From a virus, in the IMG/VR virus record IMGVR_UViG_3300035182_002389, positions 124,001 to 188,000 of that record: a stretch of 64,000 nucleotides of DNA; one strand, 5' to 3'. Below, piece after piece: positions 1 through 64,000 of the stretch. Both the position numbers and the translations under genes were made by a program. The notes under the pieces are model-generated. The model saw only the letters and a program-made list of their open reading frames with translations, did not search any database and had not been told where the DNA came from. Every line of letters starts with the position of its first letter. The first letter of the stretch is position 1.

Positions 1-2
1 AC

Positions 3-104
3 GAGGTCACGGAGAAGGAGCTGATCGCGCTCGTTCCCAGCGCCCGAATCGACGCTGCTGACATCGAGAAGGCGATCAAGCGCGTCCGCCCTGAGATGCG
101 CTGA
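3..104 (+). CDS. C-terminal end of a truncated gene
   Basis: An open frame enters from the left edge and ends at TGA 102-104, giving 33 residues rich in Glu, Lys, Ile and Ala and ending VRPEMR. Only the tail is present, so no function can be given. It is followed after about 50 bases by the exonuclease gene in the same direction, which is compatible with an operon. The frame is open for its whole visible length, but the stretch is short and could be chance. Confidence 0.5.
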   Translation, partial: EVTEKELIALVPSARIDAADIEKAIKRVRPEMR

Positions 105-155
105 AGAACGAGCGAAGATGATGTAGAGTCCCACCTCGGGGAAGGCTCGGGAGAC

Positions 156-1124
156 ATGGCCGAACATCTCATTTTCGACGGGCACAACCTTGCCGTGCGG
201 TGCGCGCACGCCATCGAGGCGGCAGGGCTCACGAACGCGGACGGCGTGCCGACCGGCGAAGCGTTCGCCTTCCTCAAGGCCCTCGGCGGCTTCAAGACGC
301 GCTTCCCACTCGCGAAGGTCACCGTCGTGTGGGACGGGTCGAGCCACAAGCGCAAGGCCGTCTTCGACGGGTACAAGGCCAGCCGCGGGATGCTCCGCAA
401 GACCTTCCCCGTCGAGTACCTGAAGGGTCTTCTGCCCTTCCTTTCCGTTCGTCAGGCCATGAGCCCGACCGACGAGGCGGACGACGTCATCGGCGTCCTC
501 GTGCGCGTTCGCTCCAGCGCAGAGCGAGATCGGGAACGCTCGCCTTCGGCGAGCTGGGAACGGGAACGGGAACGGGAAGAAGACCGCTTCACCATCGTCA
601 CGACCGACTGCGATCTCCTTCAAACCGTCACGCCGAAGGTCCGCGTCCTCATGCCGCCAGCGGGCGCTGCAAAAGATCGCCGCGAGACCTTGTACGGCGA
701 GATCGAGGTGCTTGCCGAGTACGGCGTGCCTGTCGGCCAGCTCCTCGACCTTCGCGCGCTCGCGGGAGACGTCTCCGACGAGATCCCCGGCGTGCCCGAG
801 CTGGGGCCCAAGCGCGCCGCAAAACTCCTCACCTTCCACGGATCACTCGACGCCGTCTTCGAGGAGGCGCTGCGTGACAAGGCTCGCAAGCGCAAAGGCA
901 TCCTCGCCTCGCCGATGACGGACCTTCAGCGCAAGAACCTGCGCGAGCACGAAGGAATCGTTCGACGCAATCTTGCGATCATGCGCCTCTCGGACGTCGA
1001 CGAGATCACGTACACCGAAGGCGCTTTCAAGGCTCTTCAAGCGGCCGTGCTTCTCCAGAAGCTCGACATCAAGGTCGACCCCATCCTCGACTTGTTCTTC
1101 CCGAAGCAGACCGCGTTCGCGTAG
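156..1124 (+). CDS. 5'-3' exonuclease (PIN/FEN type)
   Basis: 322 residues. Expected to remove RNA primers or trim 5' flaps during replication, as T5 exonuclease, T4 RNase H and the PolI N-domain do. Metal-binding acidic residues fit the fold: D8 in LIFDGHN, D60 in VVWDGS, E107/D109/D110 in TDEADD, D151 and D153 in TTDCD, and D205/D208 in ALAGDVSDEIPG, which opens the helix-three-turn-helix. The stretch RKAVFDGYKASR matches the arch entrance. Residues about 120-142 are an Arg/Glu/Ser-rich insert encoded by a GGGAAC repeat element (see repeat at 528). The insert falls between D110 and D151 and leaves every catalytic residue, so the enzyme may still work. GGGAGAC lies before the ATG. Confidence 0.85.
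   Translation: MAEHLIFDGHNLAVRCAHAIEAAGLTNADGVPTGEAFAFLKALGGFKTRFPLAKVTVVWDGSSHKRKAVFDGYKASRGMLRKTFPVEYLKGLLPFLSVRQAMSPTDEADDVIGVLVRVRSSAERDRERSPSASWEREREREEDRFTIVTTDCDLLQTVTPKVRVLMPPAGAAKDRRETLYGEIEVLAEYGVPVGQLLDLRALAGDVSDEIPGVPELGPKRAAKLLTFHGSLDAVFEEALRDKARKRKGILASPMTDLQRKNLREHEGIVRRNLAIMRLSDVDEITYTEGAFKALQAAVLLQKLDIKVDPILDLFFPKQTAFA
528..578 (+). repeat. GGGAAC repeat element, copy 1 (inside exonuclease gene)
   Basis: Layout: GATCGGGAACG, then a perfect hairpin GCTCGCC-TTCG-GGCGAGC-like palindrome, then about four GGGAAC hexamers. The same layout recurs at 2555 and 18191 with different palindromes. Here it lies in frame within the exonuclease gene and is translated as Arg-Glu-rich sequence. 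The hexamer period keeps any copy-number change in frame. Confidence 0.8.
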
Positions 1125-1161
1125 CGGTGCTTCAGGGCGTACGCTTCCTTTCGAGGTAAGC

Positions 1162-1350
1162 ATGCCCAACAGTCGAACGCGCATTTGCTCACTCACGTGT
1201 CCCGAGCGCGTCGATTGCGAGGTGTGCGGCAAAAAGCTCTGCCACGCGCACGAGCCTCACCACGCAGATGGCTCCGTCGCAAGTTTTTCCGACGGCCACT
1301 ACCTTACGCCGACAGGCGTCGTCTGCGTCGCGCGTCACGCGCGAGGATGA
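1162..1350 (+). CDS. small Cys/His-rich protein, possible zinc ribbon
   Basis: 62 residues. Six Cys (9, 13, 19, 22, 27, 55) and several His, with the core CEVCGKKLCHAH, suggest one or two structural zinc sites. I do not recognise the family. It may be a DNA- or protein-binding accessory factor made with the exonuclease 37 bases upstream. GAGGTAAGC before the ATG is a weak ribosome site. It converges with the leftward gene ending at 1352. Confidence 0.6.
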   Translation: MPNSRTRICSLTCPERVDCEVCGKKLCHAHEPHHADGSVASFSDGHYLTPTGVVCVARHARG

Positions 1351-1351
1351 G

Positions 1352-1633
1352 TCAGTCGTCTTCATCGACGGAAATCCACCATCCCTCGGCGTGCTTGAAG
1401 CCCGCAGGGACGTGCCAGACGTAGAGCGGGTCGCCTTTGCGCGATCGCCCCGTCGTCAAAGAGGGGCGAACCGAGACGACGTAGTACGTGCGCGTCGGAT
1501 CTTTGCCGGCGACGCTCTTCGCGAGCGCTGCGAGCAGGCGCTCTTCGTTGCCTGCGCCAACCTCATGCGGACCGTCCACGATGGTCGAGTTCTTTACGCC
1601 GTGGACGACGACCGCGAGGGCTCTTTTCGACAT
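1352..1633 (-). CDS. hypothetical protein, 93 aa
   Basis: 93 residues with a mixed alpha/beta composition: a hydrophobic N-terminal strand (ALAVVVHGV), then a YYVVSVRP strand, a short basic loop and a C-terminal YVWHVPAG..GWWISVDEDD. No family recognised. The start is supported by a perfect -10-like TAAAAT on the minus strand (1645-1640) with six bases to the ATG and no Shine-Dalgarno, so the mRNA is probably leaderless. It stops one base past the end of the rightward gene. Confidence 0.65.
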   Translation of the reverse strand: MSKRALAVVVHGVKNSTIVDGPHEVGAGNEERLLAALAKSVAGKDPTRTYYVVSVRPSLTTGRSRKGDPLYVWHVPAGFKHAEGWWISVDEDD

Positions 1634-1639
1634 GGGCGT

Positions 1640-1645
1640 ATTTTA
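1640..1645 (-). promoter_or_regulatory. -10-like box for leaderless gene at 1633
   Basis: TAAAAT on the minus strand, then six bases (ACGCCC), then the ATG of the 93-residue gene. With a start site 6-7 bases after the box, transcription would begin at the start codon. The same spacing occurs at eleven other ATGs in the window. Confidence 0.5.
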
Positions 1646-1685
1646 CTTTGAGACGAGACAAGAGCGAGACTCAGACGAAAAGAAC

Positions 1686-1756
1686 GACCTTCGGTCGAGC
1701 ACGGGCTTCGCCCGAGGACGCGCCTGCGGCACGAGGACGCGCCTTCGGCGCGAGGA
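1686..1756. repeat. TTCG/TGCG hairpin cluster between leftward genes
   Basis: Short inverted repeats with TTCG or TGCG loops stand in series: CGACC-TTCG-GTCG, CGGGC-TTCG-CCCG, then two near-copies of a roughly 20-base unit beginning GAGGACGCGCCT. They lie between the gene starting at 1633 and the end of the leftward gene at 1757. They may stabilise or end leftward transcripts, or be debris of the hairpin seen in the GGGAAC elements. There is no T-run. Confidence 0.5.
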
Positions 1757-2485
1757 TTAGCTTAGCCAGTTCTGCACGGCCTGAAAGAGCCGAGGGGCCT
1801 TCCTCTGCATCGCGGAAGGGTCGAGCGCCCACCACGCGGCGGCATCCATCGCGCCCTCGAAGTTGCCCGCGAGCGCGTGGTAGGCCGTGATGGGCCGGTT
1901 CATCGACCCAAGGACTGCAATGACCTCTCGACCCGCCTCGGGGTTCAACGAGAAGGCGGCGTGGGCAGCTTCGTGCGCTGCGACCTTGCTGCCGCCGTGC
2001 ATCCGCGAGCCTGCGATCTCCGTCATCACGGGCAGGTGCGCGTTGATGACCGTCGCGCGGCCCGCGTGACACTCGCCAGAAGAGGTCGAAGAGCCCTCGA
2101 TGACGAGGAACTTGATGCGGATGCCGCGAAAGACGCGCCGCGCCACGATCATCGCTTCGCGTAGCAGCTCGCCGCCGCCGTCCATCGGGCGCCAGAGCCT
2201 CGCTTTTCCGAGCACTGGAGCCCACTTCTTCCAGCGCTCGACGTCGAGCGTCCACTTCGCGAGCGCGCGCGGCGGTCCGAGCACGGCGCCCACCGACCCG
2301 TTGCGACCTTGGTAGACGAGGTAGCCGTCCTTCAGGTCGTAGCCTGCGATGGCCGGCGCGAACGTGTCTTCGGTGTCGAAGGACTCCGCGTAGACCTTGC
2401 CGACGCCTTCGACGCGCACCCATCCCGCGGAGCCTTCCAGGCTCTTCTTCGCTCGCTTGCGAAGGGTGTCAGGGGTGAGCGGCAT
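1757..2485 (-). CDS. putative zinc metallopeptidase (HEAAH motif)
   Basis: 242 residues. A zincin motif HEAAH spans residues 171-175, and NFEGAMD follows at 209-214, so E210 could be the third zinc ligand with D214 nearby (ExxxD, gluzincin-like). This is a reading of the motif; I do not recognise the family. The N-terminal 150 residues are an uncharacterised alpha/beta region. No signal peptide or membrane segment, so it should act in the cytoplasm or virion. It is the first gene of the leftward pair. A role in cutting virion or host proteins is speculation. Confidence 0.6.
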   Translation of the reverse strand: MPLTPDTLRKRAKKSLEGSAGWVRVEGVGKVYAESFDTEDTFAPAIAGYDLKDGYLVYQGRNGSVGAVLGPPRALAKWTLDVERWKKWAPVLGKARLWRPMDGGGELLREAMIVARRVFRGIRIKFLVIEGSSTSSGECHAGRATVINAHLPVMTEIAGSRMHGGSKVAAHEAAHAAFSLNPEAGREVIAVLGSMNRPITAYHALAGNFEGAMDAAAWWALDPSAMQRKAPRLFQAVQNWLS

Positions 2486-2554
2486 CTTCTGCTCATTCTG
2501 CGTACGTCAGGGCTCGCTGTCGATGACTTTCAGTAAGCCAGCCGCCCGAAACAA

Positions 2555-2614
2555 GATCGGGAAACGCTCGCTGCGCTCGCTGGGAACGGGAACGGGAACG
2601 GGAACGGGAGCGGG
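2555..2614 (+). repeat. GGGAAC repeat element, copy 2
   Basis: GATCGGGAAACG, then the palindrome CGCTCGC-TGC-GCTCGCT, then four GGGAAC hexamers ending GGGAGCGGG. It lies between the divergent HEAAH gene and the histone-like gene, just upstream of the latter's promoter. Confidence 0.8.
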
Positions 2615-2645
2615 CAAGGCTTTGCCTCGCCCGCGTCGATCGGCG

Positions 2646-2651
2646 TAGACT
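2646..2651 (+). promoter_or_regulatory. -10-like box, leaderless start at 2658
   Basis: TAGACT followed by CACGCC and the ATG of the histone-like gene. A possible -35 is TTGCCT at 2622-2627, 18 bases upstream. No Shine-Dalgarno is present, so a leaderless message is likely. Confidence 0.5.
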
Positions 2652-2657
2652 CACGCC

Positions 2658-3758
2658 ATGCCGTACATCAAAGGCGCCTCCGAAGAGTCCGTCGCACAAA
2701 ATGTGGATTTTGCCCTTCGCGAAGGAAAAAGCCACGATCAGGCGATGGCCATCGCGCGCTCCTACGCGAACCGCGTGCTCAAGGCACGCCGCCACGTCTG
2801 GACCCAAGAGCGCGAGCGCATCTTCCAGGTCGGCGTTCGGATGGGCGTCGCGAAGTACCACGGCAAACGAGCGCGCCGCGACGCTCCGCCGAAGCATGTC
2901 CGCAAAGCTCGCGTCTTCGTTCGCCTCTCCTACCCCCTCGGCGACGGGACGCAGAAGCAGCAAGAGGCCGTCGCGCGAAAAGCCGACATGCGCATCTACG
3001 AAGCTGCCGGGGGCCGTCTCACGACCAAATCGGGCGGCGCGTATGGCCGCCTCGGGCATCGCTCGCACTCGTTCGAGTACGCGACCCCCGACAGCGCCCA
3101 GCGCGTGCTCCACGCCATCGAGAAGCTCAAGATCAAGGGCCTGAAGATCGGCATCGTCTCGATCGTATGGGACGAATCGGGCCGCGCGCAGTCGACCTCG
3201 CTGACCTCCTTGCCGGCCGCGAAGCCAGCCAAGAAGCCGGCCAAGAAGCCGGCGAAGGCCGCGAAGAAGCCGGCCAAGAAGAAGCCGGCGAAAGCCGCGA
3301 AGAAGAGGCCCGCGAAGGCCGCGAAGAAGCCTGCGAAGGCCGCGAAGAAGAAGCCCGCGAAGGCCGCGAAGAGGCCGGCGAAGGCTGCGAAGAAGCCGGT
3401 CAAGACCTCGACCAAGACCTCGACCAAGAGGACCTCCGCCAAGAAGGTCGTCCCGACCTTCGAGGTGTGGGGCTGGAAGGGCAACAAGGGTCACAAGCTC
3501 TCGACCCACACCCGCGAGACCAACGCCATCGAAGCGGCGAAAAAGATCAAGGGCTACGACAAGGTCCGAGTGCAAGTTCACATGGGGCGCGAAACCAAGA
3601 GCTTCACCGTGCAGGGGCCGCGCGGCGGCGTCGGCCGCGTCGGCGGCACGATGCCGAAGTCGCGCGGACCTGCGAAGAAGACGACCAAGAAGACGGCCAA
3701 GAAAGCGGCAAAGAAGTCTGCCAAGACCACGCGCCGGCAGAGCGTGCCGCCGTTCTGA
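2658..3758 (+). CDS. histone H1-like DNA-binding protein with globular domains
   Basis: 366 residues. The N-terminal ~40 residues (NVDFALREGKSHDQAMAIA) resemble a short motif common in phage proteins. Residues ~45-175 form a globular basic domain. Residues ~185-255 are PAKKA/AKKPAKA repeats like the tail of histone H1 and bacterial Hc1/AlgP. Residues ~265-335 form a second small domain, and the end is again Lys/Ala-rich. It should bind and compact DNA in the cytoplasm or virion. It is one of four Lys/Ala-rich proteins here (others at 40678, 41265 and 41554). The repeat DNA has a matching low-complexity GCGAAGAAG texture. Confidence 0.75.
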   Translation: MPYIKGASEESVAQNVDFALREGKSHDQAMAIARSYANRVLKARRHVWTQERERIFQVGVRMGVAKYHGKRARRDAPPKHVRKARVFVRLSYPLGDGTQKQQEAVARKADMRIYEAAGGRLTTKSGGAYGRLGHRSHSFEYATPDSAQRVLHAIEKLKIKGLKIGIVSIVWDESGRAQSTSLTSLPAAKPAKKPAKKPAKAAKKPAKKKPAKAAKKRPAKAAKKPAKAAKKKPAKAAKRPAKAAKKPVKTSTKTSTKRTSAKKVVPTFEVWGWKGNKGHKLSTHTRETNAIEAAKKIKGYDKVRVQVHMGRETKSFTVQGPRGGVGRVGGTMPKSRGPAKKTTKKTAKKAAKKSAKTTRRQSVPPF

Positions 3759-3761
3759 GCT

Positions 3762-4007
3762 TCACCCTCCCGCGCCCACGCGAAGCGTGAGGAACAAGTG
3801 AGCGCCTTCGGCAAAACCGTAGGCGCTCACGAGTTTTGTGGTGCACGCAATCGTCACTCCATTTTCGTGGCGCAGCTCCCAATCCTCGCGCGGGCGCGAG
3901 GCATTCTGGCTCATGGAAAGCGCCTCTTCGATGAGGCTGTCGAGCGGCACGGCCTCGTGAAATCCAAGCGCAACTTCCTGCCCGTTCACGACGAAGGTGA
4001 GCCTCAT
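3762..4007 (-). CDS. ubiquitin-like (beta-grasp) protein ending in Gly-Gly
   Basis: 81 residues. It opens with a beta-hairpin (MRLTFVVNGQEVALGF), has a central helix (LDSLIEEALSM), then PREDWELRHENG and ends LFLTLRVGAGG. This matches, from memory, a short bacterial family (DUF2604-type) with VSGQ..., PPEDWELRDE.G and LFLSLKAG.GG, which is considered ubiquitin-like. The exposed C-terminal GG is the feature used for conjugation by E1/E2 enzymes. No E1, E2 or JAB gene is visible in the window. A second ATG gives an 84-residue form starting at 4016. It is transcribed against its neighbours, and its upstream region holds two dyad sites. The fold is likely; conjugation is inference. Confidence 0.75.
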   Translation of the reverse strand: MRLTFVVNGQEVALGFHEAVPLDSLIEEALSMSQNASRPREDWELRHENGVTIACTTKLVSAYGFAEGAHLFLTLRVGAGG

Positions 4008-4037
4008 GCGGACCATTTCTACCACGAAGGGGCCTCT

Positions 4038-4052
4038 GACTTCTGGCAAGCC
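4038..4052. promoter_or_regulatory. 15-bp dyad site (GACTT-CTGGC-AAGCC)
   Basis: Matches RRCTT-N5-AAGCY. It lies 31 bases upstream of the leftward ubiquitin-like gene and 154 bases upstream of the rightward gene at 4206. On the minus strand a TAGAAA box follows closer to the ATG. Confidence 0.5.
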
Positions 4053-4060
4053 ACCGAGGC

Positions 4061-4075
4061 GGCTTTGCACAAGTA
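4061..4075. promoter_or_regulatory. 15-bp dyad-like site (GGCTT-TGCAC-AAGTA)
   Basis: An imperfect copy of the recurring dyad, 23 bases from the one at 4038, in the same divergent spacer. Two sites about two helical turns apart suggest cooperative binding. Confidence 0.35.
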
Positions 4076-4205
4076 CCGGCTTTTTCTCAGCAGAAAAACG
4101 CGATGTCGATTTTGGTTTCGAGCTTGTTGACGAACGAATCGTCGTGCGTCTCAATGGACTCCTGACCGGACACGTTCGTCCGAAACCATCAGGGAGTTCC
4201 TCTTC

Positions 4206-4721
4206 ATGGCCTTCGACCTGAGCTTCGGCTCTCTCGGCTCGGCTCGCGACAAGCTGGCGAGCTGGCACGACGAAAACAAGCTCGCCATCAGCCGCGCGAC
4301 CGCCACCGCCGAGATCGGCGCTTCCGCCTTCGGCTTCGGCTGGCTCCACGGCCGCTACCCGAAGATGGACGTGTTCGGCGTCGACCTCTCGCTGCTCGCC
4401 GGCGTCGGTCTCATCGGGCTCTCCTTCCTCGACAAGAAGGAAGAGGGGGAAGGCGGCGCGTACGGCCACCACCTCGCTTCGCTCGGCCAGGGCGCCCTCG
4501 CGGTGTACCTCGCCAAGCTCGGCGCGGATTGGGGCGACAGCATGAACCCCGACTCGCCGCACTACTGCGGGATGTACACGCCGAGCGCCACGGCGCCCGC
4601 GCAGTTCCAGCCCAAGGTCCCGCCGCCCGCCGCGGTCAAGGGCTACGACTACGCCCACACGGGCTTCAACGTCTCGACGGCCGACATCGGCCAGATGGCC
4701 CAGCGCCGTAACTGGGGCTGA
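4206..4721 (+). CDS. predicted membrane protein, 171 aa
   Basis: 171 residues. An N-terminal soluble stretch is followed by one or two hydrophobic segments: TAEIGASAFGFGWLHG and DLSLLAGVGLIGLSFL (about residues 38-78). A third amphipathic region follows at 93-110, and the C-terminal half is soluble and Pro/Tyr-rich with one Cys. No family recognised. It stands directly before the strongly led 187-residue gene, so it may be a virion or virion-membrane component. AGGGAG lies about 12 bases before the ATG. Confidence 0.6.
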   Translation: MAFDLSFGSLGSARDKLASWHDENKLAISRATATAEIGASAFGFGWLHGRYPKMDVFGVDLSLLAGVGLIGLSFLDKKEEGEGGAYGHHLASLGQGALAVYLAKLGADWGDSMNPDSPHYCGMYTPSATAPAQFQPKVPPPAAVKGYDYAHTGFNVSTADIGQMAQRRNWG

Positions 4722-4821
4722 GACCGCTTCGAGGTCGCTCTCGGGCGACCAGTGATCGATGGGACGTCGGTGGTGGTGGGGAAGCTCGCCTCGTCCAAGG
4801 CAACGTGACAGGAGAATCCAA

Positions 4822-5385
4822 ATGAACGGTCTCATCCAGAAGTTCGGCGCGCAGAAGGCTTCGGCGGCGACGGGCGCGCCCGGCGAAGGCTGCAACGTCC
4901 CCGCGCAGATGCAGCAGGCGAATGCCGCCGCGATGTACCAGCTCCGCGTCAACGGGCTGACCTCGCCGGGCCTCGCCCCCAACACGACGGGCTGCTGCCC
5001 GCCCCCGGTCGTCCTCGACGCTTCGAGCCGCGACAGCAGCGGCGCGCAGCTCACGGTCGGCGCGAACGACGTGTTCAGCGTCACCGTGCAGCTCCAGGAG
5101 CCCTTCAAGGGCAACGACTTCGTCGTGGCTGCGCAGATCGCGCAGTACTTCGAGATCATGTCGATCAAGGTCGGCCGCGACGAGCAGCTCATCTCGGAAG
5201 CCGCGATCCCCGCCGAGGTCTTCTCGTCGGCCTCGCAGCGCCAGGTCGGCCTCGACATGCTCCCCTGCCCGACGTCGAAGCAAATCTTCGTCCAGGTGCG
5301 CAACGTCGACACGCAGGCCCGCTACTTCAAGGCCGCGTTCTTCGGCTCGTGCTTCGACTGCAACACGCCGCAGATCGGCGGCTGA
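4822..5385 (+). CDS. candidate abundant structural protein, 187 aa
   Basis: 187 residues, strand-rich (FSVTVQLQEPF, DFVVAAQIAQYF, KQIFVQVRNVD, YFKAAFFGSCFD), with five Cys including a TGCCPPP pair and a C-terminal CFDCNT. No signal peptide or membrane segment. The ribosome site GGAG sits eight bases before the ATG inside ACAGGAGAATCC. Its length, beta content and place before the spike/fibre paralogues suit a capsid or coat protein, but I recognise no fold. I choose ATG 4822 over an upstream in-frame ATG because of this ribosome site. Confidence 0.55.
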   Translation: MNGLIQKFGAQKASAATGAPGEGCNVPAQMQQANAAAMYQLRVNGLTSPGLAPNTTGCCPPPVVLDASSRDSSGAQLTVGANDVFSVTVQLQEPFKGNDFVVAAQIAQYFEIMSIKVGRDEQLISEAAIPAEVFSSASQRQVGLDMLPCPTSKQIFVQVRNVDTQARYFKAAFFGSCFDCNTPQIGG

Positions 5386-5535
5386 GCAACCGCCTCGTGC
5401 GTGAGTGGGTCGCAAGGCCCGCTCCGCTGAGATGATGCGTAGACCCTGGTTGCGCTCGACGCTCGCGAGAGTTCGAGCGTACCCGGGGCCTTCGTGTATT
5501 TGCTGCGCGCATCGACCTTTTCGCAGGAGACTTCC
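5386..5535 (+). other. 150-base intergenic region with inverted repeat
   Basis: No gene seen. ACGCTCG at about 5459 pairs with CGAGCGT at about 5475 to form a 7-bp stem, and AGGAGA at 5525-5530 is the ribosome site of the next gene. GCGTAGACCC at about 5438 could hold a -10-like TAGACC. Confidence 0.4.
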
Positions 5536-6462
5536 ATGACCGAAGGCTACAATCCTTTCCCCGGCTTCTTCGTCGCCGACACGATCTGCTCGCTCCAGAA
5601 CGCCGACACGAGCGGCCTCGAAGACGGCTGCCTCGCGTACGTTCGCGCGAACCAGTCCTACTACGCGTACGGCGCGTCCTTCGCGCACGCGCCCGCACCG
5701 AACGGCACGACCGTGCTCTCGACCTTCAACGGCCCGGCGGCCGTTCAGGCCGATGGCAGCCCGTGCACCGGCGAGCAGTCGCACGCACACACGGCCGGCG
5801 GCCCCGGCCGCTGGATCCTGACGACCCTCGGATACGGCGGGTTCCAGGCGCCCTTCAAGGCACGCGCCGTGCAGTCCCTCGCCGTCGCCCACCTCAACGC
5901 CGCGAGCACGAGCGCCGATGGCGTAACGCTCCTCGAAGGTGACGTCGTCCTGCTCACCGCCCAGACCCCCGGGACCGATAACGGCCCCTACGTGGTCGGT
6001 CCGGTCGTCGGCCCCGCCGCTCCGCTCACCCGCCCGTTCTGGTGGAGCCCCGACACGGTCATCCCGTCCGGGACCGTCATCGAAGTCGGCGGCGAAGGCA
6101 CGCTCTTCAAGAACAGCTCGTGGAAGGTCACGGGCGCCTCGTTCGTCGTCGAGACGGGCGGCCCCGGCCTGTTCCCGCAGAACCAGCGCTACACGGGCGC
6201 TCTCGGAGCCGGCGATCTGTTCCTCGACGGAAGCGGAGCCTCGGGCCACCACGACATCGGCCTCTACATGACCGCGGACGCCTCCGTCCAGGTCACGCGC
6301 AGGGCGTTCTCGGGCGCTCTGCTGACGGTCGAGTACGAGGTCCTCGTTCAGATGCCGGGTCAGCGCGGCGCCGCGGCGCTCCGCATCCAGGCCCAGCAGG
6401 CGGACGGGTCGCTCAGCAACTACGACGTCAGCACCCTCTCCGTCCTCGTCAACAACTGGTGA
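5536..6462 (+). CDS. M-x-EGYNP family protein with tail-fibre extension
   Basis: 308 residues, the longest member of the first paralogue array. Residues 1-~95 are the shared module: MTEGYNPFPGF, LQNADTSGLEDGCLAY, VLSTFNGP and GRWILT. The extension (about 105-195) reads GDVVLLTAQ..DNGPYVV, a module seen in many phage tail-fibre proteins, and the C-terminal ~100 residues are beta-rich. Likely a virion fibre or adhesin. AGGAGA is seven bases before the ATG. Seven sibling genes carry the same head, so the head may be the attachment part and the rest the variable part. Confidence 0.7.
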   Translation: MTEGYNPFPGFFVADTICSLQNADTSGLEDGCLAYVRANQSYYAYGASFAHAPAPNGTTVLSTFNGPAAVQADGSPCTGEQSHAHTAGGPGRWILTTLGYGGFQAPFKARAVQSLAVAHLNAASTSADGVTLLEGDVVLLTAQTPGTDNGPYVVGPVVGPAAPLTRPFWWSPDTVIPSGTVIEVGGEGTLFKNSSWKVTGASFVVETGGPGLFPQNQRYTGALGAGDLFLDGSGASGHHDIGLYMTADASVQVTRRAFSGALLTVEYEVLVQMPGQRGAAALRIQAQQADGSLSNYDVSTLSVLVNNW

Positions 6463-6509
6463 TCGACGGAGGCGATTGCCGAAGGTGATCGCCTACGCGG
6501 CGGAGAACA

Positions 6510-6536
6510 AGGGTTCGTGTTCGGACCCTCGTTTTC
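6510..6536 (+). terminator. possible intrinsic terminator
   Basis: AGGGT and ACCCT pair across a ten-base loop that itself contains TTCG-type sequence, followed by CGTTTTCC. The stem is short but the U-tract is in place. It stands after the 308-residue gene and just before the dyad at 6545. Confidence 0.45.
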
Positions 6537-6544
6537 CCCGCTGC

Positions 6545-6559
6545 GACTTGTCGCAAGCC
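6545..6559. promoter_or_regulatory. 15-bp dyad site (GACTT-GTCGC-AAGCC)
   Basis: A full match, 76 bases before the next ATG (6636). AGTAGAATCTG, with a -10-like TAGAAT, follows about 27 bases downstream of the dyad, so this looks like a new transcription unit for the paralogue array. Confidence 0.55.
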
Positions 6560-6635
6560 GTGCTTCTTCATTTGCCCCAAGCGGAGTAGAATCTGCTCTA
6601 CTGAGGGCGCAACCCTTTCGACGGAGATCAGCACC

Positions 6636-6983
6636 ATGCCCAACGAAGGCTTCAATCCGTTTCCCGGCTTCGTGCACGCAGACAGCACCTGCGCGCTCCA
6701 GAACGTCAACACCGACGGCCTCGACATCGGCTGCCTCGCGAAGACGCCCCAGATCCAGCAGCGCGCTCCCGGCACGCTGGACGGCTGCACCTACTGGCGC
6801 CTCGACGAGACAGACCCGCCGCTCAGCGTCGACGGCAACGACGTGCTCGCGACCTACAACAGCGGCATGCCGCTCGACGGCGCGGCCCACCCGTGCACCG
6901 TCGTCGAGCCGAGCGCGCACAGCCTCCGCGGCACGCAGCGCTGGATTCGCCTCAACATCTACGACGTCGCGTCCGACCTCTAG
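6636..6983 (+). CDS. M-x-EG[YF]NP family protein, 115 aa
   Basis: 115 residues, a minimal single-module member. It has MPNEGFNPFPGF, CALQNVNTDGLDIGCLA, VLATYNSG and QRWIRLNIYDV. Four Cys are partly shared with siblings. Conserved head and tail blocks flank a variable middle of about 30 residues. It is the second of seven tandem genes. Function unknown; probably a virion surface or fibre-associated protein. CGGAGATC precedes the ATG. Confidence 0.65.
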   Translation: MPNEGFNPFPGFVHADSTCALQNVNTDGLDIGCLAKTPQIQQRAPGTLDGCTYWRLDETDPPLSVDGNDVLATYNSGMPLDGAAHPCTVVEPSAHSLRGTQRWIRLNIYDVASDL

Positions 6984-7075
6984 TCCACATCCGTCAGCGC
7001 CGACGGACCCGTCGCGTCGGCGCTGGCGGACACGCTCTGCAACATCTTCATCCGGTCTTCCTCTCGGAGCGCGCC

Positions 7076-7441
7076 ATGAACGAAGGTTACAATCCGTTTC
7101 CGGGGCTCGTGTACGCGCCGGACGTTTGCACGCTCCAGAACTTCAACACCGACGGGATGATCAGCGGCTGCCTCGCGTCCACCCCCGATCCCCGAAAGAG
7201 GCTCGGGCCTTTCGGGCCGACCCTCCACAGTTGGTTCTACCGCTTCTGGTACCCGACGACCGAAGATGCGTTCATCATGCCCGAGGTAAACGGGTGGAAC
7301 GTTTTTTCGACGTACAACGGACCGGAAGGCCAGAACGACGGCGACCCGTGCCCGGTGCTGCCGAAAGGCATCAACGCGCACACGGCCTCGGGACCTGCGC
7401 GGTTCATCCGACTCAACATCTGGGACGTCTTCGGCTACTGA
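7076..7441 (+). CDS. M-x-EGYNP family protein, 121 aa
   Basis: 121 residues. The head is MNEGYNPFPGL, then CTLQNFNTDGMISGCLAS, an aromatic-rich middle (WFYRFWYP) and FSTYNGP, ending ARFIRLNIWDVFGY. Here the usual RWI[LR] reads RFIR. The start is fixed by the family signature; CGGAGCGCGCC before it is a modest ribosome site. No membrane segment. Confidence 0.65.
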   Translation: MNEGYNPFPGLVYAPDVCTLQNFNTDGMISGCLASTPDPRKRLGPFGPTLHSWFYRFWYPTTEDAFIMPEVNGWNVFSTYNGPEGQNDGDPCPVLPKGINAHTASGPARFIRLNIWDVFGY

Positions 7442-7474
7442 TCGTTCAGAGCCTGCGCAGCCGAAGAAAGCACC

Positions 7475-8254
7475 ATGAGCGAAGGATACAACCCGAATCC
7501 CGGCTTCTTGTCCGTCGACACGACGTGCGAGTTGCAGGCAAAAAGCATCGACGGGCTCGATGAGGGCAGCGTCGCGTTTGTGCGCGAAGACGTCTTCGTC
7601 CCTTGGATCGACGCAAGCCCTGACAGCGGCCCCTACCACTACTACCGCCTCGCGTTCTTCACGTTCCCCGAGTTCCCGTTCTTCAAGGTCGGGCCCATCC
7701 CAAGGTCGTTCAGTCCGAAGGCGGCCGGCGCGAAGACGGCCGGCGCGAAGACCGCTCCTGCGGCTCCTTTCGTTCGGTATTCCGACTACCAGCGAGCCAT
7801 GGAGAAGGCAGCCTTCGACGTCTACAGCGCCGCTGTCGACGCCTTCGAGAAGGTCAACCCGGAAGCCGCAACCAAGATCCGTGCAAAGATGACGGCCAGC
7901 GCTGCTCTCGCTGCGACCAAGCCTTCCGCGAAGACTCCGAAGAACCCGCTGACCGCAAAGCGCGCCGCGGCCCAAGCGCCTGTCACCCCGCCCCTCGGCG
8001 CGACGGGTCCGAAGCAGCTTCTCACCAACCCCAAGCAGAGTCTCATCGATCCGCCTGCGGACCCGAGCCTCTGGACCTATGCGCCGTGGCCGGACGGATC
8101 CAGCATCCTCGCAACCTGTGCGAGCGGGCCCGCGCTTCAGCAAGACGGCGAAACCCTCTGCGGAAACGGCGTCGGCGAAGCTTCGCTGCAACGCTACGCC
8201 GGCACGAGTCGCTGGCTTCTGATCAGCGTCCAAGACGCCATCCTGTTCGACTAG
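7475..8254 (+). CDS. M-x-EGYNP family protein with Ala/Lys helical insertion
   Basis: 259 residues. It begins like its siblings (MSEGYNPNPGF, CELQ, DGLDEGSVAF, YHYYRLAF) and ends like them (SSILATC, SRWLLISVQD), but about 125 extra residues sit between. The insert is rich in Ala, Lys and Pro (GAKTAGAKTAP, FEKVNPEAATKIRAKM), probably helical and basic. The usual GCLA Cys is replaced by GSVA. It reads as a domain inserted into a beta loop, with possible DNA- or membrane-contact ability from the Lys content. Confidence 0.65.
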   Translation: MSEGYNPNPGFLSVDTTCELQAKSIDGLDEGSVAFVREDVFVPWIDASPDSGPYHYYRLAFFTFPEFPFFKVGPIPRSFSPKAAGAKTAGAKTAPAAPFVRYSDYQRAMEKAAFDVYSAAVDAFEKVNPEAATKIRAKMTASAALAATKPSAKTPKNPLTAKRAAAQAPVTPPLGATGPKQLLTNPKQSLIDPPADPSLWTYAPWPDGSSILATCASGPALQQDGETLCGNGVGEASLQRYAGTSRWLLISVQDAILFD

Positions 8255-8309
8255 GACCGCGTCGTTCGACGACGCTCACGATTCACGTTCAACCATCGGA
8301 GAAGAGAAC

Positions 8310-8705
8310 ATGCCGAACGAAGGCTTCAACCCGTTTCCCGGGTTCATCAACGCTGAGACGACCTGCGACCTCCAGGCGGCCAACACCGACGGTCTGCAAG
8401 AGGGCTGCCTCGCCTTCGTGCGCACGCCGATCATCTTCGAGAACGACCCGAACCTCGGACCGTTCCACTACTACCGCTACACCACCATCGACACCGTGCT
8501 GACCCCCGCGCTGCCCGTCGACGGCGTGCTCGTGCTCGCGGCCTACAACAGTCAGCCGGCTCGCCAGCAGCCCTCGCTGAGCCCCTACGTCCCGGGCAGC
8601 GTCGGCGCTCTCTGCGCCCCCATCCCCGATCAGGTCGACGCGCACCAGCCCGGCCCGGCCCGCTGGATCCTGGTCGACATCAGCGACTTCACCGTCGCGC
8701 CCTGA
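8310..8705 (+). CDS. M-x-EG[YF]NP family protein, 131 aa
   Basis: 131 residues. MPNEGFNPFPGF, CDLQAANTDGLQEGCLAFV, FHYYRYTTID, VLVLAAYNS and ARWILVDISD. The middle is longer than in the 115-117 residue members. The leader GGAGAAGAGAAC is a good ribosome site and is shared, with small changes, by the next two genes. Confidence 0.65.
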   Translation: MPNEGFNPFPGFINAETTCDLQAANTDGLQEGCLAFVRTPIIFENDPNLGPFHYYRYTTIDTVLTPALPVDGVLVLAAYNSQPARQQPSLSPYVPGSVGALCAPIPDQVDAHQPGPARWILVDISDFTVAP

Positions 8706-8758
8706 TCGCCTTCGGCGACCCGCCCCTTCCACGACTCACCCGTCACGGAGAAGAAGAC

Positions 8759-9109
8759 ATGACCGAAGGCTACAATCCGTTTCCCGGCATCATCGTCGTG
8801 GAAACCACCTGCGAGCTTCAGAACACCGACACGAGCGGTCTCGATGACGGCTGCCTCGCGTACGTGAAGACCAAGGGCGCCGGCCTCGCCGTCGACTTCC
8901 ACTACTTCCGCCTCTACGACTACCGCGTCGGCGCACCGCCCCCGAACGGCACGACGATCCTGTCGACCTACAACGGTCCGCCGTCCGTTCAGCAGGGGAT
9001 CAACTGGAACACCGCCGGCGCCGTCTGCGCGCAGCAGGGCGACGCGCACCACGCGGGCGGCACGGTCCGCTGGATCCTGACCGACATCATCGACAACGCC
9101 AACGCCTGA
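8759..9109 (+). CDS. M-x-EGYNP family protein, 116 aa
   Basis: 116 residues. MTEGYNPFPGI, CELQNTDTSGLDDGCLAYV, FHYFRLYDY, TILSTYNGP, then VRWILTDIIDN. Of the siblings it is nearest to the head of the 308-residue gene at 5536. GGAGAAGAAGAC precedes the ATG. Single module, no membrane segment, three Cys. Confidence 0.65.
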   Translation: MTEGYNPFPGIIVVETTCELQNTDTSGLDDGCLAYVKTKGAGLAVDFHYFRLYDYRVGAPPPNGTTILSTYNGPPSVQQGINWNTAGAVCAQQGDAHHAGGTVRWILTDIIDNANA

Positions 9110-9160
9110 CGTTCGGCAACGCGCTGCCTGCTTGATACCGACGCGCCTTCGGAGAAGAAC

Positions 9161-9514
9161 ATGAGCGAAGGGTACAATCCGTTTCCCGGTATCATCCAGG
9201 CAGCGAGCCGTTGCGAGCTTCAGAACACGGTCACCGACGGACTCGACGAAGGATGCCTCGCGCGCATCACGCCTGACGACGACGATCGGAACGGCTGGTT
9301 CTACTACCGCTACTACGCCCTTCGGGACGGAGAGGCTTCTCCGCAAATCGACGGGTATTTCGTGCTGTCGACGTACAACGGGCCCGAAGCCAAGTTCCGA
9401 GAGAACGGCGATTTCGCCTGGCGCACCGTTTCGTGCCCCGACCAAGGCCCCGCACACAGCGACCTCGGGCCGGGCCGCTGGATCCTGACGAACATTCAGG
9501 ATTTGGACTGGTGA
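9161..9514 (+). CDS. M-x-EGYNP family protein, 117 aa
   Basis: 117 residues, the last of the seven tandem members. MSEGYNPFPGI, CELQNTVTDGLDEGCLARI, FYYRYYALRDG, VLSTYNGPEA and GRWILTNIQDLDW. Ribosome site GGAGAAGAAC. After it a GGGCGG/CCGCCC stem (about 9520-9539) without a T-run may mark the end of the array transcript. Confidence 0.65.
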   Translation: MSEGYNPFPGIIQAASRCELQNTVTDGLDEGCLARITPDDDDRNGWFYYRYYALRDGEASPQIDGYFVLSTYNGPEAKFRENGDFAWRTVSCPDQGPAHSDLGPGRWILTNIQDLDW

Positions 9515-9733
9515 ACGCGGGCGGTCTCGGGCCGCCCGTCCACTGACGAGGGATTCTTCAAGGGGCGTCCGAGGGGTGTTTCTCCCGTCCACCCCCATCA
9601 CCCGAGACGCTCCGCGTTCGGGCAAATCGGCGGGCCTTCCGGTCCCCCGCTCTCTTGCCCGCGCGCGAAACCTCGGCCGTCCCTTGAAGGACCCCTCGCC
9701 GATCTTCCACCGCATCCGCAGGACCCCCACTCG
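9515..9733 (+). other. 219-base spacer, no gene seen
   Basis: It contains the GGGCGG...CCGCCC inverted repeat just after the paralogue array and otherwise C-rich sequence. No open frame with a plausible start or ribosome site on either strand. No dyad site. Confidence 0.5.
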
Positions 9734-10144
9734 ATGTTCTTCCCGCGCGTGATCCTGACGCTCTTCAACGGCGAGTACGATCGGGACCTCGGCGAGCGCG
9801 CCGTCTTGCACCTGCTCGACGCGCTCGTCGCCATCGACGAGGACTACCTCCGTCGCCACCCCGAGATCCCGAAGCTATACGCCTCGGGCGTGCGCTACGA
9901 ACGGCAGAAAGGCGACCAGGAAGACTGGCACGACATCCCGACCACCATCTCCATCGGCAAGAGCGACTGCAAGGTCCTCGCCGCGTGGAGGTGCGCCGAG
10001 CTGCGTCTGCAAGGCATCGCCGCCGTGCCGACGCTCTTGCGTCAGCCGACCAAGACCGGCCTGTACCTCTACCACATCCAGGTCCGCTACCCGAACGGGT
10101 ACATCGAAGACCCGAGCGTCATCCTCGGCATGGCGCCTCCCTGA
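9734..10144 (+). CDS. transglutaminase-like (papain-fold) protein
   Basis: 136 residues. The order Cys79 (GKSDCKVLAAWRCAELR), His114 (YLYHIQVRYPNG) and Asp126 (IEDPS) is that of transglutaminase-like cysteine enzymes, and the surrounding pattern DCK.LAAWR.AEL..G fits. In phages such proteins may cut or crosslink envelope or virion proteins; the substrate is unknown. No signal peptide. Start ATG 9734 has no clear ribosome site. It stands alone between the paralogue array and the anchored-protein block. Confidence 0.65.
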   Translation: MFFPRVILTLFNGEYDRDLGERAVLHLLDALVAIDEDYLRRHPEIPKLYASGVRYERQKGDQEDWHDIPTTISIGKSDCKVLAAWRCAELRLQGIAAVPTLLRQPTKTGLYLYHIQVRYPNGYIEDPSVILGMAPP

Positions 10145-10161
10145 ACTCCCACACCGGCGCC

Positions 10162-10176
10162 GACTTACGGTAAGCT
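10162..10176. promoter_or_regulatory. 15-bp dyad site (GACTT-ACGGT-AAGCT)
   Basis: It ends ten bases before the ATG at 10187. In RNA it would be a 5-bp stem with a 5-base loop next to the ribosome site. Nearly identical sites stand at 13135 and 28230. Confidence 0.55.
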
Positions 10177-10186
10177 GAGGACCGCC

Positions 10187-11848
10187 ATGAATCCCCTCCT
10201 GCTCCTGCTCGTCGCCGGTGGTGCTGCCGCGGTCTACGCCTTCACGAAGAAGAAGGCCACGCCCACGAGTCTGCCCGTCGACACGACGCCCATCGATCTC
10301 ACGTTGGGCAAGCAGGGTACGGCTCTCACGATCGATTCCCACCGGCCACCTCCGCCTCCGCCTCCGCCTCCGCCTCCGCCTCCGCCTCCGCCTCCGCCTC
10401 CGCCTCCGCCTCCGCCTCCGCCGGCCATCCTCGCGCCGCAGGCGCTCGACGACGCGCAGAAGCAGAGCCTCTTCAAGCGTCTGCCGGACATGGTCATGGT
10501 CACCGACCCTGCGAGCGGACCGCTGGCGCACAGGGTCAGCCTGCGCGACAACGCCAACAAGAGCCGAATGGGTGGCGAGCTGTTTCCGGCCGTCTTCAGT
10601 GACACGCTCGCGACCATCGTCACGCGCACGGACGATCCCGGCGGCATGGAGGTCGAGTTCGTCGATATGCCGACCGCGGCCGTGCTTGTCGCGCCCGGCA
10701 GCCGATGGTTCCTCTTCCTCAAGCCGGGCGAGGCCAAGACGCTGACCGCGCTGCCGGGCATGCCTTCGCTCGCGAAGCCTCCGACCCCGGAAGAGATCGC
10801 AGCCGCCAAAGCAGCGGCCGACAAGGAGGCCTCGGACAAGGCCGCGGCCGACAAGATCCTTGCGGACAAGGCTGCCGAGGACGCCGCTCAAGCCGCTCTG
10901 CTCGCTGCCGAGGCCGACAAGATGGCCGCCGAGAAGGCCGCCGCCGACGCCGCTGCTGCCGCCAAGGACGCCGCTGGCAAAGCAGCCGCTGCCGAGGCCG
11001 CCAAGCGCGCGTCCATGAGCTACGCGGACGCGACGCAGGACCTTCACATCAGCTCCTTCATCGTCGATGGGCTGCCCGCCGTGCCGTGGAGCGATTGGAC
11101 GAAACAGATCGCCGATCAGCTCCAGGCCGCCGGCTACACGACGGCCGCCAACGTGCTGTACGCAAAGTCTCCCGAGGCGGCTCAGAAAATCGCAGACGAG
11201 ATTGCCGCGAAAGCTGCCATGGGCGTCGGCGAAGCGGGCGACGCGCTCGGCTACCCCATCACCATCATCTTCGATCTGCTCTCCGGCAAGGACCCGGCGC
11301 AAGCCCTCGAAATCTCCAACAAGATGCGGGATGCAGGCTACACGGCCGCGGCCGACACGCTGTACGCGACGACGCCCGAATACGCCACGGCGCAGCGCGC
11401 CAAGATGTACATCATCGACGTGGGCGCCAACGAATATGCGGTCTTCCGAGGCACGAACATCGGCGCCATGCTCGCTCTCGCCGATCAGCTCGCGACCAAG
11501 GGATACGTCGAAGCTTCGGAGCAGCTTTTCGCACGGGCCGACAGTCTCGGATGGTTCCCGAAGAGCAACGACCATCCCCTGCGCATGACGGTCGACGACA
11601 TGACGGGCCGGAGCGCGCCGGCAGGACTCTTCGACGGGTCCTACGCGAGCAAGCAGCTCTCGATTGCAGGCGTCAACCTGCTCAGCCTCATCGACATCGT
11701 TGGCGCCCTGCGCAACCATCAGGACGCGGCCATCTCTTCCGGGAACAAGTACGCCGGGATGTTCGAGAACGCTGGGTATCACGTCGCGGCAAGGCAGCTT
11801 CTCGACCTGACCGCATCGCTCGTGCATCTGTTCGCTGCCGGCGCGTAG
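10187..11848 (+). CDS. membrane-anchored protein with 26-proline tract
   Basis: 553 residues. Residues 3-20 are a glycine-zipper membrane segment (LLLLLVAGGAAAVYAF) followed by TKKK, then a Thr-rich linker and 26 consecutive prolines (10346-10423). Next comes a ~120-residue domain shared with the following gene (QALDDAQKQSLFKRLP; SRWFLFLKPG). An Ala/Lys/Asp-rich helical rod (~205-285) precedes a C-terminal part with repeats of the type ADQL..AGY..AA..LYA. Probably an envelope-spanning virion or injection component; no enzyme motif seen. The CCTCCG repeat can vary in length without losing frame. Confidence 0.65.
   Translation: MNPLLLLLVAGGAAAVYAFTKKKATPTSLPVDTTPIDLTLGKQGTALTIDSHRPPPPPPPPPPPPPPPPPPPPPPPPPPAILAPQALDDAQKQSLFKRLPDMVMVTDPASGPLAHRVSLRDNANKSRMGGELFPAVFSDTLATIVTRTDDPGGMEVEFVDMPTAAVLVAPGSRWFLFLKPGEAKTLTALPGMPSLAKPPTPEEIAAAKAAADKEASDKAAADKILADKAAEDAAQAALLAAEADKMAAEKAAADAAAAAKDAAGKAAAAEAAKRASMSYADATQDLHISSFIVDGLPAVPWSDWTKQIADQLQAAGYTTAANVLYAKSPEAAQKIADEIAAKAAMGVGEAGDALGYPITIIFDLLSGKDPAQALEISNKMRDAGYTAAADTLYATTPEYATAQRAKMYIIDVGANEYAVFRGTNIGAMLALADQLATKGYVEASEQLFARADSLGWFPKSNDHPLRMTVDDMTGRSAPAGLFDGSYASKQLSIAGVNLLSLIDIVGALRNHQDAAISSGNKYAGMFENAGYHVAARQLLDLTASLVHLFAAGA
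10346..10423 (+). repeat. CCTCCG hexanucleotide microsatellite (26 Pro codons)
   Basis: Twelve to thirteen tandem CCTCCG units encode an unbroken proline run between the membrane anchor and the folded part of the protein. It should form a stiff polyproline-II spacer. Confidence 0.85.
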
Positions 11849-11860
11849 CCATCTGCGCCA

Positions 11861-11875
11861 GCCTTACGGTACACT
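11861..11875. promoter_or_regulatory. degenerate dyad site (GCCTT-ACGGT-ACACT)
   Basis: Same position relative to the ATG (nine bases) as the dyad before 10187. The left half and loop are kept and the right half is degraded. It includes a -10-like TACACT. Confidence 0.35.
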
Positions 11876-11884
11876 GGAGACACC

Positions 11885-13042
11885 ATGAACCCCCTGCTCC
11901 TCGTTCTGATCGCTGGCGGCGCTGCTGCGGCCTACTTCCTCACGAAGAAGTCGACGCCCGTCGCCGACACGACCGGGCAGCCGGCGCAGCCCGATCAGCC
12001 TGTCACGCCCCCGGGGCCTGCTGTCAAGCCGAAGCCGGTCGCCGTGCTTCCGCAGGCGCTCGACGCGGGGCAGCGCAGCGCGCTCTACAAGTCCCTTCCG
12101 ACGATGGATCTCGTGGACGGTCCGACCAAGACGCCGTCGAACGCGTCCGGGACCATCGCCGTCTCGAAGATCAGCCTCAAGAAGAACGCCATCTCCAGCG
12201 AGGTGCGCACCGACGCGTTCCCCATCATCGCTTCGGCGAACCTCGGCGGCCCCGACGGCAAGGCGCACAAGACGACCATCCTCGCGACCATGACCAACGA
12301 ACCTGGCGGGATGGAGATCGCCGCAGTCGACGGCGCCGACCTCGCGCGCTCGATGCTGCTGCCGGGCAGCCGCTGGTTCCTCTTCATGGAACCGGGGCAG
12401 GCCACGACGCTCTCGAAGGAAGCGGGCGCGCCTGCCATCCCCGCGAACCTTCCGCCCATCGTCATGCCCGACACCGGCGCCCCGAAGCAGGCGCTCACAA
12501 ATCCGCTCACGAGCAGCAGTCACATCTCGAAGGACAACATCGTCTTCAAACCGATCTTCCTCATCCACGGACTGATCGGCGACAAGGCCAACACTCCGCT
12601 CGCTGACATCCCGGGCCCCACGGGCATCAACGCGCGCGCTGCCGCGACCCGCTCCGACTCGGCCTCGATGGTCACGTGGGCCGACCAGCTCATCTCCGAG
12701 GGCTACACCAAGGCCGCCCAGGCGCTCTTCGATCAAGCCTACGCGATCGGATGGCGGGCATCGCCGACCGATCACAAGGAGCGAATGATTCTCGGCGACA
12801 TGCTCGACGCGAGTGCGCCGAACTACGACGCGGCCTACATCGCAGACGGCGTCGTCTTCAGCAATGCGGGCGACGGATCGTTCAACCTCGACGATCTTCG
12901 CGCGCTCGTCTACGCGGCGAAGACCGTGCCTCTGCCGACGCAGGTCGGCCCGCTCAACGACGCTGCGGCGAGCTTCCTCGCTGCTGGCTACACGGGCCTC
13001 GCGGGCGAGCTGAGCAACCTCGCCAAGAGCATCGTGGGCTGA
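11885..13042 (+). CDS. membrane-anchored paralogue of the 553-aa protein
   Basis: 385 residues. Begins MNPLLLVLIAGGAAAAYFLTKKS, then a Pro/Gln linker instead of the poly-Pro tract. The shared domain follows (LPQALDAGQRSALYKSLP; LPGSRWFLFMEPGQ) and a C-terminal ADQLISEGYTKAAQALF..AYAIGW repeat like the neighbour's. No catalytic motif seen. With the genes at 10187 and 13245 it forms a three-gene family, probably from tandem duplication. GGAGACACC precedes the ATG. Confidence 0.65.
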   Translation: MNPLLLVLIAGGAAAAYFLTKKSTPVADTTGQPAQPDQPVTPPGPAVKPKPVAVLPQALDAGQRSALYKSLPTMDLVDGPTKTPSNASGTIAVSKISLKKNAISSEVRTDAFPIIASANLGGPDGKAHKTTILATMTNEPGGMEIAAVDGADLARSMLLPGSRWFLFMEPGQATTLSKEAGAPAIPANLPPIVMPDTGAPKQALTNPLTSSSHISKDNIVFKPIFLIHGLIGDKANTPLADIPGPTGINARAAATRSDSASMVTWADQLISEGYTKAAQALFDQAYAIGWRASPTDHKERMILGDMLDASAPNYDAAYIADGVVFSNAGDGSFNLDDLRALVYAAKTVPLPTQVGPLNDAAASFLAAGYTGLAGELSNLAKSIVG

Positions 13043-13134
13043 TTCCAACCTCTTCTGCTTGTTGGCCGCGACCGTGCTTCATAGCGCGCCGCGGCCGACT
13101 TGCATTTCGGACCGCGAGCTGGCGGATCAAGACC

Positions 13135-13149
13135 GACTTACGCTAAGCT
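13135..13149. promoter_or_regulatory. 15-bp dyad site (GACTT-ACGCT-AAGCT)
   Basis: Identical to the site at 28230. TAAGCT within it is seven bases before an ATG at 13157 that opens only an 11-codon frame. Confidence 0.55.
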
Positions 13150-13156
13150 CGAACCC

Positions 13157-13192
13157 ATGGAACCGCTTCTGCTCTCGGCCGCGGACGACTGA
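13157..13192 (+). pseudogene. 11-codon remnant or leader peptide (MEPLLLSAADD)
   Basis: The dyad, the seven-base gap and MEPLLL mimic the starts of the MNPLLL genes, but a stop follows after 11 codons. It may be the stump of a lost family member or a short leader peptide ahead of the gene at 13245. No protein evidence can be given. Confidence 0.35.
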
Positions 13193-13244
13193 TCGTTTCG
13201 AGTCCACGATCCAAAACGATCAACCATCGAGGCGCGCCCGCACC

Positions 13245-14168
13245 ATGCCCCCCATCCTCATCGTCCTGATCGCCGGCGGCATCTTCGCCTACCTCATGTC
13301 GCGCGCTCCCAAAGGCGCGACGCCCATGGCGGGATCTACGCAAGGCTCCGCGCTCAGACGGTCCCCCGACACCGTTCGCATCGCTCCGGTGACGTACAGC
13401 GCGGCGTTCCCGCAGACGCTCACGAAGTCCGAGCAGATCCAGTTCCTCAAAGCCCTGCTCACCTACCGCATCATCGATCAGATGGGCGAGGTCACTCCCG
13501 CGCTGCCAATGGGCGTCACGGTCCCGAAGGATGGCGGGTCCGACGCTGCAACACTCTTGCCAGCAGCCTCTTCCGATGGCGTTGCGGCGCTGCCTATCGT
13601 CGCTGCCGCCAACCGCCTCGGTCACATCATCCTCGCGACCACGCCGCTCGACGGCGGCAAACGCGGACTCATCTCGCTCGGGCCGAAGGTCGACTACAAG
13701 CCCTTCGTGGCGCCCGGCTCGAACTGGTTTCTCTTCCTTCTACCAGGCGCCATCGAGCGCCTCGCAGACGAAGCCAAGATCACGCTGCCCGCGCCTTTTG
13801 GCCGCGGCGAAATCCTCGACGCATCCTTCGTTCAAGAGGCTCCGTCCTACGTCGCTCCCACCAGCACGCCCGCGTACGCGATGATGAAGGTCGAGCCTGC
13901 ACCGGCTCCGAAGACCGAAGACGACGTCGCGCAGATCGAGATCAAGGCGACCACGGCCGCCGACGATCTATCCGGGGCCGAGTTCAAGAACGAAGCCCAG
14001 GTTTGGGCTCGCGCGAAGGGGGCCTCCACCGATGAGGAGAAGGCCGCAGTCATCCCCGATCTCGTAGCCGACTCCGCGGTGCTCAAAGCCAAGGGATACG
14101 ATCTCGCGTCGAGCCAGTTCCTCACCCAAGCGACGACCTACGGGTACGTCACAACGCCGAAGGCCTGA
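13245..14168 (+). CDS. membrane-anchored protein, third member of the 10187 family
   Basis: 307 residues. Begins MPPILIVLIAGGIFAYLMSRAPK, a single membrane segment then basic residues. It keeps the shared core (FPQTLTKSEQIQFLKALLTYRI; APGSNWFLFLLPGA) and a shorter C-terminal copy of the GY..AS..FL.QA repeat. I take the ATG at 13245 because it makes the anchor N-terminal as in the siblings; upstream in-frame codons would add non-matching residues. No enzyme motif. Confidence 0.65.
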   Translation: MPPILIVLIAGGIFAYLMSRAPKGATPMAGSTQGSALRRSPDTVRIAPVTYSAAFPQTLTKSEQIQFLKALLTYRIIDQMGEVTPALPMGVTVPKDGGSDAATLLPAASSDGVAALPIVAAANRLGHIILATTPLDGGKRGLISLGPKVDYKPFVAPGSNWFLFLLPGAIERLADEAKITLPAPFGRGEILDASFVQEAPSYVAPTSTPAYAMMKVEPAPAPKTEDDVAQIEIKATTAADDLSGAEFKNEAQVWARAKGASTDEEKAAVIPDLVADSAVLKAKGYDLASSQFLTQATTYGYVTTPKA

Positions 14169-14170
14169 CC

Positions 14171-14674
14171 ATGAAGGCTCTACACCTCGTCGCTGCGGGA
14201 GGCGCTGCTCTCCTTCTTTTCGGCCTCCTGAAGAAAAAGGCTTCTGCCGCTGCCGGCACGACGCTCAACCAGCCCGTCCAGACCTTCGCCACGAAGAACC
14301 AAGTCGGCTGCCTCCAGTACACGCTCAACCAACGCTACGGGCTCAAGCTCCCCGAGACCGGCATCTACGACGAGGCGACCAGGGTCGCCGTCCAGCAAGC
14401 CCAGAGCGAACTTGGCCTGCCCACGACCGGAGAGATCGATCTTCCGTTGCTCACGAAAATCGGCGGATGCGGATCGATGGAGACCTTCTACCGCTGCGTA
14501 CAGAAGGCCTTGAATGCAACCAAGCGCCCCGACGGCACAACCTACGAAAAGGTCGACGAAGACGGCCTGCTCTCTTCGCCCCTCGTGCGCGCTTTGCGTC
14601 AGTTCCAGGCGGATTACAACCTGCCCGTGACCGGCCGACTCGATCTTTTGACGCTCAACGCGGTACAATGCTGA
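14171..14674 (+). CDS. membrane-anchored peptidoglycan-binding protein
   Basis: 167 residues. Anchor at residues ~4-20 (HLVAAGGAALLLFGLL) then KKK. Two peptidoglycan-binding-type repeats follow: VGCLQYTLNQRYGLKLPETGIYDEATR... and a second with DEDGLLSSPLVRALRQFQADYNLPVTGRLD. It should bind cell-wall glycan from a membrane or virion position. Cys pairs suggest disulphides. It starts two bases after the previous stop, so the two are translated together. Confidence 0.75.
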   Translation: MKALHLVAAGGAALLLFGLLKKKASAAAGTTLNQPVQTFATKNQVGCLQYTLNQRYGLKLPETGIYDEATRVAVQQAQSELGLPTTGEIDLPLLTKIGGCGSMETFYRCVQKALNATKRPDGTTYEKVDEDGLLSSPLVRALRQFQADYNLPVTGRLDLLTLNAVQC

Positions 14675-14720
14675 GCGCTGCGGCGACGAGCCGAAACGCA
14701 CCCTGATCTGGAGCTACACC

Positions 14721-15710
14721 ATGGGCCCTCTTCCTATCATTCTCGGCGGCGGCGCTGTGCTCCTTGCGCTCGCGTTCGGCAAGAAGTCCTCGGTTGCGTC
14801 GCTGACCAGCAACCCTCAGCCGACCCCCTACACGCCGCCGAACATCCTCCCGCCGGGGCCCACGCCGCCGAAGCCAGTCCCTCCCCAGGATTTGCCCATG
14901 GGCACTTCCGGCGGCGCGAGCAAGGCCGAGATCACCTGCTTGCAGACGCAGCTCAGCATGCTCCGGTCGCCCGACGGCGCCGGATACAACACGGGCGGCA
15001 TCGACGGCGTCTGGACGAGCGGAACGTCCTCCGCGCTCGCGAAGTTCCAGAAAGATGCCGGCCTGCCGGTCACCGGAAGCATCGACGCGGCGACCCGATC
15101 GGCCGAAGCCTTCGCCATGTGCTTCTCGGCCAGCGCGCCGCAGCCTTCGAGCGGCCCCGACATGACCGGCGGCGCCACCGCGTACCAAATCCGCTGCCTC
15201 CAAAGCGCTCTGAACAACCGCTACAACGATCAGAACGTCAAGGAAGACGGTCTCTGGTCAAGCGCGCTCGGCACCGTCGTCTCTCGCGCGCAAACCGACG
15301 CGGGGCAGGCCGTCACCGGCCGCATCACCCCCGAGCTGCTCGCGCAAGCCGGATGCTCTGCTGCCGCGCCGACCGTGTATCCGTCGACCTTCGGCGACAC
15401 CATCGCGTGCGACGTCAACGGCAACATGCCTGACGCGAAGAAGACGGCGGACCTCAAGGCCGCCATCAACGCGTCGACCAGCGAAGCCGACCTCAACGAG
15501 TTCGCGAACTTCTGCCTCTCGCTCGACAAGCCCTGCACGGGTCTGCACGACTACGCGCTCGCCCGCATCGTCGGGATGCGCGAGAACAAGACCACCGAGC
15601 AAGTCCTGCAAGAGCAGCACGACGCCGCCGTCGCTGCCGCGCAACAAGCGGGAGGCGTCGTCAAGGACGCTGCTGGCAACGTCATCGACACCTTCAAGAA
15701 CATGTTCTGA
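14721..15710 (+). CDS. membrane-anchored protein with two peptidoglycan-binding repeats
   Basis: 329 residues. Anchor LPIILGGGAVLLALAFGKK, then a Pro-rich linker (about 35-60). Two peptidoglycan-binding-like modules follow: ITCLQTQLSML..GIDGVWTSGTSSALAKFQ..GLPVTG and IRCLQSALNN..DGLWSSALGTVVSRAQ..VTGRI. A Cys-containing helical C-terminal region (~225-329) completes it. The second module of the 14171 protein is its nearest relative here. Likely a wall-binding virion or injection protein. Confidence 0.7.
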   Translation: MGPLPIILGGGAVLLALAFGKKSSVASLTSNPQPTPYTPPNILPPGPTPPKPVPPQDLPMGTSGGASKAEITCLQTQLSMLRSPDGAGYNTGGIDGVWTSGTSSALAKFQKDAGLPVTGSIDAATRSAEAFAMCFSASAPQPSSGPDMTGGATAYQIRCLQSALNNRYNDQNVKEDGLWSSALGTVVSRAQTDAGQAVTGRITPELLAQAGCSAAAPTVYPSTFGDTIACDVNGNMPDAKKTADLKAAINASTSEADLNEFANFCLSLDKPCTGLHDYALARIVGMRENKTTEQVLQEQHDAAVAAAQQAGGVVKDAAGNVIDTFKNMF

Positions 15711-15723
15711 TCGGGAGAGTGAA

Positions 15724-15951
15724 ATGCGAGTCTCGATCGGAAATCGTGTCGCCCTCGACGTGCAGACCGGCAAGGAGGGCGAGACCCTCCTGCTCCTGCT
15801 CACGGTTCAAACCCCGTGGGGCCCCATCTCCAACGCGACGAGCGTGAGCGCGCAGACGCTTCGCGCCATGCTTGTGTGGCTCCGCTCGAACTACGGCACG
15901 CTCGCGTACGATTTCGTTGCCGCGCGCAGCGGCCTGCTCCGTCGCCGCTGA
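15724..15951 (+). CDS. small hypothetical protein, 75 aa
   Basis: 75 residues, two or three beta-strands (RVSIGNRVALDVQ; TLLLLLTVQTPWG) and a short helix (AQTLRAMLVWLRSN), ending in a basic LLRRR tail. No family recognised. GGGAGAGTGAA precedes the ATG. Thirteen bases after the preceding gene, so probably cotranscribed. Confidence 0.55.
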   Translation: MRVSIGNRVALDVQTGKEGETLLLLLTVQTPWGPISNATSVSAQTLRAMLVWLRSNYGTLAYDFVAARSGLLRRR

Positions 15952-15963
15952 ACCAACATTCCC

Positions 15964-15978
15964 GGCTTACCGCAAGCC
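15964..15978. promoter_or_regulatory. 15-bp dyad site (GGCTT-ACCGC-AAGCC)
   Basis: A perfect 5+5 inverted repeat, 21 bases before the ATG at 16000, at the head of the three-gene tail-anchored family. Confidence 0.6.
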
Positions 15979-15999
15979 TTCATCCAAGAAAGCACGATC

Positions 16000-16644
16000 A
16001 TGTCGCACACCCGTGAAGAAGTTCTGACCCGCGCGATGGACGTCAACGCGCAGATGCAGGAAGTCGGCAAACTCGCCTTCTCGCTCTGCTTCGACCTTCA
16101 AGGGGCGGTCGCTACGGGCATGGCAGCCATCGCCAACATGAGCCCGACGCTCACCGAGGTCGCCGCCGTTCAGGCCTCGTTGCTCGGCGACATGATCCCG
16201 CAAATCGCCGTCAGCGTTCGGCGATGCAAGTCGCTGAACACGGTTCAGGCCGGCGGCGACGCCGCTTTCGTCTCGAAGTTCACGTCGCTGCTCGCGCGCT
16301 GGAAGCTCTTCACCCGCCGCATCCAGGTGTTCAACCTCTTCGGCCAAGGTCCCGACAGCGCGTGGGACACCGTCGGCGTCTACGAGAACATCCTCGCGAA
16401 GTATCGCCAGGAAGTGCAGCTCCTCGCGCCGACGACCGTGGCCAACATCGTCGAGCAGGAGGCGACGCCTCCGAACGTCCTGCCCGAGCCCGTCGACGCG
16501 AGCGCGGCTCCTTCGACCCAGATCGTCGCAGGCGCCGCAGGCGCAAGTGTGCCGGTCGCCGGCACGCCGTGGGCTCTCATCGGCGGCGCGGCCATCGGCG
16601 GCGCAGCGCTCACCTATCTGCTGACGAAGCGTTCGTCCCGATAG
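16000..16644 (+). CDS. tail-anchored helical protein, family member 1
   Basis: 214 residues. The helical N-terminal part begins HTREEVLTRAMDVNAQM; a conserved central block reads SLLARWKLFTRRIQVFNLFGQGPDSAWDTV. A Pro/Ala linker leads to a C-terminal membrane segment (about 187-207, ALIGGAAIGGAALTYLL) and TKRSSR. No enzyme motif. With 16685 and 17446 it is a tandem triplicate. Probably a virion-membrane or injection structure component. Confidence 0.65.
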   Translation: MSHTREEVLTRAMDVNAQMQEVGKLAFSLCFDLQGAVATGMAAIANMSPTLTEVAAVQASLLGDMIPQIAVSVRRCKSLNTVQAGGDAAFVSKFTSLLARWKLFTRRIQVFNLFGQGPDSAWDTVGVYENILAKYRQEVQLLAPTTVANIVEQEATPPNVLPEPVDASAAPSTQIVAGAAGASVPVAGTPWALIGGAAIGGAALTYLLTKRSSR

Positions 16645-16684
16645 GCGACCGAAACCTCGACCCTTCACGCGAAAGAACAAGACC

Positions 16685-17401
16685 ATGCCTTTGCTCGACA
16701 CCCACTCGCGTGAAGAGGTCCGCGCCAAAGCGGCGAACGTCGACGCCTCGATGAAGGAGTTCGAGAAGATCGTCCTCTCGCGGATGGCCTTCGACCCGAG
16801 CGCCATCGGTTCGGCGGTCAATGCCGCGCTCGCTCCCGACGCTCCCAACGCCGGCGAGTCCGCCAGCATCCTCGCTGCCAACCTCTCCGATACGGCGCCG
16901 TACATCGGCCCCTCCGTTCAACGCCGCGCCACCATCAGCGCTGCCCAGGCGACCAAGGAGACCGACTTCGCCACGAAGTTCATGGCCTTCTACGCGCGAT
17001 GGAGCCTCTTCTACAAGCGCATCCAAGGGTTCGATCTCTTCGGGCCGTCCCCCGACGCCGCGTGGAAGATCGTGACCGACTACGAGACGAACCTCGGCAC
17101 CTACAAGCAGGAAGCCGCGCAGATCATGGCCGCGTCGGCCGCTACGCCCGGCCCTGTGTTCGGGCCGCCCATCAACCCGACTCCGGTCGTTCCCGGCCAA
17201 CCTGCACTGCCGGGGCAGCCTGCGACGCCCGCGCTCCCCGGGGCAGGGCCCGCCCTGTCCTCGGGCATCCCGTCGTGGCTCCTCATCGGCGGCGTGGCTG
17301 TCGGCGGCGTCCTGCTCGCCCACTACCTGACCAAGTCGAAGGGGCCGACCAGCGGCCAGTCCCTGCCTTCCGCGAGCTTCGCGAGCTACCGAGGCCGGTA
17401 G
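16685..17401 (+). CDS. tail-anchored helical protein, family member 2
   Basis: 238 residues. HSREEVRAKAANVDASMKEF at the N-terminus and ARWSLFYKRIQGFDLFGPSP in the middle align with both neighbours. The linker is Pro-rich (about 160-195). The membrane segment LLIGGVAVGGVLLAHYL is followed by TKSK. No recognised family. Forty bases separate it from member 1. Confidence 0.65.
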   Translation: MPLLDTHSREEVRAKAANVDASMKEFEKIVLSRMAFDPSAIGSAVNAALAPDAPNAGESASILAANLSDTAPYIGPSVQRRATISAAQATKETDFATKFMAFYARWSLFYKRIQGFDLFGPSPDAAWKIVTDYETNLGTYKQEAAQIMAASAATPGPVFGPPINPTPVVPGQPALPGQPATPALPGAGPALSSGIPSWLLIGGVAVGGVLLAHYLTKSKGPTSGQSLPSASFASYRGR

Positions 17402-17445
17402 CCCGAACTTCGCCACCGAACCTTTCGAGCCCTTCGAGGAGACCC

Positions 17446-18180
17446 ATGGCCGACTATCAGAACGCGCTCTTCAACACCCACGAACGCGGAGAGGTGAGGG
17501 CGCGAGCGTCGACCGTCGATGCGGCGATCTCGACCTACAATCGAGACCTGCTCGCGCAGATCGCGTTCGATGCGGCCGACGTCGGAACGAACCTCTCAAA
17601 GTACCTCACGAACGATCTCGGCGCGTCCGACGGCGAAGCTTCGCTCATCGTGGAAGAGAGCGTCGCCGTCGCCGCTCCCTTCCTCGTGCACGCAGGACAG
17701 CGCGTCGCCATCGTCCCGGTCGACACCGCACAGAGCGAGAAGACCTTCTACCAGGGATGGTCGAAGTTCTACGGCAAGTGGAAGCTCTTCTTCACGCGCA
17801 TCCAAAGCTTCAGCCTGCTCGGCCCGTCCCCCGACGACGCCTGGAACATGCTCATGCAGTTCGAGACCGATTTTGCCGCGTGGAAGAAGCAGGGCGAGAC
17901 CCTGCTCCACGTCAAATCGACGGCCCCCGACGTTCCCGCTCTCCCGCAGCCGGATCCGGGCGCCGTCGAGAAGTTCGGCTCCTCCGTCGAGTCGGTCGCG
18001 AAGACGGTCCTGCTCTACGGCGCGCTCGCGGGCGGCGGGTTCCTTCTCTACAAGTACCTCTCCTCGCGTGTCGAGGAGCGCAACATCGGCCTTGGCGAAC
18101 GACGCGCTGGCGGCTCCATGGGCGGCTCGATGATCGGGTCTGCCGAGCCCTACGGCTACCTTCCTTCAGGCCGGCGCTGA
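17446..18180 (+). CDS. tail-anchored helical protein, family member 3
   Basis: 244 residues. HERGEVRARASTVDAAIS and YGKWKLFFTRIQSFSLLGPSPDD match the siblings. The membrane segment (about 188-206, VLLYGALAGGGFLLYKYL) here is followed by a longer 35-residue Gly/Arg-rich tail. AGGAGACCC before ATG 17446 sets the start; longer in-frame versions overlap the previous gene. The third GGGAAC repeat element follows. Confidence 0.65.
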   Translation: MADYQNALFNTHERGEVRARASTVDAAISTYNRDLLAQIAFDAADVGTNLSKYLTNDLGASDGEASLIVEESVAVAAPFLVHAGQRVAIVPVDTAQSEKTFYQGWSKFYGKWKLFFTRIQSFSLLGPSPDDAWNMLMQFETDFAAWKKQGETLLHVKSTAPDVPALPQPDPGAVEKFGSSVESVAKTVLLYGALAGGGFLLYKYLSSRVEERNIGLGERRAGGSMGGSMIGSAEPYGYLPSGRR

Positions 18181-18190
18181 GGCAAGACGA

Positions 18191-18252
18191 GATCGGGAAC
18201 GCGCCTTCGGCGCTGGGAACGGGAACGGGAACGGGAACGGGAACGGGAACGG
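18191..18252 (+). repeat. GGGAAC repeat element, copy 3
   Basis: GATCGGGAAC, the palindrome GCGCC-TTCG-GCGC, then six GGGAAC hexamers. It lies immediately before ATG 18258, so it forms the whole leader of the methyltransferase-like gene. GGGAACGGAC may act as a weak ribosome site. Confidence 0.8.
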
Positions 18253-18257
18253 ACAAG

Positions 18258-19079
18258 ATGCTGCCAATCCTTGCCGCTGTTGGAGCTTGGGAAGGGGCCT
18301 GGTGGCTCCGTCGCCGCAACGCGCGCACGTCGATGTACGCGGAGGCCGCTGCCAAAGCGCGCCAGCTCGGCAAACCGTTGCTCGTCATCGGCGCGCCCGA
18401 CGGGGGCGTCACGGCGGGCTACGGATGCGGAGACGTCACCATCGACCTGCAAGAGTCCTCGTGCCCCGTCAGCATCAAGGCCGACATCACGAAGACGCTC
18501 CCGTTCGACGACAACTCCGCGGTCGTGTTCGTGTCCTGCGTCCTCGAATACGTGAACGACGCCGAAGCGGCCATGCGCGAGCTTCGCCGTGTCGCAGGGC
18601 CGAACCTCTACATGGTTCGTGTCGAGCCGTGGACGCTCACGGCCTACCTCTACCCAGGCGCTCAGCGCACCTTCCCACGAAACGTCACCCCCGAGTCTGA
18701 GGCCGCCGTGCTCAAGCTCCGACCTTCCGGCCACGCTCTTCTCCGCCGCCACAACGAAACACTCGCGCCCTCGCGCGAAGGCCCGACTGCCATCGTGCGC
18801 ACGGGCGCCGTCGCCGACCCTTCCGCGCCCGCCCCCGGGTTCAACTGGATGCTCGCGCTCGGCGCCCTCGGAGCCATCGGCGTCGCGCTCTACATCGTGA
18901 AGAAGAGCGGCGAGAAGGTCGAGGTCACGCACCGCCAGGCTTCGTACGAAGACCTTTGGAGCGATGCGACGCGTGCGACGCGCGACCCGCAGCGCGCCAA
19001 GAAACAGAAATCTCGCCTCGAAGCGTGGGAAGCGCGCAAGGCGATGAGCGCCATCGCGCGCCGAGAGAACGAGTGGTGA
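18258..19079 (+). CDS. methyltransferase-like protein with C-terminal membrane anchor
   Basis: 273 residues. A hydrophobic start (LPILAAVGAWEGAWWL) is followed by a class I methyltransferase-like core. VIGAPDGG (44-50) stands where the SAM-binding glycine loop is expected, and DITKTLPFDDNSAVVFVSCVLEYVND is the typical post-strand-4 sequence. The substrate is unknown. A second membrane segment lies near residue 210-228 (MLALGALGAIGVALYIVKK), followed by a charged 45-residue tail. The double anchoring is unusual for this fold. It could modify host envelope or virion components. Confidence 0.6.
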   Translation: MLPILAAVGAWEGAWWLRRRNARTSMYAEAAAKARQLGKPLLVIGAPDGGVTAGYGCGDVTIDLQESSCPVSIKADITKTLPFDDNSAVVFVSCVLEYVNDAEAAMRELRRVAGPNLYMVRVEPWTLTAYLYPGAQRTFPRNVTPESEAAVLKLRPSGHALLRRHNETLAPSREGPTAIVRTGAVADPSAPAPGFNWMLALGALGAIGVALYIVKKSGEKVEVTHRQASYEDLWSDATRATRDPQRAKKQKSRLEAWEARKAMSAIARRENEW

Positions 19080-19294
19080 TGTACGCTCGGCCCATCCTCG
19101 CGCGACGGAAGACGTCTGCCGCTGTTGGCGCCGCCGCCGACGACGGCGACAAGCTGTCGACGAACACGATCGCGGTTCTCGCCGTCGTATGTCCTCTCGC
19201 GGGCTACCTTGCCTATCGGGCCTTCGGCGAGCCGCCTACAGAATCCGCGCGATCCACATCCACGCCCGCCCACCGATTGAGCTGGAACTCATGA
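19079..19294 (+). CDS. small membrane protein with RPxL tag, 71 aa
   Basis: 71 residues. MYARPILARRKTSAA at the N-terminus (the RPxLxRR tag shared by several small proteins here), then one membrane segment, about residues 28-46 (NTIAVLAVVCPLAGYLAY). The ATG overlaps the previous stop, so the genes are translationally coupled. Function unknown. Confidence 0.55.
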   Translation: MYARPILARRKTSAAVGAAADDGDKLSTNTIAVLAVVCPLAGYLAYRAFGEPPTESARSTSTPAHRLSWNS

Positions 19295-19533
19295 GCTTTC
19301 TTCGACCCTGCGGACGTTCTCTGTTGAGCGCGCCTACGTGGCCCACCGCACAAGCCCAGGTCGGCGGCACCGCCGAAACCGTCGCCGCCACCGCAACAGG
19401 TCTGCTCGTCGCAGGGTTCACCATCGCCCTTGGCGCCATGGCCGTCTACGATCGGGGTTTCACCAAGGGCTGCAACGACTGCCGAAACCAAGACCGAAAG
19501 TGGGCCCTCGAAGGCAAGTCGAAGTTCATCTGA
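19291..19533 (+). CDS. small membrane protein, 80 aa
   Basis: 80 residues. One membrane segment about 26-48 (ETVAATATGLLVAGFTIALGAM), followed by a Cys-containing tail (KGCNDCRNQDRKW). It overlaps the preceding gene by four bases (ATGA). A longer in-frame version from 19189 would overlap more and lacks a ribosome site. Function unknown. Confidence 0.55.
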   Translation: MSFLRPCGRSLLSAPTWPTAQAQVGGTAETVAATATGLLVAGFTIALGAMAVYDRGFTKGCNDCRNQDRKWALEGKSKFI

Positions 19534-19559
19534 CAAGACACATAACGAGCTGCTACTAT
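19530..19559 (+). promoter_or_regulatory. promoter CTGACA-N18-TACTAT, leaderless gene at 19566
   Basis: CTGACA at 19530-19535 and TACTAT at 19554-19559 are 18 bases apart, and the ATG follows six bases after the -10 box. This is the best sigma70-like pair in the window and supports leaderless initiation. Confidence 0.6.
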
Positions 19560-19565
19560 CTTCCC

Positions 19566-19766
19566 ATGCCCCGACCGAACATCGTCCTCGAACCCGGCCA
19601 CGTTTTTCTCTACAAAGCCCTCGGCAAGACGAACGAGACCATCAAGGTCTCCGCCGAAGACGCGAAGAAGGCGAACTTCATCAAGCTCTTCGACGTGCAC
19701 GGGCGAACCTTCGCCGCGTTCTCCATCAAAGGGACGCTCTACGCGCAGCCCTACCGGCACGGATAG
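19566..19766 (+). CDS. small hypothetical protein, 66 aa
   Basis: 66 residues forming a likely small beta/alpha domain: PNIVLEPGHVFLYKALGK, then AEDAKKANFIKLFDVHGRTFAAFSIKGTLYAQPY. No membrane segment and no family recognised. Transcription probably starts at or next to the ATG. Its stop is eight bases before the GTG of the next gene, whose ribosome site TAGGAGA overlaps its end. Confidence 0.6.
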   Translation: MPRPNIVLEPGHVFLYKALGKTNETIKVSAEDAKKANFIKLFDVHGRTFAAFSIKGTLYAQPYRHG

Positions 19767-19774
19767 GAGACGTC

Positions 19775-20617
19775 GTGGCCGAAACCCTCGCCGACACGCT
19801 TCGCCAGCTCGGCGCCCGCATGCTTCGGATTCTCACCGAAGAGAAGCATCGAAACCGATCGCCGCTCGAAGTCATTCGCGAAGAGCTGGCTCGGCAGGGG
19901 ATCGACCCGAGCGGGGAGAAGCAGAACGCGATCACGCTCTTGTTCGCTGCTTTCTGGGCGATGAGCGGGTTCGCCTACGTCGCGGTCGGCCACACGCTCT
20001 CGGCCTCGCTCATGGCCACCGATCCGCCCGAGGACGTCGAAGACCTCGACGTCCCATGGCCCGCGTTCATCGTCGGCGTGCCCAACGGCCTCATCCCGGG
20101 CGATCCTGCCGAGTTCATCGGCATCGCTCGAAGATCCGATTCCAGCGACGCCATGGTTCTGATCGGATGGCGCGCCGGCAACCGCTACTCCGCATGGTTC
20201 GGAAGCATTCGCGAACTCTCAGAGAACGCCAGGCACGCGGGCGCCGACGTCATCCTGCTCTACCGTTTGCTCATCGGCGTCATTCTGGAGCTGGACGCCC
20301 CCAAGGCCTCGGGGACCTTGCAGTCGCCACCGAAGCAGCCGAAGACTCGTCGGCAAGGGGAGCTGCCTCGCGTGTGGGTCTACCGCCTCGTGCGCGACGT
20401 CAAGGTCGACTGCCGCCCGTGGGTGCAGGCGTTCGTGCAGAGCGGAGGCAAGTCGCCGTCCGTGCAGCGCCTCACGCGAGGGCACCAACGACGCGTCGCA
20501 GTCGGACCTGGGCGCGCAGGACGGCGTTGGCAGCGCATCGAGCCCTATTGGAAGGGAAGCGTCGACGCTCCGATTGCGACGAGTCGACACGTCCTTGCGA
20601 CCAAGCGGCGTCCGTGA
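19775..20617 (+). CDS. hypothetical protein with two hydrophobic regions, 280 aa
   Basis: 280 residues from GTG 19775, chosen because AGGAGA stands at the right distance; the next ATG is 15 codons in. N-terminal helices include LGARMLRILTEEKHRNRSPLEVIREEL, then a hydrophobic LLFAAFWAMSGFAYVAVG (about 52-69). A central domain (WPAFIVGVPNGL..FIGIARRSDSSDAMVLIGW) and a basic C-terminal third follow. No family recognised. The basic tail could bind nucleic acid or lipid headgroups. Confidence 0.55.
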   Translation: MAETLADTLRQLGARMLRILTEEKHRNRSPLEVIREELARQGIDPSGEKQNAITLLFAAFWAMSGFAYVAVGHTLSASLMATDPPEDVEDLDVPWPAFIVGVPNGLIPGDPAEFIGIARRSDSSDAMVLIGWRAGNRYSAWFGSIRELSENARHAGADVILLYRLLIGVILELDAPKASGTLQSPPKQPKTRRQGELPRVWVYRLVRDVKVDCRPWVQAFVQSGGKSPSVQRLTRGHQRRVAVGPGRAGRRWQRIEPYWKGSVDAPIATSRHVLATKRRP

Positions 20618-20642
20618 CTTGTCGAAAGTCCAAGCGTAGGAT
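20616..20642 (+). promoter_or_regulatory. dyad (GACTT-GTCGA-AAGTC) plus TAGGAT box
   Basis: The dyad at 20616-20630 is a perfect palindromic variant with AAGTC on the right. TAGGAT follows at 20637-20642, nine bases before the ATG at 20652. Confidence 0.5.
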
Positions 20643-20651
20643 GGTGGCACC

Positions 20652-21239
20652 ATGAGTTCCAAGCTCCCGTACATCCTCGGCGGCGCCGCGGTCCTCGGCA
20701 TCGGCTACTTCCTCTACAAGAAGAGCCAGACGCCTACCGCAACCGGAGCAAAGAGCACCGCGGGAACGCCGCAGGGATCTGCTGGCACGCCGCAGGGAGC
20801 CGCCGGAACACCGCAAGGGCCTGCCGCTCCAGAGCCGACAAGACCGATTCTCGTGAGGAGCCCGGGGCCGCTCAACACGAACGCCATTCGTCTTCGCCCG
20901 GAACTCTTCGCGACGCAGCCCGAGCCGGCGCCTCAGCCGGAGCCCCAGCCCAAGCCAGAGCCGGAGCCACAGCCCAAGCCAGAGCCGGAGCCTCAGCCCC
21001 AAGAGCCGGTCGACACCGCCGATCTGGACGCGTGCTCTCAGGCCGTGGAAGACATCTCCAACAGCACCCTGCGGATGGCGGTCAAAGCCGGAATTTCTCA
21101 GGCTGCCAAACTTGGCGGTCCCAAGGGAGCTTCGGAGCTTCAGACGGCGATCTCCGCGCTTCGGATGGCCGCGTTCCTCGACGACTCCATGACCGACATC
21201 GCAGACTGCTTGCAAGCGGCGGCCGACAAGATGAAGTAA
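20652..21239 (+). CDS. membrane-anchored protein with Pro/Glu spacer
   Basis: 195 residues. Anchor LPYILGGAAVLGIGYFLYKK (about 5-24), then AGTPQG repeats, then a PEPQPKPEPEPQ spacer (about 97-118). The C-terminal ~75 residues form a helical, Cys-bearing domain (DACSQAVEDISNSTL...DIADCLQAAADKM). PEPQPK spacers recall TonB-like periplasm-spanning arms. No enzyme motif. Likely part of the same envelope-spanning set as the genes from 10 to 17 kb. Confidence 0.65.
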   Translation: MSSKLPYILGGAAVLGIGYFLYKKSQTPTATGAKSTAGTPQGSAGTPQGAAGTPQGPAAPEPTRPILVRSPGPLNTNAIRLRPELFATQPEPAPQPEPQPKPEPEPQPKPEPEPQPQEPVDTADLDACSQAVEDISNSTLRMAVKAGISQAAKLGGPKGASELQTAISALRMAAFLDDSMTDIADCLQAAADKMK

Positions 21240-21311
21240 GACGTCCGAACGAATGTTTCAGGCTCACGTCCACGGACCATTCGGACGCTTTTTCACCCGA
21301 GGCGCAAAAGC

Positions 21312-21833
21312 ATGAGCGCAAAAGTCCAGCTTCTTCAGCTCGGCGTGCCAGAGCGACTCGTCGAGAAGACGGGGGCGCTCATCGGCAAGGGCACCGAAGG
21401 CGTCATCTACGCGCTCTCGGAGCACCGCATCCTCAAGGTCAACCTCACCGCTCCGCGCACGCAATCCATCGCCGCCGTCGCCAAACGTGCGAACAAGAGC
21501 AAGTGGTCCGCGCACATCTACGAGTACGGCCGGTGCGAACCACGAGGGTTCTGGTACACGAGCGAGCGACTCTACAAGGTGCCTGAGAGAGCGCGCGTGC
21601 TGCTCAACGTCATCGGCCTGTCCTACGTCGCGTGGAAGCGCGGGCGGATGACCAAAGCGGAGCACGACGAGCGCGTGAAGGGGGCCATCGAACGGATGCC
21701 TCCGCAGCTTCAGAGCATCGTGAAGAGCGCTCGCAAGGCGGGGTACGTCGACGTGCACGGCGCGAACGTCATGATCACAAAAGACGGCATCTACAAGTTC
21801 ATCGACCCGGAATCGATCTCACGCGTCGTCTGA
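21312..21833 (+). CDS. small protein-kinase-like protein
   Basis: 173 residues. A glycine loop GKGTEGVIY (25-33), a candidate lysine K42 in ILKVN, a catalytic-loop-like VDVHGANVM (D147, H149, N152) and IDPE (D165) replacing DFG match a compact kinase or phosphotransferase fold. At 173 residues it is shorter than a full kinase domain (about 250), so the helical lobe is reduced and activity is uncertain. It could phosphorylate host proteins or be a pseudokinase. No membrane segment. It is followed at once by the tRNA gene. Confidence 0.6.
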   Translation: MSAKVQLLQLGVPERLVEKTGALIGKGTEGVIYALSEHRILKVNLTAPRTQSIAAVAKRANKSKWSAHIYEYGRCEPRGFWYTSERLYKVPERARVLLNVIGLSYVAWKRGRMTKAEHDERVKGAIERMPPQLQSIVKSARKAGYVDVHGANVMITKDGIYKFIDPESISRVV

Positions 21834-21864
21834 CCGACCTTCAAACCGCACAATCGGTTCCTGC

Positions 21865-21936
21865 TGGGACGTAGCCAAGTTGGTAAGGCAGGGGATTTTG
21901 ATTCCCCCACCGCGGGTTCAAGTCCCGCCGTCTCTA
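21865..21936 (+). tRNA. tRNA-Gln (anticodon TTG)
   Basis: Folds as a cloverleaf: acceptor 21865-21871 with 21929-21935, D-arm GCC/GGC, anticodon stem GGGGA/TCCCC with loop TTTTGAT and anticodon TTG at 21898-21900, and T-arm GCGGG/CCCGC with TTCAAGT loop. No CCA is encoded. The first acceptor pair is T-T rather than the U1-A72 usual for tRNA-Gln, and there is one G-T pair. The TTTTGAT loop is typical of glutamine tRNA. Confidence 0.9.
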
Positions 21937-21949
21937 CTGCCGCCGAGGC

Positions 21950-21981
21950 GGCTTTCCACAAGCCAACGAGAAGGGTACTCT
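21950..21981 (+). promoter_or_regulatory. dyad (GGCTT-TCCAC-AAGCC) plus TACTCT box
   Basis: The dyad at 21950-21964 covers the -35 position (TTTCCA at 21953). TACTCT lies 17 bases on at 21976-21981, six bases before ATG 21988. The layout is the same as at 24869. Confidence 0.6.
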
Positions 21982-21987
21982 TCCACC

Positions 21988-22245
21988 ATGTCGCCCCGCC
22001 CCATCCTTTCTCGCCGCGCCATCACCGGCGCCGTCACCACCGACGTCGCGGCTGCCGCCGCCGCAGCCGCGCCGCCCGTCGCGCCCGCGCCCATCGTCAC
22101 CACCGAGCCGTCCACCGGGCAGAAGATCGTCGGCACCGCAGGCGCGGCCGTCGGCCTCGCGGGCATCGGCGCCATGCTGCTCATCCCCGTCGCCGTGCTC
22201 GCGCTCATCGGCACCGGCGCCTACTACCTCTACAAGAAGGCCTGA
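21988..22245 (+). CDS. small membrane protein with RPxL tag, 85 aa
   Basis: 85 residues. MSPRPILSRRAITGA tag, an Ala/Pro-rich stretch (AAAAAAAAPPVAPAP), then one long membrane segment (about 50-78, TAGAAVGLAGIGAMLLIPVAVLALIGTGAYYLY) ending KKA. The ATG follows the -10 box by six bases, so it is probably leaderless. Function unknown. Confidence 0.6.
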   Translation: MSPRPILSRRAITGAVTTDVAAAAAAAAPPVAPAPIVTTEPSTGQKIVGTAGAAVGLAGIGAMLLIPVAVLALIGTGAYYLYKKA

Positions 22246-22248
22246 ACC

Positions 22249-22449
22249 GTGATCGGGCGAGCGCTGCTTTCAAGGCGCGCTACGGTCGGCGCTGAATCTG
22301 CCACGCCCGCCACGCCGCAGGCTGCGAGCAGCGCGGTCTTGTGGACGTCGGCCATTACGCCCATCGCCGTTCTCGCGATCGCGGGCGGCATCGCCTACTA
22401 CATCGTCAAGAGCGAGCCGGATCGTCGCGCGGGACACACGCTCTTCTAG
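22249..22449 (+). CDS. small membrane protein, 66 aa (GTG start)
   Basis: 66 residues from GTG 22249, three bases after the previous stop. MIGRALLSRRATVGA resembles the RPxLxRR tag with Ala for Pro. Membrane segment about 33-52 (SAITPIAVLAIAGGIAYYIV), then KSEPDRR. Coupled to the 85-residue gene. Function unknown. Confidence 0.5.
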   Translation: MIGRALLSRRATVGAESATPATPQAASSAVLWTSAITPIAVLAIAGGIAYYIVKSEPDRRAGHTLF

Positions 22450-22461
22450 TCGAGGCCCGTC

Positions 22462-23616
22462 ATGAATCTCGACCAAAAGCTTCGCGTCCTCGTTGCTGGG
22501 GATTCCATCGTCGCGGGCTATCCGACGACCTCCGGGTTTCGCAAGAAGCTGCGCGAGTCGCTGCCGGAGAGCGTCGTCGAGTTCGTGGGGCCGAACGTCG
22601 ACGCGGCCGGGCTCAGGCACGGCGGCTATCATGGGCACCCATCAAAGAGCCTCGTCAAAAAGCTCCCAGAGCTGCTCGCTGATCGCCCCGACATCGCCAT
22701 CATCATGGTGGGGGGCAACGGCATCCCCGATACGACCCCCGAGGACGTGGGCCAAGAGGTTTCAGCCCTCGCCAAAGGTCTCGTCGACGGAGGCGTGCGC
22801 GTCGTCTACGTCTCGAAGATTGCCGACGTCTCCCTCTTCAGCGAGCACGTGCGCGCCTACAACGAGCAGATCGCGCTTCAGTGCCTGCTGCCGAACGTGC
22901 ACGTCATCGACATTGGCGGCGCAGTCGGTCCTGCCGATCGTGGATCGCCGTACTACGCTGACGACTGCCATCCGAACGAACTCGGATACGATCGCATGGC
23001 CGACGTTCCGCTCGCTCAGGTTTTCGGGCAAACCCCGCAGCCCATCACACGCGTTGGCGCGAGCGGTGAAAGCCCGACCTCACTCCTTCAGAGAGCCGAC
23101 CAAGAACTGAAGTCTGCGTACCCCGAGATGACCTCGGAGATGCGCGCCGTCTTCATCAAGTCGTGCCACGAAATCACAGGCCTCGGCCAGTCGGGCGATT
23201 GGGCTCCGTTCGGTGTCGCGTCCAACAACGTCGGCGCCATCGTCTATCGCCCAGGCCACGACGCGACCTACTTCATGGGCCGCGACGGCGTGAAGTACGC
23301 GAAATACCCGACGCTCAAGGAAGGCCTTATCGCCGCTGTCGAAGCTTACGAGCACATCATCTCGCCCGACGTGCCCGAGCGACCGTCCTTTCGCCGTCCG
23401 GTGCTCACGCGCCCCTACCCGGAAGCGACGGCGAACTTCAACCTGCACGGCGGCAAGCCCATCCTCCGCATCAGCGTTCGAGGTTCCTCGGACGCAGAGC
23501 CCACCGGCAACCCCTTCTCCTACGCCAACCTCGGCGTTCTCGTCATCGCAGGCGCCCTGTTCGCGGGCACGCTCGCGCTTCGACCCGGGCACAACGCGCC
23601 TCCGAGCCACCGATGA
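22462..23616 (+). CDS. SGNH/GDSL hydrolase with C-terminal domain and anchor
   Basis: 384 residues. N-terminal SGNH hydrolase: nucleophile S15 in VAGDSIVAGY, GGNG (84-87) as the oxyanion block, and DDCH (167-170) as the Asp-His pair. It should remove acyl groups, for example acetyl from glycan or wall polymer. Residues ~210-310 form a second domain (TSEMRAVFIKSCHEITGLG..FGVASNNVGAI..YPTLKEGLIAAVEAYE) that faintly recalls wall-lytic glucosaminidases. A membrane segment lies near 350-368 (LGVLVIAGALFAGTLAL). GAGGCCCGTC before the ATG is a weak ribosome site. Confidence 0.75.
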   Translation: MNLDQKLRVLVAGDSIVAGYPTTSGFRKKLRESLPESVVEFVGPNVDAAGLRHGGYHGHPSKSLVKKLPELLADRPDIAIIMVGGNGIPDTTPEDVGQEVSALAKGLVDGGVRVVYVSKIADVSLFSEHVRAYNEQIALQCLLPNVHVIDIGGAVGPADRGSPYYADDCHPNELGYDRMADVPLAQVFGQTPQPITRVGASGESPTSLLQRADQELKSAYPEMTSEMRAVFIKSCHEITGLGQSGDWAPFGVASNNVGAIVYRPGHDATYFMGRDGVKYAKYPTLKEGLIAAVEAYEHIISPDVPERPSFRRPVLTRPYPEATANFNLHGGKPILRISVRGSSDAEPTGNPFSYANLGVLVIAGALFAGTLALRPGHNAPPSHR

Positions 23617-23933
23617 GCACTGAGAGCTTGCGCGAGGTCTTCGCACGCGTGAAGCGCGAGAAAGCCGAACGCGAAGCGATCGTTCAAGCGTTCATCGCTC
23701 AGATCGGCGAGAGGCCCTTCTCCGTCGTCGTTCCTGCCCACGGCATATTTACGGACGACGTCACCTTCTACGTTCACCGGGACACACACGAGAAGTATCT
23801 CGGGCAGTGGCGCGTCACTCGCTTCATCAACGGCGAGCCTTGGGGCCACTACACCCACGCATCCTACGCCGACGTGCTCCGTCAGGTTGTCGGCGAGTAT
23901 CACGCCGATCTGCACAAAGCCAAACTGCGCTGA
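23613..23933 (+). CDS. hypothetical protein, 106 aa
   Basis: 106 residues. A charged N-terminal helix (ESLREVFARVKREKAEREAIVQAFIAQIG), then a strand-rich part with VTFYVHRDTHEKYLGQWRVTRF and a C-terminal helix. No family recognised; no membrane segment. The ATG overlaps the SGNH gene's stop by four bases, so the two are coupled. Confidence 0.55.
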   Translation: MSTESLREVFARVKREKAEREAIVQAFIAQIGERPFSVVVPAHGIFTDDVTFYVHRDTHEKYLGQWRVTRFINGEPWGHYTHASYADVLRQVVGEYHADLHKAKLR

Positions 23934-24019
23934 CATCTCCAACGAGCATGGAGATTTGACGGAGGCGTCTCTACGATGACCTCCGCCACGAGATTTCAAC
24001 CAAGAACGAGAGAAACACC

Positions 24020-24799
24020 ATGCACGACCCGAAGTCCCTTCTGCACGACCCGAGCCTCCTCCGACTCGGCAAGAAGGCCGTCCGCCACGACGACCGCACC
24101 CTGCAACTCGTCAAGTATCTCGGCGCGGCCCTTCCGCCGGCTCCCGCGAGCCTCGTCTGGTCGACGAAGACCGACAACAAGTGGCCGATGTTCCTCAACG
24201 ACTCGCTCGGCGACTGCACGTGCGCCGCGGCCGGCCACATGGAGCAGCTCTGGAGCGCCGCCGGGATCAAGAACGAGATCACTGTCGCCGACGCCGACGT
24301 GCTCGCGATGTACGAAGGCGCTGCCGGGTACAACCCGAAGGATCCGTCGACCGATCAGGGAGCCGTCGAGCTGGACGTCCTGAAGTTCTGGCAGAAGACC
24401 GGCCTCGCGGGGCGCAAGATCGGCCCGTACGCCTCGGTTTCGGTGCAGAGCAAGACCATCACGAAGGACGGCATCTACCTCTTCGGCGGCATCTACACCG
24501 GGTTCGCGCTGCCCGTCAGCGCGCAGTCGCAGGCCGTGTGGGACGTTCCCGCCCGCGGCGCCGTCGGACGCGGCGCGCCCGGGAGCTGGGGCGGCCACGC
24601 CGTGCCCGTCATCGACTACGACACGCGCGGCCTCACGTGCGTGACCTGGGGTACGCTGAAGCGCATGACCTGGGCCTTCTACCAGACCTACTGCGACGAG
24701 GCGTACGCCATCCTCAGCCCGGACTTCCTGTCCGCCGGCAAGTCCCCCGCCGGGTTCGACGCGGCGACGCTCGCGGCCGACCTCGCGAAGCTTCACTGA
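24020..24799 (+). CDS. papain-like cysteine peptidase-fold protein
   Basis: 259 residues. FLNDSLGDCTCAAAGHM (C66/C68) is the nucleophile-helix pattern of papain-like enzymes. SWGGHAVPVIDYD gives the catalytic His near residue 194, and CVTWGTLKRMTWAFYQTYC the third polar position. A similar protein occurs in many phages and prophages, where its role is not settled; peptide-bond cleavage in the wall or virion processing are options. No signal peptide or anchor. It has its own leader (GAGAGAAACACC) and ends at a strong terminator, so it may be highly expressed. Confidence 0.7.
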   Translation: MHDPKSLLHDPSLLRLGKKAVRHDDRTLQLVKYLGAALPPAPASLVWSTKTDNKWPMFLNDSLGDCTCAAAGHMEQLWSAAGIKNEITVADADVLAMYEGAAGYNPKDPSTDQGAVELDVLKFWQKTGLAGRKIGPYASVSVQSKTITKDGIYLFGGIYTGFALPVSAQSQAVWDVPARGAVGRGAPGSWGGHAVPVIDYDTRGLTCVTWGTLKRMTWAFYQTYCDEAYAILSPDFLSAGKSPAGFDAATLAADLAKLH

Positions 24800-24827
24800 T
24801 CTCGCGAAGCTCCAACGATTCCTAGAG

Positions 24828-24860
24828 CGGAGGGACTCGCTATCCCTCCGTTCGCCTTTT
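24828..24860 (+). terminator. intrinsic terminator
   Basis: CGGAGGGA (24828-24835) pairs with TCCCTCCG (24843-24850) across a seven-base loop, followed by TTCGCCTTTT. It ends the papain-like transcript nine bases before the next dyad promoter. Confidence 0.75.
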
Positions 24861-24868
24861 GTGCTCTT

Positions 24869-24900
24869 GGCTTTTCACAAGCCAGTGTCCGGGGTACGAT
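24869..24900 (+). promoter_or_regulatory. dyad (GGCTT-TTCAC-AAGCC) plus TACGAT box
   Basis: The dyad at 24869-24883 contains TTTTCA in the -35 position, 17 bases before TACGAT (24895-24900), which is six bases before ATG 24907. It comes directly after a terminator, which makes promoter function convincing. Confidence 0.7.
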
Positions 24901-24906
24901 CTCTTC

Positions 24907-25419
24907 ATGGCCCGACGCAAGATGACGATCGAAGAGTTCTCCACCGAAGAGCGTCGCCGGCGCGACGCGAAGATCATGAGCCTTCGCGCGCAGCACGAAG
25001 CCCACGAGCGCGCGCACGAGAGCGTCCTCGGATCGCCTCGCTACCAGAAGCTTCGCGCGAAGGGCGGGAGCATCTCTGCCGAAGAGAGCGCGCGCATCTC
25101 CTCGATCGCACCCATGAGCAACGAGCAGCGCGGGGAGCTGGAGCTGGAGGAGATCCTCCGCGATCTGCCGAGCATGTTCGTCGCCTATGCAAAGGTCCAC
25201 GGGCCGTCCAAGCACGAGTCGCGGCCCCAATCGGTCACGCTGACCACCTGGCCGGGTCAGGTCATCGCCGAAGGCGTCGCTGGGAGCATCTACAAGTCGC
25301 CGGGGTTCGGCGGTCCCATCCGCCGACGTCAGGTCGTGGCCAAGATCCGCGGCGTCACCTACGTCGGCATCTGGTCGTTCGACAGCGCCGACGCGGTGCG
25401 GATGCGGCGGAGGGGCTGA
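24907..25419 (+). CDS. hypothetical protein, 170 aa
   Basis: 170 residues. The N-terminal half is a charged helix or coiled coil (FSTEERRRRDAKIMSLRAQHEAHERAHE). The C-terminal half has strands (SVTLTTWPGQVIAEGVAGSIY; VVAKIRGVTYVGIWSF). It ends in RMRRRG. No family recognised. Leaderless start inferred from the TACGAT box. Its stop overlaps the next ATG. Confidence 0.6.
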   Translation: MARRKMTIEEFSTEERRRRDAKIMSLRAQHEAHERAHESVLGSPRYQKLRAKGGSISAEESARISSIAPMSNEQRGELELEEILRDLPSMFVAYAKVHGPSKHESRPQSVTLTTWPGQVIAEGVAGSIYKSPGFGGPIRRRQVVAKIRGVTYVGIWSFDSADAVRMRRRG

Positions 25420-25742
25420 TGGTCGGCATCCTCGCGCTCTTGCCCGCGAGCAAGCGGTACTACAGGGCTGGCGCGAGCCCCGGGTTCGCGCAGTCTTCTG
25501 CAACCACAGGGTTCTGCGCGCCGTGCATGCTCGCGCTCATTGCGGGCACCGACGCCGCCGTGCCTGCCGCGCCCGCTCCATCTGCGCCCGCGTCAGGGCC
25601 AAGCGCGCTCACCATCGTCGGCATCGCTGGCGCCGTCGGCCTCGTCGGGTTTCTTGCCTACGGCGCGCTCAACCCGCCGAGGAGCAACGAGTTCGATCGG
25701 CCGGGCCACGTTCGCGCCATGCGCAACTCCTTCGATCGCTAA
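25419..25742 (+). CDS. small membrane protein, 107 aa
   Basis: 107 residues. N-terminal part with two Cys (FCAPCMLALIAG), a PAAPAPSAPASG linker, a membrane segment about 66-83 (LTIVGIAGAVGLVGFLAYGAL), then a basic, Asn-rich tail. It overlaps the previous stop (TGATG). Function unknown. Confidence 0.55.
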   Translation: MVGILALLPASKRYYRAGASPGFAQSSATTGFCAPCMLALIAGTDAAVPAAPAPSAPASGPSALTIVGIAGAVGLVGFLAYGALNPPRSNEFDRPGHVRAMRNSFDR

Positions 25743-25753
25743 CACGAGGACCC

Positions 25754-26092
25754 ATGCCCCACGACGACGACTTCATTCCTTCTTGGGCCGGCCGCACGAG
25801 CTACCGAGACATCGGCAACGCGGAACGGCAATCAGCCAGGCTTCACGAGACGACGGACGCTCTCGTGAGACTCGATCCGTCGCTGACGCCGCGCATGGCC
25901 TACGTTCTATGCAGGGCCTACGCGGGCAGCATCAGCGGTGAAGATGCCGCAGACGATGCAAAGAGCGTCCTTGGCGCCGCGCGACGGAACAAGGCTCGCA
26001 CCGAGAAGCTCCTCGACCAAGTCCGGCGCGAACCCATGTCCCTCGGTGGGCGGACGCCGAAGTCCAGCGTCGTTCGCCGCAAGAAGGCCTGA
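25754..26092 (+). CDS. hypothetical protein, 112 aa
   Basis: 112 residues, soluble and helical (RQSARLHETTDALVRLD; GEDAADDAKSVLGAARRNKARTEKLLDQVRREP) with a basic C-terminus (KSSVVRRKKA). CGAGGACCC before the ATG. No family recognised. Confidence 0.55.
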   Translation: MPHDDDFIPSWAGRTSYRDIGNAERQSARLHETTDALVRLDPSLTPRMAYVLCRAYAGSISGEDAADDAKSVLGAARRNKARTEKLLDQVRREPMSLGGRTPKSSVVRRKKA

Positions 26093-26094
26093 CC

Positions 26095-26283
26095 ATGCTC
26101 ACCGTGCAGGGGCTCCTCGACGAGACCAAGCGCTATCGTGCAACCACGGCCACGGGCGCGACCATCGAAGAGGAGACCGCCAAGACGGCCATCTCCTCCG
26201 CTCTGCCGCTCATCGCTCTCGGAGGCCTGCTGCTCGTCGGTCTCTACGCGGCCAGCGCGCCGTCTGCGACCCGCCCACGCTGA
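26095..26283 (+). CDS. small membrane protein, 62 aa
   Basis: 62 residues. The N-terminal amphipathic half (LTVQGLLDETKRYRATTATG) is followed by a membrane segment about 34-54 (ISSALPLIALGGLLLVGLYAA) and a short Arg-containing tail. It starts two bases after the previous stop and converges with the leftward sigma gene at 26287. Confidence 0.55.
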   Translation: MLTVQGLLDETKRYRATTATGATIEEETAKTAISSALPLIALGGLLLVGLYAASAPSATRPR

Positions 26284-26286
26284 TCG

Positions 26287-26865
26287 TCAAGGCGCATTGC
26301 GACGCGCCTCGAACGTAATCAGGAGCTTGTCGAGCAGATCCTTCATGCGCTTGCGAAGGGCCCCTTCCTTGACGCCGAAGATGACCGCGATCTCCTTGTA
26401 TTCGAGGCCATCGTCGAGACGTAGGGTCAAGAGGTTGCGAGCGTCGTCGCTCAGCTCGCTCGCGATCTCACGGAGAAGCGCCACGTCGCGATGATGTTGA
26501 AGTCCCGTCCCCGGGCCTGCGAGGCTTCCGATCCAACGCTCGCTCGCGACGCCGGAGGTCGGCAAGGTGCGCCGACGCGCTCTCTTCGCCGACTCCGCCG
26601 AGTCGAGCGCCTTGTGACGAGCGATGCCGCACAGCCACGAGTGCATCGTGCTCTGCCCCGCAAAACCGCCGATCTTTTCGGACGCCGCCGCGAACGTCAC
26701 TTGCGCCACATCTCGGGCGCGCTGGTCGTCGCGCACGTAGCGCATCGCGAAGCGGACGATGCTCTTGTAGTAATGGCGGGCGGCAAGGTTCAACGCGCGA
26801 TGTCGATCGCCCGCCTGAAGCGCCTGCCGAATCTGAGCCTCGACGGCCGCGATGTCTTCCGCCAT
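26287..26865 (-). CDS. ECF-type RNA polymerase sigma factor
   Basis: 192 residues. Region 2 spans about 28-90 (YYKSIVRFAMRYVRDDQRARDVAQVTFAAA; MHSWLCGIARHKALD, where ECF factors have F..WL..IA.N...D). Region 4 spans about 133-185 (LSDDARNLLTLRLDDGLEYKEIAVIFGVKEGALRKRMKDLLDKL, a clear helix-turn-helix). It directs RNA polymerase to a specific promoter class. No anti-sigma factor is adjacent. It is the only leftward gene between 4 and 58 kb. It is a candidate for controlling the dyad promoters, which is inference. Confidence 0.85.
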   Translation of the reverse strand: MAEDIAAVEAQIRQALQAGDRHRALNLAARHYYKSIVRFAMRYVRDDQRARDVAQVTFAAASEKIGGFAGQSTMHSWLCGIARHKALDSAESAKRARRRTLPTSGVASERWIGSLAGPGTGLQHHRDVALLREIASELSDDARNLLTLRLDDGLEYKEIAVIFGVKEGALRKRMKDLLDKLLITFEARRNAP

Positions 26866-26871
26866 GGCGTC

Positions 26872-26877
26872 AGCCTA
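26872..26877 (-). promoter_or_regulatory. -10-like box of the sigma gene
   Basis: TAGGCT on the minus strand, six bases before the sigma factor ATG; leaderless layout. The divergent gene at 26928 has its own TACGAT box in the same 62-base spacer. Confidence 0.45.
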
Positions 26878-26914
26878 CTCCATCGACGATTGCGGAAGAA
26901 GAGAGAGGGCGTGC

Positions 26915-26920
26915 TACGAT
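26915..26920 (+). promoter_or_regulatory. -10-like box, leaderless gene at 26928
   Basis: TACGAT followed by seven bases and the ATG. No Shine-Dalgarno. Confidence 0.5.
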
Positions 26921-26927
26921 TGCCGCC

Positions 26928-27179
26928 ATGGCCTACCAGCGCCCCGCGCTCGCCGCTGCGTCTCGACACGTCGCCCCGCGCGCAGCCGTAGGAGGCATCG
27001 CCGATGCGGCGCCGCTCGGCGTTCCCGTTCCCATGTGGCTCATCGTCGCTGGCGGCGCCATCGGCGCCATCGGTGCAATCGAGCCTACCGCTGCGCCCTA
27101 TCGAACGCCCGTTCTTCTCGCCGGTCTGCTCACTGCGTGCGCCGGCGCTGGCCTGACCGTCCTCAAGGGGTTCCAATGA
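26928..27179 (+). CDS. small membrane protein with RPxL tag, 83 aa
   Basis: 83 residues. MAYQRPALAAASRHVAPR, then two membrane segments, about 35-52 (PMWLIVAGGAIGAIGAI) and 60-78 (TPVLLAGLLTACAGAGLTVL). First of a four-gene run of related tiny membrane proteins. Probably leaderless. Its stop overlaps the next ATG. Confidence 0.6.
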   Translation: MAYQRPALAAASRHVAPRAAVGGIADAAPLGVPVPMWLIVAGGAIGAIGAIEPTAAPYRTPVLLAGLLTACAGAGLTVLKGFQ

Positions 27180-27403
27180 ACTGCCGGCGTCCCGTGCTTG
27201 CCCGCATTTCTGGCGCTCCCGTCGTTCACACGGGCGGAACCTCGTCCGGCGTTCCTGCTACGGGACTCGCCGTCGCGGCAATGTTCGGAGGCATCAGCGT
27301 CCTCAGCGCTGCCAGCCTTCACGATCGGGCTACCGCCAACAGCCTCCTCTACCCGGTCGGCGGCGTTCTCGCTGTGGTCGGGGCCTTGAACCTGCTCTTC
27401 TGA
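27176..27403 (+). CDS. small membrane protein with RPxL tag, 75 aa
   Basis: 75 residues. MNCRRPVLARISGAPVV, then two hydrophobic segments, about 28-45 (GLAVAAMFGGISVLSAA) and 57-75 (LLYPVGGVLAVVGALNLLF). Four-base overlap with the gene before. It is similar in plan to the 83-residue neighbour. Confidence 0.55.
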   Translation: MNCRRPVLARISGAPVVHTGGTSSGVPATGLAVAAMFGGISVLSAASLHDRATANSLLYPVGGVLAVVGALNLLF

Positions 27404-27412
27404 GAGGCTTCC

Positions 27413-27652
27413 ATGAGCTACCAGCGACCCTCCCTCTGTTCTTCGCCTTCTCGGCCCGCCCTTGCGAGCGTTGGAGGTTCGGACACCTCTTCCGGCGCAA
27501 GCGAATGGATCCTCCCCGTACTGCTCGTCGGAGGGGGCGCTGCACTCTACATGGAGATGCGTCGAGAACGCGCAAAGGAAGAGGCGTCTGTTGTCCAGGG
27601 CAGGGCCTTCTACGCGAGTCGCCACCCTGAGAGGTCGCGCGCCGCGCGATAG
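27413..27652 (+). CDS. small membrane protein with RPxL tag, 79 aa
   Basis: 79 residues. MSYQRPSLCSSPSRP, a Ser/Gly linker, a membrane segment about 31-46 (EWILPVLLVGGGAALYMEM), then RRERAKEEASVVQGRAFYASR. The next gene repeats this layout almost residue for residue. GAGAGGCTTCC is a weak ribosome site. Confidence 0.6.
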   Translation: MSYQRPSLCSSPSRPALASVGGSDTSSGASEWILPVLLVGGGAALYMEMRRERAKEEASVVQGRAFYASRHPERSRAAR

Positions 27653-27655
27653 ATC

Positions 27656-28204
27656 ATGGACTACCGTCGCCCCGCCCTCTGCTCTCGGCCCGATCTCGGG
27701 CCTGCGGCTACGCATGTCGGCGCAGACGTTCCTGCGACCTCAAGCCCGACGGGGTGGATACTGCCGGTCTTGATTCTTGGCGGAGGCGCCGCGCTCTACT
27801 TCGAGATGAAGAAGGAGCGCGCGAAAGAGGATTCGCAGACGGCGCAAGGGCGCGCCTTCTACGAGAAGCGTCGCTCTGAGAAAGAGCGCGAACGCGCCCT
27901 CCGAGAAGAGCGTTTTGGCCCCACCACTCCAAGGACCGGAGCTGCCTTTCACGGACCGAAGGCGCCATCCATCGCCGATCGTCCGATGACAACTGAGGAG
28001 GCCGCCAGGGTTCAGCGCGTGCTCCACCCTGTTCCGCCGCTTCGCCCGGACGCCTTGCCCGAGGTTCAACACGTACCCCGTGAGGCTCGGGAACGGGCCG
28101 GGTTCAAACCCCTGCACATCGAGAAGATGCGCAAAGAGCTGGAGGCCCTCCGGCGCGAGTTCGGCCCTTCCACGGAAGGTCCGAAAACCGAGCGCAGGCC
28201 GTGA
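27656..28204 (+). CDS. membrane protein with RPxL tag, longer paralogue, 182 aa
   Basis: 182 residues. MDYRRPALCSRPD, then GWILPVLILGGGAALYFEMKK and RAKEDSQTAQGRAFYEKRRS match the 79-residue gene just upstream, showing tandem duplication. An extra ~100-residue charged, Pro-containing C-terminal region has been added. No enzyme motif. Confidence 0.6.
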   Translation: MDYRRPALCSRPDLGPAATHVGADVPATSSPTGWILPVLILGGGAALYFEMKKERAKEDSQTAQGRAFYEKRRSEKERERALREERFGPTTPRTGAAFHGPKAPSIADRPMTTEEAARVQRVLHPVPPLRPDALPEVQHVPREARERAGFKPLHIEKMRKELEALRREFGPSTEGPKTERRP

Positions 28205-28229
28205 TTGTTTGCGCGTAGGAGCAGGGCCC

Positions 28230-28244
28230 GACTTACGCTAAGCT
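28230..28244. promoter_or_regulatory. 15-bp dyad site (GACTT-ACGCT-AAGCT)
   Basis: Identical to the site at 13135. Its right half contains TAAGCT, seven bases before ATG 28252. In RNA it would form a hairpin at the 5' end if transcription began upstream. Confidence 0.6.
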
Positions 28245-28251
28245 GACTCGC

Positions 28252-28833
28252 ATGGCGTCTGTCCGCGGCCTGCTCGCACACAAGCCCCAAGCCCACGTTC
28301 CGCCGGCCAACGTCGGCGCACCTCTCCCGGCCGGACCTGCCCCCGCATCGAGCGGACCGAACCTGACGACTCTCCTCGTCATCGGCGTCGTCGGCGCAGG
28401 CGCGTACGTCTACTGGAAGAAAAAGAAGGAAGGCGAGAAGGCGGAAGCTAGCTATCGCAACCGCCAACCCGTCCAATACGACGCCTCCGTCGTTCGGACT
28501 CCGCACAGGCAGATGTCCGCCGTCGCCGGAACGAGCAAGAGCCCGGTTGGGTTCTTGGCACCGCCCTCGTCTGTCTCCGGGTCGACAGAGAGGGCCTCTC
28601 CGCGCCATACGGAGGGAGGCGTCATCTCTCGCGAGGCGTACTCCTACCCCGACGTGCCGCGTTTCCCCGACGCCCAAGCTTCGTCGTTCCGTTGGCGCCC
28701 ACCCGTCGACCAGCCGCCCTCTACGGTTCCGGGAACTGAGCGAGACATGCCGCCCTTCACCGTCGTCTCGGGGGACGCTCCCTTCGCACCCGAGTCCATG
28801 AGCGAGTCTCTCTCCAACCGCCGCAGCTTCTGA
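28252..28833 (+). CDS. membrane-anchored protein, 193 aa
   Basis: 193 residues. N-terminal MASVRGLLAHKPQAHV, a Pro/Ala linker, membrane segment about 41-54 (NLTTLLVIGVVGAGAYVYW), then KKKKEGEK. The C-terminal ~125 residues are a Ser/Pro-rich, probably disordered tail. No family recognised. Leaderless start inferred from TAAGCT. Confidence 0.6.
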   Translation: MASVRGLLAHKPQAHVPPANVGAPLPAGPAPASSGPNLTTLLVIGVVGAGAYVYWKKKKEGEKAEASYRNRQPVQYDASVVRTPHRQMSAVAGTSKSPVGFLAPPSSVSGSTERASPRHTEGGVISREAYSYPDVPRFPDAQASSFRWRPPVDQPPSTVPGTERDMPPFTVVSGDAPFAPESMSESLSNRRSF

Positions 28834-28850
28834 GAGAACGGGGCTCGACG

Positions 28851-29573
28851 ATGGCGCAGAAGCAGTGGATCAATCTGCCGACCGGGCAGGTGCTCGTCGA
28901 CGGCGTCGCCGTCACGCCCACCGATCCGCTACGCATCAAGCAGATTCAAAACGACGTCATCGAAAAGTGGGGCGTCGTATTCGCAAAGGCGGCAATCAAG
29001 ACTGGCGTGCCGTGGTGCTGGCTCATCGGGTTCTGCGCGTCGGAGAGCTATCCTGTCGGCGATCCGAACAGCCTCTCTGGCATGGGCGCCATCGGGCTCA
29101 TGCAGCTTTTGCCGAGCAACTTTGCAAAATTCATGGGGCGCCCCGTGAGCCGCGCGGAGATGTTCAGCCCCGAGATCAACGCGTTCGTCGGCGCCTCCTT
29201 CATCGCGGACCTTCGCAAGCACAACGGCAACGATCTGGTCGCGACCGCCTCGATGTACAACGCGTGGATCGATCACAGCGACAAGTCGGGCCTCTACTAC
29301 CCGAAGACGTGTGCCAACCATCCGTGTTCAGACACGAGCTGGGGCCCCACGCCGAACGAGGCGATGTACGCGGAAGACAGCTACATCGAGAAGGTCGTGA
29401 CCGCGACCAACTTCGCCTACCCGCAGACGGCGCGGTTCATCGCCCAAGCTCAGACCGAAATCCAAACGTCCTCCACGGGACGCACACTCGCCATCGGCGC
29501 AGGATCGCTCCTGATCTGCGCCGGCGGCTATTTCGCCTACAAGCAATACGCCGCGAGGAAGAAGAACGCATGA
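28851..29573 (+). CDS. lytic transglycosylase with C-terminal anchor
   Basis: 240 residues. SLT fold: E65 in CASESYPVG is the catalytic acid, GAIGLMQLLPSNF (79-91) is the family's G.MQL.P block, and ATASMYNAW the downstream substrate block. It cleaves the MurNAc-GlcNAc bond of peptidoglycan to an anhydro product. A membrane segment about 212-230 (LAIGAGSLLICAGGYFAY) ends in basic KQYAARKKNA, so it is tail-anchored. Likely used for local wall opening at entry or for lysis. GGGGCTCGACG precedes the ATG. Confidence 0.8.
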   Translation: MAQKQWINLPTGQVLVDGVAVTPTDPLRIKQIQNDVIEKWGVVFAKAAIKTGVPWCWLIGFCASESYPVGDPNSLSGMGAIGLMQLLPSNFAKFMGRPVSRAEMFSPEINAFVGASFIADLRKHNGNDLVATASMYNAWIDHSDKSGLYYPKTCANHPCSDTSWGPTPNEAMYAEDSYIEKVVTATNFAYPQTARFIAQAQTEIQTSSTGRTLAIGAGSLLICAGGYFAYKQYAARKKNA

Positions 29574-29980
29574 ACCTCCTCATCCTCGACGACGAGCCTG
29601 CACGCCACACATTCTACGAGACGCGTTACGGCAGGATGCACCACATCCGCCACGCAACTCGCTACCTCGATTTCGCAAAAGCGCTCGGGGAGCGCCGCTG
29701 GGACTACATCTTCCTCGACCGCGATCTCGACAACCCCGAGTTCGCCCCGCGCCCCGATCGGTATCGCGGGCTTGACGGCGAAGTGCGCACGTACAACGGC
29801 GTCGACGCGGCCGTGCTCGTCGGCAAGCTGCCACGCCGTCTTCGCCCGCGCGGCGTGGTCGTCCAGTCCATCAACGAGGTCGGCTCGCACGACATCGCCG
29901 CCGTGCTCCAATCCTTCGGCGTTCGCTTCATTCGCGAGCCGTTCAACGAACTCGTCGAGCGCGTCGCCAAGACAGGGTGA
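29570..29980 (+). CDS. receiver-like domain protein (cyclic-phosphate-processing type)
   Basis: 136 residues. MNLLILDDEPARH (D7, D8) and YIFLDRDLD (D50, D52) resemble the short receiver-like family I remember as cREC. That family keeps the acidic pocket of CheY-like receivers but is proposed to act on cyclic phosphates or nucleotides in RNA repair and conflict settings. Later blocks are RPRGVVVQSINEVGSHDI and FGVRFIREPF. The ATG overlaps the transglycosylase stop. Function in this element unknown. Confidence 0.6.
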   Translation: MNLLILDDEPARHTFYETRYGRMHHIRHATRYLDFAKALGERRWDYIFLDRDLDNPEFAPRPDRYRGLDGEVRTYNGVDAAVLVGKLPRRLRPRGVVVQSINEVGSHDIAAVLQSFGVRFIREPFNELVERVAKTG

Positions 29981-29985
29981 AGATC

Positions 29986-30597
29986 ATGAACAAGGAACTC
30001 CTGCTCGGAATCGGCGTCGGGAGCCTCATTGCTCTCTGCATCGTCGCAAAACGAAGCAGCGCAGCATCCTCGCTCACGCCTTTCAGCCCGCTCGCGAAGG
30101 GCTCCAAGATCCTCCTCGTCGGCGACTCGCTCGCTGTCGGTCTTCAGACTCGCCTCGGCGTCAACGCCAAGGACAACGGATACGCATTCGCTGCGGACGC
30201 CGTCGGTGGAACCAAGGCCGACCAATGGGCCCAGCGCATCGGCAGCGTTCTCGCGCGCGAGAGGCCTCAGCTCGTACTCGTCTCGCTCGGAACCAACGAC
30301 GCGCTCAACGCTCCGGTCGAGAAGGAGGCGCCCGACGTCGCAAGCCTCGTCAAGCAGATCCGTGATGCGGGCGCCGTCCCCGTCTGGATCTTCCCCATCA
30401 CGATGCCCTCGAACTTCACGAACGGCCTCACCACGTTCCGGTCTCTCGTACGCTCCCAAGGCGTCGAGGCCCTCGACTCCTCCGTCGTGCTCATTCCGAG
30501 GCCAGCCGCCGATCCCATCCATCCTGGAGGCGGCGGCTACGCCACCTGGGCCGACTGGATTTGGGGTACGCTGCAATCGCGCAACATCGTCTACTAG
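29986..30597 (+). CDS. SGNH/GDSL hydrolase with N-terminal anchor
   Basis: 203 residues. Membrane segment about 5-21 (LLLGIGVGSLIALCIVA) then KR. SGNH blocks: S48 in LLVGDSLAVGL, glycine in AVGG, SLGTNDA for the Asn block, and DPIHPGGGGY for Asp-His. An esterase or deacetylase acting on envelope polymers is likely. ATG 29986 is preferred over GTG 29977 because AGGGTGA stands before it. It is the second SGNH enzyme in the window, here with the anchor at the opposite end from the one at 22462. Confidence 0.75.
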   Translation: MNKELLLGIGVGSLIALCIVAKRSSAASSLTPFSPLAKGSKILLVGDSLAVGLQTRLGVNAKDNGYAFAADAVGGTKADQWAQRIGSVLARERPQLVLVSLGTNDALNAPVEKEAPDVASLVKQIRDAGAVPVWIFPITMPSNFTNGLTTFRSLVRSQGVEALDSSVVLIPRPAADPIHPGGGGYATWADWIWGTLQSRNIVY

Positions 30598-30615
30598 ACC
30601 CGCGGGAGTTCGCTC

Positions 30616-31224
30616 ATGTCGCACAGCCCCGTCCGCAACCAAATCTCCGCTGCCGATCCTGCTGCCCTCACCGCGTACGTGGGCAAGTTCCAAGCAGGCG
30701 ATACGGCCTATGTCGCGTCTCCGTCCGCCGAGTTCATCTTCAGCGCTACCAACCCATACCCTGCCGGCGCTCTCAACCTCGCCTACGTCCTCGCCAGCGG
30801 CGGCGGCTTCTGGCTCCGAAACATGCCGAACGCTGCCACGTTCCTGTGCGACGCGATCTTGCCAGCGTCTCTCGCCGTGCCGGCATTGACGTACCTGACG
30901 CCCGGATATGGAGCGACCACGGTCGATCCGCTTCCGTCTTCTGTTTCCCTCTTCGGCGTGATGCAGGCAACCAAGAGGACCGTCACGTCTCTCAGGGTTA
31001 GTCACGACTCCACCGCGGCAGAAGTCCCCACTATCCAGTACACCATCACGCTCAATGGCGCTCCCATCGTCACAACGGCGCTGTCTCTCGACGCCGGGAT
31101 GGATGCTGGCGAAATCTACTTCGGACCGCTTCCCGTCGTTCCTGGCGACGTCATCGGCGTTACGGCGCTTCCGACCGGCGTCGTCGTCAACACTCCGAGG
31201 TCCATCGTTGCCACGGTGAACTGA
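30616..31224 (+). CDS. beta-rich virion-type protein (MSHSPV start), 202 aa
   Basis: 202 residues. MSHSPV at the start is shared with the 194-residue gene at 47188, as is the next block (TAYVGKFQAGDTAYVAS here; TAHGRFNDGDFGYVKS there). The C-terminal half is strand-rich (VTSLRVSHDST; TIQYTITLNGAPIV; PVVPGDVIGVTALP). Probably a fibre or surface protein. CGGGAG precedes the ATG. Confidence 0.55.
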   Translation: MSHSPVRNQISAADPAALTAYVGKFQAGDTAYVASPSAEFIFSATNPYPAGALNLAYVLASGGGFWLRNMPNAATFLCDAILPASLAVPALTYLTPGYGATTVDPLPSSVSLFGVMQATKRTVTSLRVSHDSTAAEVPTIQYTITLNGAPIVTTALSLDAGMDAGEIYFGPLPVVPGDVIGVTALPTGVVVNTPRSIVATVN

Positions 31225-31226
31225 AC

Positions 31227-31625
31227 ATGCACTGCAAAACCGCCGACGCTCAGCGCCTGTACATGCAGATCGCCATGACGCAAGCGGACGTGCGCGTGCT
31301 TAGTCGCATCGCGTACGAGACCAACGGCGAAGCGGGCCCCGTCGAGGCCTTCGCGCAGAAGCTCGTCGCCACGCGGTACGCCGGACTCCTTGCCCAGCGT
31401 GGAGAAGACGTCGCGCTCGATTTCTACGTCACGCCTTCGGAGCGCCAGGCGGTCGCGAAAGATGTCCGGGACATGGCCATCCAGAGCTACAAGGACGCCA
31501 CGGGACTCAGTTCCATCGCTCGCGAGAGCGTGCGGAGCGGGCAAGAGCGCCTCGCCCGAGAGAAGCTCCGCCAGAACCCGCCCAAGCTGTCGCTGATCCT
31601 CGGCGGGAAGCCGAAAACGCGATAG
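31227..31625 (+). CDS. helical hypothetical protein, 132 aa
   Basis: 132 residues, mostly helical (DAQRLYMQIAMTQADVRVLSRIAYE; VEAFAQKLVATRYAGLLAQ; SERQAVAKDVRDMAIQSYKD) with a basic tail (LGGKPKTR). No family recognised. It starts two bases after the previous stop. Confidence 0.55.
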   Translation: MHCKTADAQRLYMQIAMTQADVRVLSRIAYETNGEAGPVEAFAQKLVATRYAGLLAQRGEDVALDFYVTPSERQAVAKDVRDMAIQSYKDATGLSSIARESVRSGQERLAREKLRQNPPKLSLILGGKPKTR

Positions 31626-31640
31626 GCTTCTGCTTGCACC

Positions 31641-31655
31641 GGCTTGTCGCAAGCC
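31641..31655. promoter_or_regulatory. 15-bp dyad site (GGCTT-GTCGC-AAGCC)
   Basis: A perfect 5+5 inverted repeat, 22 bases before ATG 31678; AAAGGAAACC between them is the ribosome site. Confidence 0.6.
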
Positions 31656-31677
31656 AACCAGTAAAGGAAACCACACC

Positions 31678-32148
31678 ATGAACAAGGCTCTCCCGCTCCT
31701 CGTTGGCGGCGGCATCATCCTCGCCGCCGTCCTGTTGTCCTCGAAGAAGGCCAGCGCCGCCACGACTGCGGGCGGTGGCGGCGGAGGGGGCGGCGCGCCT
31801 CCGCCCCCGAACAACGGCGGAGGCGGGGCCACGCCCTACAACGTCCCGCCGCAGCCCCAGCCGCAGCCGCAGCCTGCTCCGACGCCCGCCCCGAGGCCTA
31901 CCAACGTGGCCAACACCCCGGGCAGCGCCAGCGGCATGTACTCCGCGACGCAGATCAAGTGCGTTCAGGCCTACCTGCTCGCCAACGGGTTCTACGCCGG
32001 CAAGACCATCGACGACACGAACACCATCGTCGACGCTGCGGTTGGTCCGCAGACGGAAGCTGCCATCAAGGCCTTCCAGCTCGCGAACGGTCTCACGCCG
32101 ACCGGCTTCATCAACGCCGACGTCATGAGCGCCACGGGCTGCCCGTAG
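31678..32148 (+). CDS. membrane-anchored peptidoglycan-binding protein, 156 aa
   Basis: 156 residues. Anchor ALPLLVGGGIILAAVLLSSKK (about 4-24), a Gly-run and PPPPNN linker, a PQPQPQPQP spacer (about 58-68), then one peptidoglycan-binding-type module (IKCVQAYLLANGFYAG...VGPQTEAAIKAFQLANGLTPTGFI). It keeps the two-Cys pattern of the modules at 14171 and 14721. It would present a wall-binding head at the end of a long flexible arm. Confidence 0.7.
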   Translation: MNKALPLLVGGGIILAAVLLSSKKASAATTAGGGGGGGGAPPPPNNGGGGATPYNVPPQPQPQPQPAPTPAPRPTNVANTPGSASGMYSATQIKCVQAYLLANGFYAGKTIDDTNTIVDAAVGPQTEAAIKAFQLANGLTPTGFINADVMSATGCP

Positions 32149-32154
32149 TCTCCG

Positions 32155-33153
32155 ATGGGGTCAGGGCCAAAAGACGATCGTGAGGAGGTGCCGGATACTT
32201 TGCCGGCACCGCCGCCCGATCGCGCCCATGGTCCGGCCCCAAAGCCTTCTCGCGGAGCCAATACGAGGCCGTCCAGCCCCCACGCGATTCGCATCTCCGA
32301 CCTCTTGCGCGAAGCTCGCCAAGAGGCCGGCCTTGCGGACCTGCCGCACGAGCCGCCCCGAGCGCCCGGCGGCCCTGAACGCGACATCAGGAGGCGCCTG
32401 CATATGCCCTACATCCTCCCCACCATCGTGAAGGACAACATTCGAGGCGTCGACGTCTCGAAGTGGAACGGGCGCATCGACTGGAAGCGCCTCTATCAAG
32501 AGGCGGGGCCTTCCACCGAATCGCGCATCTGCATGGTGTCCATCCGGTGCGGAGAAGCGGCGTGGGGCACGCCCGATGACGAATGGGAGAACAACTGGAA
32601 GGGCGCGCATGACGCGGGCTTCCAGTTCATCGACGCCTACCACGCGTTTCATCCGAGCGCGGACCCCATCGTCCAGGCCGATCTCTTCGCAGAGCGCCTC
32701 GATAAAATGGGAGGCGTCACGCAGTTCGACTCCATCTCGAACGACTTCGAGGTCTTCGACATCCCTCGCCAGCAACATGCGCCTGCCGACGTCCACGACC
32801 GCGCGTGCCGATTCGCCGATCGCGTCGAAGCGAACACGAAGCGCGTCTGCAAGACGTACACGGGGACCTACTTCTGGATCGACGTCGGAAATCCCGACGA
32901 TGCCTCCCCGCTCGCTCGACGCCCGCTGTGGCTCGCGGCCTATCCCAACGCTGCAACGCAAGCCGCGGCCGACGCTGTGCAAGCCCCCATCGTGCCTCGC
33001 GCGTGGCTCGCACAAGGATGGATGTTCTGGCAGTGCATCGGCACCGACGCTGGCACACTTCCCGGGATTCCCGGCAAGGACGTCGACCGCGACGTCTTTC
33101 GGTCTTCTTCCATGACCGAGCTGGTCGACTGCTTCGCGTCCGCGAAGCTCTAG
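32155..33153 (+). CDS. GH25-type lysozyme (muramidase)
   Basis: 332 residues. Catalytic domain from about residue 97: GVDVSKWNGRIDW (D100), DFEVFD (D197 and E199, the GH25 D-x-E pair), LWLAAYP and WMFWQCIG, ending GIPGKDVDRDVF. It hydrolyses peptidoglycan. The first ~83 residues are Pro/Arg-rich and lack a ribosome site, while ATG 32404 has AGGAGG nine bases upstream. A 249-residue form may therefore be the main product, and the longer frame an alternative. No signal peptide. It sits beside holin- and spanin-like genes, suggesting a lysis role. Confidence 0.8.
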   Translation: MGSGPKDDREEVPDTLPAPPPDRAHGPAPKPSRGANTRPSSPHAIRISDLLREARQEAGLADLPHEPPRAPGGPERDIRRRLHMPYILPTIVKDNIRGVDVSKWNGRIDWKRLYQEAGPSTESRICMVSIRCGEAAWGTPDDEWENNWKGAHDAGFQFIDAYHAFHPSADPIVQADLFAERLDKMGGVTQFDSISNDFEVFDIPRQQHAPADVHDRACRFADRVEANTKRVCKTYTGTYFWIDVGNPDDASPLARRPLWLAAYPNAATQAAADAVQAPIVPRAWLAQGWMFWQCIGTDAGTLPGIPGKDVDRDVFRSSSMTELVDCFASAKL

Positions 33154-33160
33154 GAGCTGC

Positions 33161-33529
33161 ATGCCCTCGTCGAGCCCGTGGATGAAGGTCTTTCTCAGGC
33201 GCCTTGCCGATCGCGACGCAAGAGCCTCGTCCATCCACAGCGTCACCGGCGCGGACATGCACCGATGGTCCTTCGCTTCGTCGACCAAACGAGCCGACTT
33301 GCGGCAAGCCTGGGCCACGTCCGAAGGCCGCGCTTTCATCCGAGAAGTCGAAGGTCCGCTGCGCGAGTACCTTGCGTGGCGCTATGAGAGACGCCGGTTG
33401 CGGCCCACGCAGGGAGACGTCAAGAGGCTCGTTGAAGACGTTCTGCTCGAACAGCTCGACGCGTTCAAGGACCCCACACTCAACTTCCATCGCCTCGCCC
33501 GACTCATCGTCGACATCTACGGAGAATGA
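33161..33529 (+). CDS. hypothetical protein, 122 aa
   Basis: 122 residues, basic and helical (MKVFLRRLADRDARASS; RADLRQAWATSEGRAFIREVEGPLREYLAWRYERRRLRP; VKRLVEDVLLEQLDAF). No family recognised. A dyad match lies inside the coding sequence at 33296. It overlaps the next gene's ATG by four bases. Confidence 0.5.
   Translation: MPSSSPWMKVFLRRLADRDARASSIHSVTGADMHRWSFASSTKRADLRQAWATSEGRAFIREVEGPLREYLAWRYERRRLRPTQGDVKRLVEDVLLEQLDAFKDPTLNFHRLARLIVDIYGE
33296..33310. promoter_or_regulatory. dyad match inside a gene (GACTT-GCGGC-AAGCC)
   Basis: Matches RRCTT-N5-AAGCC but falls within the coding sequence of the 122-residue protein and well before the next start. It may be a chance match or an internal site. 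Confidence 0.25.
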
Positions 33530-33774
33530 TCATGCGCGGCCCGTTCAAGATGTTCATGAAGCCGAAAGAGACCGCCGACGATCTCAAGGTCGGGCAGGTT
33601 CGCATCGTCACCGACGGCGCCCACTACGGCATGCCGTTCGTGATCAAAATGATCCGATCGGGCAGCAACGGAAAAAAGCAAGCGCTCATGAAGTCGTACT
33701 TCGACGGCGGCCCCACGGGATTCGTCGATCTCGAAGAGGTGCTTCGCTCCACGCGTCCGAGACACGATCACTGA
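33526..33774 (+). CDS. small basic protein, 82 aa
   Basis: 82 residues. KVGQVRIVTDGAHYGMPFVIKMIRSG and KKQALMKSYFDGGPTGFVDLEEVL suggest a small beta-barrel with a helix. A second ATG two codons in is also possible. No family recognised. A weak hairpin (AGAGT-GAAG-ACTCT, 33786-33799) followed by T-rich sequence comes after it. Confidence 0.5.
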   Translation: MIMRGPFKMFMKPKETADDLKVGQVRIVTDGAHYGMPFVIKMIRSGSNGKKQALMKSYFDGGPTGFVDLEEVLRSTRPRHDH

Positions 33775-33785
33775 TTTGGCACAAG

Positions 33786-33808
33786 AGAGTGAAGACTCTT
33801 TCATTTTC
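33786..33808 (+). terminator. weak intrinsic terminator
   Basis: AGAGT-GAAG-ACTCT stem followed by TTCATTTT, between the 82-residue and holin-like genes. The stem is only five base pairs. Confidence 0.35.
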
Positions 33809-33860
33809 CACGTTCTGACCGCACCATGAAGAAGGGGCAGAAAGGTCTGCGGAATCGCCC

Positions 33861-34349
33861 ATGAACATCCTCGCCTTTGCTGCCGATGGGGCTCCGTCCG
33901 TTGAAGCGGCGGCTGCCGAGCTGATCAAAACAGGCGTGCTTGGAGCCGTCCTCGTTCTCGTCGGCGCGTACGCGTTCTGGGTCACTCGACAGTCGAACCA
34001 AGCGCAGGCCGACCGAGTCGCCGATCAGCAGAAGGTCACCGACACGCTCCTCAAGTTCTCCACGTCCATGGGAGACGTCATGCGCGACCTCAAGGGCGCC
34101 ATCGACAGCCTCAAGAACGCCACAGACGAAGAGCGCAAGGCCATCGGGATCATCGACGCGGGCCTCACCGAGATCGGCCGAAACGTCGACAAGGCCGTCG
34201 ATACTGCGGGCAAGGTCGCCGATCAGGTCAAGAACCTCGTCGACGATACGAAGAGGGCTCACGACGTGCATGCGGATGATAGTCGCCGCGCACACTCACA
34301 AATCCAAACCACCGTCGACGATGTCCTTCGACGGCTGCCAAAAAGCTGA
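33861..34349 (+). CDS. holin-like membrane protein with coiled coil
   Basis: 162 residues. Short N-terminus, one membrane segment about 24-41 (TGVLGAVLVLVGAYAFWV), then a long helical region (about 45-155: KVTDTLLKFSTSMGDVMRDLKGAIDSLKN...). The layout matches some single-pass phage holins and membrane scaffold proteins. Its place 0.7 kb after the GH25 lysozyme supports a lysis role, but a structural role is equally possible. Confidence 0.5.
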   Translation: MNILAFAADGAPSVEAAAAELIKTGVLGAVLVLVGAYAFWVTRQSNQAQADRVADQQKVTDTLLKFSTSMGDVMRDLKGAIDSLKNATDEERKAIGIIDAGLTEIGRNVDKAVDTAGKVADQVKNLVDDTKRAHDVHADDSRRAHSQIQTTVDDVLRRLPKS

Positions 34350-34370
34350 TCTCGCGCGAGGGAGGCCATC

Positions 34371-34721
34371 ATGCGCTGGTTGCGTCTCATCCCTCTGCAT
34401 CGACAGCAGCAGTCTGCTGACGATCTCGACGCTGCTCTCAAGAGCGTCGACTCCACGCAAGAGGTTTTCAACGAGCTGCGAGCCAAGCTCCAAGAAATCC
34501 AGCGAGATGTGCACGACGCTGCGCAGAGGGCGACGCCCACGCCAGAACCCTCCAAGGTTTCTGTTGCTCTCAAGACTCCCGCCCCGACCTACGTGAAGCC
34601 GACGATTCCAGGAGAGAAGACCGATGAGCGTGCCCAACGACCCGATGTCGCTCAAAATCGAGGAGACCCCGGCCGAGGAACGCCCGTCCCAGACCTCCGC
34701 CGAAAGGCAGGAGCGGCATAA
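34371..34721 (+). CDS. hypothetical helical protein, 116 aa
   Basis: 116 residues. MRWLRLIPLHRQQQSADDLDAALKS then a helix (FNELRAKLQEIQRDVHDAAQRA) and a Pro/Thr-rich end. Its last 98 bases overlap the next gene in another frame, and that part (ERAQRPDVAQNRGDPG) looks less protein-like, so the real product may be shaped mainly by its first 80 residues. GAGGGAGGCCATC gives a ribosome site. No family recognised. Confidence 0.45.
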   Translation: MRWLRLIPLHRQQQSADDLDAALKSVDSTQEVFNELRAKLQEIQRDVHDAAQRATPTPEPSKVSVALKTPAPTYVKPTIPGEKTDERAQRPDVAQNRGDPGRGTPVPDLRRKAGAA

Positions 34722-35169
34722 AGACCTCGTCGACAGCTTCGACAGGCTCGTCAAGCCGCTCGATCAGATCCTCGCACTCATGCAGGGGCACGCGACGGCC
34801 CAACGAAGGCTTTTTGCCATCACCGCGAGCATCGCTCTGCTCGTCATCGTTGCGGCCGTCTATCAATTTCGCACCGCCCTGCGCATCAGCGCTCTCGAAC
34901 AGCAGCTCGCCTCGCTCAGCAAAACCGGCGAAGAGACCAAGACTAAGGTCGCCGAAACCGAAAAAAAGCTCGACGAGGACAAACTGCGGGCCTTGCTCGC
35001 TCCCGAAGTCCGCGTTCGCCCGGGGTCCAACGGATCTCCGAACCAAGCCGTTCTCATCGTCAAGTCGGCCCCGAGCGCTCAGGCGTCCGCACAACCATCG
35101 TCTTCCTGGACGCCCGCCTCGCACGTCCCGCACGAATACGCCTTCGAGATCGGACAAGTCGAGCCCTGA
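34624..35169 (+). CDS. single-pass membrane protein with coiled coil, 181 aa
   Basis: 181 residues. A charged N-terminal ~55 residues (ETPAEERPSQTSAERQERHKDLVDSFDRLVK) is followed by a membrane segment about 60-78 (LFAITASIALLVIVAAVYQF). A coiled coil (RISALEQQLASLSKTGEETKTKVAETEKKLDEDKL) and a soluble tail complete it. The plan resembles an inner-membrane spanin with a periplasmic coiled coil, but no lipoprotein partner overlaps it. GGAGAGAAGACCG before the ATG is a strong ribosome site. Confidence 0.55.
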   Translation: MSVPNDPMSLKIEETPAEERPSQTSAERQERHKDLVDSFDRLVKPLDQILALMQGHATAQRRLFAITASIALLVIVAAVYQFRTALRISALEQQLASLSKTGEETKTKVAETEKKLDEDKLRALLAPEVRVRPGSNGSPNQAVLIVKSAPSAQASAQPSSSWTPASHVPHEYAFEIGQVEP

Positions 35170-35179
35170 CCGTTCGACC

Positions 35180-35194
35180 GGCTTTTCATAAGCC
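35180..35194. promoter_or_regulatory. 15-bp dyad site (GGCTT-TTCAT-AAGCC)
   Basis: A perfect inverted repeat, 90 bases before the next ATG (35285). GGGTAGGATGG, with a -10-like TAGGAT, lies about 35 bases downstream of the dyad. Confidence 0.55.
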
Positions 35195-35284
35195 GGCGCC
35201 GCTTTGATCGCCTCGAAGGTCGGAAGCGGGTAGGATGGTCGCCATCCCGCTCTTCGCGGACAACCCAAAGCAGGAAACTTCACC

Positions 35285-35854
35285 ATGAAGAACTCGACCC
35301 TCCTTCTGCTCGGCGGTACGGCCGCGATCGGCGGCTACCTCCTCTACACCAAGGTGTACAAGGCGACTCCGCCGGCAGCCGGTGCGCTCCCCGCAGGCGG
35401 CGCTCCCGTTTCCCTGGTCACCACCCCGCCCGCAAAGCCGCTGATGGCAACGGATCAGGCCGCGAAGTCGCGCACGATCTCGGGCGACGAGAAGACCGCG
35501 TGGTACGCCGCGCTCAACAAGTATTATGCGATCTCGGGCGCCGACCTGGAGAAGCAGGCTGGCACCGTGAACGGTCCGATGACGGCCGTCAGCAACGTGG
35601 ACCAGTCGCCCGCCGTCCTCATGACTGCGCCCGACGCGATCCCGGACAACATGACCCAGAACGTCGCCGGCAACGCCCTGAAGGCGCTCGTTCGCCAGGG
35701 CTTCACCGTCATGGTTCCCCTGGAGACGCAGGCCAAGTTCCTCGCCGGCACCTCCCTCAACGGCGCGCCCCTCTGGGTCGGCCGCAACAGCGGCATCTCC
35801 AACGGCATCAACGCCGGCATGGCGATCCTTCTCACGCCGGAGCTGGACGCGTGA
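35285..35854 (+). CDS. membrane-anchored protein, 189 aa
   Basis: 189 residues. Anchor STLLLLGGTAAIGGYLLYTK (about 4-23), a Pro/Ala linker, then a domain with TISGDEKTAWYAALNKYYAISGADLEKQ and strands (FTVMVPLETQAKFLAG; APLWVGRNSG). The DNA is less biased than its neighbours at some codons but otherwise typical. AGGAAACTTCACC ribosome site. The DEKTAWYAALNKYY block resembles FLSKMASYYVPSSADDF in the gene at 37515. Confidence 0.6.
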   Translation: MKNSTLLLLGGTAAIGGYLLYTKVYKATPPAAGALPAGGAPVSLVTTPPAKPLMATDQAAKSRTISGDEKTAWYAALNKYYAISGADLEKQAGTVNGPMTAVSNVDQSPAVLMTAPDAIPDNMTQNVAGNALKALVRQGFTVMVPLETQAKFLAGTSLNGAPLWVGRNSGISNGINAGMAILLTPELDA

Positions 35855-36369
35855 ACCCCGTCCTCCTGCTCGCCCTCGGGATCGCGACCGCCGCGGCCGT
35901 CGTCGGCCTTGCAGGGGGAAAGAAGGCGAACTCTCAACCCGTCCCCGCGCCGCCGCCTCCCGCGCCCCCGACCGGCCCTCGAACCCTCACGGATTCGACA
36001 GGGCTTGCCGGCATGACCAAGGAAGCGGCGGCGCAGCTCTACACGTGGTTGCAGAACGACTACTCGATGGGCATGGGCACGCCCCTGCGTCTGGGAGGCT
36101 ACGGACCGCTCGTTGCGAGCACGGTTAGCCACCAAGCCGGTCCAAAGGACCCGGCTCTCATGGGATCGACCAACGGGACTTGGTTTGTCGATCCGCAGTC
36201 GGGCTACTACACGTTCGTGCCGCCCGAGGTCGCTGCGGCCACGTCCAGCGCAGCGCTTCCGAGCCAGTTCTCCTACGTGAACGTGAAGCCCGAGTCGATC
36301 GCCGCGTTCCGTACGTCCAACCCCACGTGGGTGCTCGCGTTCTCGCCAGACACCACCGTCACGATCTGA
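35851..36369 (+). CDS. membrane-anchored protein, 172 aa (GTG start)
   Basis: 172 residues from GTG 35851, which overlaps the previous stop. Anchor NPVLLLALGIATAAAVVGLAGGKK, then VPAPPPPAPPTGP and a soluble domain (MTKEAAAQLYTWLQNDYSMGMG; SGYYTFVPPEVAAATSSAALPSQFSYVNVK). No enzyme motif. Part of the same anchored-protein group as the genes at 10187-14721. Confidence 0.6.
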   Translation: MNPVLLLALGIATAAAVVGLAGGKKANSQPVPAPPPPAPPTGPRTLTDSTGLAGMTKEAAAQLYTWLQNDYSMGMGTPLRLGGYGPLVASTVSHQAGPKDPALMGSTNGTWFVDPQSGYYTFVPPEVAAATSSAALPSQFSYVNVKPESIAAFRTSNPTWVLAFSPDTTVTI

Positions 36370-36376
36370 GGAGACG

Positions 36377-37492
36377 ATGCGCTGGAGCGATTTTGTCGCG
36401 CAGATGCGGGCTGGCAACGTTCGAGGACAAGCTCTCGACGATGCCGGCCTCGCCGCCATGCTCGCTGGGAACGTTCCCGAATGGATGGCCGCTGCCCCGC
36501 GCATCCCGTGCCAAGTATCGGCGTCCATCGACGGGCTCACGTACTACTGCGTCTACTACGTCAAGCAGAACTACCTCACCATCGGCGAAGATGACGATTG
36601 GGGCACCTTCCCGCTTTCGGAAGTGAACCTGCAAGCGTGGTGCGACAAGACCGGATGCTTCATCCCCCCGAAGAAGATCATCCGCGACACGTGGGACCGC
36701 ACCGACTGCAAGATCGCGCCGCAGAACATCTATCGGCCACCGGCGGGGTATCCGGGACCACTCGACGCAGGCATCGAGCCCATTGCCGCCGAACAGCAGA
36801 TGATCAACGAGGCGATGCAGCAAAAAGGCTGCTCCGTCAACTCGTTCTCGCGCGCGAAGAAGGCGTACATCACCGCGCCGAACATGGACGGCGGCAACCT
36901 CCACTTCACCGGCTGGTACTCGGACGGCATCACAGGCTACAAGGCCGCCGACCCCGGCCTCGCCAACAGCAAGGGCGTCGTGCAGCCTCCGCGCACGCCG
37001 TACGGGCGCGCATGGCAGGACGGCGATGACGCCTCTCATCCGGCTCGCTACGCCGACTACTCGCACGGCTGCGACGTCGTGGGCCCGACCGTCAGCATCA
37101 ACGATCAGGAGTACAGCTTCGCGGATGTGTGCGCGCATCCGAAGCTCCACGTGCTCGTCTCGGACCAAGGACCCTTCGTCCCTCGCTTTCCCAACGCGAA
37201 CTTGAAGCCGCCGTCGCCTCCCGCGCCCATGCCCAACGCGCCCGAGACGCTCGCGAGCTTTGCAGGGCCCATCTACAAGACCAACAGCGCGGGAATCGCC
37301 GTTCTCTCCAAGGCAGGGCAGCCTCTTGTCCGCTACAGCGTGCCCAACGCTCCCGCGACCACGAACTCTTCAACCTCGCCCGCCTCTTCACCACGCGGTC
37401 TCTTGACCATTCTCGGTCTTGGAGCTGTCGCGATCGGGGCGTATTGGTACTGGAAAGAAAGCGTTCGGCGCCCTCGCCTGGTTCGCGCATAG
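36377..37492 (+). CDS. tail-anchored protein with YADYSHG motif, 371 aa
   Basis: 371 residues. A Cys-rich first half (eight or more Cys) with CVYYVKQNYLTIG and CDKTGCFIPPKKI; a central block (YITAPNMDGGNLHFTGWYSDG; ARYADYSHGCDVVG) and LHVLVSDQGPFVPRFPN. The YADYSHG block recalls an uncharacterised bacterial family whose name I do not know. A Pro-rich linker leads to a C-terminal membrane segment (about 343-362, LLTILGLGAVAIGAYWYW) and a basic tail. The Cys content suggests an extracytoplasmic or virion-exposed location. Confidence 0.6.
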   Translation: MRWSDFVAQMRAGNVRGQALDDAGLAAMLAGNVPEWMAAAPRIPCQVSASIDGLTYYCVYYVKQNYLTIGEDDDWGTFPLSEVNLQAWCDKTGCFIPPKKIIRDTWDRTDCKIAPQNIYRPPAGYPGPLDAGIEPIAAEQQMINEAMQQKGCSVNSFSRAKKAYITAPNMDGGNLHFTGWYSDGITGYKAADPGLANSKGVVQPPRTPYGRAWQDGDDASHPARYADYSHGCDVVGPTVSINDQEYSFADVCAHPKLHVLVSDQGPFVPRFPNANLKPPSPPAPMPNAPETLASFAGPIYKTNSAGIAVLSKAGQPLVRYSVPNAPATTNSSTSPASSPRGLLTILGLGAVAIGAYWYWKESVRRPRLVRA

Positions 37493-37514
37493 ACCTCACC
37501 CCAAGGGAAACCTC

Positions 37515-38156
37515 ATGAAGACCTCGCACATGGTTCTGCTCGGACTCGGCGCTGCCGGCGTCGCGTACCTCGTCTACACGAAGACCAAGACCCCCGCTCC
37601 TACCACGGGCGCAACGCCGGGCACGCCGCCCGCACCAGGCACCACGCAGCTCACGACGGGCCCCGGCGTGCCCGCACCGACCCACGTCGTGTACAAGCCG
37701 ACGCCCGTCGTTGCGACGCCGGGAAGCGTCCCTCTGACGCCCACGCCCGCGACGCCTGCCGCGCCGCGCACTGCCCCGACGCCCGACCAGGCCATGAACG
37801 ATGCGGACTCCGCCGCGTTCCTCTCGAAGATGGCCTCATACTACGTCCCCAGCAGCGCCGACGACTTCACCTCGATGTCGGGGGCCTTCACCGCGGCGGC
37901 CGTCGACGGCACCACGGACACGTCCAAGATCGGCGCAAACCTCGCGGCCGGCCTTCCGTACGTGTACGCGAGCGGGGTCATCGACGACGCCAAGAACGCC
38001 GGCAAGGCGCTCTACGTGTCGAAGAGCGATGCTCTGGCGATGGGCCCGAGCGTCGCTTTCCAGTTCGGCGACACCGGCGACATCGGAACCTTCCTGATCG
38101 ACAACGCCGGCATGGCAATCGTCTACCCGAAGATCGCCATCGCTCCACAAGCCTGA
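37515..38156 (+). CDS. membrane-anchored protein with Thr/Pro linker, 213 aa
   Basis: 213 residues. Anchor HMVLLGLGAAGVAYLVYTKTK (about 5-25), a 70-residue Thr/Pro/Ala linker, then a domain with FLSKMASYYVPSSADDFTSM and SGVIDDAKNAGKALYVSK. Last gene before the terminator at 38178. AGGGAAACCTC precedes the ATG. No enzyme motif. Confidence 0.6.
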   Translation: MKTSHMVLLGLGAAGVAYLVYTKTKTPAPTTGATPGTPPAPGTTQLTTGPGVPAPTHVVYKPTPVVATPGSVPLTPTPATPAAPRTAPTPDQAMNDADSAAFLSKMASYYVPSSADDFTSMSGAFTAAAVDGTTDTSKIGANLAAGLPYVYASGVIDDAKNAGKALYVSKSDALAMGPSVAFQFGDTGDIGTFLIDNAGMAIVYPKIAIAPQA

Positions 38157-38177
38157 TCAGAAGTACCGTTCTTCGAG

Positions 38178-38213
38178 GGGCGCGCTTCTTCGGAGGCGCG
38201 CCCTTTCGTTTTA
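38178..38213 (+). terminator. strong intrinsic terminator
   Basis: GGGCGCGC (38178-38185) pairs with GCGCGCCC (38196-38203) across ten bases, then TTTCGTTTT. It closes the anchored-protein operon. Confidence 0.8.
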
Positions 38214-38328
38214 TCCATCAGATTCATCCATCAGCCAGACCCACAAAAAGTAGTGGGTTGCTCGTGGAGAACACTTGTCATGGAGTTCACTGCGAAGGAG
38301 ACTCGACGACGGGGAAGGAACGGGAAAC
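38214..38328 (+). promoter_or_regulatory. spacer with short repeats before a new operon
   Basis: Directly repeated ATCCATCAG (about 38214 and 38227) and an inverted repeat CCCAC...GTGGG (38240-38257) stand upstream of the gene at 38329. A promoter is expected after the terminator, but I see no convincing -35/-10 pair. Confidence 0.35.
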
Positions 38329-38688
38329 ATGAAAGAGTTGACCAACACCGAGAGACTTTGCGCAACGCTGCTCTACTACTTCACGAGCGGCATGGAAGCG
38401 CAGCAGGTCATCGCCTCCGATCCGAAAGCGAAGAGCATCGGGGTCGAAGCGCCGACCGACCAGAACCTCGAAGAGATCCGACACAAGACTCCCATCGCCG
38501 TATGGGAAGCTGTGATGCCTGCCGCCGAAGACGTTGTCCGACGCATCGTCGAGACGGAGCCGCGCGACGCCGGCGTCGTCGCACGAGAAGCGCTCGGCGC
38601 CGTGCGCAAGATCCAGAAGAACGTCGAGTCCTTTCTCGGCTCGCGCTCCGTTCGCCCCATGAGCGAAACGACTCGTCGTAAGTCCTAG
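38329..38688 (+). CDS. hypothetical helical protein, 119 aa
   Basis: 119 residues, helical (NTERLCATLLYYFTSGMEAQQVIAS; IAVWEAVMPAAEDVVRRIVET; AREALGAVRKIQKNVESFLGS). I choose ATG 38329 because AAGGAACGGGAAAC precedes it; an earlier in-frame ATG (38275) has none. No family recognised. First gene after the terminator. Confidence 0.55.
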   Translation: MKELTNTERLCATLLYYFTSGMEAQQVIASDPKAKSIGVEAPTDQNLEEIRHKTPIAVWEAVMPAAEDVVRRIVETEPRDAGVVAREALGAVRKIQKNVESFLGSRSVRPMSETTRRKS

Positions 38689-38793
38689 CCGCCACTCTCG
38701 CGCAAGATGCGTGCGCGATCGATTGAGGTGGTTATGGTCTTGACTCGGTCCGAGGCATGTGCGCCTCGATGACTGTATGAAGAGATTTGTCCC

Positions 38794-39288
38794 ATGGCCG
38801 TCAAGAAGATCGCGAAAGCCTCGGAGACTCTGACCATCCAGCTCCGCCGCCACCTCGAAATCGTGAACCGGATCACCCACGAGCACACCGCTTCGGTGAT
38901 TCAGACCCTTCGAGACGAAAACGACTCTCTGCGCAGGCAGATCAAGGACGATCGAAGCGAGCAGAGCGAACGGCTGCGAAATAGGGATCGGGCCATGGAG
39001 AGCATGCTCCAGTCGCTTCTCCCCATGCTCCCCATCGTCATCTCGCGCTTCTCTGGACCCTCGAACGAGTCCGGCGTCCCGCACACGGTCGCTCAGCAGG
39101 CCGTCTTCGACGTCGCCATCTTCAAGAGCTTCCTCGGCACCATCAACGAGGAGGAGTTCAACGTGCTCATCAACACCTTCGGCGGACGCCTCGCGGGCAT
39201 CATGGATCTCGCGGCTCGATACAAGCGCGAATACGAAGAAGCCCAGGGCTTCAAGAGCGACGCAAAGAAAGACCCGACCTCTCACTGA
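38794..39288 (+). CDS. coiled-coil protein, 164 aa (paralogue of 39343)
   Basis: 164 residues. Helix and coiled coil (VIQTLRDENDSLRRQIKDDRSEQSERLRNRDRAMESML), then LLPMLPIVISRF and FKSFLGTINEEEFNVLINTFGGRLAGIMDLAARYKREYEEA. The last ~90 residues align with the end of the 302-residue gene downstream. Two small hairpins (CGCGC...GCGCG; CGAGGC...GCCTCG) stand in the 105-base leader. Function unknown; perhaps a scaffold protein. Confidence 0.6.
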   Translation: MAVKKIAKASETLTIQLRRHLEIVNRITHEHTASVIQTLRDENDSLRRQIKDDRSEQSERLRNRDRAMESMLQSLLPMLPIVISRFSGPSNESGVPHTVAQQAVFDVAIFKSFLGTINEEEFNVLINTFGGRLAGIMDLAARYKREYEEAQGFKSDAKKDPTSH

Positions 39289-39342
39289 CTTGGCAGACGG
39301 GGCTGGGCGAGATTTCAACGCGAAACATCAGGAGGACGGGGC

Positions 39343-40251
39343 ATGGTCAACAAGGCGGATCTCATCAAGTGGGTGCGCAAGGCAGTCGAGGTCGGCCGCA
39401 ACGGAGTCGTCGCCAACGCCTTCAAGATCATCCACGCATCGGTCGGCAACTCCGGCACCGAGGTCGAGGAGTGGAGCAGGCCGTTCGGCGAGATCGGCGA
39501 TCTTGCCCAGCAGATGATCGACACGATCAACCGTGACTCCGAAGGCATGGAGGAGCACACGGTCACGTACCACATCCTCCCCTTCTTCGGAGAGTCGACC
39601 AAGCCGCTCGGCCGCTACCCGGTCAAGATCGACAACATCAACTACAACGACCCGGAGACCAGCTCCCTTCTCCCCCAAGAAGGAGCGCACCCGAAGGGGC
39701 TGCTCGCCCAGAACCAGCGCCACCTCGAAGGGCTCTGGAAGCTCACGGCAGGCAGCATTCACGAGGCCATGCGTCGCCTCTCCGAAGAGAACGCGTCCTT
39801 GCGCGAGCAGGTCAAGAGCATGGGCGACATGCACCTCCAAATGGTGCAGATGCGAGAGGATCTCCTCGATCGCAAGCAGGAGCGCCAGATCAAGGCCGAG
39901 AGAGCTGCGTCTGCCGAGCACATGAAGACCATGCTCATCCAGCAGCTCCTGCCGTTCCTGCCCATCGTCGTGAACAAAATCCAAGGCAAACGAGTTCTGC
40001 CCGAAGCCATCCATCCCGACGTCGAGCAGTTCAAGGTCTTCCTCAGCGGAATCAAGGAGGACGAGCTGGGCGTCCTCGTTCAGACCTTCGGCCCGCGTCT
40101 CGCTCCGCTCATGGATCTCGCCATCAAGTACAAGAAGGAATACGAAGACAAGGCCAAGGCCCACTCCGATCGCGCAAGCGAGCTGATGCCTTCCATGCCC
40201 GGACCGGGACCTCTTCCTGGCTTCCCTGCGCCTCGGGGCCTCGGGAGCTGA
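39343..40251 (+). CDS. coiled-coil protein, 302 aa (paralogue of 38794)
   Basis: 302 residues. A unique N-terminal half (KADLIKWVRKAVEVGRNGVVANAFKII; HTVTYHILPFFGESTKPLGRYPVKI) is joined to the shared coiled-coil part (LSEENASLREQVKSMGDMHLQMV) and the end LLPFLPIVVNKI..FKVFLSGIKEDELGVLVQTFG..LAPLMDLAIKYKKEYED. A Pro-rich tail follows. The shared C-terminal helix bundle may mediate assembly. CAGGAGGACGGGGC is a strong ribosome site. Confidence 0.6.
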   Translation: MVNKADLIKWVRKAVEVGRNGVVANAFKIIHASVGNSGTEVEEWSRPFGEIGDLAQQMIDTINRDSEGMEEHTVTYHILPFFGESTKPLGRYPVKIDNINYNDPETSSLLPQEGAHPKGLLAQNQRHLEGLWKLTAGSIHEAMRRLSEENASLREQVKSMGDMHLQMVQMREDLLDRKQERQIKAERAASAEHMKTMLIQQLLPFLPIVVNKIQGKRVLPEAIHPDVEQFKVFLSGIKEDELGVLVQTFGPRLAPLMDLAIKYKKEYEDKAKAHSDRASELMPSMPGPGPLPGFPAPRGLGS

Positions 40252-40275
40252 CAGATCGGCTACCATGAGGAGGCC

Positions 40276-40479
40276 ATGTCCAAGGTCACCTCGTACTACG
40301 CGCAGCGTCCCGCCCTCACCCACCTCGTGAGGACCGGGGCGCTCGCCGATTTGGGCGATCAGGACCCTCTTGGGATTCCTCGCAGGTCCAACGGCGACGC
40401 GGTCGGACTGCTCGTCCTCACCACGGCGACCTCCATCGCGGGAGCTTTGCTCCTCTACCAGCTCACCCGCCACGACTGA
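40276..40479 (+). CDS. small membrane protein with QRPAL tag, 67 aa
   Basis: 67 residues. MSKVTSYYAQRPALTHLVR contains the RPxL tag, then a membrane segment about 44-61 (VGLLVLTTATSIAGALLLYQ) and a short tail. ATGAGGAGGCC before the ATG is a strong ribosome site. Last gene before the operator-like spacer. Confidence 0.55.
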   Translation: MSKVTSYYAQRPALTHLVRTGALADLGDQDPLGIPRRSNGDAVGLLVLTTATSIAGALLLYQLTRHD

Positions 40480-40486
40480 AATGTCC

Positions 40487-40536
40487 CGAATACAGCAGGT
40501 ATTGCCCCGAATACCTCAGAACAGCGCCTCGAATAC
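40487..40536. promoter_or_regulatory. three CGAATAC repeats at two-turn spacing
   Basis: CGAATAC occurs at 40487, 40508 and 40530, 21 and 22 bases apart, so the copies face the same side of the helix. GGTATT at 40499 and AATACC at 40510 also form an inverted repeat. This looks like a multi-site operator upstream of the histone-like operon. Confidence 0.5.
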
Positions 40537-40549
40537 CTTCCGACGCCCC

Positions 40550-40564
40550 GACTTTCGACAAGCC
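40550..40564. promoter_or_regulatory. 15-bp dyad site (GACTT-TCGAC-AAGCC)
   Basis: 14 bases after the CGAATAC cluster. TTGACA follows at 40584-40589, and an inverted repeat GAGGCC-AAA-GGCCTC lies at 40621-40635 in the leader of the histone-like gene. Confidence 0.55.
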
Positions 40565-40677
40565 GACGCCTTAGACGTTGTGCTTGACAGCCGAAAATCA
40601 TGTATCGTGGTCCTCGTGCTGAGGCCAAAGGCCTCGCCTCCTTCCAAACCCGGAAGGCAAAGAAGGGACGGCCTCTC

Positions 40678-41220
40678 ATGGCGTGGACACTCGAAGGCAC
40701 CAAGAAGGCAATCGCGACGATCACCAAGCAGCTCAAGACGGGCAAGAACAAGGCGGGCAAGAAGCTCACCGCGTCCGGCCGCATGATGCTGGAGTGCGCC
40801 CTCGTCACGCAGCAGAACAACTTCGCGAAGCTCACGGGCCACCCGAAGGCCGCCCTCGCCGTCGGCGCCGGTAAGAAGTCGGCCAAGAAGAAGACCACGA
40901 AGAAGGCCGCGAAGAAGAAGGCCGCGAAGAAGAAGGCCGCGAAGAAGAAGGCCGCGAAGACCGTCGCCGGATCCTTCTCGGTCCCGAAGAAGACCGCGAA
41001 GAAGGCCGCGAAGAAGCGCCCGGCGAAGAAGACCGCGAAGAAGACCGCCAAGAAACGTCCGGCGAAGAAGACCGCGAAGAAGACCGCCAAGAAGCGTCCG
41101 GCGAAGAAGACCGCCAAGAAGCGTCCGGCGAAGAAGGCCGCCAAGAAACGCCCGGCGAAGAAGGCCAAGAAGAGCGCGAAGAAGACCAAGAAGAGCGCGA
41201 AGAAGTCGGCCAAGAAGTAG
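40678..41220 (+). CDS. Lys/Ala-rich histone-like protein, 180 aa
   Basis: 180 residues. A small N-terminal region (MAWTLEGTKKAIATITKQLKTGKNKAGKKL; MLECALVTQQNNFAKLTGHPKAA) is followed by ~115 residues of AAKK, RPAKKTAKK repeats. It should bind and condense DNA through its charge, like histone H1 tails and Hc1/AlgP. ATG 40678 (AAGGGA before it) is preferred over ATG 40600, which would make the leader hairpin coding. The GCGAAGAAG codon repeats may be prone to slippage. Confidence 0.75.
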   Translation: MAWTLEGTKKAIATITKQLKTGKNKAGKKLTASGRMMLECALVTQQNNFAKLTGHPKAALAVGAGKKSAKKKTTKKAAKKKAAKKKAAKKKAAKTVAGSFSVPKKTAKKAAKKRPAKKTAKKTAKKRPAKKTAKKTAKKRPAKKTAKKRPAKKAAKKRPAKKAKKSAKKTKKSAKKSAKK

Positions 41221-41264
41221 TCCAGGCCCCGCGCGTTCCACCCTCCCACGAAAGAGAGATCACG

Positions 41265-41501
41265 ATGGCGGCGAAGAAGAAGACGACGAAGAAGAGCGCG
41301 AAGAAGAGCCCCAAGCGCGCCAAGAGCGCCAAGGCGCCGCACGCTGCGAAGAAGGCCGCTGCGGCGAAGGTTCTGGAGAAGAACGGCGCGTCCAAGAAGA
41401 CGATGGCCTATCTCCAGAAGATGATCGGCAAGCTCCCGGCTGCGCACTCGGTCATCATCATCGAGTCCTGGCGGCGCCCCGCGAAGAAGCGCGCGAAGTA
41501 G
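41265..41501 (+). CDS. Lys/Ala-rich small basic protein, 78 aa
   Basis: 78 residues. The N-terminal half is AAKKKTTKKSAKKSPKRAKS. The C-terminal half carries a small folded part (EKNGASKKTMAYLQKMIGKLPAAHSVIIIESWRR) and a basic end. Probably nucleic-acid binding. GAAAGAGAGATCACG precedes the ATG. Second member of the histone-like operon. Confidence 0.65.
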   Translation: MAAKKKTTKKSAKKSPKRAKSAKAPHAAKKAAAAKVLEKNGASKKTMAYLQKMIGKLPAAHSVIIIESWRRPAKKRAK

Positions 41502-41553
41502 CTCGCGCCCCGAAACCCTCAGAGTCTGCCCTTACCGGCGCAAGGAGACGTTC

Positions 41554-42546
41554 ATGGCTGCGAAGAAGAGTGCGAAGAAGGCGAAGAAGGCGAAGAAGCC
41601 CGCCAAGGCCCGCAAGCCCGCCAAGGCCCGCAAGCCCGTCAAGGCTCACAAGACGGCGAAGAAGACCGCGAAGGCTCGGAAGCCTGCGAAGAAGACCGCG
41701 AAGCGCTCGAAGGCCACCATGAGCAAGCGCGACGCGCAGCTCAAGCGTCTGCTCGGCCTGCGCGCCTTCCACAAGCGTCAGGGCCACGACACGTCCGACA
41801 TGGACGCGAAGCTCGCCAAGATGATGCCGGGCAAGTGGGACGAGGCGGTCACCATCGCGAAGGTCGGCAAGCCGGCGAAGGCTCGCAAGCCGAAGTCGCG
41901 CAAGCCGAAGAAGGCCGCGAAGAAGTCGGCGAAAAAGTCCCCCAAGAAGTCGGCCAAGAAGAAGGCGCACCTCGGCTACACGCCGACCGGACGCCCGAAG
42001 CAGAAGCTCGACAAGAAGAGCCGTCGCTACAAGGCGGCCGTCATCAACGTCGCGAAGGCTCGCCTCTTCCGTCACACGAAGAAGCTCGTCGACGCCGGCG
42101 TCCTCACCCCCGACGAGGGGCGCAAGCTCGCGGGCGACATCGAGCTGGACTTCAGCAAGCTCGGCGCCGACCACCCGCTCGCCAAGGAAGCGGCGGCCAA
42201 GCTCGCGGCCCAGGAAGAGGCTCGCCTCAACTCCATCGCCGCCGAAGCGAAGCGTCGTGAAGGCATCCGCACCGGCCGAGCCGCACACGGTTCCGGCCGC
42301 ATGGCGACCGGCGGCAAGCGTGCTCTTCCGGCACGCCCCACGCGCCACCGCGGACCGAACGTCTCGGCGTCCTTCGGGCGCAGCGCGTCGACGGGCGTTC
42401 CGAACGTCTCCGCCGCGGCTCCCCACGGCCGTCTCATGACGAAGGCCGAGTTCGAGATCATGGACCGCAAACGTCGGGAGGCCGAGCGCCTGCCGCACTT
42501 CAAGATGGAAGGTGAGGAAAGCGAGCCCGTCACCATCCGCCGCTGA
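41554..42546 (+). CDS. Lys/Ala-rich histone-like protein with C-terminal domains, 330 aa
   Basis: 330 residues. Residues 1-~55 are AKKAKKPAKARKP repeats; ~58-110 a small helical domain (KRDAQLKRLLGLRAFHKRQGHDTSDMDAKLAKMM); ~110-145 a second basic repeat. Residues ~160-245 are helical (VINVAKARLFRHTKKLVDAGVLTPDEGRKLAGDIEL), and the rest is an Arg/Gly-rich and mixed tail. Two basic tails around folded modules suggest bridging of DNA segments. AAGGAGACGTTC is a strong ribosome site. Confidence 0.7.
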   Translation: MAAKKSAKKAKKAKKPAKARKPAKARKPVKAHKTAKKTAKARKPAKKTAKRSKATMSKRDAQLKRLLGLRAFHKRQGHDTSDMDAKLAKMMPGKWDEAVTIAKVGKPAKARKPKSRKPKKAAKKSAKKSPKKSAKKKAHLGYTPTGRPKQKLDKKSRRYKAAVINVAKARLFRHTKKLVDAGVLTPDEGRKLAGDIELDFSKLGADHPLAKEAAAKLAAQEEARLNSIAAEAKRREGIRTGRAAHGSGRMATGGKRALPARPTRHRGPNVSASFGRSASTGVPNVSAAAPHGRLMTKAEFEIMDRKRREAERLPHFKMEGEESEPVTIRR

Positions 42547-42603
42547 TCCAATCGGATCTCACAACGCGCCCTGCTCTTCTTCTTGGAGGGCGGGGCGCAG
42601 TGC

Positions 42604-42609
42604 TATCAT
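42604..42609 (+). promoter_or_regulatory. -10-like box, leaderless gene at 42617
   Basis: TATCAT, seven bases before the ATG. A GC-rich imperfect hairpin (GCGCCC...GGGCG.GGCGC) just upstream may end the histone-like transcript. Confidence 0.45.
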
Positions 42610-42616
42610 CTGACGC

Positions 42617-42805
42617 ATGGACGCAGCCGATCGGCCCATCCTTGCGCGGCTCATGGATGGAACTCGTATGACCCCGAACGGCTTCTTTCTTGGCGCCGTG
42701 TCTGGCAGCGTCCTCGCCGTCCTCGGACTGCTCCTCCAACGCAAGCGCATCCTCGAACGCGAGCGAGACGTCGAAGCCTCCATCGAGGCCTCCGTTCCGC
42801 GGTGA
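42617..42805 (+). CDS. small membrane protein with RPIL tag, 62 aa
   Basis: 62 residues. MDAADRPILARLMDG carries the tag, then a membrane segment about 22-40 (GFFLGAVSGSVLAVLGLLL) and QRKRILERERDVEASIEA. Probably leaderless. Upstream of the RadA-like gene. Function unknown. Confidence 0.55.
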   Translation: MDAADRPILARLMDGTRMTPNGFFLGAVSGSVLAVLGLLLQRKRILERERDVEASIEASVPR

Positions 42806-42830
42806 CGTTCGATAAAGAGGTGATTAGGAT
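42802..42830 (+). promoter_or_regulatory. promoter GTGACG-N17-TAGGAT, leaderless RadA-like gene
   Basis: GTGACG (42802-42807) and TAGGAT (42825-42830) are 17 bases apart, and the ATG follows six bases after the box. The -35 overlaps the end of the previous gene. Confidence 0.55.
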
Positions 42831-42836
42831 GGCGAG

Positions 42837-43964
42837 ATGACCATCTTCCGCTGCGTCGCGTGCGAGGCGCTCACGCAGGTGTCGTTCCCTCACTGCCGCA
42901 CGTGTGGCACGACCAACGGCTACCACAAAGCGCCGAAGGGGACACGGATGCCCAGACCCAAGCCCGAAGGCGCCGGCGGAGCGCCCGGCATGGGAGGATT
43001 CGGCGATTTTGGCGGAGGGTTTGGCGGCGTCGATGACGCGCCCCTTGACCTCGATCCGGTGGGCGGCGCTCCTGGGTTCGATCCGCCCGGACTTGGCGGA
43101 CCGCCCGGCCCAACCGGCAAGAAGATCCGAAACACAGCAGGCTACGAAGAGCCCGACAAGAAGCCGCGCGCCGTATCCATCGGCCGCGTCGCCGTGCAAA
43201 AGCGAAGGCGCCTCGCGACCGGAATCAAGCAGCTCGATCGCGTTCTCGGAGGCAGCGAGCAGAAAGGGTTCGGCATCGTCACCGGGTCCTCTGTCATGGT
43301 CGATGGAAGCCCCGGCATCGGTAAATCCACGCTGCTCCTTCAAGCGGCTGCGAAGCTTGCGCTGCAAGGACCCGTCCTCGTCGCAACCGGCGAGGAGGCC
43401 ATCGACGACATCAAAGAGCGCGCGCTGCGTCTGAAGATCCTCAAGGATCCGACGGTCCGAAAGAACCTGCTCCTCGTCGAGATGACCGACACTGACGATC
43501 TCATCGAGATCATCGAGAAGCGAAAGCCCATCGCCGTCATCATGGACTCGGTGCAGATGTTCATCTCAGAGAATGCCGTCGGTCAAGCCGGCTCCGAACC
43601 TCAGTGCAAGTACATCCTGAATGAGCTGATCAAGAAGACGACAAAGCCCATGGGCATCGCTCTCTTCATCGTCTCGCAGGTGACCAAGGACGGCGATGCG
43701 CGAGGTCCCAACACCATCGCGCACATGGTCGACGCACACCTCAAGTTCGACCGCGAGAACCCCAAGGATCTCTCCGACGTGAAGCGCCGCCTCTGGCAAA
43801 AGAAGAACCGCAACGGCAACATCGCCATCACGGGCCGCTTCTGGATGACCGACAAGGGGCTGCGAGGTCTCAAGCACAAAGACGTTGTCGACTTCACAGC
43901 TCCGCGCAAGGAGCCGAAGATCAAAAAATCCGCGCGCGATCACGGACACAGCAAGGCGGCTTGA
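42837..43964 (+). CDS. RadA/Sms-like RecA-fold ATPase
   Basis: 375 residues. N-terminal zinc ribbon C6-x2-C9...C20-x2-C23, a Gly/Pro-rich linker (about 45-95), then the RecA-fold core. Walker A is DGSPGIGKST (156-165), Walker B IAVIMD (232-237), and KKNRNG (322-327) corresponds to RadA's KNRFG. The Lon-like C-terminal domain of cellular RadA is missing; a short basic tail replaces it. RadA drives branch migration in recombination. In a virus it may serve replication-recombination; the linker and missing domain are atypical. No ribosome site, leaderless layout. Confidence 0.8.
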   Translation: MTIFRCVACEALTQVSFPHCRTCGTTNGYHKAPKGTRMPRPKPEGAGGAPGMGGFGDFGGGFGGVDDAPLDLDPVGGAPGFDPPGLGGPPGPTGKKIRNTAGYEEPDKKPRAVSIGRVAVQKRRRLATGIKQLDRVLGGSEQKGFGIVTGSSVMVDGSPGIGKSTLLLQAAAKLALQGPVLVATGEEAIDDIKERALRLKILKDPTVRKNLLLVEMTDTDDLIEIIEKRKPIAVIMDSVQMFISENAVGQAGSEPQCKYILNELIKKTTKPMGIALFIVSQVTKDGDARGPNTIAHMVDAHLKFDRENPKDLSDVKRRLWQKKNRNGNIAITGRFWMTDKGLRGLKHKDVVDFTAPRKEPKIKKSARDHGHSKAA

Positions 43965-43972
43965 GACAAGCC
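43958..43972. promoter_or_regulatory. 15-bp dyad site (GGCTT-GAGAC-AAGCC)
   Basis: A perfect inverted repeat overlapping the stop codon of the RadA-like gene, 95 bases before ATG 44068. TAGGAT at about 44036, in GCGGTAGGATACG, is a likely -10 box for the fibre operon. Confidence 0.55.
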
Positions 43973-44067
43973 AGCGCGATCTGACCGAGCCGATCAGGCC
44001 CAACCATCGCTGCTAGGAAGCTCTGACGAACAGCGGTAGGATACGCTTCTAGGAGAGAAGCCGCCCG

Positions 44068-44835
44068 ATGTCCGTCACCATCGTCAAGCCGAACGTCACG
44101 GACGACCCGCTCCCCAGCGTCGTGCCGCCGCCTGGCTACCGCCTCTTTCCCGTCGCCAACTTCTCGCCAAGCGGAAACGTTGCAGGGCAGATCGTCATCG
44201 AGGGACAGATTCTCAACGCGGCAGGTCGACCTGTCGCAAGCGGATCCACCTACGACGCAGAGCTTTTTCTCTTCGTTCAGGGACAGTGGATGCTTGCCGG
44301 TCGCCCGGTCATCAGCGCATCGGGAGGGGACGGCCCCTCCGCGCCTTTCGGGTCGGGCGGCGGGCACAAGTCTGCTCGCTACATCAGCTTCCTGTTCGGG
44401 GGACTCATCGACGTCGTTGCGCAAGGATTTCTTCGCATCACCAACGTGCAGTCGCCCACCGAACTGGCCGGCAGCATGGTCTTCAACATCCACGCGGCCG
44501 AGCCGACGGCGACCAATCCGCGAAGCTTGTCGGGCACGCCGGAGGCTTCTCTCACGGCCCCAAGCAACTGGAGAACGCTTCCGACGTTCTCCAACACCAC
44601 CGCCATCGATCCGCTCGTCACTGTTCCTACGCCCGTCGAACAGTACGTCCTTCTTCAGACCGACCCGCTGAGCCCGAGGCCTGCCTTCATTTGCAGCGCC
44701 GCGACACCTGCCGGCGACGGATACCTGCTTCTTCAGGGTGAAGAAATCCAGTGGCCCACGCGCGATGCGAGCGAAATCTACATTCGCTCCAACGGCATTC
44801 CGACCAACGTCATCGTCCGGGCCACCAAGTTCTAG
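44068..44835 (+). CDS. beta-rich virion-type protein, 255 aa (pair with 44864)
   Basis: 255 residues, about 45% identical by eye over several blocks to the next gene: TIVKPNVTDDPLPSV..P.GYRLFP, QIVIEGQILNAAGRPV, HKSARYISFLFGGLIDV, NWRTLPTFSNT and VPTPVEQYVLLQTD...IQWPTRDASEIYI. No membrane segment. The strand-rich repeat plan suits capsid, spike-base or fibre proteins. AGGAGAGAAG ribosome site. Confidence 0.6.
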   Translation: MSVTIVKPNVTDDPLPSVVPPPGYRLFPVANFSPSGNVAGQIVIEGQILNAAGRPVASGSTYDAELFLFVQGQWMLAGRPVISASGGDGPSAPFGSGGGHKSARYISFLFGGLIDVVAQGFLRITNVQSPTELAGSMVFNIHAAEPTATNPRSLSGTPEASLTAPSNWRTLPTFSNTTAIDPLVTVPTPVEQYVLLQTDPLSPRPAFICSAATPAGDGYLLLQGEEIQWPTRDASEIYIRSNGIPTNVIVRATKF

Positions 44836-44863
44836 TTCGCAGGCGACACGGGAGAAACACGAG

Positions 44864-45628
44864 ATGATCACGCCCATCGTCAAGCCCGACGTTCTGCCCG
44901 ATCCGGTTCCGGGTCTTGCGCCCTCCGTTCCAGGGTATCGGCGCTTCCCTGCCTCGAACTTCGTTCCCCGAGGGGGATTCGCAAACCAGATCACCGTCGA
45001 AGGACAGATTCTCGACGCCAACAAGCAGCCCGTCGCAGGCTCCTCCTACGACGCCATCCTGTACCTGCTCATCGACGGCATTTGGCGACAGGCAGGAAAG
45101 CCCGTCACAAACATCGCGGGCGGAAGCGGGCCGCAGCCCGCGCTTGGATCGGGCAGGGGATACACGTCCGCGCGCGTCGTCAGCTTTCTTTACGGGGGCA
45201 TCGTCGATGTTGCCGCCGAGGGCTACATTCAGGTCGTCAACATCGTCCCGCTCACCGGCGTCTCGATGCTCTTCAAGGTGCAGAGCCCCGAACCTTCTGC
45301 CACCGTTTCTCGAAGCCTCTCTGGCGCACCGGAGGTATCCCTCGCTCCGCCTGCGACCTGGAAGACGCTGCCCACGTTCGTGAATGCTGGCGCTCTCGGT
45401 CCTCTCGTCCCCGTTCCTACGCCGGTCGAGCAGTACGTTCTCCTTCAAGCGGACGCTGGCAACCCGGGCCAAACCGTCATCGTTAGCCAGGGCATCGGCA
45501 GCCTCAGCCAAGGCTTCGAGCTTGCTGCTGGCAAATCTATCCAGTGGCCGACGCGCGACGCCGGCAACATCTACATCCTCACCGACCAAGCGGCGGGCGC
45601 CATCACCATCCGCGTGACGAGGTTCTAA
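44864..45628 (+). CDS. beta-rich virion-type protein, 254 aa (pair with 44068)
   Basis: 254 residues. MITPIVKPDVLPDPVPG..PGYRRFP, QITVEGQILDANKQPV, YTSARVVSFLYGGIVDV, TWKTLPTFVNAGALGPLVPVPTPVEQYVLLQAD and IQWPTRDAGNIYI align with the preceding protein, so the two come from a tandem duplication. GGGAGAAACACG precedes the ATG. It is directly followed by the collagen-like gene and may be its partner. Confidence 0.6.
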   Translation: MITPIVKPDVLPDPVPGLAPSVPGYRRFPASNFVPRGGFANQITVEGQILDANKQPVAGSSYDAILYLLIDGIWRQAGKPVTNIAGGSGPQPALGSGRGYTSARVVSFLYGGIVDVAAEGYIQVVNIVPLTGVSMLFKVQSPEPSATVSRSLSGAPEVSLAPPATWKTLPTFVNAGALGPLVPVPTPVEQYVLLQADAGNPGQTVIVSQGIGSLSQGFELAAGKSIQWPTRDAGNIYILTDQAAGAITIRVTRF

Positions 45629-45630
45629 AC

Positions 45631-47121
45631 ATGCCCGTTTCCCGATCGGCCAAACTTCCCGTCGTCGAAGCCAAAAACAAGAAGGCTCCCACGGCCTCCA
45701 ATCCCGCGCTCGAACCTGCGCGAACGATTCCCCTCGCCATTGGGGGACCTCCCGTTCGCGGACCTGTCGGCGAAAAAGGTCTGGTCGGCGAGCGAGGGGC
45801 AAAAGGTCTCCTTGGCGACAAAGGACCCAAGGGCGACGCGGGGCCTCTTGGCTCTCCCGGACCCAAGGGCACGATCGGCGACAAGGGGCCGAAAGGTCCG
45901 CTTGGCGATCCTGGGCCGATCGGTCGGCAGGGGCCTGAAGGCGTGCAAGGCCCGAAGGGCGTTCAAGGACCCGTCGGCTCTCCAGGACCTATCGGGCCCG
46001 CGGGCAAAGAAGGGCCTACCGGACCGAAGGGCGAGATAGGCGCTCGCGGAGACAAGGGGCCGATGGGCGACGTCGGTCCCCAAGGTCCCCTCGGCTCGCC
46101 AGGACCCAAGGGCGACAAGGGGCCGGCCGGCGACAGGGGGGCGGTCGGGGACAAAGGGCTGATCGGCGACAAGGGGCCGATCGGTGACAAGGGGCCGGTC
46201 GGTGACAGGGGGGCGGTCGGGGACAAAGGGCCGATCGGCGACAAGGGGCCGATCGGTGACAAGGGGCCGGTCGGTGACAAGGGGCCGGTCGGCGAGCAAG
46301 GTCCGCAAGGTCCGCAAGGTCTCCGAGGCGAGCAGGGCCCTCTCGGCGACGGGGGGCCGATCGGGGACAGGGGGCCGATCGGGGACAAGGGCGCCACCGG
46401 CGACCAAGGCTCCACCATCCTGTTTCCCGCGACGCGACGAGCCTTCCAGGGCGCTTCGCACGTCTACTACCTCGACGAGTCTGCGCTGCCGCTCAAGAAC
46501 GCCGCAGGGCCCGACGGCATTCTCACCTCCGACGAGCCGAAGGGGCTCATCTTCCGCGACACGTCCCTCTTCAACCGAGGGACGCCGGCGCTGCGCATCC
46601 AAGGGCGCACCCCTTCACAGGGTGTCTACTCGACCGACGTCAACGCAGACGTGAGCCGTGGCGCCACACTCGAAGTCGTCTTCGAGCCGAGCGAGATGAC
46701 CCCCGACGTTCGGTGGATCGCCGAGCTGATCGGCGTCATCCCCCAGGGCGGCAAGCTCAACGCGTTGTCCATCGCGTTTTTCCCGAACACCCTGCGAGCC
46801 CAAGTCATCCTCGGAGGCGTCAGCGGCGAACACGCGCAGTTCACCGCCAGCGTCCCCTGGACCAACGGACGACGCACGGTGTTTGCGCTCAGGTTCGACC
46901 CCGCTCGCGGTACGCTCGACGCCATCCTCAACGGATTCGTCGAGTCCTCTGTCGCGACCCGTGGAATCATCGAGGTCCCGCTCTCTCAAATCGCCATCGG
47001 GCGCGCCATCAACAAGAGCGCGGCCTCGTGGAAGGGCACCATTTCCGAGGTCCGCTTGACCCCGTTTGCACAACCTGACGAATACTTCGTCGAAGGAGTG
47101 CGCGCGATGGGCTTGCTGTAG
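45631..47121 (+). CDS. collagen-like protein with C-terminal jelly-roll-type head
   Basis: 496 residues. Residues 44-262 are 73 consecutive Gly-X-Y triplets rich in GDKGP, GPKG and GPIG, which should form a triple helix. The last ~230 residues (TRRAFQGASHVYYLDESALPL...) are strand-rich with TLEVVFEPSEM..VRWIAELIGVI and TVFALRFDPARGTLDAILNGF, resembling a concanavalin/LamG-like fold. Such proteins form trimeric fibres in phages. No signal peptide. GGGGCCGATCGG-type DNA repeats underlie the triplets. It starts two bases after the previous stop. Confidence 0.75.
   Translation: MPVSRSAKLPVVEAKNKKAPTASNPALEPARTIPLAIGGPPVRGPVGEKGLVGERGAKGLLGDKGPKGDAGPLGSPGPKGTIGDKGPKGPLGDPGPIGRQGPEGVQGPKGVQGPVGSPGPIGPAGKEGPTGPKGEIGARGDKGPMGDVGPQGPLGSPGPKGDKGPAGDRGAVGDKGLIGDKGPIGDKGPVGDRGAVGDKGPIGDKGPIGDKGPVGDKGPVGEQGPQGPQGLRGEQGPLGDGGPIGDRGPIGDKGATGDQGSTILFPATRRAFQGASHVYYLDESALPLKNAAGPDGILTSDEPKGLIFRDTSLFNRGTPALRIQGRTPSQGVYSTDVNADVSRGATLEVVFEPSEMTPDVRWIAELIGVIPQGGKLNALSIAFFPNTLRAQVILGGVSGEHAQFTASVPWTNGRRTVFALRFDPARGTLDAILNGFVESSVATRGIIEVPLSQIAIGRAINKSAASWKGTISEVRLTPFAQPDEYFVEGVRAMGLL
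46130..46300 (+). repeat. tandem GDKGPIGDKGPV-coding repeats
   Basis: Near-identical 18-base units (GGCGACAAGGGGCCGATC and variants) repeat through this part of the collagen region, so it can change length by recombination in frame. Confidence 0.7.
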
Positions 47122-47133
47122 TGCGACAAGGGT

Positions 47134-47148
47134 CCGGCTTATGATAAG
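47134..47148. promoter_or_regulatory. 15-bp dyad site (GGCTT-ATGAT-AAGCC)
   Basis: A perfect inverted repeat 39 bases before ATG 47188, and the start of a new unit after the collagen-like gene. Confidence 0.6.
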
Positions 47149-47187
47149 CCTGCCATCCACAGACCTTCGACCACACGCAGGTACGTG

Positions 47188-47772
47188 ATGTCGCACTCGC
47201 CCGTTCTCTACTGTGTGTCCTTCCCCAACGCAGCGGCGTTGTCGACGGCGCACGGGCGCTTCAACGACGGCGACTTCGGGTACGTGAAGTCGACGGCGAT
47301 CTACTACACCTACTTCGAGATTCCGCCGGGAGTGCCACCCCCCGGCACCATCTTCAGCGTCGAAGGCGGCGCCTGGGTTCCGTTCTCGGGAGGCGGACCT
47401 CCGCCTCCTGCGACCACCGCCTACGTCGAAGAGTCCTTCACCTGCGACCCATCTGTCCTCGTTCGAGACGTCGTCTTCATCAGCCCGCTCGGCATCGTGG
47501 ATCGAGCCAGCGCCGCGACTCTCGGAACGACCGCCGCCGTCGGCGTGGTGTCTGCAAAACCTGCGGGCAACATCGCCACCGTGCGTTACACCGGCGCGCT
47601 TTCAGGATTCGCAGGGCTAAACCCTGGACAGGTGTACTATCTTGGCGTCAGTCCAGGCGCATTGCTCTCGACCCCAACGGATGCGCCGGGGTACGTTGTT
47701 CAGAAGATCGGCGTCGCTCTCGACGCGATCACCCTCATGATCAGTGTCGGGCCGAACACCACCGTTCTCTGA
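47188..47772 (+). CDS. fibre-type protein (MSHSPV start), 194 aa
   Basis: 194 residues. The N-terminus MSHSPVLYCVSFPN and the next 60 residues parallel the gene at 30616. A Pro-rich hinge (GGGPPPPATT) leads to a C-terminal module (VRDVVFISPLGIVDRASAATLG..AAVGVVSAKPAGNIATVRYTG; GQVYYLGVSPGALL) seen in phage tail-fibre proteins. The MSHSPV start at 47188 is preferred over GTG 47185 by this match. Confidence 0.6.
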   Translation: MSHSPVLYCVSFPNAAALSTAHGRFNDGDFGYVKSTAIYYTYFEIPPGVPPPGTIFSVEGGAWVPFSGGGPPPPATTAYVEESFTCDPSVLVRDVVFISPLGIVDRASAATLGTTAAVGVVSAKPAGNIATVRYTGALSGFAGLNPGQVYYLGVSPGALLSTPTDAPGYVVQKIGVALDAITLMISVGPNTTVL

Positions 47773-47787
47773 TCCCACGGAGTTCTC

Positions 47788-48012
47788 ATGGCGCGATTCA
47801 AGTACCTTGGACCGAACCCGCCGCCCAAAGGCGTCGTTTGGGGACCGCTCACCAAGATCGGCCTCATCACCAAGATGCAGGGCGTGGTGAGCTACCTTCC
47901 CGTCCCTCCGAACACCGAGTTCGTGATCGGCGAAGACATCGGGTACGACATCACCGACCAGTTCTCCCTTCAAGCGCTCGACGCCGACCCTCGCTACCAG
48001 CGGATCGTCTGA
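47788..48012 (+). CDS. small hypothetical protein, 74 aa
   Basis: 74 residues, probably beta-rich (RFKYLGPNPPPKGVVWGPLTKIGLITKMQGVVSYLPV; TEFVIGEDIGYDITDQFSLQAL). No family recognised. CACGGAGTTCTC precedes the ATG. It may be a small fibre or adaptor protein. Confidence 0.55.
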   Translation: MARFKYLGPNPPPKGVVWGPLTKIGLITKMQGVVSYLPVPPNTEFVIGEDIGYDITDQFSLQALDADPRYQRIV

Positions 48013-48040
48013 TTCCGCAGCCGTCTGAAAGGAATCGATC

Positions 48041-50221
48041 ATGTCCGCACAGCTCAAAGCACTCACGATTCAAAGCGGCGTCACCCAGCGCATTGGGTCG
48101 ACGTCCAGCCTCGAAGTCGGCAACGGCATCAACTCGACGTCGGGCAACAACCTCGCCATCACGGGCGGCGCCGCCGCCGACAGCATCAGCATCGGTTCGA
48201 CGACGACCAGCGGATCGATCAGCATCGGCGGAACAGTCACCACCGGCACGATCAACATCGGTGACGCGTCGGTCGCCGGTCTGAACATCAACATCGGCAC
48301 CAACATGGGGGCGCCGGGAACGATCACGATCGGCACCGCAGGCCAAGGCACCGTTCAGTTTCCCGGCGTCGTGAACTTCACGTCGGCGACCGCCTCCCCG
48401 GACGTCTCGTTCACCGGCAACGTGCAGATCGGCAGCAACCCGTACGACGGCGACCAGCTCTCGATCTACTCGCACGTCACGACCAGCATCACGTTCGATG
48501 GTGCGGGCGCGCACAGCGTCCTCCAGTTCGCGAGCGCGACCGGCCAGAACCTCACCTTCGCAGGCGGTCAGGGCACCGCCGGTGCTGGCGGGCAAGCAAT
48601 CTTCGTCGGCGGCGCAGGTACGACCACAGGCGGTCTTGCCTCGGTCACCGGCGGCGCAGGTGCAGGCGGTCTCGGCGGTGGAGCGTCCCTCATCGGCGGC
48701 CTCGGCTCGACCACCGGCGGCGCAGTCACCGTCACCGGCGGCGCCGGCACGGCGACTGCGGGCGGCGCGGTCAACATCACGAGCGGCAACGGCGCCACGG
48801 CAGCCGGCGACGTCACGCTCGGAGTCGGCACCGGCGGCACCGGCACGATCACCATCGGCGGAACCAACCCGACCACGACCACGATCGGTCTGTCGAGCGT
48901 GTCGAGCCTCCTCGACCTGCTCTCGATCATCATCACGCCGACCGTCCACTTCCTCAAGGAAGTCAACCACACGCTCCTCGTCGACCCGTCGACCACGGGC
49001 GGCGCTGCTGGCGGCAACTTCACCTCGCAGGCGGGTGCGGCCGAAGCTGCCGGCGCCGGCACGGGCGGCGTCATCCGCCAAACGGCTGGCGCGGGCGGGG
49101 ATACTGGCATCGGCGGCGCGGCGTTCGTCACTGGCGGCGCCGGCGGCGCAACCAGCGGGGCGGGCGGAGCGGTCACCTTCACAGGCGGCGCTGCCACCAG
49201 CGGCGCGGGCGGGGCTTCGTCCCTCGTCGGCGGCGCAGGCGGCACGGCTGGAGCTGGCGGCGCGACCTTCGTAACTGGAGGTGTCGCAGGCGTCACGGGC
49301 ATCGGCGGCGCAACCAACATCGCCGGCGGACTCGGCGGCGCAACCAGCGGCAACGGCGGCGCGGTCAACCTGACCGGCGGCGCAGCGGCAACGGAAGGCG
49401 TCGGCGGCTTCGTCACCATCGCAGGCGGCGCGGCAGCGACTGCTACCTCGCAGAACGGAGGCAACGTCGCCATCAACGGCGGCGCGCTCGCCGGCGGCGG
49501 CACCAACGGTCTGGTCCTCATCGGCCAGGCGAACACCTCCGCGATCAACCTGTACGCGAACACCACCGCACAGGCAGGCGTCGCTATCGGGGCTACGGGC
49601 ACCGGCTACATCAACCTGCCGAACAACACAGCGCCCAGCACGGTGTTCTTCAGGATTGGTGGGACCGCCGTCGGAACTGGCGCCGCAGGCGCAAATATCA
49701 CGGCTGCGAACTTCGACGTCCTATTCGCGGGCCCGACCTCGGACGCCTCGAACCTCCACACCCACACGAGCCTCTCGGCCGCAGTGACCATCCCGGTCAA
49801 GGCCGGTGAAGCCATCGTTGCCGTCGGCTCGCCGATCTTCACGAAGTTCTCGACGACATCGCGAGGCTTCAACATCGACGAAACCAACAATGTGGGAGCC
49901 CGCGGCGCTGCCGCAGGCAACGCCATTGGTCTCGCAGCGACACTGCCGGCACCGAACGCGGCAGGCAACAACTTCAACGTGCAGGTCGCCGGAGAGCTGA
50001 CCGTTGCCGACGCCGTCTTCGTAACCGCTCCGGTCGCGGCCACGGACACGGGCAACGTCATCTGGGGCGCCAAGACCAGCGGCAAGCTCACCATGGACGT
50101 CTCGGCCTTCGTTGCCGGCGACGTCGTGCAGAAGATGGGCATCCTCGGCGCCAGCCAGGGGCCCGGCACCCCGAACGCCAACGTCGTGGTCGTGCAGATC
50201 GGCGACGTCGTCCTGCTCTGA
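48041..50221 (+). CDS. Gly-rich beta-solenoid fibre protein, 726 aa
   Basis: 726 residues. N-terminal part (NLAITGGAAADSISIGSTTTSGSISIGG) shows short alternating strand repeats. After a hydrophobic helix (LLDLLSIIITPTVHFLKEV, about 290-310) come ~170 residues of GGAGG and TGGAATSGAGGAS repeats, then a globular end with SDASNLHTHTS and later strands. Periodic TGGA repeats fit a beta-solenoid or Gly-rich triple beta-helix fibre. No signal peptide. Likely a long tail or surface fibre. GAAAGGAATCGATC ribosome site. Confidence 0.65.
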   Translation: MSAQLKALTIQSGVTQRIGSTSSLEVGNGINSTSGNNLAITGGAAADSISIGSTTTSGSISIGGTVTTGTINIGDASVAGLNINIGTNMGAPGTITIGTAGQGTVQFPGVVNFTSATASPDVSFTGNVQIGSNPYDGDQLSIYSHVTTSITFDGAGAHSVLQFASATGQNLTFAGGQGTAGAGGQAIFVGGAGTTTGGLASVTGGAGAGGLGGGASLIGGLGSTTGGAVTVTGGAGTATAGGAVNITSGNGATAAGDVTLGVGTGGTGTITIGGTNPTTTTIGLSSVSSLLDLLSIIITPTVHFLKEVNHTLLVDPSTTGGAAGGNFTSQAGAAEAAGAGTGGVIRQTAGAGGDTGIGGAAFVTGGAGGATSGAGGAVTFTGGAATSGAGGASSLVGGAGGTAGAGGATFVTGGVAGVTGIGGATNIAGGLGGATSGNGGAVNLTGGAAATEGVGGFVTIAGGAAATATSQNGGNVAINGGALAGGGTNGLVLIGQANTSAINLYANTTAQAGVAIGATGTGYINLPNNTAPSTVFFRIGGTAVGTGAAGANITAANFDVLFAGPTSDASNLHTHTSLSAAVTIPVKAGEAIVAVGSPIFTKFSTTSRGFNIDETNNVGARGAAAGNAIGLAATLPAPNAAGNNFNVQVAGELTVADAVFVTAPVAATDTGNVIWGAKTSGKLTMDVSAFVAGDVVQKMGILGASQGPGTPNANVVVVQIGDVVLL

Positions 50222-50336
50222 TCCGTAGTTCTGACCTGTAGCGGCGATGGGAAATCGGGTATCCTCGCCACGCCCCGCTGTCGAGCCGGGCGTGATGGGG
50301 AACTCGACGAACCATTCGCCGATACAGGAGAACACC

Positions 50337-50702
50337 ATGGCCAAGAAGCCGAAGGCGACCAAGTCGCCCGTGAAGGTCTCGAACGTTCGAGCCTTTCCAT
50401 CGCCGCCCGCAGCCTTCAAGGGCAAGGCGGCGAACGCTACAGTGCCCGCGGAGCTGAAGCTCTCGGACGAGCAGATGAACGAGCTTCGCGCGATGGATCA
50501 GAACATCGCCAAGCTCAAGAACGAACTCGGCCACACGACCATGCAGTCTCGGATCAACGAGGCTCGCCTGATCAACGCTCTCATCGAGGCTCAGAAGAGC
50601 ATCGAGGAGAAGGCTAAGGCGCACGGCGCTTCGCTCGGCATCGATCTGGACAAGGAGCGCTGGAGCCTCGATTTCCAGACGGGCCTCTTCACCAAGTCGT
50701 AG
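50337..50702 (+). CDS. helical hypothetical protein, 121 aa
   Basis: 121 residues. A basic N-terminus (AKKPKATKSPVKVSN) then a long helix (ELKLSDEQMNELRAMDQNIAKLKNELGH...ARLINALIEAQKSIEEKAKAHG). Similar in size and plan to the leftward protein at 58825. CAGGAGAACACC ribosome site. Possibly an assembly chaperone or scaffold for the neighbouring fibres. Confidence 0.55.
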   Translation: MAKKPKATKSPVKVSNVRAFPSPPAAFKGKAANATVPAELKLSDEQMNELRAMDQNIAKLKNELGHTTMQSRINEARLINALIEAQKSIEEKAKAHGASLGIDLDKERWSLDFQTGLFTKS

Positions 50703-50785
50703 TCGGCGACACCCGGTGGTAGCATGAGGGCGGCGCTCCAGAAGCTTGGGGTGGCCGCCCTCGAAGTTGTTGGGAGCCTTCATCC

Positions 50786-51247
50786 ATGACCACCCGCAAA
50801 GTCCTCGTCGAAGTCAGCGGACTCACGCGAGAGATCGCGGACGCGGACAGCGCAGGCGTCGGCGCAGGGCTCGTGTTCACGAACACGGCCGCACACATCG
50901 ACGCGGCCGGCGGAACGATCAGCTTCACCGACACCAACGGAACCAAGAACCTGAGCGCGATGCCCGTCATGGGCACGATCATCCTCGACTTCGGCGCCTT
51001 CCCAGGATCTTCCAACGCATCCGTCGCCGTTGCGGACGCCGGCATCAAAGCCGGTTCTGTGACAACCGCCCAGATCGAGCCAATCGCAACCGCCGATCAC
51101 TCGGCCGACGAGCACATCGCCGATCCGCCGGCTGTCTACGCAGACAGCGTTGTTGCTGGCGTAGGGTTCACTGTTCGAGGCAGCTACACGCAGCAAGATG
51201 GCGCACGGACTTACGGTAAGTGGACGGTCGCCTGGTCGCGGACGTAG
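50786..51247 (+). CDS. beta-rich hypothetical protein, 153 aa
   Basis: 153 residues with strands such as KVLVEVSGLT, GTISFTDTNGTKNL, GTIILDFGAFPG and VGFTVRGSYTQQDGARTYGKWTVAW. No membrane segment. No family recognised. A dyad-like sequence (GACTT-ACGGT-AAGTG) lies inside its 3' end at 51208, before the two large paralogues downstream. Confidence 0.55.
   Translation: MTTRKVLVEVSGLTREIADADSAGVGAGLVFTNTAAHIDAAGGTISFTDTNGTKNLSAMPVMGTIILDFGAFPGSSNASVAVADAGIKAGSVTTAQIEPIATADHSADEHIADPPAVYADSVVAGVGFTVRGSYTQQDGARTYGKWTVAWSRT
51208..51222. promoter_or_regulatory. dyad-like match inside a gene (GACTT-ACGGT-AAGTG)
   Basis: It resembles the sites at 10162, 13135 and 28230 but lies in coding sequence, 77 bases before the next ATG. 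Possibly a promoter for the gene at 51299, possibly chance. Confidence 0.3.
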
Positions 51248-51298
51248 CCTTCTTTCCAACGATTTTTCGCCGATCTACGCACGCAAGAGGAAACGAAC

Positions 51299-52798
51299 AT
51301 GGGCCTGCAAATCATCGGAACCTCGGGCATTGGCTACATCGCCGACGTCAACATCGATCAGCAGTTGCAAGTCAACACGCCCATCACCATCACGGGCCTC
51401 GCTGTTGGACGCGGTCCCGGATTTCTTGCGCTGGTATCCGAAAACGATCCGGGCACCATCACGGGCGAGCGCTACCTGCTGCCGCCGGAGACGGATGACG
51501 ACTACCGTCTGCGCGTCGGCGTCGACTCGCTCAAGTTCTTCGAGCCGTGGGCGCAGTCGACCATCAACTCGGGCACGTGGTCGCTCGTGTCGACGACGCT
51601 CCTCACCACCGTGACCGGCGGATACTGCAAGCTCAACAGCTCGGGACTCACGACGGCCAACGGCGTCGCGCGCATCATGACGCTGCGCACGTTTCCGTCC
51701 TACTCGACCTACCCGATCTACGTCACCTTCCAGTTGCAGGTGAACGCTTCGGCCCTCGGCATCCCAAACACGCAATGGGAGGCCGGGCTCTGCCTCAACG
51801 GCACGACTGCAAACACCGCAACACCAACCGACGGCATCTACCTGCGCATGTCGAGCTTGAGCGTGCTTACGCTCGTCTCGAACTTCGCCGGTGCAGAAAC
51901 GACATCGGCACCCATCAACTACGCCGGACTCGCGGTCAACACCAACTACGAAGTCCTCATCACCGTCACCCCGGGCAGCTTGGAGCTGTGGATCAACAAC
52001 GTCCTCTACGCAGAGGTCGCTACACCAACCGCGCTCCCCGACTTCACGCAGTCACTCGCGCTGCCGTTCAACGCTCGTATCTACAACACAGCGACACCGC
52101 CCGCTTCTGCAACGACCCTCGCCATCGGCGCCATCGAGGTCTCTTACGGTGGCATGAACAACGCTGCGAGCTTCCCCGATCGCGTCGCGATGAGTGAGCA
52201 GGGTGGCTATCAGACGCAGTCGGGAACCATTGCTCCTGCACAAACTGCGCAGTGGGCCAACAACGCTGCTCCTGCCACCATCACCCTCGCTTTTCCCGGC
52301 TCCAACACAGCCGCGGCGTACACCACCTTCGGAGGCGCATTCATCGTGGCCGCGCCCGCAGGATCGGAAAACGACGCGCTCCTGTTCGGATTTCAGGTTC
52401 CCGCCAACGCTGCGGGAGCCATGAATCGAAATCTACTCATTCGAGGCGTGCGCATCCGAACCGTCAACATCGGAGCTGCGGTCGCGACGACCGCAACCGT
52501 CTTGCAGTGGGGCATTGCCGTCGGTTCCTCCGTGGTATCTCTCGCCGCCACAAGCGATACGACCACGACGTCCTCGGCAGTCAAAAGCCCGCGTCGCAAA
52601 GCGCTCGGCATGCAGGGCTTCATCGTCGGCGCTGCCATTGGCACCGAAGCTCAGCTCATCGACTGCTACTTCGGCGATTCGCCCCTCTTCGCAGAACCGG
52701 GAAGCTTCGTGCAGATCATGATGCGCATCCCTGTCGGCACTGCGACGGCATCGCAGCTTCTGCGCGGCATCGTCGACATCGACGCGCAGTACGAGTGA
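51299..52798 (+). CDS. large beta-rich virion protein, 499 aa (pair with 52829)
   Basis: 499 residues, no membrane segment. Blocks shared with the next gene: IIGTSG.GYIADVNIDQQL, RGPGFLALVSENDPGTI, PETDDDYRLRVGVDSLKFFEPWAQSTINSGTWSL, LELWINNVLYAE and DRVAMSEQGGYQTQSG. The C-terminal block is FGDSPLFAEPGSFVQIMMRI..GIVDIDAQYE. Probably a major fibre, spike or capsid-surface protein. CAAGAGGAAACGAAC ribosome site. Confidence 0.65.
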   Translation: MGLQIIGTSGIGYIADVNIDQQLQVNTPITITGLAVGRGPGFLALVSENDPGTITGERYLLPPETDDDYRLRVGVDSLKFFEPWAQSTINSGTWSLVSTTLLTTVTGGYCKLNSSGLTTANGVARIMTLRTFPSYSTYPIYVTFQLQVNASALGIPNTQWEAGLCLNGTTANTATPTDGIYLRMSSLSVLTLVSNFAGAETTSAPINYAGLAVNTNYEVLITVTPGSLELWINNVLYAEVATPTALPDFTQSLALPFNARIYNTATPPASATTLAIGAIEVSYGGMNNAASFPDRVAMSEQGGYQTQSGTIAPAQTAQWANNAAPATITLAFPGSNTAAAYTTFGGAFIVAAPAGSENDALLFGFQVPANAAGAMNRNLLIRGVRIRTVNIGAAVATTATVLQWGIAVGSSVVSLAATSDTTTTSSAVKSPRRKALGMQGFIVGAAIGTEAQLIDCYFGDSPLFAEPGSFVQIMMRIPVGTATASQLLRGIVDIDAQYE

Positions 52799-52828
52799 GG
52801 CGTCGCGGACGACCCGAGGGCTTCATTC

Positions 52829-54337
52829 ATGGCACTAAAAATCACCGGAACGTCGGGATATACTGCCGACATTGATGCAGACGGCCGACTCCTAATCAAC
52901 GGCCCCATTGTTGATTTTGGAGGACCAAGTCCGCTCCTTCCCGGACGTGGTCCGGGATTCTTCGCTATCGCCGCCGAAACCGATCCGGGAGCGTACACCG
53001 CGTCTCGCTTGATACTTGGTTCCGAAACGGACGATGACTACCGCCTGCGAACTGGCGTCGATTCTCTTCAGTTCTTCGAGCCGTTCGCGCTCATCACGAT
53101 CAACAGCGGCACGTGGTCGCTCACGACCTCGAACATGACCGTGGTCGTGGGAAGAGGATCGGCGACGCTCAACAGCAACGCAATCCTCACTTCCGGTTCC
53201 TACGCAGTCCTCAACACCCTGCGAAGCTTCGCGCTCTACAGCTCGTTCGAGACGCGAGTTGTCTTCCAGATGATGATCCAAACGGGCGCCGCCGCAGGAT
53301 CGGCGGCGCCACTCTTCATCGCAAATACCGTCTGGGAGGTCGGACTCTACATCGCCTCGGGCGTCAGTGCCCCGACCGACGGCGTCTTCGTCCGCATGAA
53401 TGATGTGGGACAGATGTCTCTCATCGCGAGCTTCAACGGCACAGAGACTAGCGCAGTCGTTACGACCACGGACATGCTCCCGTTCACCAGCTATCAGTAC
53501 GAAGTCAACATCCTGCCAGAGCACATCGAGTTGTGGATCGATAACGTTCTTCGCGCATCCATTCGCGTGAACGTTCCAGCTCCTTTCACCGTACCGGGCC
53601 CAACCATCTCGCCCGCTCTGCCGTTCACAGCCCGCGTCTACAACAGCGGCGTCGCAACGCAGTTCACAAGGCTCGCTATCGGCCCCATCGAAATCAGCAC
53701 AGGAGCGATGCAAAACTCGACACGATTTTACGATCGTGTCGCGATGAGCGAGCAGGGCGGCTACCAAACGCAGTCTGGCAACACCACGCCCGCGCAAACT
53801 GCGAACTGGACCAACAGCCTCGTTCCGGGCACCGCGGCGCTCGCCAACGCAACAGCCAGCTACACGACCATGGGCGGCGCGTTTCTCTTTGCCGCTATTG
53901 CAGGCGCGGAAACCGACTACTGCCTCTTCGGGTTTCAGGTTCCCGCCGACTCTGTCGGCGGCATGAACCGGGATCTCGTCATCCGAGCCGTGCGCATTCG
54001 GACGGAAGCAACCGGCGGAAACGTCGCCGCAGCCGGGGCTGTTTTTCAGTGGGGCATCGCCGTCGGGTCAAACGCCGTCTCGCTCGCAACCGTGGAGACC
54101 ACCACTACTGCATCCGCCGTCAAAGGGCCGCGCCGCAAGGCGCTCGGGATGCAGGGCTTCCCCGGCTCCTCCGTCATCGGCACCCGAGCACAAATGATCA
54201 ACTCCTTCTTCGGCGATTCGCCGTTGTACTGCGAGTCGGGAGCGTTCGTGCAGATCATTCTCCGCGTCATCGTTGGGACAGTCGGAGGCGGATCGTTGTT
54301 TCGCGGCACCGTCGACATCGACGCGCAGTACGAGTGA
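52829..54337 (+). CDS. large beta-rich virion protein, 502 aa (pair with 51299)
   Basis: 502 residues aligning along its whole length with the 499-residue neighbour: ITGTSGYTADIDADGRL, RGPGFFAIAAETDPGA, ETDDDYRLRTGVDSLQFFEPFALITINSGTWSL, DRVAMSEQGGYQTQSG, KGPRRKALGMQGF and FVQIILRVIVGTV..RGTVDIDAQYE. Conservation is highest at both ends and lowest in the middle. The DNA has diverged considerably, so the duplication is old. No clear ribosome site. Confidence 0.65.
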   Translation: MALKITGTSGYTADIDADGRLLINGPIVDFGGPSPLLPGRGPGFFAIAAETDPGAYTASRLILGSETDDDYRLRTGVDSLQFFEPFALITINSGTWSLTTSNMTVVVGRGSATLNSNAILTSGSYAVLNTLRSFALYSSFETRVVFQMMIQTGAAAGSAAPLFIANTVWEVGLYIASGVSAPTDGVFVRMNDVGQMSLIASFNGTETSAVVTTTDMLPFTSYQYEVNILPEHIELWIDNVLRASIRVNVPAPFTVPGPTISPALPFTARVYNSGVATQFTRLAIGPIEISTGAMQNSTRFYDRVAMSEQGGYQTQSGNTTPAQTANWTNSLVPGTAALANATASYTTMGGAFLFAAIAGAETDYCLFGFQVPADSVGGMNRDLVIRAVRIRTEATGGNVAAAGAVFQWGIAVGSNAVSLATVETTTTASAVKGPRRKALGMQGFPGSSVIGTRAQMINSFFGDSPLYCESGAFVQIILRVIVGTVGGGSLFRGTVDIDAQYE

Positions 54338-54393
54338 TCTAAACAGGCATTGCGACCGCGAAACGTTGCGCCCGAACATCGAGGACCAGACCC

Positions 54394-55230
54394 ATGAGCA
54401 AGCAGATCGTCTCGTTCAACGCCAACGTCACCGTCGAGTGCCGCTGGGCCGACTTCAAAGCCACGATCGCGGCCAAGAGCCTGTTCCACCAGTTCGCAGA
54501 GGATGCGGACACGTACACGATCTTCGCCATCGACGGGCAGGTCGCCTACAAGACGATCCTGATCAAGAGCCCGGAGGCGAACGTCTACCCGTTCACGCCC
54601 GACTACGACCAGGCGGCCAACGACGCCGACCTCGCGGACTTCGAGACCAACTTCAAGCCAAGTGCGAACCACGTCCTCGATCCTCGGGCCGCTGACGGGC
54701 GCCTCACCGTGCGCCAGTCAACGGCCAACCGCATGGCGAACTTCAAGCTTCGCGCCGTCTCCTTCACCACGGCAAAGGCCGGCAGCGTCCACAACGTCAG
54801 CCCCATCACCAACAGCGCCTACGGAGATGTGACGCTGACGCTCTACGACGCCGCGGGAAACGCCACCGCCGTCGAAGCGGAGGCGGTCAAGACCGTCGTC
54901 GACTTCGAGCCGACATACGACTACGAAATCATCGGAGGGTTCATCGACCTTCCTTCGGTCTTGAGGGACGGCACGACGAACCAGTGGTTCATCTCCGCGG
55001 TCGGCGTCCCGGACTATCCGCCCGTCTTCTTCGGGCAGGTCGACTTCGTGTCCGAAGTGAACCTCGAAGCCGTCACGAACCAGCGCGTCATCTCGGACGG
55101 TCGAGCGGTCTCCTTCATGCCGTACAACTACGGCGGCAACCCGCACACCAACAGGATGCGCTTCACGATCAAGCATCCGGCCGGCGCGCAGCAGCGCTTC
55201 CAGTGCTACCTCGAACACTTCACGAAGTAA
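54394..55230 (+). CDS. virion-type structural protein, 278 aa
   Basis: 278 residues. VTVECRWADFKATIAAKSLFHQFAEDADTYTIFAIDG; YDQAANDADLADFETNFKPSANHVLDPRAADGRLTVRQST; strand-rich second half with YEIIGGFIDLPSVLRDGTTNQWFISAVGVP. Similar blocks (ADL.DFE..FK.SAN) occur in phage structural proteins I have seen but cannot name. No membrane segment. Seven bases before the Nudix gene. Confidence 0.55.
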   Translation: MSKQIVSFNANVTVECRWADFKATIAAKSLFHQFAEDADTYTIFAIDGQVAYKTILIKSPEANVYPFTPDYDQAANDADLADFETNFKPSANHVLDPRAADGRLTVRQSTANRMANFKLRAVSFTTAKAGSVHNVSPITNSAYGDVTLTLYDAAGNATAVEAEAVKTVVDFEPTYDYEIIGGFIDLPSVLRDGTTNQWFISAVGVPDYPPVFFGQVDFVSEVNLEAVTNQRVISDGRAVSFMPYNYGGNPHTNRMRFTIKHPAGAQQRFQCYLEHFTK

Positions 55231-55236
55231 GCTTCC

Positions 55237-55656
55237 ATGGCCCACTTGAACCAGGCCTCGATGCCGCAGGCCGCGTGCGTGCTCGTCTTCGAGCCCACGA
55301 CCCATCGCATCCTTGCGGTCTCTCGCCGGAACGACCCGACCGCCTTCGGGCTGCCTGGCGGAAAGGTCGACCCCGGCGAAACGCCCATTCACGCCGCAAG
55401 GCGCGAGATGCTCGAAGAGACGGGCTTCATCGTCAGGCTCGACCAACACGTCCTGACCGCGGTTTGCTTCGGAGAAGTCCCCCACCTCACGACCACCTAC
55501 CTCGCCACCATCACTGGATGGAACGGGCCATCGAACGAGAGCGGTCGCGTTGCGTGGGTCACGTGGGGCGATCTCTTTCAAGGGCCTTTCCGCGACTACA
55601 ACCGGCAGCTCTACGAGATCGTTCGCAGACTTTTTCCGAACCTTCGGCAAGCGTGA
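55237..55656 (+). CDS. Nudix hydrolase
   Basis: 139 residues. The Nudix box runs from about residue 41 to 63 (GGKVDPGETP...RREMLEETG), with R56-E57 and E60-E61 as metal ligands. It hydrolyses a nucleoside diphosphate linked to another group; the substrate is not readable from sequence (dNTP clean-up, NAD-type and cap-type compounds are options). Its place among structural genes is unusual. GTAAGCTTCC, no clear ribosome site. Confidence 0.8.
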   Translation: MAHLNQASMPQAACVLVFEPTTHRILAVSRRNDPTAFGLPGGKVDPGETPIHAARREMLEETGFIVRLDQHVLTAVCFGEVPHLTTTYLATITGWNGPSNESGRVAWVTWGDLFQGPFRDYNRQLYEIVRRLFPNLRQA

Positions 55657-55663
55657 GGATCGT

Positions 55664-55966
55664 ATGACCTGGCTCTACGGCAAGACGGGCACGTCCTTCT
55701 TCGACGTCTGGTCGATCGTCCACTTCTGCTTTTGGGTATTCGCAGGCTCCGTCGCTTGGGGTGCGAAGGTGCAGAAGTGGTGGGCGCTCGCTGCGGGCGT
55801 CCTCTTCGCGCTCGCGTGGGAGTGCTTCGAGCGATACGCGGAAAAGCGCTGGCCGCAATATTGGCTCCACCCCGAGAGCTGGTGGAACTCGTGGATCAGC
55901 GACATCCTCATGTGCGTCCTCGGCGTCCTCTTCATCTGGGCGCTCCTAGACAGGTACGCGCGGTGA
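55664..55966 (+). CDS. small multi-pass membrane protein, 100 aa
   Basis: 100 residues with three hydrophobic segments: about 17-33 (SIVHFCFWVFAGSVAWG), 40-55 (WALAAGVLFALAWECF) and 78-94 (ISDILMCVLGVLFIWAL). IVHF near the start, WECFE and NSWISDILM resemble a small family of bacterial membrane proteins (UPF0314/DUF2585-like, from memory). GTGAGGATCGT precedes the ATG. Function unknown. Confidence 0.55.
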   Translation: MTWLYGKTGTSFFDVWSIVHFCFWVFAGSVAWGAKVQKWWALAAGVLFALAWECFERYAEKRWPQYWLHPESWWNSWISDILMCVLGVLFIWALLDRYAR

Positions 55967-56571
55967 CCGTCGAGGCGTGGGCGGACATTGCGGGAAAACC
56001 GAACGACGCCGTCTACGTCGGCTTTTCCACAGTCCCAAGCAACCCTATCTCCAGGATCGTTCGGGCCGTCACTGGATCGGACGCGAGCCACGTCTGGCTC
56101 GTGGTAAGCCTCTTCGGCGTCAGGTGCGTCGTTGAAGCCGGAGATTTCGGATTCTTTCCCTCGATGACCTTCGATCGTTTCAGGAAAAAGAATCAGGTCG
56201 TCGACTTTTTCCCAATCCGGCACGACCTCCGCGCCGGCCTTCATTGGGCGGCAAACCACTTCGGAGAGAAGTACGACTACGGCGGCCTAATCGGCATGGC
56301 GCCCGTCATGCTCGGACGCTTCTTTCACCGACGATGGCGCAACCCGTTCGGCTCGCGTAATGCCCTGTTCTGCTCCGAAGCCATCTCAGAAATCTTCAAG
56401 CGATCCAGGGTGCCCGGCTTCCAGAAGTTTGTTCCAGAGGAAACCACCCCAGAACAGATTCGGACCGTGCTCCGCAACGCCGAGTTTCAGAGGCTCAGCG
56501 AAAGCGTTCGCCAGACTCGCGACAAGTCGAAGGTTTTGGTAGCATCACGAGCTAAGGAGGACCGCACATGA
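55963..56571 (+). CDS. permuted papain-fold protein (NlpC/P60 superfamily-like)
   Basis: 202 residues from GTG 55963, overlapping the previous stop. The order of candidate residues is permuted: H43 in GSDASHVWLVV, E58 in VEAGDFG, KYDYGGLIG (about 103-111) and C137 in ALFCSEAI. This fits YiiX/LRAT-type permuted papain folds, which cleave amide or acyl bonds in lipids or peptidoglycan. It ends in a basic tail. Two other papain-fold proteins are at 9734 and 24020. Confidence 0.65.
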   Translation: MTVEAWADIAGKPNDAVYVGFSTVPSNPISRIVRAVTGSDASHVWLVVSLFGVRCVVEAGDFGFFPSMTFDRFRKKNQVVDFFPIRHDLRAGLHWAANHFGEKYDYGGLIGMAPVMLGRFFHRRWRNPFGSRNALFCSEAISEIFKRSRVPGFQKFVPEETTPEQIRTVLRNAEFQRLSESVRQTRDKSKVLVASRAKEDRT

Positions 56572-56634
56572 TCGGGAAAATGCTCGAATGGCGTTCGGGG
56601 TTGCTGCGTCGCTGCGGCAACGGGTGCAGATGAT
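56569..56634 (+). CDS. possible 21-aa leader peptide
   Basis: ATG 56569 has a full AAGGAGG ribosome site, yet its frame ends after 21 codons at TGA 56632-56634. That stop overlaps an ATGATG that is in frame with the next membrane protein, so ribosomes could reinitiate there. The peptide is basic with two Cys. Equally possible: an undetected frameshift joins the two frames. Confidence 0.45.
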
Positions 56635-57010
56635 GGCCGTCGGAGGGGTCCTTGCCGCTTTGCTCCCGTGGGCGCTCGCCGTCTTCGGGCTGACCGTGAT
56701 CATTGCGATCTCGCGCGTCATGCGGCCCCTCCGGCGGCTCTTTCGCCCCGTCGCGCCCGACGGCGTCACCGAGCTGCCCGTTGGCCGCGTCCGCGCGTTC
56801 TTCGGCCATCTCATCCACTGCTGCATGTGCGTTGGAACCTGGGTTGGGTTCGTCTACGCCCTCCTGGGCTTCCAGATCATCCCGGAGCTTCCTCGCCTTG
56901 GCGTCATCCACATTCCCGGGCTCCACTACGCGCTCAACGCGTTCGCCGCAACGGGTGTATGCTGGTGCCTGCACGTGATCCTCACCAGGCTCGGCGCCGA
57001 CAAGCTCTAG
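56630..57010 (+). CDS. membrane protein with Cys-x-Cys motif, 126 aa
   Basis: About 126 residues from the ATGATG at 56630 (an in-frame ATG at 56588 would give 140). Two or three membrane segments: MAVGGVLAALLPWALAVFGLTVIIAI, a CCMCVGTWVGFVYALLGF segment, and a C-terminal hydrophobic region with CWCLHVIL. The CCMCVG.W.G pattern recalls DUF1360-like membrane proteins, weakly. Translation probably depends on the leader frame at 56569. Confidence 0.5.
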   Translation: MMAVGGVLAALLPWALAVFGLTVIIAISRVMRPLRRLFRPVAPDGVTELPVGRVRAFFGHLIHCCMCVGTWVGFVYALLGFQIIPELPRLGVIHIPGLHYALNAFAATGVCWCLHVILTRLGADKL

Positions 57011-57065
57011 CCGGTCGTCTGCTCCTCGATCGCGACCGCGGTCGCCCGCCACAAGGAACTCCGCC

Positions 57066-58703
57066 ATGACCGAAGGCTACAATCCGTTCACAGGCTTCTT
57101 CCTGTCGCCGAACCTCTGCTCCTTGTCCAACGAGGACACGAGCGGCCTTCAGAACGGCTGCCTCGCGTACGTGGAGGATGTCAACCGCTACTACCGCTAC
57201 GCGGCCAACGGGACCGACGCGCCGCTCGACGGCGTCTACGTGGTCTCGACGTGGACGGGCCCCATCAACCCGGGCTGCGACCCGCTGCCGCCCGGCCTCA
57301 ACGCGCACGGTACCGACAAGCCGCGATGGGTCCTCACCAACCTCGCCGACGCGATCGGGACCACGGCCAACTCGACCAAGTGGTTCATCGACGCCGTCTT
57401 CGGCAACGACAACAACATCGGCACCGTCCCGAGCAAACCGCTCCAGACGTTCCGCGAGCTGGGTCGGCGCTGGAGGAACGGCGCGACCTACAACACCGAC
57501 TACATCTTCGTCACGATCCTCTCGGATCACTTGCTCGACGACGACGTCATCGACATCTGCCGACCGCTCGGCGACCCCAACCAGAGCCAAAACTTCCCCA
57601 TCATCATCCAGGGAAAGCGTCAGGATCCTGTCAGTTCCGGCGTCATCGGACCAGTCTCGGTCGGCGTCTACCACGCCGCTCCCGTGTCTCCTGGCATCGC
57701 AGCCGGAGGCCACGGCGTTCTGCTCGACATCGGCGCTCTCGGCGCGGCGTATCCGAACAGCTTCCTGCAAATCACCCGCCCCGGCGTTCTCCTCAATGCG
57801 TGGATGTGCTTGGTCGGAGTCTACAACTCCGGCACACCCCCGCTCGACTACTCGACTCCCATCGTTCTGCAAGCGGTCGCTCCGTCGCCTGCCATCCCAC
57901 CGGACCCCGCCCTCAACCAAGACTCTCCCGTTCCAGGCGACACCTTCAACGTTCTCGGGGACGGATGCAGCATCCCCGACACCATCGTGCTCGACATTCC
58001 GTCGTTCGCCGAGGTCTGGTTCTACGACGTCGAGCTGCGGCAGGGGACGCCCACCACGCCGACCGCCGTGCAGAACCTTCAGTCTGGCGCGATGCGCTTC
58101 TACCGTTCTTCGGGATCCTCGGCGAATCCTGCACGGCTCTACACCGGGCCGAACTCCCAGGTGTCCCTCTACTTCATGGGGAGCACCACCAAGGACATCC
58201 AGGTCCTCATGCGAAACCCGGCCACCTCGGCCGGACAAAGCAGCTACTCGATCAGCGGCGGGCTTCGCCTGGACGCTTCCCTCTACGACAACAATCAGGG
58301 CATCGACGCCAACGCCGTCGACTTCTGGAACGATTCCGTCTTCGCGCCAGGCGCCTACGTCACCCTCCAAAGCGGGCGCATCCTCACGGTCGTCGACCTG
58401 TGGATCCAGTACAACGTCGCAACGAGCATCCGCAGCTCTGGCGGCGTCATCTTCTTCAACAACGCGCTCTACGGCAGCGGCAACCTTGCCGACATCATGC
58501 AACTCGGCGAGTACACCAAGGGCGTGTACAGCAGCGCTGCGCAACTCACCGTCGCTGCCAACCTTGGCGCCGCTCAATCGGGCGGCATCAACTACCTCAA
58601 CGGCGTCTCGAAGACGTTCGTTCCCGCCGACCTGCCGTTCGTCTCCATCGCCACAGGTGCCGACTCGCAATCCGGCATGATCAAGCGAGGCGGCGGCATC
58701 TAA
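57066..58703 (+). CDS. M-x-EGYNP family spike with beta-helix, 545 aa
   Basis: 545 residues, the eighth family member and the only one away from the array. Residues 1-~95 are the shared head: MTEGYNPFTGF, CSLSNEDTSGLQNGCLAYV and PRWVLTNL. From about 100, KWFIDAVFGNDNNIGTVPSKPLQTFREL is the usual lead-in of right-handed beta-helix (pectate-lyase-like) tailspikes, followed by many strand repeats. No obvious catalytic acid pair. Likely host-polysaccharide binding or depolymerisation. GGAACTCCGCC precedes the ATG; a terminator follows. Confidence 0.75.
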   Translation: MTEGYNPFTGFFLSPNLCSLSNEDTSGLQNGCLAYVEDVNRYYRYAANGTDAPLDGVYVVSTWTGPINPGCDPLPPGLNAHGTDKPRWVLTNLADAIGTTANSTKWFIDAVFGNDNNIGTVPSKPLQTFRELGRRWRNGATYNTDYIFVTILSDHLLDDDVIDICRPLGDPNQSQNFPIIIQGKRQDPVSSGVIGPVSVGVYHAAPVSPGIAAGGHGVLLDIGALGAAYPNSFLQITRPGVLLNAWMCLVGVYNSGTPPLDYSTPIVLQAVAPSPAIPPDPALNQDSPVPGDTFNVLGDGCSIPDTIVLDIPSFAEVWFYDVELRQGTPTTPTAVQNLQSGAMRFYRSSGSSANPARLYTGPNSQVSLYFMGSTTKDIQVLMRNPATSAGQSSYSISGGLRLDASLYDNNQGIDANAVDFWNDSVFAPGAYVTLQSGRILTVVDLWIQYNVATSIRSSGGVIFFNNALYGSGNLADIMQLGEYTKGVYSSAAQLTVAANLGAAQSGGINYLNGVSKTFVPADLPFVSIATGADSQSGMIKRGGGI

Positions 58704-58725
58704 CCAGCCTCCAGGGCAAACGAAA

Positions 58726-58764
58726 GGAGGGAAGGGCGTTCGCCCGACCCTCCTTCGTTGTTTT
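58726..58764 (+). terminator. strong intrinsic terminator
   Basis: GGAGGGAAGGGC (58726-58737) pairs with GCCCGACCCTCC (58742-58753) around a four-base loop, with two internal mismatches, followed by TTCGTTGTTTT. It closes the fibre/spike block and precedes a convergent leftward gene. Confidence 0.75.
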
Positions 58765-58824
58765 GATGGCCGACTTCTACCGCCCTCGCCGCCACCATTT
58801 CACCTTCTGATCATCCGTTCGCCG

Positions 58825-59148
58825 TCAGCCAATCACCTCGACGCCTTCGTTCTGTGCGCGGACGCGGAAGAACCACGTCTCGTTCCGGCGGGACGCGACG
58901 TACTCCTTGCCCTTGAAGATGAACGGGCCGTTCTTCTTGAGGCGGTCGACGAGACCCTTCACGTGCACGCTCATCTGCTCGCGAACGGTCTTGATCCGAA
59001 CCTCCAGCGTCTCGATTTCGGCGGACATTTTCTCGTAGGAAACGAAGAGCGCCTCCTTCTCCACCGCCGTCAAGGGCGGCAGCTCCGGGACGTCCGTCTT
59101 CTCTTCCGCCGTCTTCTTCTCGTCCGTTTTCTCGGCCGTATCGTTCAT
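58825..59148 (-). CDS. acidic-to-basic helical protein, 107 aa
   Basis: 107 residues. An acidic/Lys N-terminus (TAEKTDEKKTAEEKTDVPE), a helix (VEKEALFVSYEKMSAEIETLEVRIKTVREQMSVHVKGLVDRLKK) and a small C-terminal strand part (FIFKGKEYVASRRNETWFFRVRAQ). The start at 59148 is set by AAGGAGAGCACC upstream; a longer frame adds unrelated residues. No family recognised. Divergent from the gene at 59200. Confidence 0.6.
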   Translation of the reverse strand: MNDTAEKTDEKKTAEEKTDVPELPPLTAVEKEALFVSYEKMSAEIETLEVRIKTVREQMSVHVKGLVDRLKKNGPFIFKGKEYVASRRNETWFFRVRAQNEGVEVIG

Positions 59149-59187
59149 GGTGCTCTCCTTTGGGCCGTCCACGACCCATGCCTGTGA

Positions 59188-59193
59188 TAGCAT
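59188..59193 (+). promoter_or_regulatory. -10-like box, leaderless gene at 59200
   Basis: TAGCAT, six bases before the ATG, in the 51-base divergent spacer. No Shine-Dalgarno. Confidence 0.5.
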
Positions 59194-59199
59194 TTTCTC

Positions 59200-59463
59200 A
59201 TGGGCGACTGGCAAGAAGATGCGAGAAAACCGATCAAGCAAGGCAAGTGCGTCTGGTGCAATGGCTCTCGACTAAGCATAACTCTTTCCCAAGAACGCCA
59301 GACCATCCTGGCGAAGCAATGGGATCAGAAAATCCTCTCGATGCCTCCCTCCGCTACGCGCGCCGAAGCGTCCAGGCTCCGAGAAATGCGCAAGAGGGTC
59401 GACCAGGCCAAGGCCGGCAAGTTGTGCGAGACGTGCGTCGGCTGGCTCGAAAAGGGCGCGTAG
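59200..59463 (+). CDS. small zinc-binding-type protein, 87 aa
   Basis: 87 residues. CVWC near residue 17-20 and CETC near 76-79 flank a helical hairpin (SQERQTILAKQWDQKILSM; EASRLREMRKRVDQAKAG), a spaced zinc-ribbon arrangement. Possibly a nucleic-acid or protein adaptor. Probably leaderless. Confidence 0.6.
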   Translation: MGDWQEDARKPIKQGKCVWCNGSRLSITLSQERQTILAKQWDQKILSMPPSATRAEASRLREMRKRVDQAKAGKLCETCVGWLEKGA

Positions 59464-59540
59464 TCGAAGCGTCGGCGGTGCTTCGCGCGAGGAAGCGTAG
59501 ACCTCCCACCGAATACGCGTGGTAGTCTCAGCCCAGGCTC

Positions 59541-60035
59541 ATGCTCCTCCGCAAGTGTCAGGCGCCAGGCTGCGAGCACACGTTCATCGTGGGCGCACGC
59601 AACGCGCATCAGAAGTACCACTGCCGAAGTTGCGGAGAGGCCGACCGGAAACGGTGGATGCGCCCCGAGCGGCAGCAATACATGCGCGGATACATGCGCG
59701 ACTACCTTGTCGGCTACGTTCGTCCTGAAGACCGGGCCAACGACGGCGAGGAGATGCCCAGCGCCATGGTTGCCGGCGCGGAGCCCGTCAGCGAACAAAA
59801 GGCAACGCCCAATCAGGAGATCCTGATCGAGTCGCCCATCCTGACAACGCACCATCTAACAATCGCGCCTTCGACCAAGCCCGACCTCAGCCTCTCGTTT
59901 CTCAAGACTTCGAGCGCACGAGAAAAAGATTCAGAGCCCGCCACGGAGGCCGATTCTGCGCCCAAGACCTACGATGACGAAGCGTCGGGGCACGTCCTGC
60001 TCTCGCGCAAGAAGCGGCTTGTCAAAAGTCGCTGA
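59541..60035 (+). CDS. zinc-finger-type protein, 164 aa
   Basis: 164 residues. C6QAPGC11 and HCRSC (28-32) form a likely zinc site at the N-terminus, followed by a basic helix (ADRKRWMRPERQQYMRGYMRDYLVGY). The C-terminal 100 residues are Ser/Glu-rich and probably disordered with a basic end (SRKKRLVKSR). The pattern resembles small phage DNA-binding Zn-ribbon proteins. TAGTCT lies 12 bases before the ATG. Confidence 0.55.
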   Translation: MLLRKCQAPGCEHTFIVGARNAHQKYHCRSCGEADRKRWMRPERQQYMRGYMRDYLVGYVRPEDRANDGEEMPSAMVAGAEPVSEQKATPNQEILIESPILTTHHLTIAPSTKPDLSLSFLKTSSAREKDSEPATEADSAPKTYDDEASGHVLLSRKKRLVKSR

Positions 60036-60044
60036 AAGACGCCC

Positions 60045-62627
60045 ATGCTCATTCGCGTTCGCCACATCCCCATCACGCCGTACGCCATGCTTCCCGCAGG
60101 AGCTGCCGTCGGGGTTTACATCCCCGGCGTCAGCGAAATCGGTCACGCGCTGGAGAAGGGGTACAACGCTGCAAAAAGCGCACTCAATAAAATCGGCGAC
60201 GCATTCGAGAGCGCCGGCAAATGGATCGGGGAGAACGTTGGGGCCGGAGGCAAGTGGCTCTGGGAACACGACCCGATCATGCAGCTCGGGTACAAGATCG
60301 CGAAGGGCGAAAACGTCTGGCAAGCGCTCAAGGAGGTCGGCGCCATCATCGGCGAAGACATCCGCATCTTCGGGCCCTACCTCGCCTACATCCCCGGCGT
60401 CGGAACGGCGGCGGCGATGGCCATCGCGGCAGGCCTTGCGCTCGCCAACGGCAAGAGCCTCACCGAGATCGCCATCGAGACCATGCGCGGAGCCATTCCG
60501 CCAGGGCCGTTCCAGACCGCATTCGATACCGCCAACGCGCTCCTCCACGGCAAGAGCATCACGGACGCCGCACTCGAAGCGCTCCACAAGGAGTATCCGG
60601 CGGCCTACGACGTCGCAAAAGCGGCCATCGACGTCGCCAAGGGCGGCAGCATCACCGAAGCTGCGCTCTCGGCCCTCCGCGACCAGTTGCCGCCCGAAGC
60701 GCAAGGGGCCCTGGACGCAGGCATCGCCATCGCGAAGGGCAAGCGCGTCCAAGACGCTCTGCTCGACGGCATCCGCACGGCCCTGCCGCCCGACTATCAG
60801 GAAGCCTTCGACGTTGCCCGCGACGTCGCCAACGGCAAGAACATCGTCGACGTCGCGATCGCCGAAGCCAAGAGGCAACTGCCTCCCGAAGCGCAGGCGT
60901 ACGCGGACGTCGCCATCGCGCTGATCAAGGGCGCGAAGGTTTCCGACGTTCTCATTCAGGCCGCGCGCGCCGCCATTCCCGCCGAATACCTCAAGTATTT
61001 CGACATGGCGATGAATCTCAAGAGCGTCGACGCATCCGCCGTCATCGCCGCTGTCAAGGCGCAAGTTCCTGCGAACACGCCCATCGATCAGGTCTACGCC
61101 ATCGCGAAGAACTTGCAGACGACGGGCGCTGCAACCGGAGGCGTGCGCGCGGTTGTTCGCGGAAACTCCATCGCGTTCGAGGCCAGACCACACATCGCGC
61201 TCGGAGGCCTCTTTCCGACCCGTCCGCCGCAGTACCGACAAGTGTCCGTCGGCGCAGGGGCCATCGTCAACGCTGCCCTCAACGTCGCGATCGAAGAGCT
61301 GCGCCAACGGCTCCCCAGCGAACCTGCCGCGCAGGCTGCGTTCCAAGCCGCCGTCGATCTCGTCAAGGGAAAGAGCCTCGAAGACGTCGCCATCGAGGTC
61401 TCCAAGAGCTTCGTCCCGCAAGAATACCAAGACGCATACGGCAAGGCTGCAAAGGTCGCCGACGACGTCATTCACGGTGCCAACCTCGGCGACGTTGGCA
61501 TGGACGCAATCCGCGCCAACCTCCCCGATGGAGCTGCCGGATACGCCGATCTCGCACTTCGCTTCGTTCAAGGCGAAAAATCAACCGATGCGGCGCTGGC
61601 TGCCGCTCGCCTGCTCCTCCCCGCAAACGCGCAAGGCGCATTCGATCTCGCCATGAGCCTCGCCAGCCAGAGCGCGAGCTTCCGGCAAGCGGCCATCGAC
61701 GCCGTCAAGGCTGCCATGACCCCAGGCCAAGACCTCAACACGGCCTTCGACCAGGCCGTCTCGCTCGCGAAGGACCAGATCCCACAAAGCTTCATCGACG
61801 ATCTCAAAACGAAGGCGGCCATCGGAGACGAACTCAAGGCCGCTTTCGATCAGGTCATCGAACTTGCCAAGGGAAAGGCCATTCAGAGCATCGCGACCGA
61901 GATCGTGAAGGGATACATCCCCGACGATTTCAAGGCCTCATACCAAAAGGTCGCGGATTTTGCGAACCAAGCGCCCACGAGCGACGCTGCGCTCAACGTC
62001 TTTCGACAGAAAGTGTCTCCAGCCGGACAACACGTCGTCGACAGCGCCACCGCTTTGTTCAAGGGAGCGGCGCCAGAGAACATCGCCAACGACGCCGTGG
62101 TCCAGGATGTCGTTGCACGGGTCGTCGCCTACCAGAAGAGCGCCGCTGCCTACCAAAAGGTCGCCGCACCCAGAACGGCCGTTCCTGCCCCGATCCTCGC
62201 CCGCGTGACAAGGCTTCGGTCCAACATGCTCGCCTCCGTCAACGGAACGTCTGATCCGGCGTCCGACCCTCTGCGGTCCCCAGACTTGATCGTCGTCGTT
62301 GCACCCGGCGAAGAAGACTGGACCGCATACAACCAGGCTCTCGAAGACATTGCTCGACGACGGGCCGCGCTCGGCCAGTCCAACCCGTACCTCGGATCGC
62401 CCATCGATCCAGATTTTCAGAAAGCGATCGACGCCAAAACTGCGCAATACCAGGCGGAGATGGCTCCCAAGATCAACGCGCGCCGTTTTCTTCGTCTCGA
62501 AGGCGCAGTCGAAGAATCGGCCGAGGGCGCAACTAAGGGCAAGAGCACGATCAAAACCGTCGCCCTCGTCGCCGGCGGAGGAGCCCTCGCCTACTATTTG
62601 ATCAGGCGCCGCAGGCACGCTCCCTAG
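60045..62627 (+). CDS. helical-repeat protein with C-terminal anchor, 860 aa
   Basis: 860 residues. From about residue 130 to 740 it consists of roughly sixteen tandem repeats of 31-35 residues with the consensus GK.I.DAAL.A.R..LPPE.Q.A.D.A.AIAK; each looks like two helices. An N-terminal amphipathic region (KGYNAAKSALNKIGDAFESAGKWIGE) and a C-terminal membrane segment (TVALVAGGGALAYYL then IRRRR) frame it. A long alpha-solenoid of this kind could act as a length ruler, tape-measure-like injection protein or membrane tether. No catalytic motif. Confidence 0.65.
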   Translation: MLIRVRHIPITPYAMLPAGAAVGVYIPGVSEIGHALEKGYNAAKSALNKIGDAFESAGKWIGENVGAGGKWLWEHDPIMQLGYKIAKGENVWQALKEVGAIIGEDIRIFGPYLAYIPGVGTAAAMAIAAGLALANGKSLTEIAIETMRGAIPPGPFQTAFDTANALLHGKSITDAALEALHKEYPAAYDVAKAAIDVAKGGSITEAALSALRDQLPPEAQGALDAGIAIAKGKRVQDALLDGIRTALPPDYQEAFDVARDVANGKNIVDVAIAEAKRQLPPEAQAYADVAIALIKGAKVSDVLIQAARAAIPAEYLKYFDMAMNLKSVDASAVIAAVKAQVPANTPIDQVYAIAKNLQTTGAATGGVRAVVRGNSIAFEARPHIALGGLFPTRPPQYRQVSVGAGAIVNAALNVAIEELRQRLPSEPAAQAAFQAAVDLVKGKSLEDVAIEVSKSFVPQEYQDAYGKAAKVADDVIHGANLGDVGMDAIRANLPDGAAGYADLALRFVQGEKSTDAALAAARLLLPANAQGAFDLAMSLASQSASFRQAAIDAVKAAMTPGQDLNTAFDQAVSLAKDQIPQSFIDDLKTKAAIGDELKAAFDQVIELAKGKAIQSIATEIVKGYIPDDFKASYQKVADFANQAPTSDAALNVFRQKVSPAGQHVVDSATALFKGAAPENIANDAVVQDVVARVVAYQKSAAAYQKVAAPRTAVPAPILARVTRLRSNMLASVNGTSDPASDPLRSPDLIVVVAPGEEDWTAYNQALEDIARRRAALGQSNPYLGSPIDPDFQKAIDAKTAQYQAEMAPKINARRFLRLEGAVEESAEGATKGKSTIKTVALVAGGGALAYYLIRRRRHAP

Positions 62628-62676
62628 ACCGCTCGTCCAACGAAGAAAAGACGTGTACGCTACTGCTCGTCAGCGC

Positions 62677-62691
62677 GACTTTCCGTAAGCC
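62677..62691. promoter_or_regulatory. 15-bp dyad site (GACTT-TCCGT-AAGCC)
   Basis: A full match, 18 bases before ATG 62710; GGGAGACACCGC between them gives the ribosome site. Confidence 0.6.
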
Positions 62692-62709
62692 ACCGTCGGG
62701 AGACACCGC

Positions 62710-63066
62710 ATGCCCCCGCGCACCAGCCCAAGCATCGATCCGAAGAGCATCCCCTACGACGTCTACGCTCTCGCGTATGCGCTGGCCGACGCTCTGATCC
62801 CCAAGTTCACGTGGGTGCTCACGACCATCGACCAGAACCAGCAGATCACCGTGAGCACGGAGCTGCTCGACGACGTCAACCTGTTCGTCGAATGCGGATC
62901 GGCCGGCATCGTCGAGTTTCAGCTCGAAAAGGACGGGGGCGCCAAGTACACCCAACAAAGCGTCGTTGCGGGGCAGAGAATCTTCGGGAGGTTCAAGAGA
63001 ATCGGCCCGAACACCAACGTCTACCCGCTCATCGGCTACGGCAACTCGTCGCAGCGGTCGCGCTGA
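62710..63066 (+). CDS. hypothetical protein, 118 aa
   Basis: 118 residues. N-terminal helix (YDVYALAYALADALIPKFTWVLT) then strands (QQITVSTELLDDVNLFVECGSAGIVEFQLEKDG; QRIFGRFKRIGPNTNVYPLIGYG). No anchor. A small beta domain, perhaps virion-associated. No family recognised. Confidence 0.55.
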   Translation: MPPRTSPSIDPKSIPYDVYALAYALADALIPKFTWVLTTIDQNQQITVSTELLDDVNLFVECGSAGIVEFQLEKDGGAKYTQQSVVAGQRIFGRFKRIGPNTNVYPLIGYGNSSQRSR

Positions 63067-63076
63067 AGGATTTCGC

Positions 63077-63274
63077 ATGAGCCCTCGAAACCACATCCTC
63101 CCCGTTCTTCCGCTTGCCCTGTCGGTTCTCACCGCCGGAGGCGTTCTCAGCTCCTACGTCGGGTGTTCCGGGGCCAACGGCGGCAAGGATGCGCGGGCCG
63201 AAAGCGCCACGGCACAACCGTCCGCTCCGACTTCCAAGATCCTCACGGCGCCGAGCGCGTCGACCTCCAAGTAG
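63077..63274 (+). CDS. possible small lipoprotein, 65 aa
   Basis: 65 residues. MSPRNHILPVLPLALSVLTAGG then SYVGC, an imperfect lipobox with Cys near residue 30, then a Ser/Ala/Thr-rich 35-residue tail. It could be an outer-membrane lipoprotein (o-spanin-like) or a plain membrane peptide. AAGGATTTCGC precedes the ATG. Confidence 0.45.
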   Translation: MSPRNHILPVLPLALSVLTAGGVLSSYVGCSGANGGKDARAESATAQPSAPTSKILTAPSASTSK

Positions 63275-63325
63275 TTCGCGAGCCTCGGCCCGCCCCAACG
63301 CCCCCACATCCACGAGGAGATCCAC

Positions 63326-64000
63326 ATGCACCGTCATTCCTGCGGCCGAGGCTTCTGCTCCGGCGAATGCAACACGCAAGACCCGCGCGAGCGCGACCGG
63401 AAGAGCCCCGCGTTCCCCAGCCGTTTCGACGGCATGGTTCCGATGCCTCCGCAGATGGCTCCCCCGCCCGCTGCTCCGCCGGCCGACATCAACGCGAACC
63501 CGCTGAACCAGCCGCCCTCGGACGTTCCCCCGTACATCCCCGGAGGGTTCACGTCCGACACCAACATGCCGTTCACGCCCGACCAGGGCGGCGGCAACAC
63601 GGACATGACCTTCAACCCCGACCAGGGCGGCGGCGACGCCAACATGCCGTTCACGCCCGACCAGGGCGGCGGCGACGCCAACATGCCGTTCACGCCCGAC
63701 CAGGGCGGCGGCGACGCCAACATGCCGTTCACGCCCGACCAGGGCGGCGGCCAAGTCATGACCCCGCAGCAGCCCGACATGCCGGCCTACAACCCCGCGC
63801 CCGACACCTCGAACGTCATGCGCCCCGTCGATCAGGGGGGTCAAGACGGTCAAGGAACCGTCGTTCAACCGCAGGGCCAAGGCGACCAGGGCGGTTTCAC
63901 GACCAACATCATGATGCCCGATCAGAACACGTCGACGTCGGTCAACGAACCCATCGCGACCGAGCCTGCGCCCCCGCAGTACACGATCTCGAACCCGGGC
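63326..64000 (+). CDS. Pro/Gln/Gly-rich repeat protein, truncated at window end
   Basis: At least 225 codons, open at the right edge. N-terminus MHRHSCGRGFCSGECNT has three Cys, then a Pro-rich region. Five tandem copies of a 13-residue unit (NMPFTPDQGGGDA) follow at 63563-63757, with a Gln/Gly/Pro-rich tail. Low complexity and likely disordered. Function unknown. GAGGAGATCCAC is a strong ribosome site, suggesting good expression. Confidence 0.7.
   Translation, partial: MHRHSCGRGFCSGECNTQDPRERDRKSPAFPSRFDGMVPMPPQMAPPPAAPPADINANPLNQPPSDVPPYIPGGFTSDTNMPFTPDQGGGNTDMTFNPDQGGGDANMPFTPDQGGGDANMPFTPDQGGGDANMPFTPDQGGGQVMTPQQPDMPAYNPAPDTSNVMRPVDQGGQDGQGTVVQPQGQGDQGGFTTNIMMPDQNTSTSVNEPIATEPAPPQYTISNPG
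63563..63757 (+). repeat. five 39-base tandem repeats
   Basis: Units of 39 bases (13 codons) at 63563, 63602, 63641, 63680 and 63719. Copies 3 and 4 are nearly identical in DNA, so recent duplication is likely. Confidence 0.8.

What the first reader, a model, noticed from the sequence alone, without database searches (positions are those of the whole stretch)
3762..4075. Ubiquitin-like protein with a free C-terminal Gly-Gly encoded by the element
The 81-residue leftward gene has a beta-grasp-like pattern and ends LFLTLRVGAGG. The PREDWELRHENG and LFL.L..G.GG blocks match a bacterial ubiquitin-like family I remember (DUF2604-type). Bacterial ubiquitin-like systems modify phage structural proteins in some hosts. 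A copy carried by a phage-like element could be a decoy, a host-hijack tag or its own virion tag. It is transcribed against its neighbours and next to two dyad sites. No E1, E2 or JAB gene is seen in the window, so if it is conjugated, the enzymes come from the host or from outside the window.
Basis: partly seen in the sequence, partly recalled or inferred. Interest (0 to 1): 0.78.

Follow-up and report, generated by a model that had tools for sequence, protein, structure and literature searches.

The report
Phage-borne orphan copy of ubiquitin-like BilA
A large bacterial virus carries a stand-alone copy of the ubiquitin-like tag that bacteria use, in their Bil-type operons, to tag and spoil viruses; because the virus lacks the tagging enzymes, the copy probably acts on a host system, which would be a counter-weapon not described in the papers I could search.

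Summary
The gene at 3762-4007 (minus strand; the start may be as far upstream as 4025) encodes an intact 81-residue protein. It matches Pfam DUF2604 end to end (E 2.8e-17) and has a confident ubiquitin-like model (pLDDT 88.8). Its best solved matches are bacterial Ubl "BilA" structures 8tyx and 8tyz (TM 0.87-0.88). DUF2604 is the Ubl of a Bil-type operon: of 77 bacterial loci found by the Ubl alone, 76 also encode the E2 (CEHH), the JAB peptidase and the E1 (one of the 76 is cut at a contig end). No ThiF/E1, JAB or E2 was found anywhere in the 202.5-kb virus record, so the viral gene is an orphan. A second, unrelated T4-like phage record (155 kb) carries its own orphan BilA. The two do not group in a tree, which suggests independent captures (long branches, so unsure). 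In this virus the gene's codon usage is foreign, as for a recently acquired single gene. The terminal Gly that E1 activates is kept. Most likely it enters and disturbs the host's Bil conjugation pathway; this is inferred, not tested. Hijack for self-tagging, an unconjugated role and neutral cargo stay open. The family is known; orphan phage copies appear unreported in the papers I could search.

The parts
3762..4007 (-). Orphan bilA-like gene (DUF2604), 81 codons plus stop; Ubl core ending LFLTLRVGAGG
   Evidence: Pfam DUF2604 2.8e-17; AF2 beta-grasp, pLDDT 88.8; Foldseek best hits 8tyx and 8tyz
4008..4025 (-). Possible N-terminal extension of the same gene (ATG at 4014-4016 or GTG at 4023-4025)
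   Evidence: In-frame starts; the GTG has AGAGG 7 nt upstream; the true start is not settled
4033..4037 (-). Shine-Dalgarno-like AGAGG for the GTG start
   Evidence: Read directly from the sequence
3765..3797 (-). Codons for the conserved C-terminal tail LFLTLRVGAGG; the last Gly aligns with the conserved terminal Gly of BilA
   Evidence: Alignments A3 and A6 and the tail census
3793..3835 (.). Hairpin (19-nt arms, 84% paired) inside the 3' end of the gene; perhaps a terminator for the convergent gene that ends at 3758
   Evidence: Inverted repeat; fold -34.6 kcal/mol, z -4.7; function inferred
2658..3758 (+). Convergent neighbour, lysine-rich 366-aa protein; N-terminus matches phrog_2423 (unknown function)
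4206..4721 (+). Divergent neighbour, 171-aa protein, first of a long rightward gene run

Best explanation
The gene is a captured, stand-alone homologue of BilA, the ubiquitin-like modifier of Bil-type operons. Shown here: family, fold, conserved terminal Gly, and the absence of detectable E1, E2 and JAB genes in the virus record. Inferred: during infection the viral Ubl is accepted by the host's own BilD (E1) and BilB (E2). It then competes with host BilA, occupies or misdirects the enzymes, or caps targets with a variant tag, so that the virion is spared. It would be a molecular mimic that blunts Bil defence.
For: Identity: DUF2604 match; PDB matches labelled Ubl(BilA); the matching E1 is labelled E1(BilD); AF2 and Foldseek TM 0.87-0.88 to 8tyx and 8tyz, titled 'bacterial Ubl-deubiquitinase complex' and 'bacterial E1-E2-Ubl complex'. 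Bacterial DUF2604 genes sit with BilB, BilC and BilD homologues in 76 of 77 loci, with Metal_CEHH, Prok-JAB, Prok-E2_C and ThiF domains; JAB and E1 hit PADLOC BilC and BilD. One operon lies beside TIR and caspase-family genes. Bil attaches its Ubl to the phage central tail fibre (PMC12948488, PMC11364771), so phages are under selection to evade it. Two unrelated phage records each keep only the Ubl, and the copies do not group in a tree. Residues invariant in bacteria are mostly kept (N8, G9, L30, N35, P39, W43, E44, G50, G78), and so is the terminal Gly.
Against: No host is known, so no host Bil system could be shown. A Ubl that is still competent for conjugation could add to the tagging pool instead of blocking it. 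Both virus records are linear and may be fragments, so enzymes could lie outside them. Defence activity of the single-Ubl DUF2604 operon itself is inferred from Bil homology; PADLOC's BilA model did not match it. Two phage lineages is a small number.
Confidence: 0.45

Rival explanations
1. Hijack: host Bil enzymes attach the viral Ubl to virion or host proteins to the virus's benefit, as a tag or an assembly chaperone.
For: The conjugation tail is intact; the gene lies beside the structural and tail gene region; baculovirus v-ubi is a precedent for a virus-encoded ubiquitin that acts as a substrate of host processing enzymes (PMC4584293).
Against: It would need a host Bil system in every productive host; the known conjugation harms virions; the T4-like phage keeps its copy next to DNA replication and nucleotide genes, not structural genes.
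Confidence: 0.15
2. Neutral or recent cargo: a fragment of a host Bil operon picked up by chance and not yet lost.
For: Codon usage is below all 74 short genes of the virus and GC3 is 0.74 against 0.86; long branch in the tree; opposite orientation to its neighbours.
Against: The ORF is intact with core residues kept; a second phage lineage holds an intact copy whose base composition is like that of its neighbours and whose stop overlaps the next start.
Confidence: 0.17
3. Unconjugated role: the beta-grasp protein was recruited as a binding module, for example a virion, replication or regulatory adaptor, independent of Bil.
For: Weak second match to YukD, a Ubl of type VII secretion loci; fast divergence at positions such as Q38R, N42D, D54A.
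Against: Both phage copies keep the terminal Gly and the LFLxL tail that such a role would not need.
Confidence: 0.12
4. Superinfection weapon: the virus supplies extra BilA to strengthen the host's Bil system against rival phages while its own tail is insensitive.
For: A conjugation-competent Ubl without enzymes could boost an existing pathway.
Against: No tyrosine integrase was found, so no sign of long residence in the host (other integrases not tested); BilA supply is not known to be limiting.
Confidence: 0.07

Closest known systems
BilA of rhizobial (DUF2604) BilABCD-type operons; PDB 8tyx, 8tyy, 8tyz, 8tz0
   Same: Same Pfam family, beta-grasp fold, terminal Gly, LFLxL tail; 32-43% identity
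   Different: No BilB, C or D beside it; in a phage; D54A, an inserted residue at 59, Q38R and N42D changes; ends exactly at the reactive Gly
BilA of Collimonas (two-Ubl, ISG15-like), shown to be attached to phage tail fibres (PMC11364771)
   Same: Same general pathway; the DUF2604 operon's JAB and E1 match PADLOC BilC and BilD
   Different: PADLOC's Bil models do not match the DUF2604 Ubl or its E2; one Ubl domain, not two
Orphan DUF2604 of T4-like phage record IMGVR_UViG_3300025012_000031 (and fragment 3300024999_000996)
   Same: Stand-alone Ubl in a phage without detectable E1 or JAB; 32% identity; VGxGG tail
   Different: Two residues (HN) after GG, so it would need processing; sits in a replication and nucleotide gene cluster; does not group with this one in the tree
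[quoted passage not shown]
   Same: Phage-encoded Ub-like domain with a conserved C-terminal Gly
   Different: TAPI carries a second domain and lies beside a JAB/NlpC tail gene; this protein falls in DUF2604
Baculovirus v-ubi (PMC4584293)
   Same: Works alike in concept: a virus-encoded modifier used with host enzymes
   Different: Eukaryotic virus and true ubiquitin, 76% identical to eukaryotic ubiquitin; no relation beyond the fold

Membership tests
DUF2604 (PF10790) | Profile score above the curated cut-off over the whole domain | tested here: met
   63.3 bits against 25, profile 7-85 of 85
BilA-type bacterial ubiquitin-like modifier | Beta-grasp (ubiquitin) fold nearest to solved BilA | tested here: met
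   pLDDT 88.8; 8tyx TM 0.87 and 8tyz TM 0.88 are the two best hits
BilA-type bacterial ubiquitin-like modifier | C-terminal Gly available for activation by E1 | tested here: met
   Ends VGAGG; aligns with the conserved terminal Gly
Complete BilABCD system | Encoded with E2 (CEHH), JAB and E1 | tested here: not met
   No ThiF, Prok-JAB, UQ_con or Metal_CEHH hit, and no hit with operon-built HMMs, in the 202.5-kb record. Weaker for the E2s: the two E2 profiles rang in no control genome, so the E2 claim rests mainly on the operon HMM. The CEHH-HMM hit on the Ubl ORF itself probably comes from Ubl sequence in fused training ORFs. The record may be a fragment
BilA-type bacterial ubiquitin-like modifier | Covalent conjugation to targets | not testable with these tools
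   Needs biochemistry
Collimonas-type BilA (PADLOC model) | Match to the PADLOC BilA profile | tested here: not met
   No PADLOC hit for the viral or the rhizobial DUF2604 Ubl
Anti-defence protein | Restores phage growth in a host that carries the defence | not tested
   Experiment proposed
Phage TAPI Ubl | Ubl fused to a second domain and next to a JAB/NlpC tail gene | tested here: not met
   81 aa, single domain; the Prok-JAB profile finds nothing in the record

The most novel reading that the evidence does not exclude
Phages repeatedly capture the modifier of Bil-type ubiquitin-like conjugation systems without its enzymes and use it as a counter-defence mimic, or even as their own virion tag, through host E1 and E2: a ubiquitin-mimic arms race in bacteria.
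Probability: 0.5. Interest if true: 0.85.

Novelty: new variant of a known kind. Interest (0 to 1): 0.66.

Why it matters
Bil attaches a ubiquitin-like protein to phage tail fibres, much as ISG15 works in animals. Of the papers searched, none describes a phage answer to it (library limited to open-licence papers). A stand-alone phage BilA gives a small, directly testable candidate, and the second phage lineage suggests that capture of the modifier happens more than once. It would parallel viral ubiquitin mimicry in eukaryotes and give a natural variant Ubl for dissecting the bacterial E1-E2 pathway.

Tried and rejected
Exact-peptide scans of IMG/VR with the protein and with alignments A1 and A3 found nothing, nor did scans with two neighbour genes. 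A DNA pattern over W-E...LFLxLxxGx[AG]G then found the T4-like copies. Its relaxed form finds 80 of 81 known loci and the window gene; of its 27 hits in IMG/VR only those two records were true by HMM. The window's own record may be left out of such scans. Gordonia phage hits (E 0.3-0.7) are membrane proteins and were rejected. HMM hits of the CEHH model on the Ubl ORFs were set aside as an artefact: in two training loci (L019, L086) the Ubl and E2 form one ORF. INPHARED phages hold no homologue. The nearest phage by one helicase is Virus Rctr197k, about 38% identical, with no Ubl hit; not followed further. TAPI was considered and rejected. The host could not be identified.

Full report
What is there. 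The window is bases 124001-188000 of a 202,518-base linear virus record. The minus-strand gene at 3762-4007 encodes 81 residues ending LFLTLRVGAGG. The start may lie 3 or 6 codons upstream; the GTG at 4023-4025 has AGAGG seven bases before it. The record carries tail and tail-fibre proteins, endolysins, RtcB, thymidylate synthase, DNA methyltransferases, a helicase and a head-decoration-like protein, so it is a tailed-phage genome. The Terminase_6N and tyrosine-integrase profiles found nothing, and the one large window protein compared with known phages found no match.

Identity. The protein matches DUF2604 with E 2.8e-17 through the last profile position, and YukD weakly. AlphaFold2 on an alignment of 24 homologues gives a beta-grasp with mean pLDDT 88.8 and a floppy GG tail. 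The two best PDB matches by fold are 8tyx (bacterial Ubl-deubiquitinase complex) and 8tyz (bacterial E1-E2-Ubl complex), TM 0.87-0.88, ahead of ubiquitin itself. By sequence, the PDB matches are labelled Ubl(BilA), and the operon's E1 matches E1(BilD). In a review of the Bil work, BilB is an E2 with a CEHH motif (Cys138, Glu144, His146, His151), BilC a JAB peptidase and BilD the E1 (PMC11354881). The same spacing is found in the second gene of these operons, at Cys138 in R. etli. Iyer and colleagues predicted the operon type from plasmid NGR234 in 2006 (PMC1779556).

The normal setting. A genome scan with the Ubl alone returned 77 bacterial loci from rhizobia, Actinomycetota, Acidobacteria, Gemmatimonadetes, Eremiobacterota, Dormibacterota and others. 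In 76 of them the E2, JAB and E1 genes follow, the last of these cut by a contig end in one; the exception, L082, keeps only a stub of the E2. The NGR234 members score as Metal_CEHH, Prok-JAB and Prok-E2_C plus ThiF. JAB and E1 match PADLOC BilC and BilD, but PADLOC's Bil models do not match the DUF2604 Ubl or the CEHH protein. So this is a sister form of the Collimonas system whose tail-fibre tagging is reported (PMC11364771, PMC12948488). Its defence role is therefore inferred. In R. etli the operon lies beside TIR and caspase-family genes, as is common for defence islands.

The orphan. HMMs built from the operon partners find nothing convincing in all six frames of the 202.5-kb record. The one E2-model hit falls on the Ubl ORF itself and is probably an artefact, because in two training loci Ubl and E2 form one ORF. 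ThiF and Prok-JAB profiles find nothing, with control genomes ringing. The UQ_con and Metal_CEHH profiles also find nothing but rang in no control, so they count for less. The record may be a fragment. A degenerate-DNA scan of 2.9 million IMG/VR contigs found two more contigs, carrying the same second gene (a 155-kb record and an 11-kb one), in a T4-like neighbourhood with gp44-type clamp loader and, read from their sequences without a family search, dUTPase-, dNMP-kinase- and topoisomerase-like proteins. That protein scores 66 bits on DUF2604 and gives the same kind of model. Its records have no ThiF, JAB or CEHH hit. It ends GCGGHN, so it would need trimming by a peptidase. The relaxed pattern recovers 80 of 81 known loci and the window gene, so such genes are rare in the collection.

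Evolution. The two phage proteins are 32% identical and do not group in the tree; the window's copy falls in a supported group with R. etli, Acidobacteria, Actinomycetes and others (98/97), but both phage branches are very long, so this is weak. The window's gene has GC3 0.74 against 0.86 +/- 0.05 and a codon score below all 74 short genes, which points to recent acquisition. Core residues V7, N8, G9, L30, N35, P39, W43, E44, G50, L71, F72, L73, G78 and the terminal Gly are kept; Q38, N42, K46, D54 and others change. A free terminal Gly also occurs in 8 of 81 bacterial loci; 67 have one extra residue.

How it probably works. The virus has no detectable enzymes, so if the protein is conjugated, the host supplies them. 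Bil harms phages by tagging tail fibres, so a viral BilA that enters the pathway most plausibly disturbs it: by competing for BilD and BilB, by trapping BilC, or by giving harmless conjugates. I give this 0.45. The counter-argument is that a competent tag could add to the damage. Hijack as a tag, an unconjugated role, a superinfection weapon and neutral cargo are the rivals. None can be settled by sequence.

Noticed in passing
L019 (ORF through 7974-8819) and L086 (through 7959-8783): In a Gemmatimonadetes MAG and in Methylorubrum podarium, BilA and the CEHH E2 form a single open frame (Ubl-Gly-E2 fusion), which a JAB peptidase might have to cut.
   Followed up: no
window 5536-9514, and virus record 83434-86220: Nine paralogues beginning with variants of EGYNPFPG, seven of them in tandem just right of the Ubl gene; one matches a head-decoration PHROG.
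   Followed up: partly
window 1757-2485 (-): 242-aa protein with an HExxH motif (HEAAH), a possible zinc peptidase on the same strand as the Ubl gene; no PHROG or Pfam match.
   Followed up: partly
window 10187-13042: Two long proteins starting MNPLLL(L/V)L(V/I)AGGAAA(V/A)YxxTKK, with an N-terminal hydrophobic segment and proline or alanine-rich stretches; no family found.
   Followed up: no
L136:26756-27379 (KX853510.1, Virus Rctr197k): Another large phage carries a ThiF-like gene among hypothetical genes; the three neighbours scanned have no Pfam match.
   Followed up: partly
L082 around 8001-8400: Mesorhizobium locus with a DUF2604 Ubl and only a stub of the E2, a decayed Bil-type operon.
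   Followed up: no
virus record 120001-202518 (includes the whole window): GC skew is negative throughout from about 120 kb onward, the stretch where nearly all genes run rightward.
   Followed up: no
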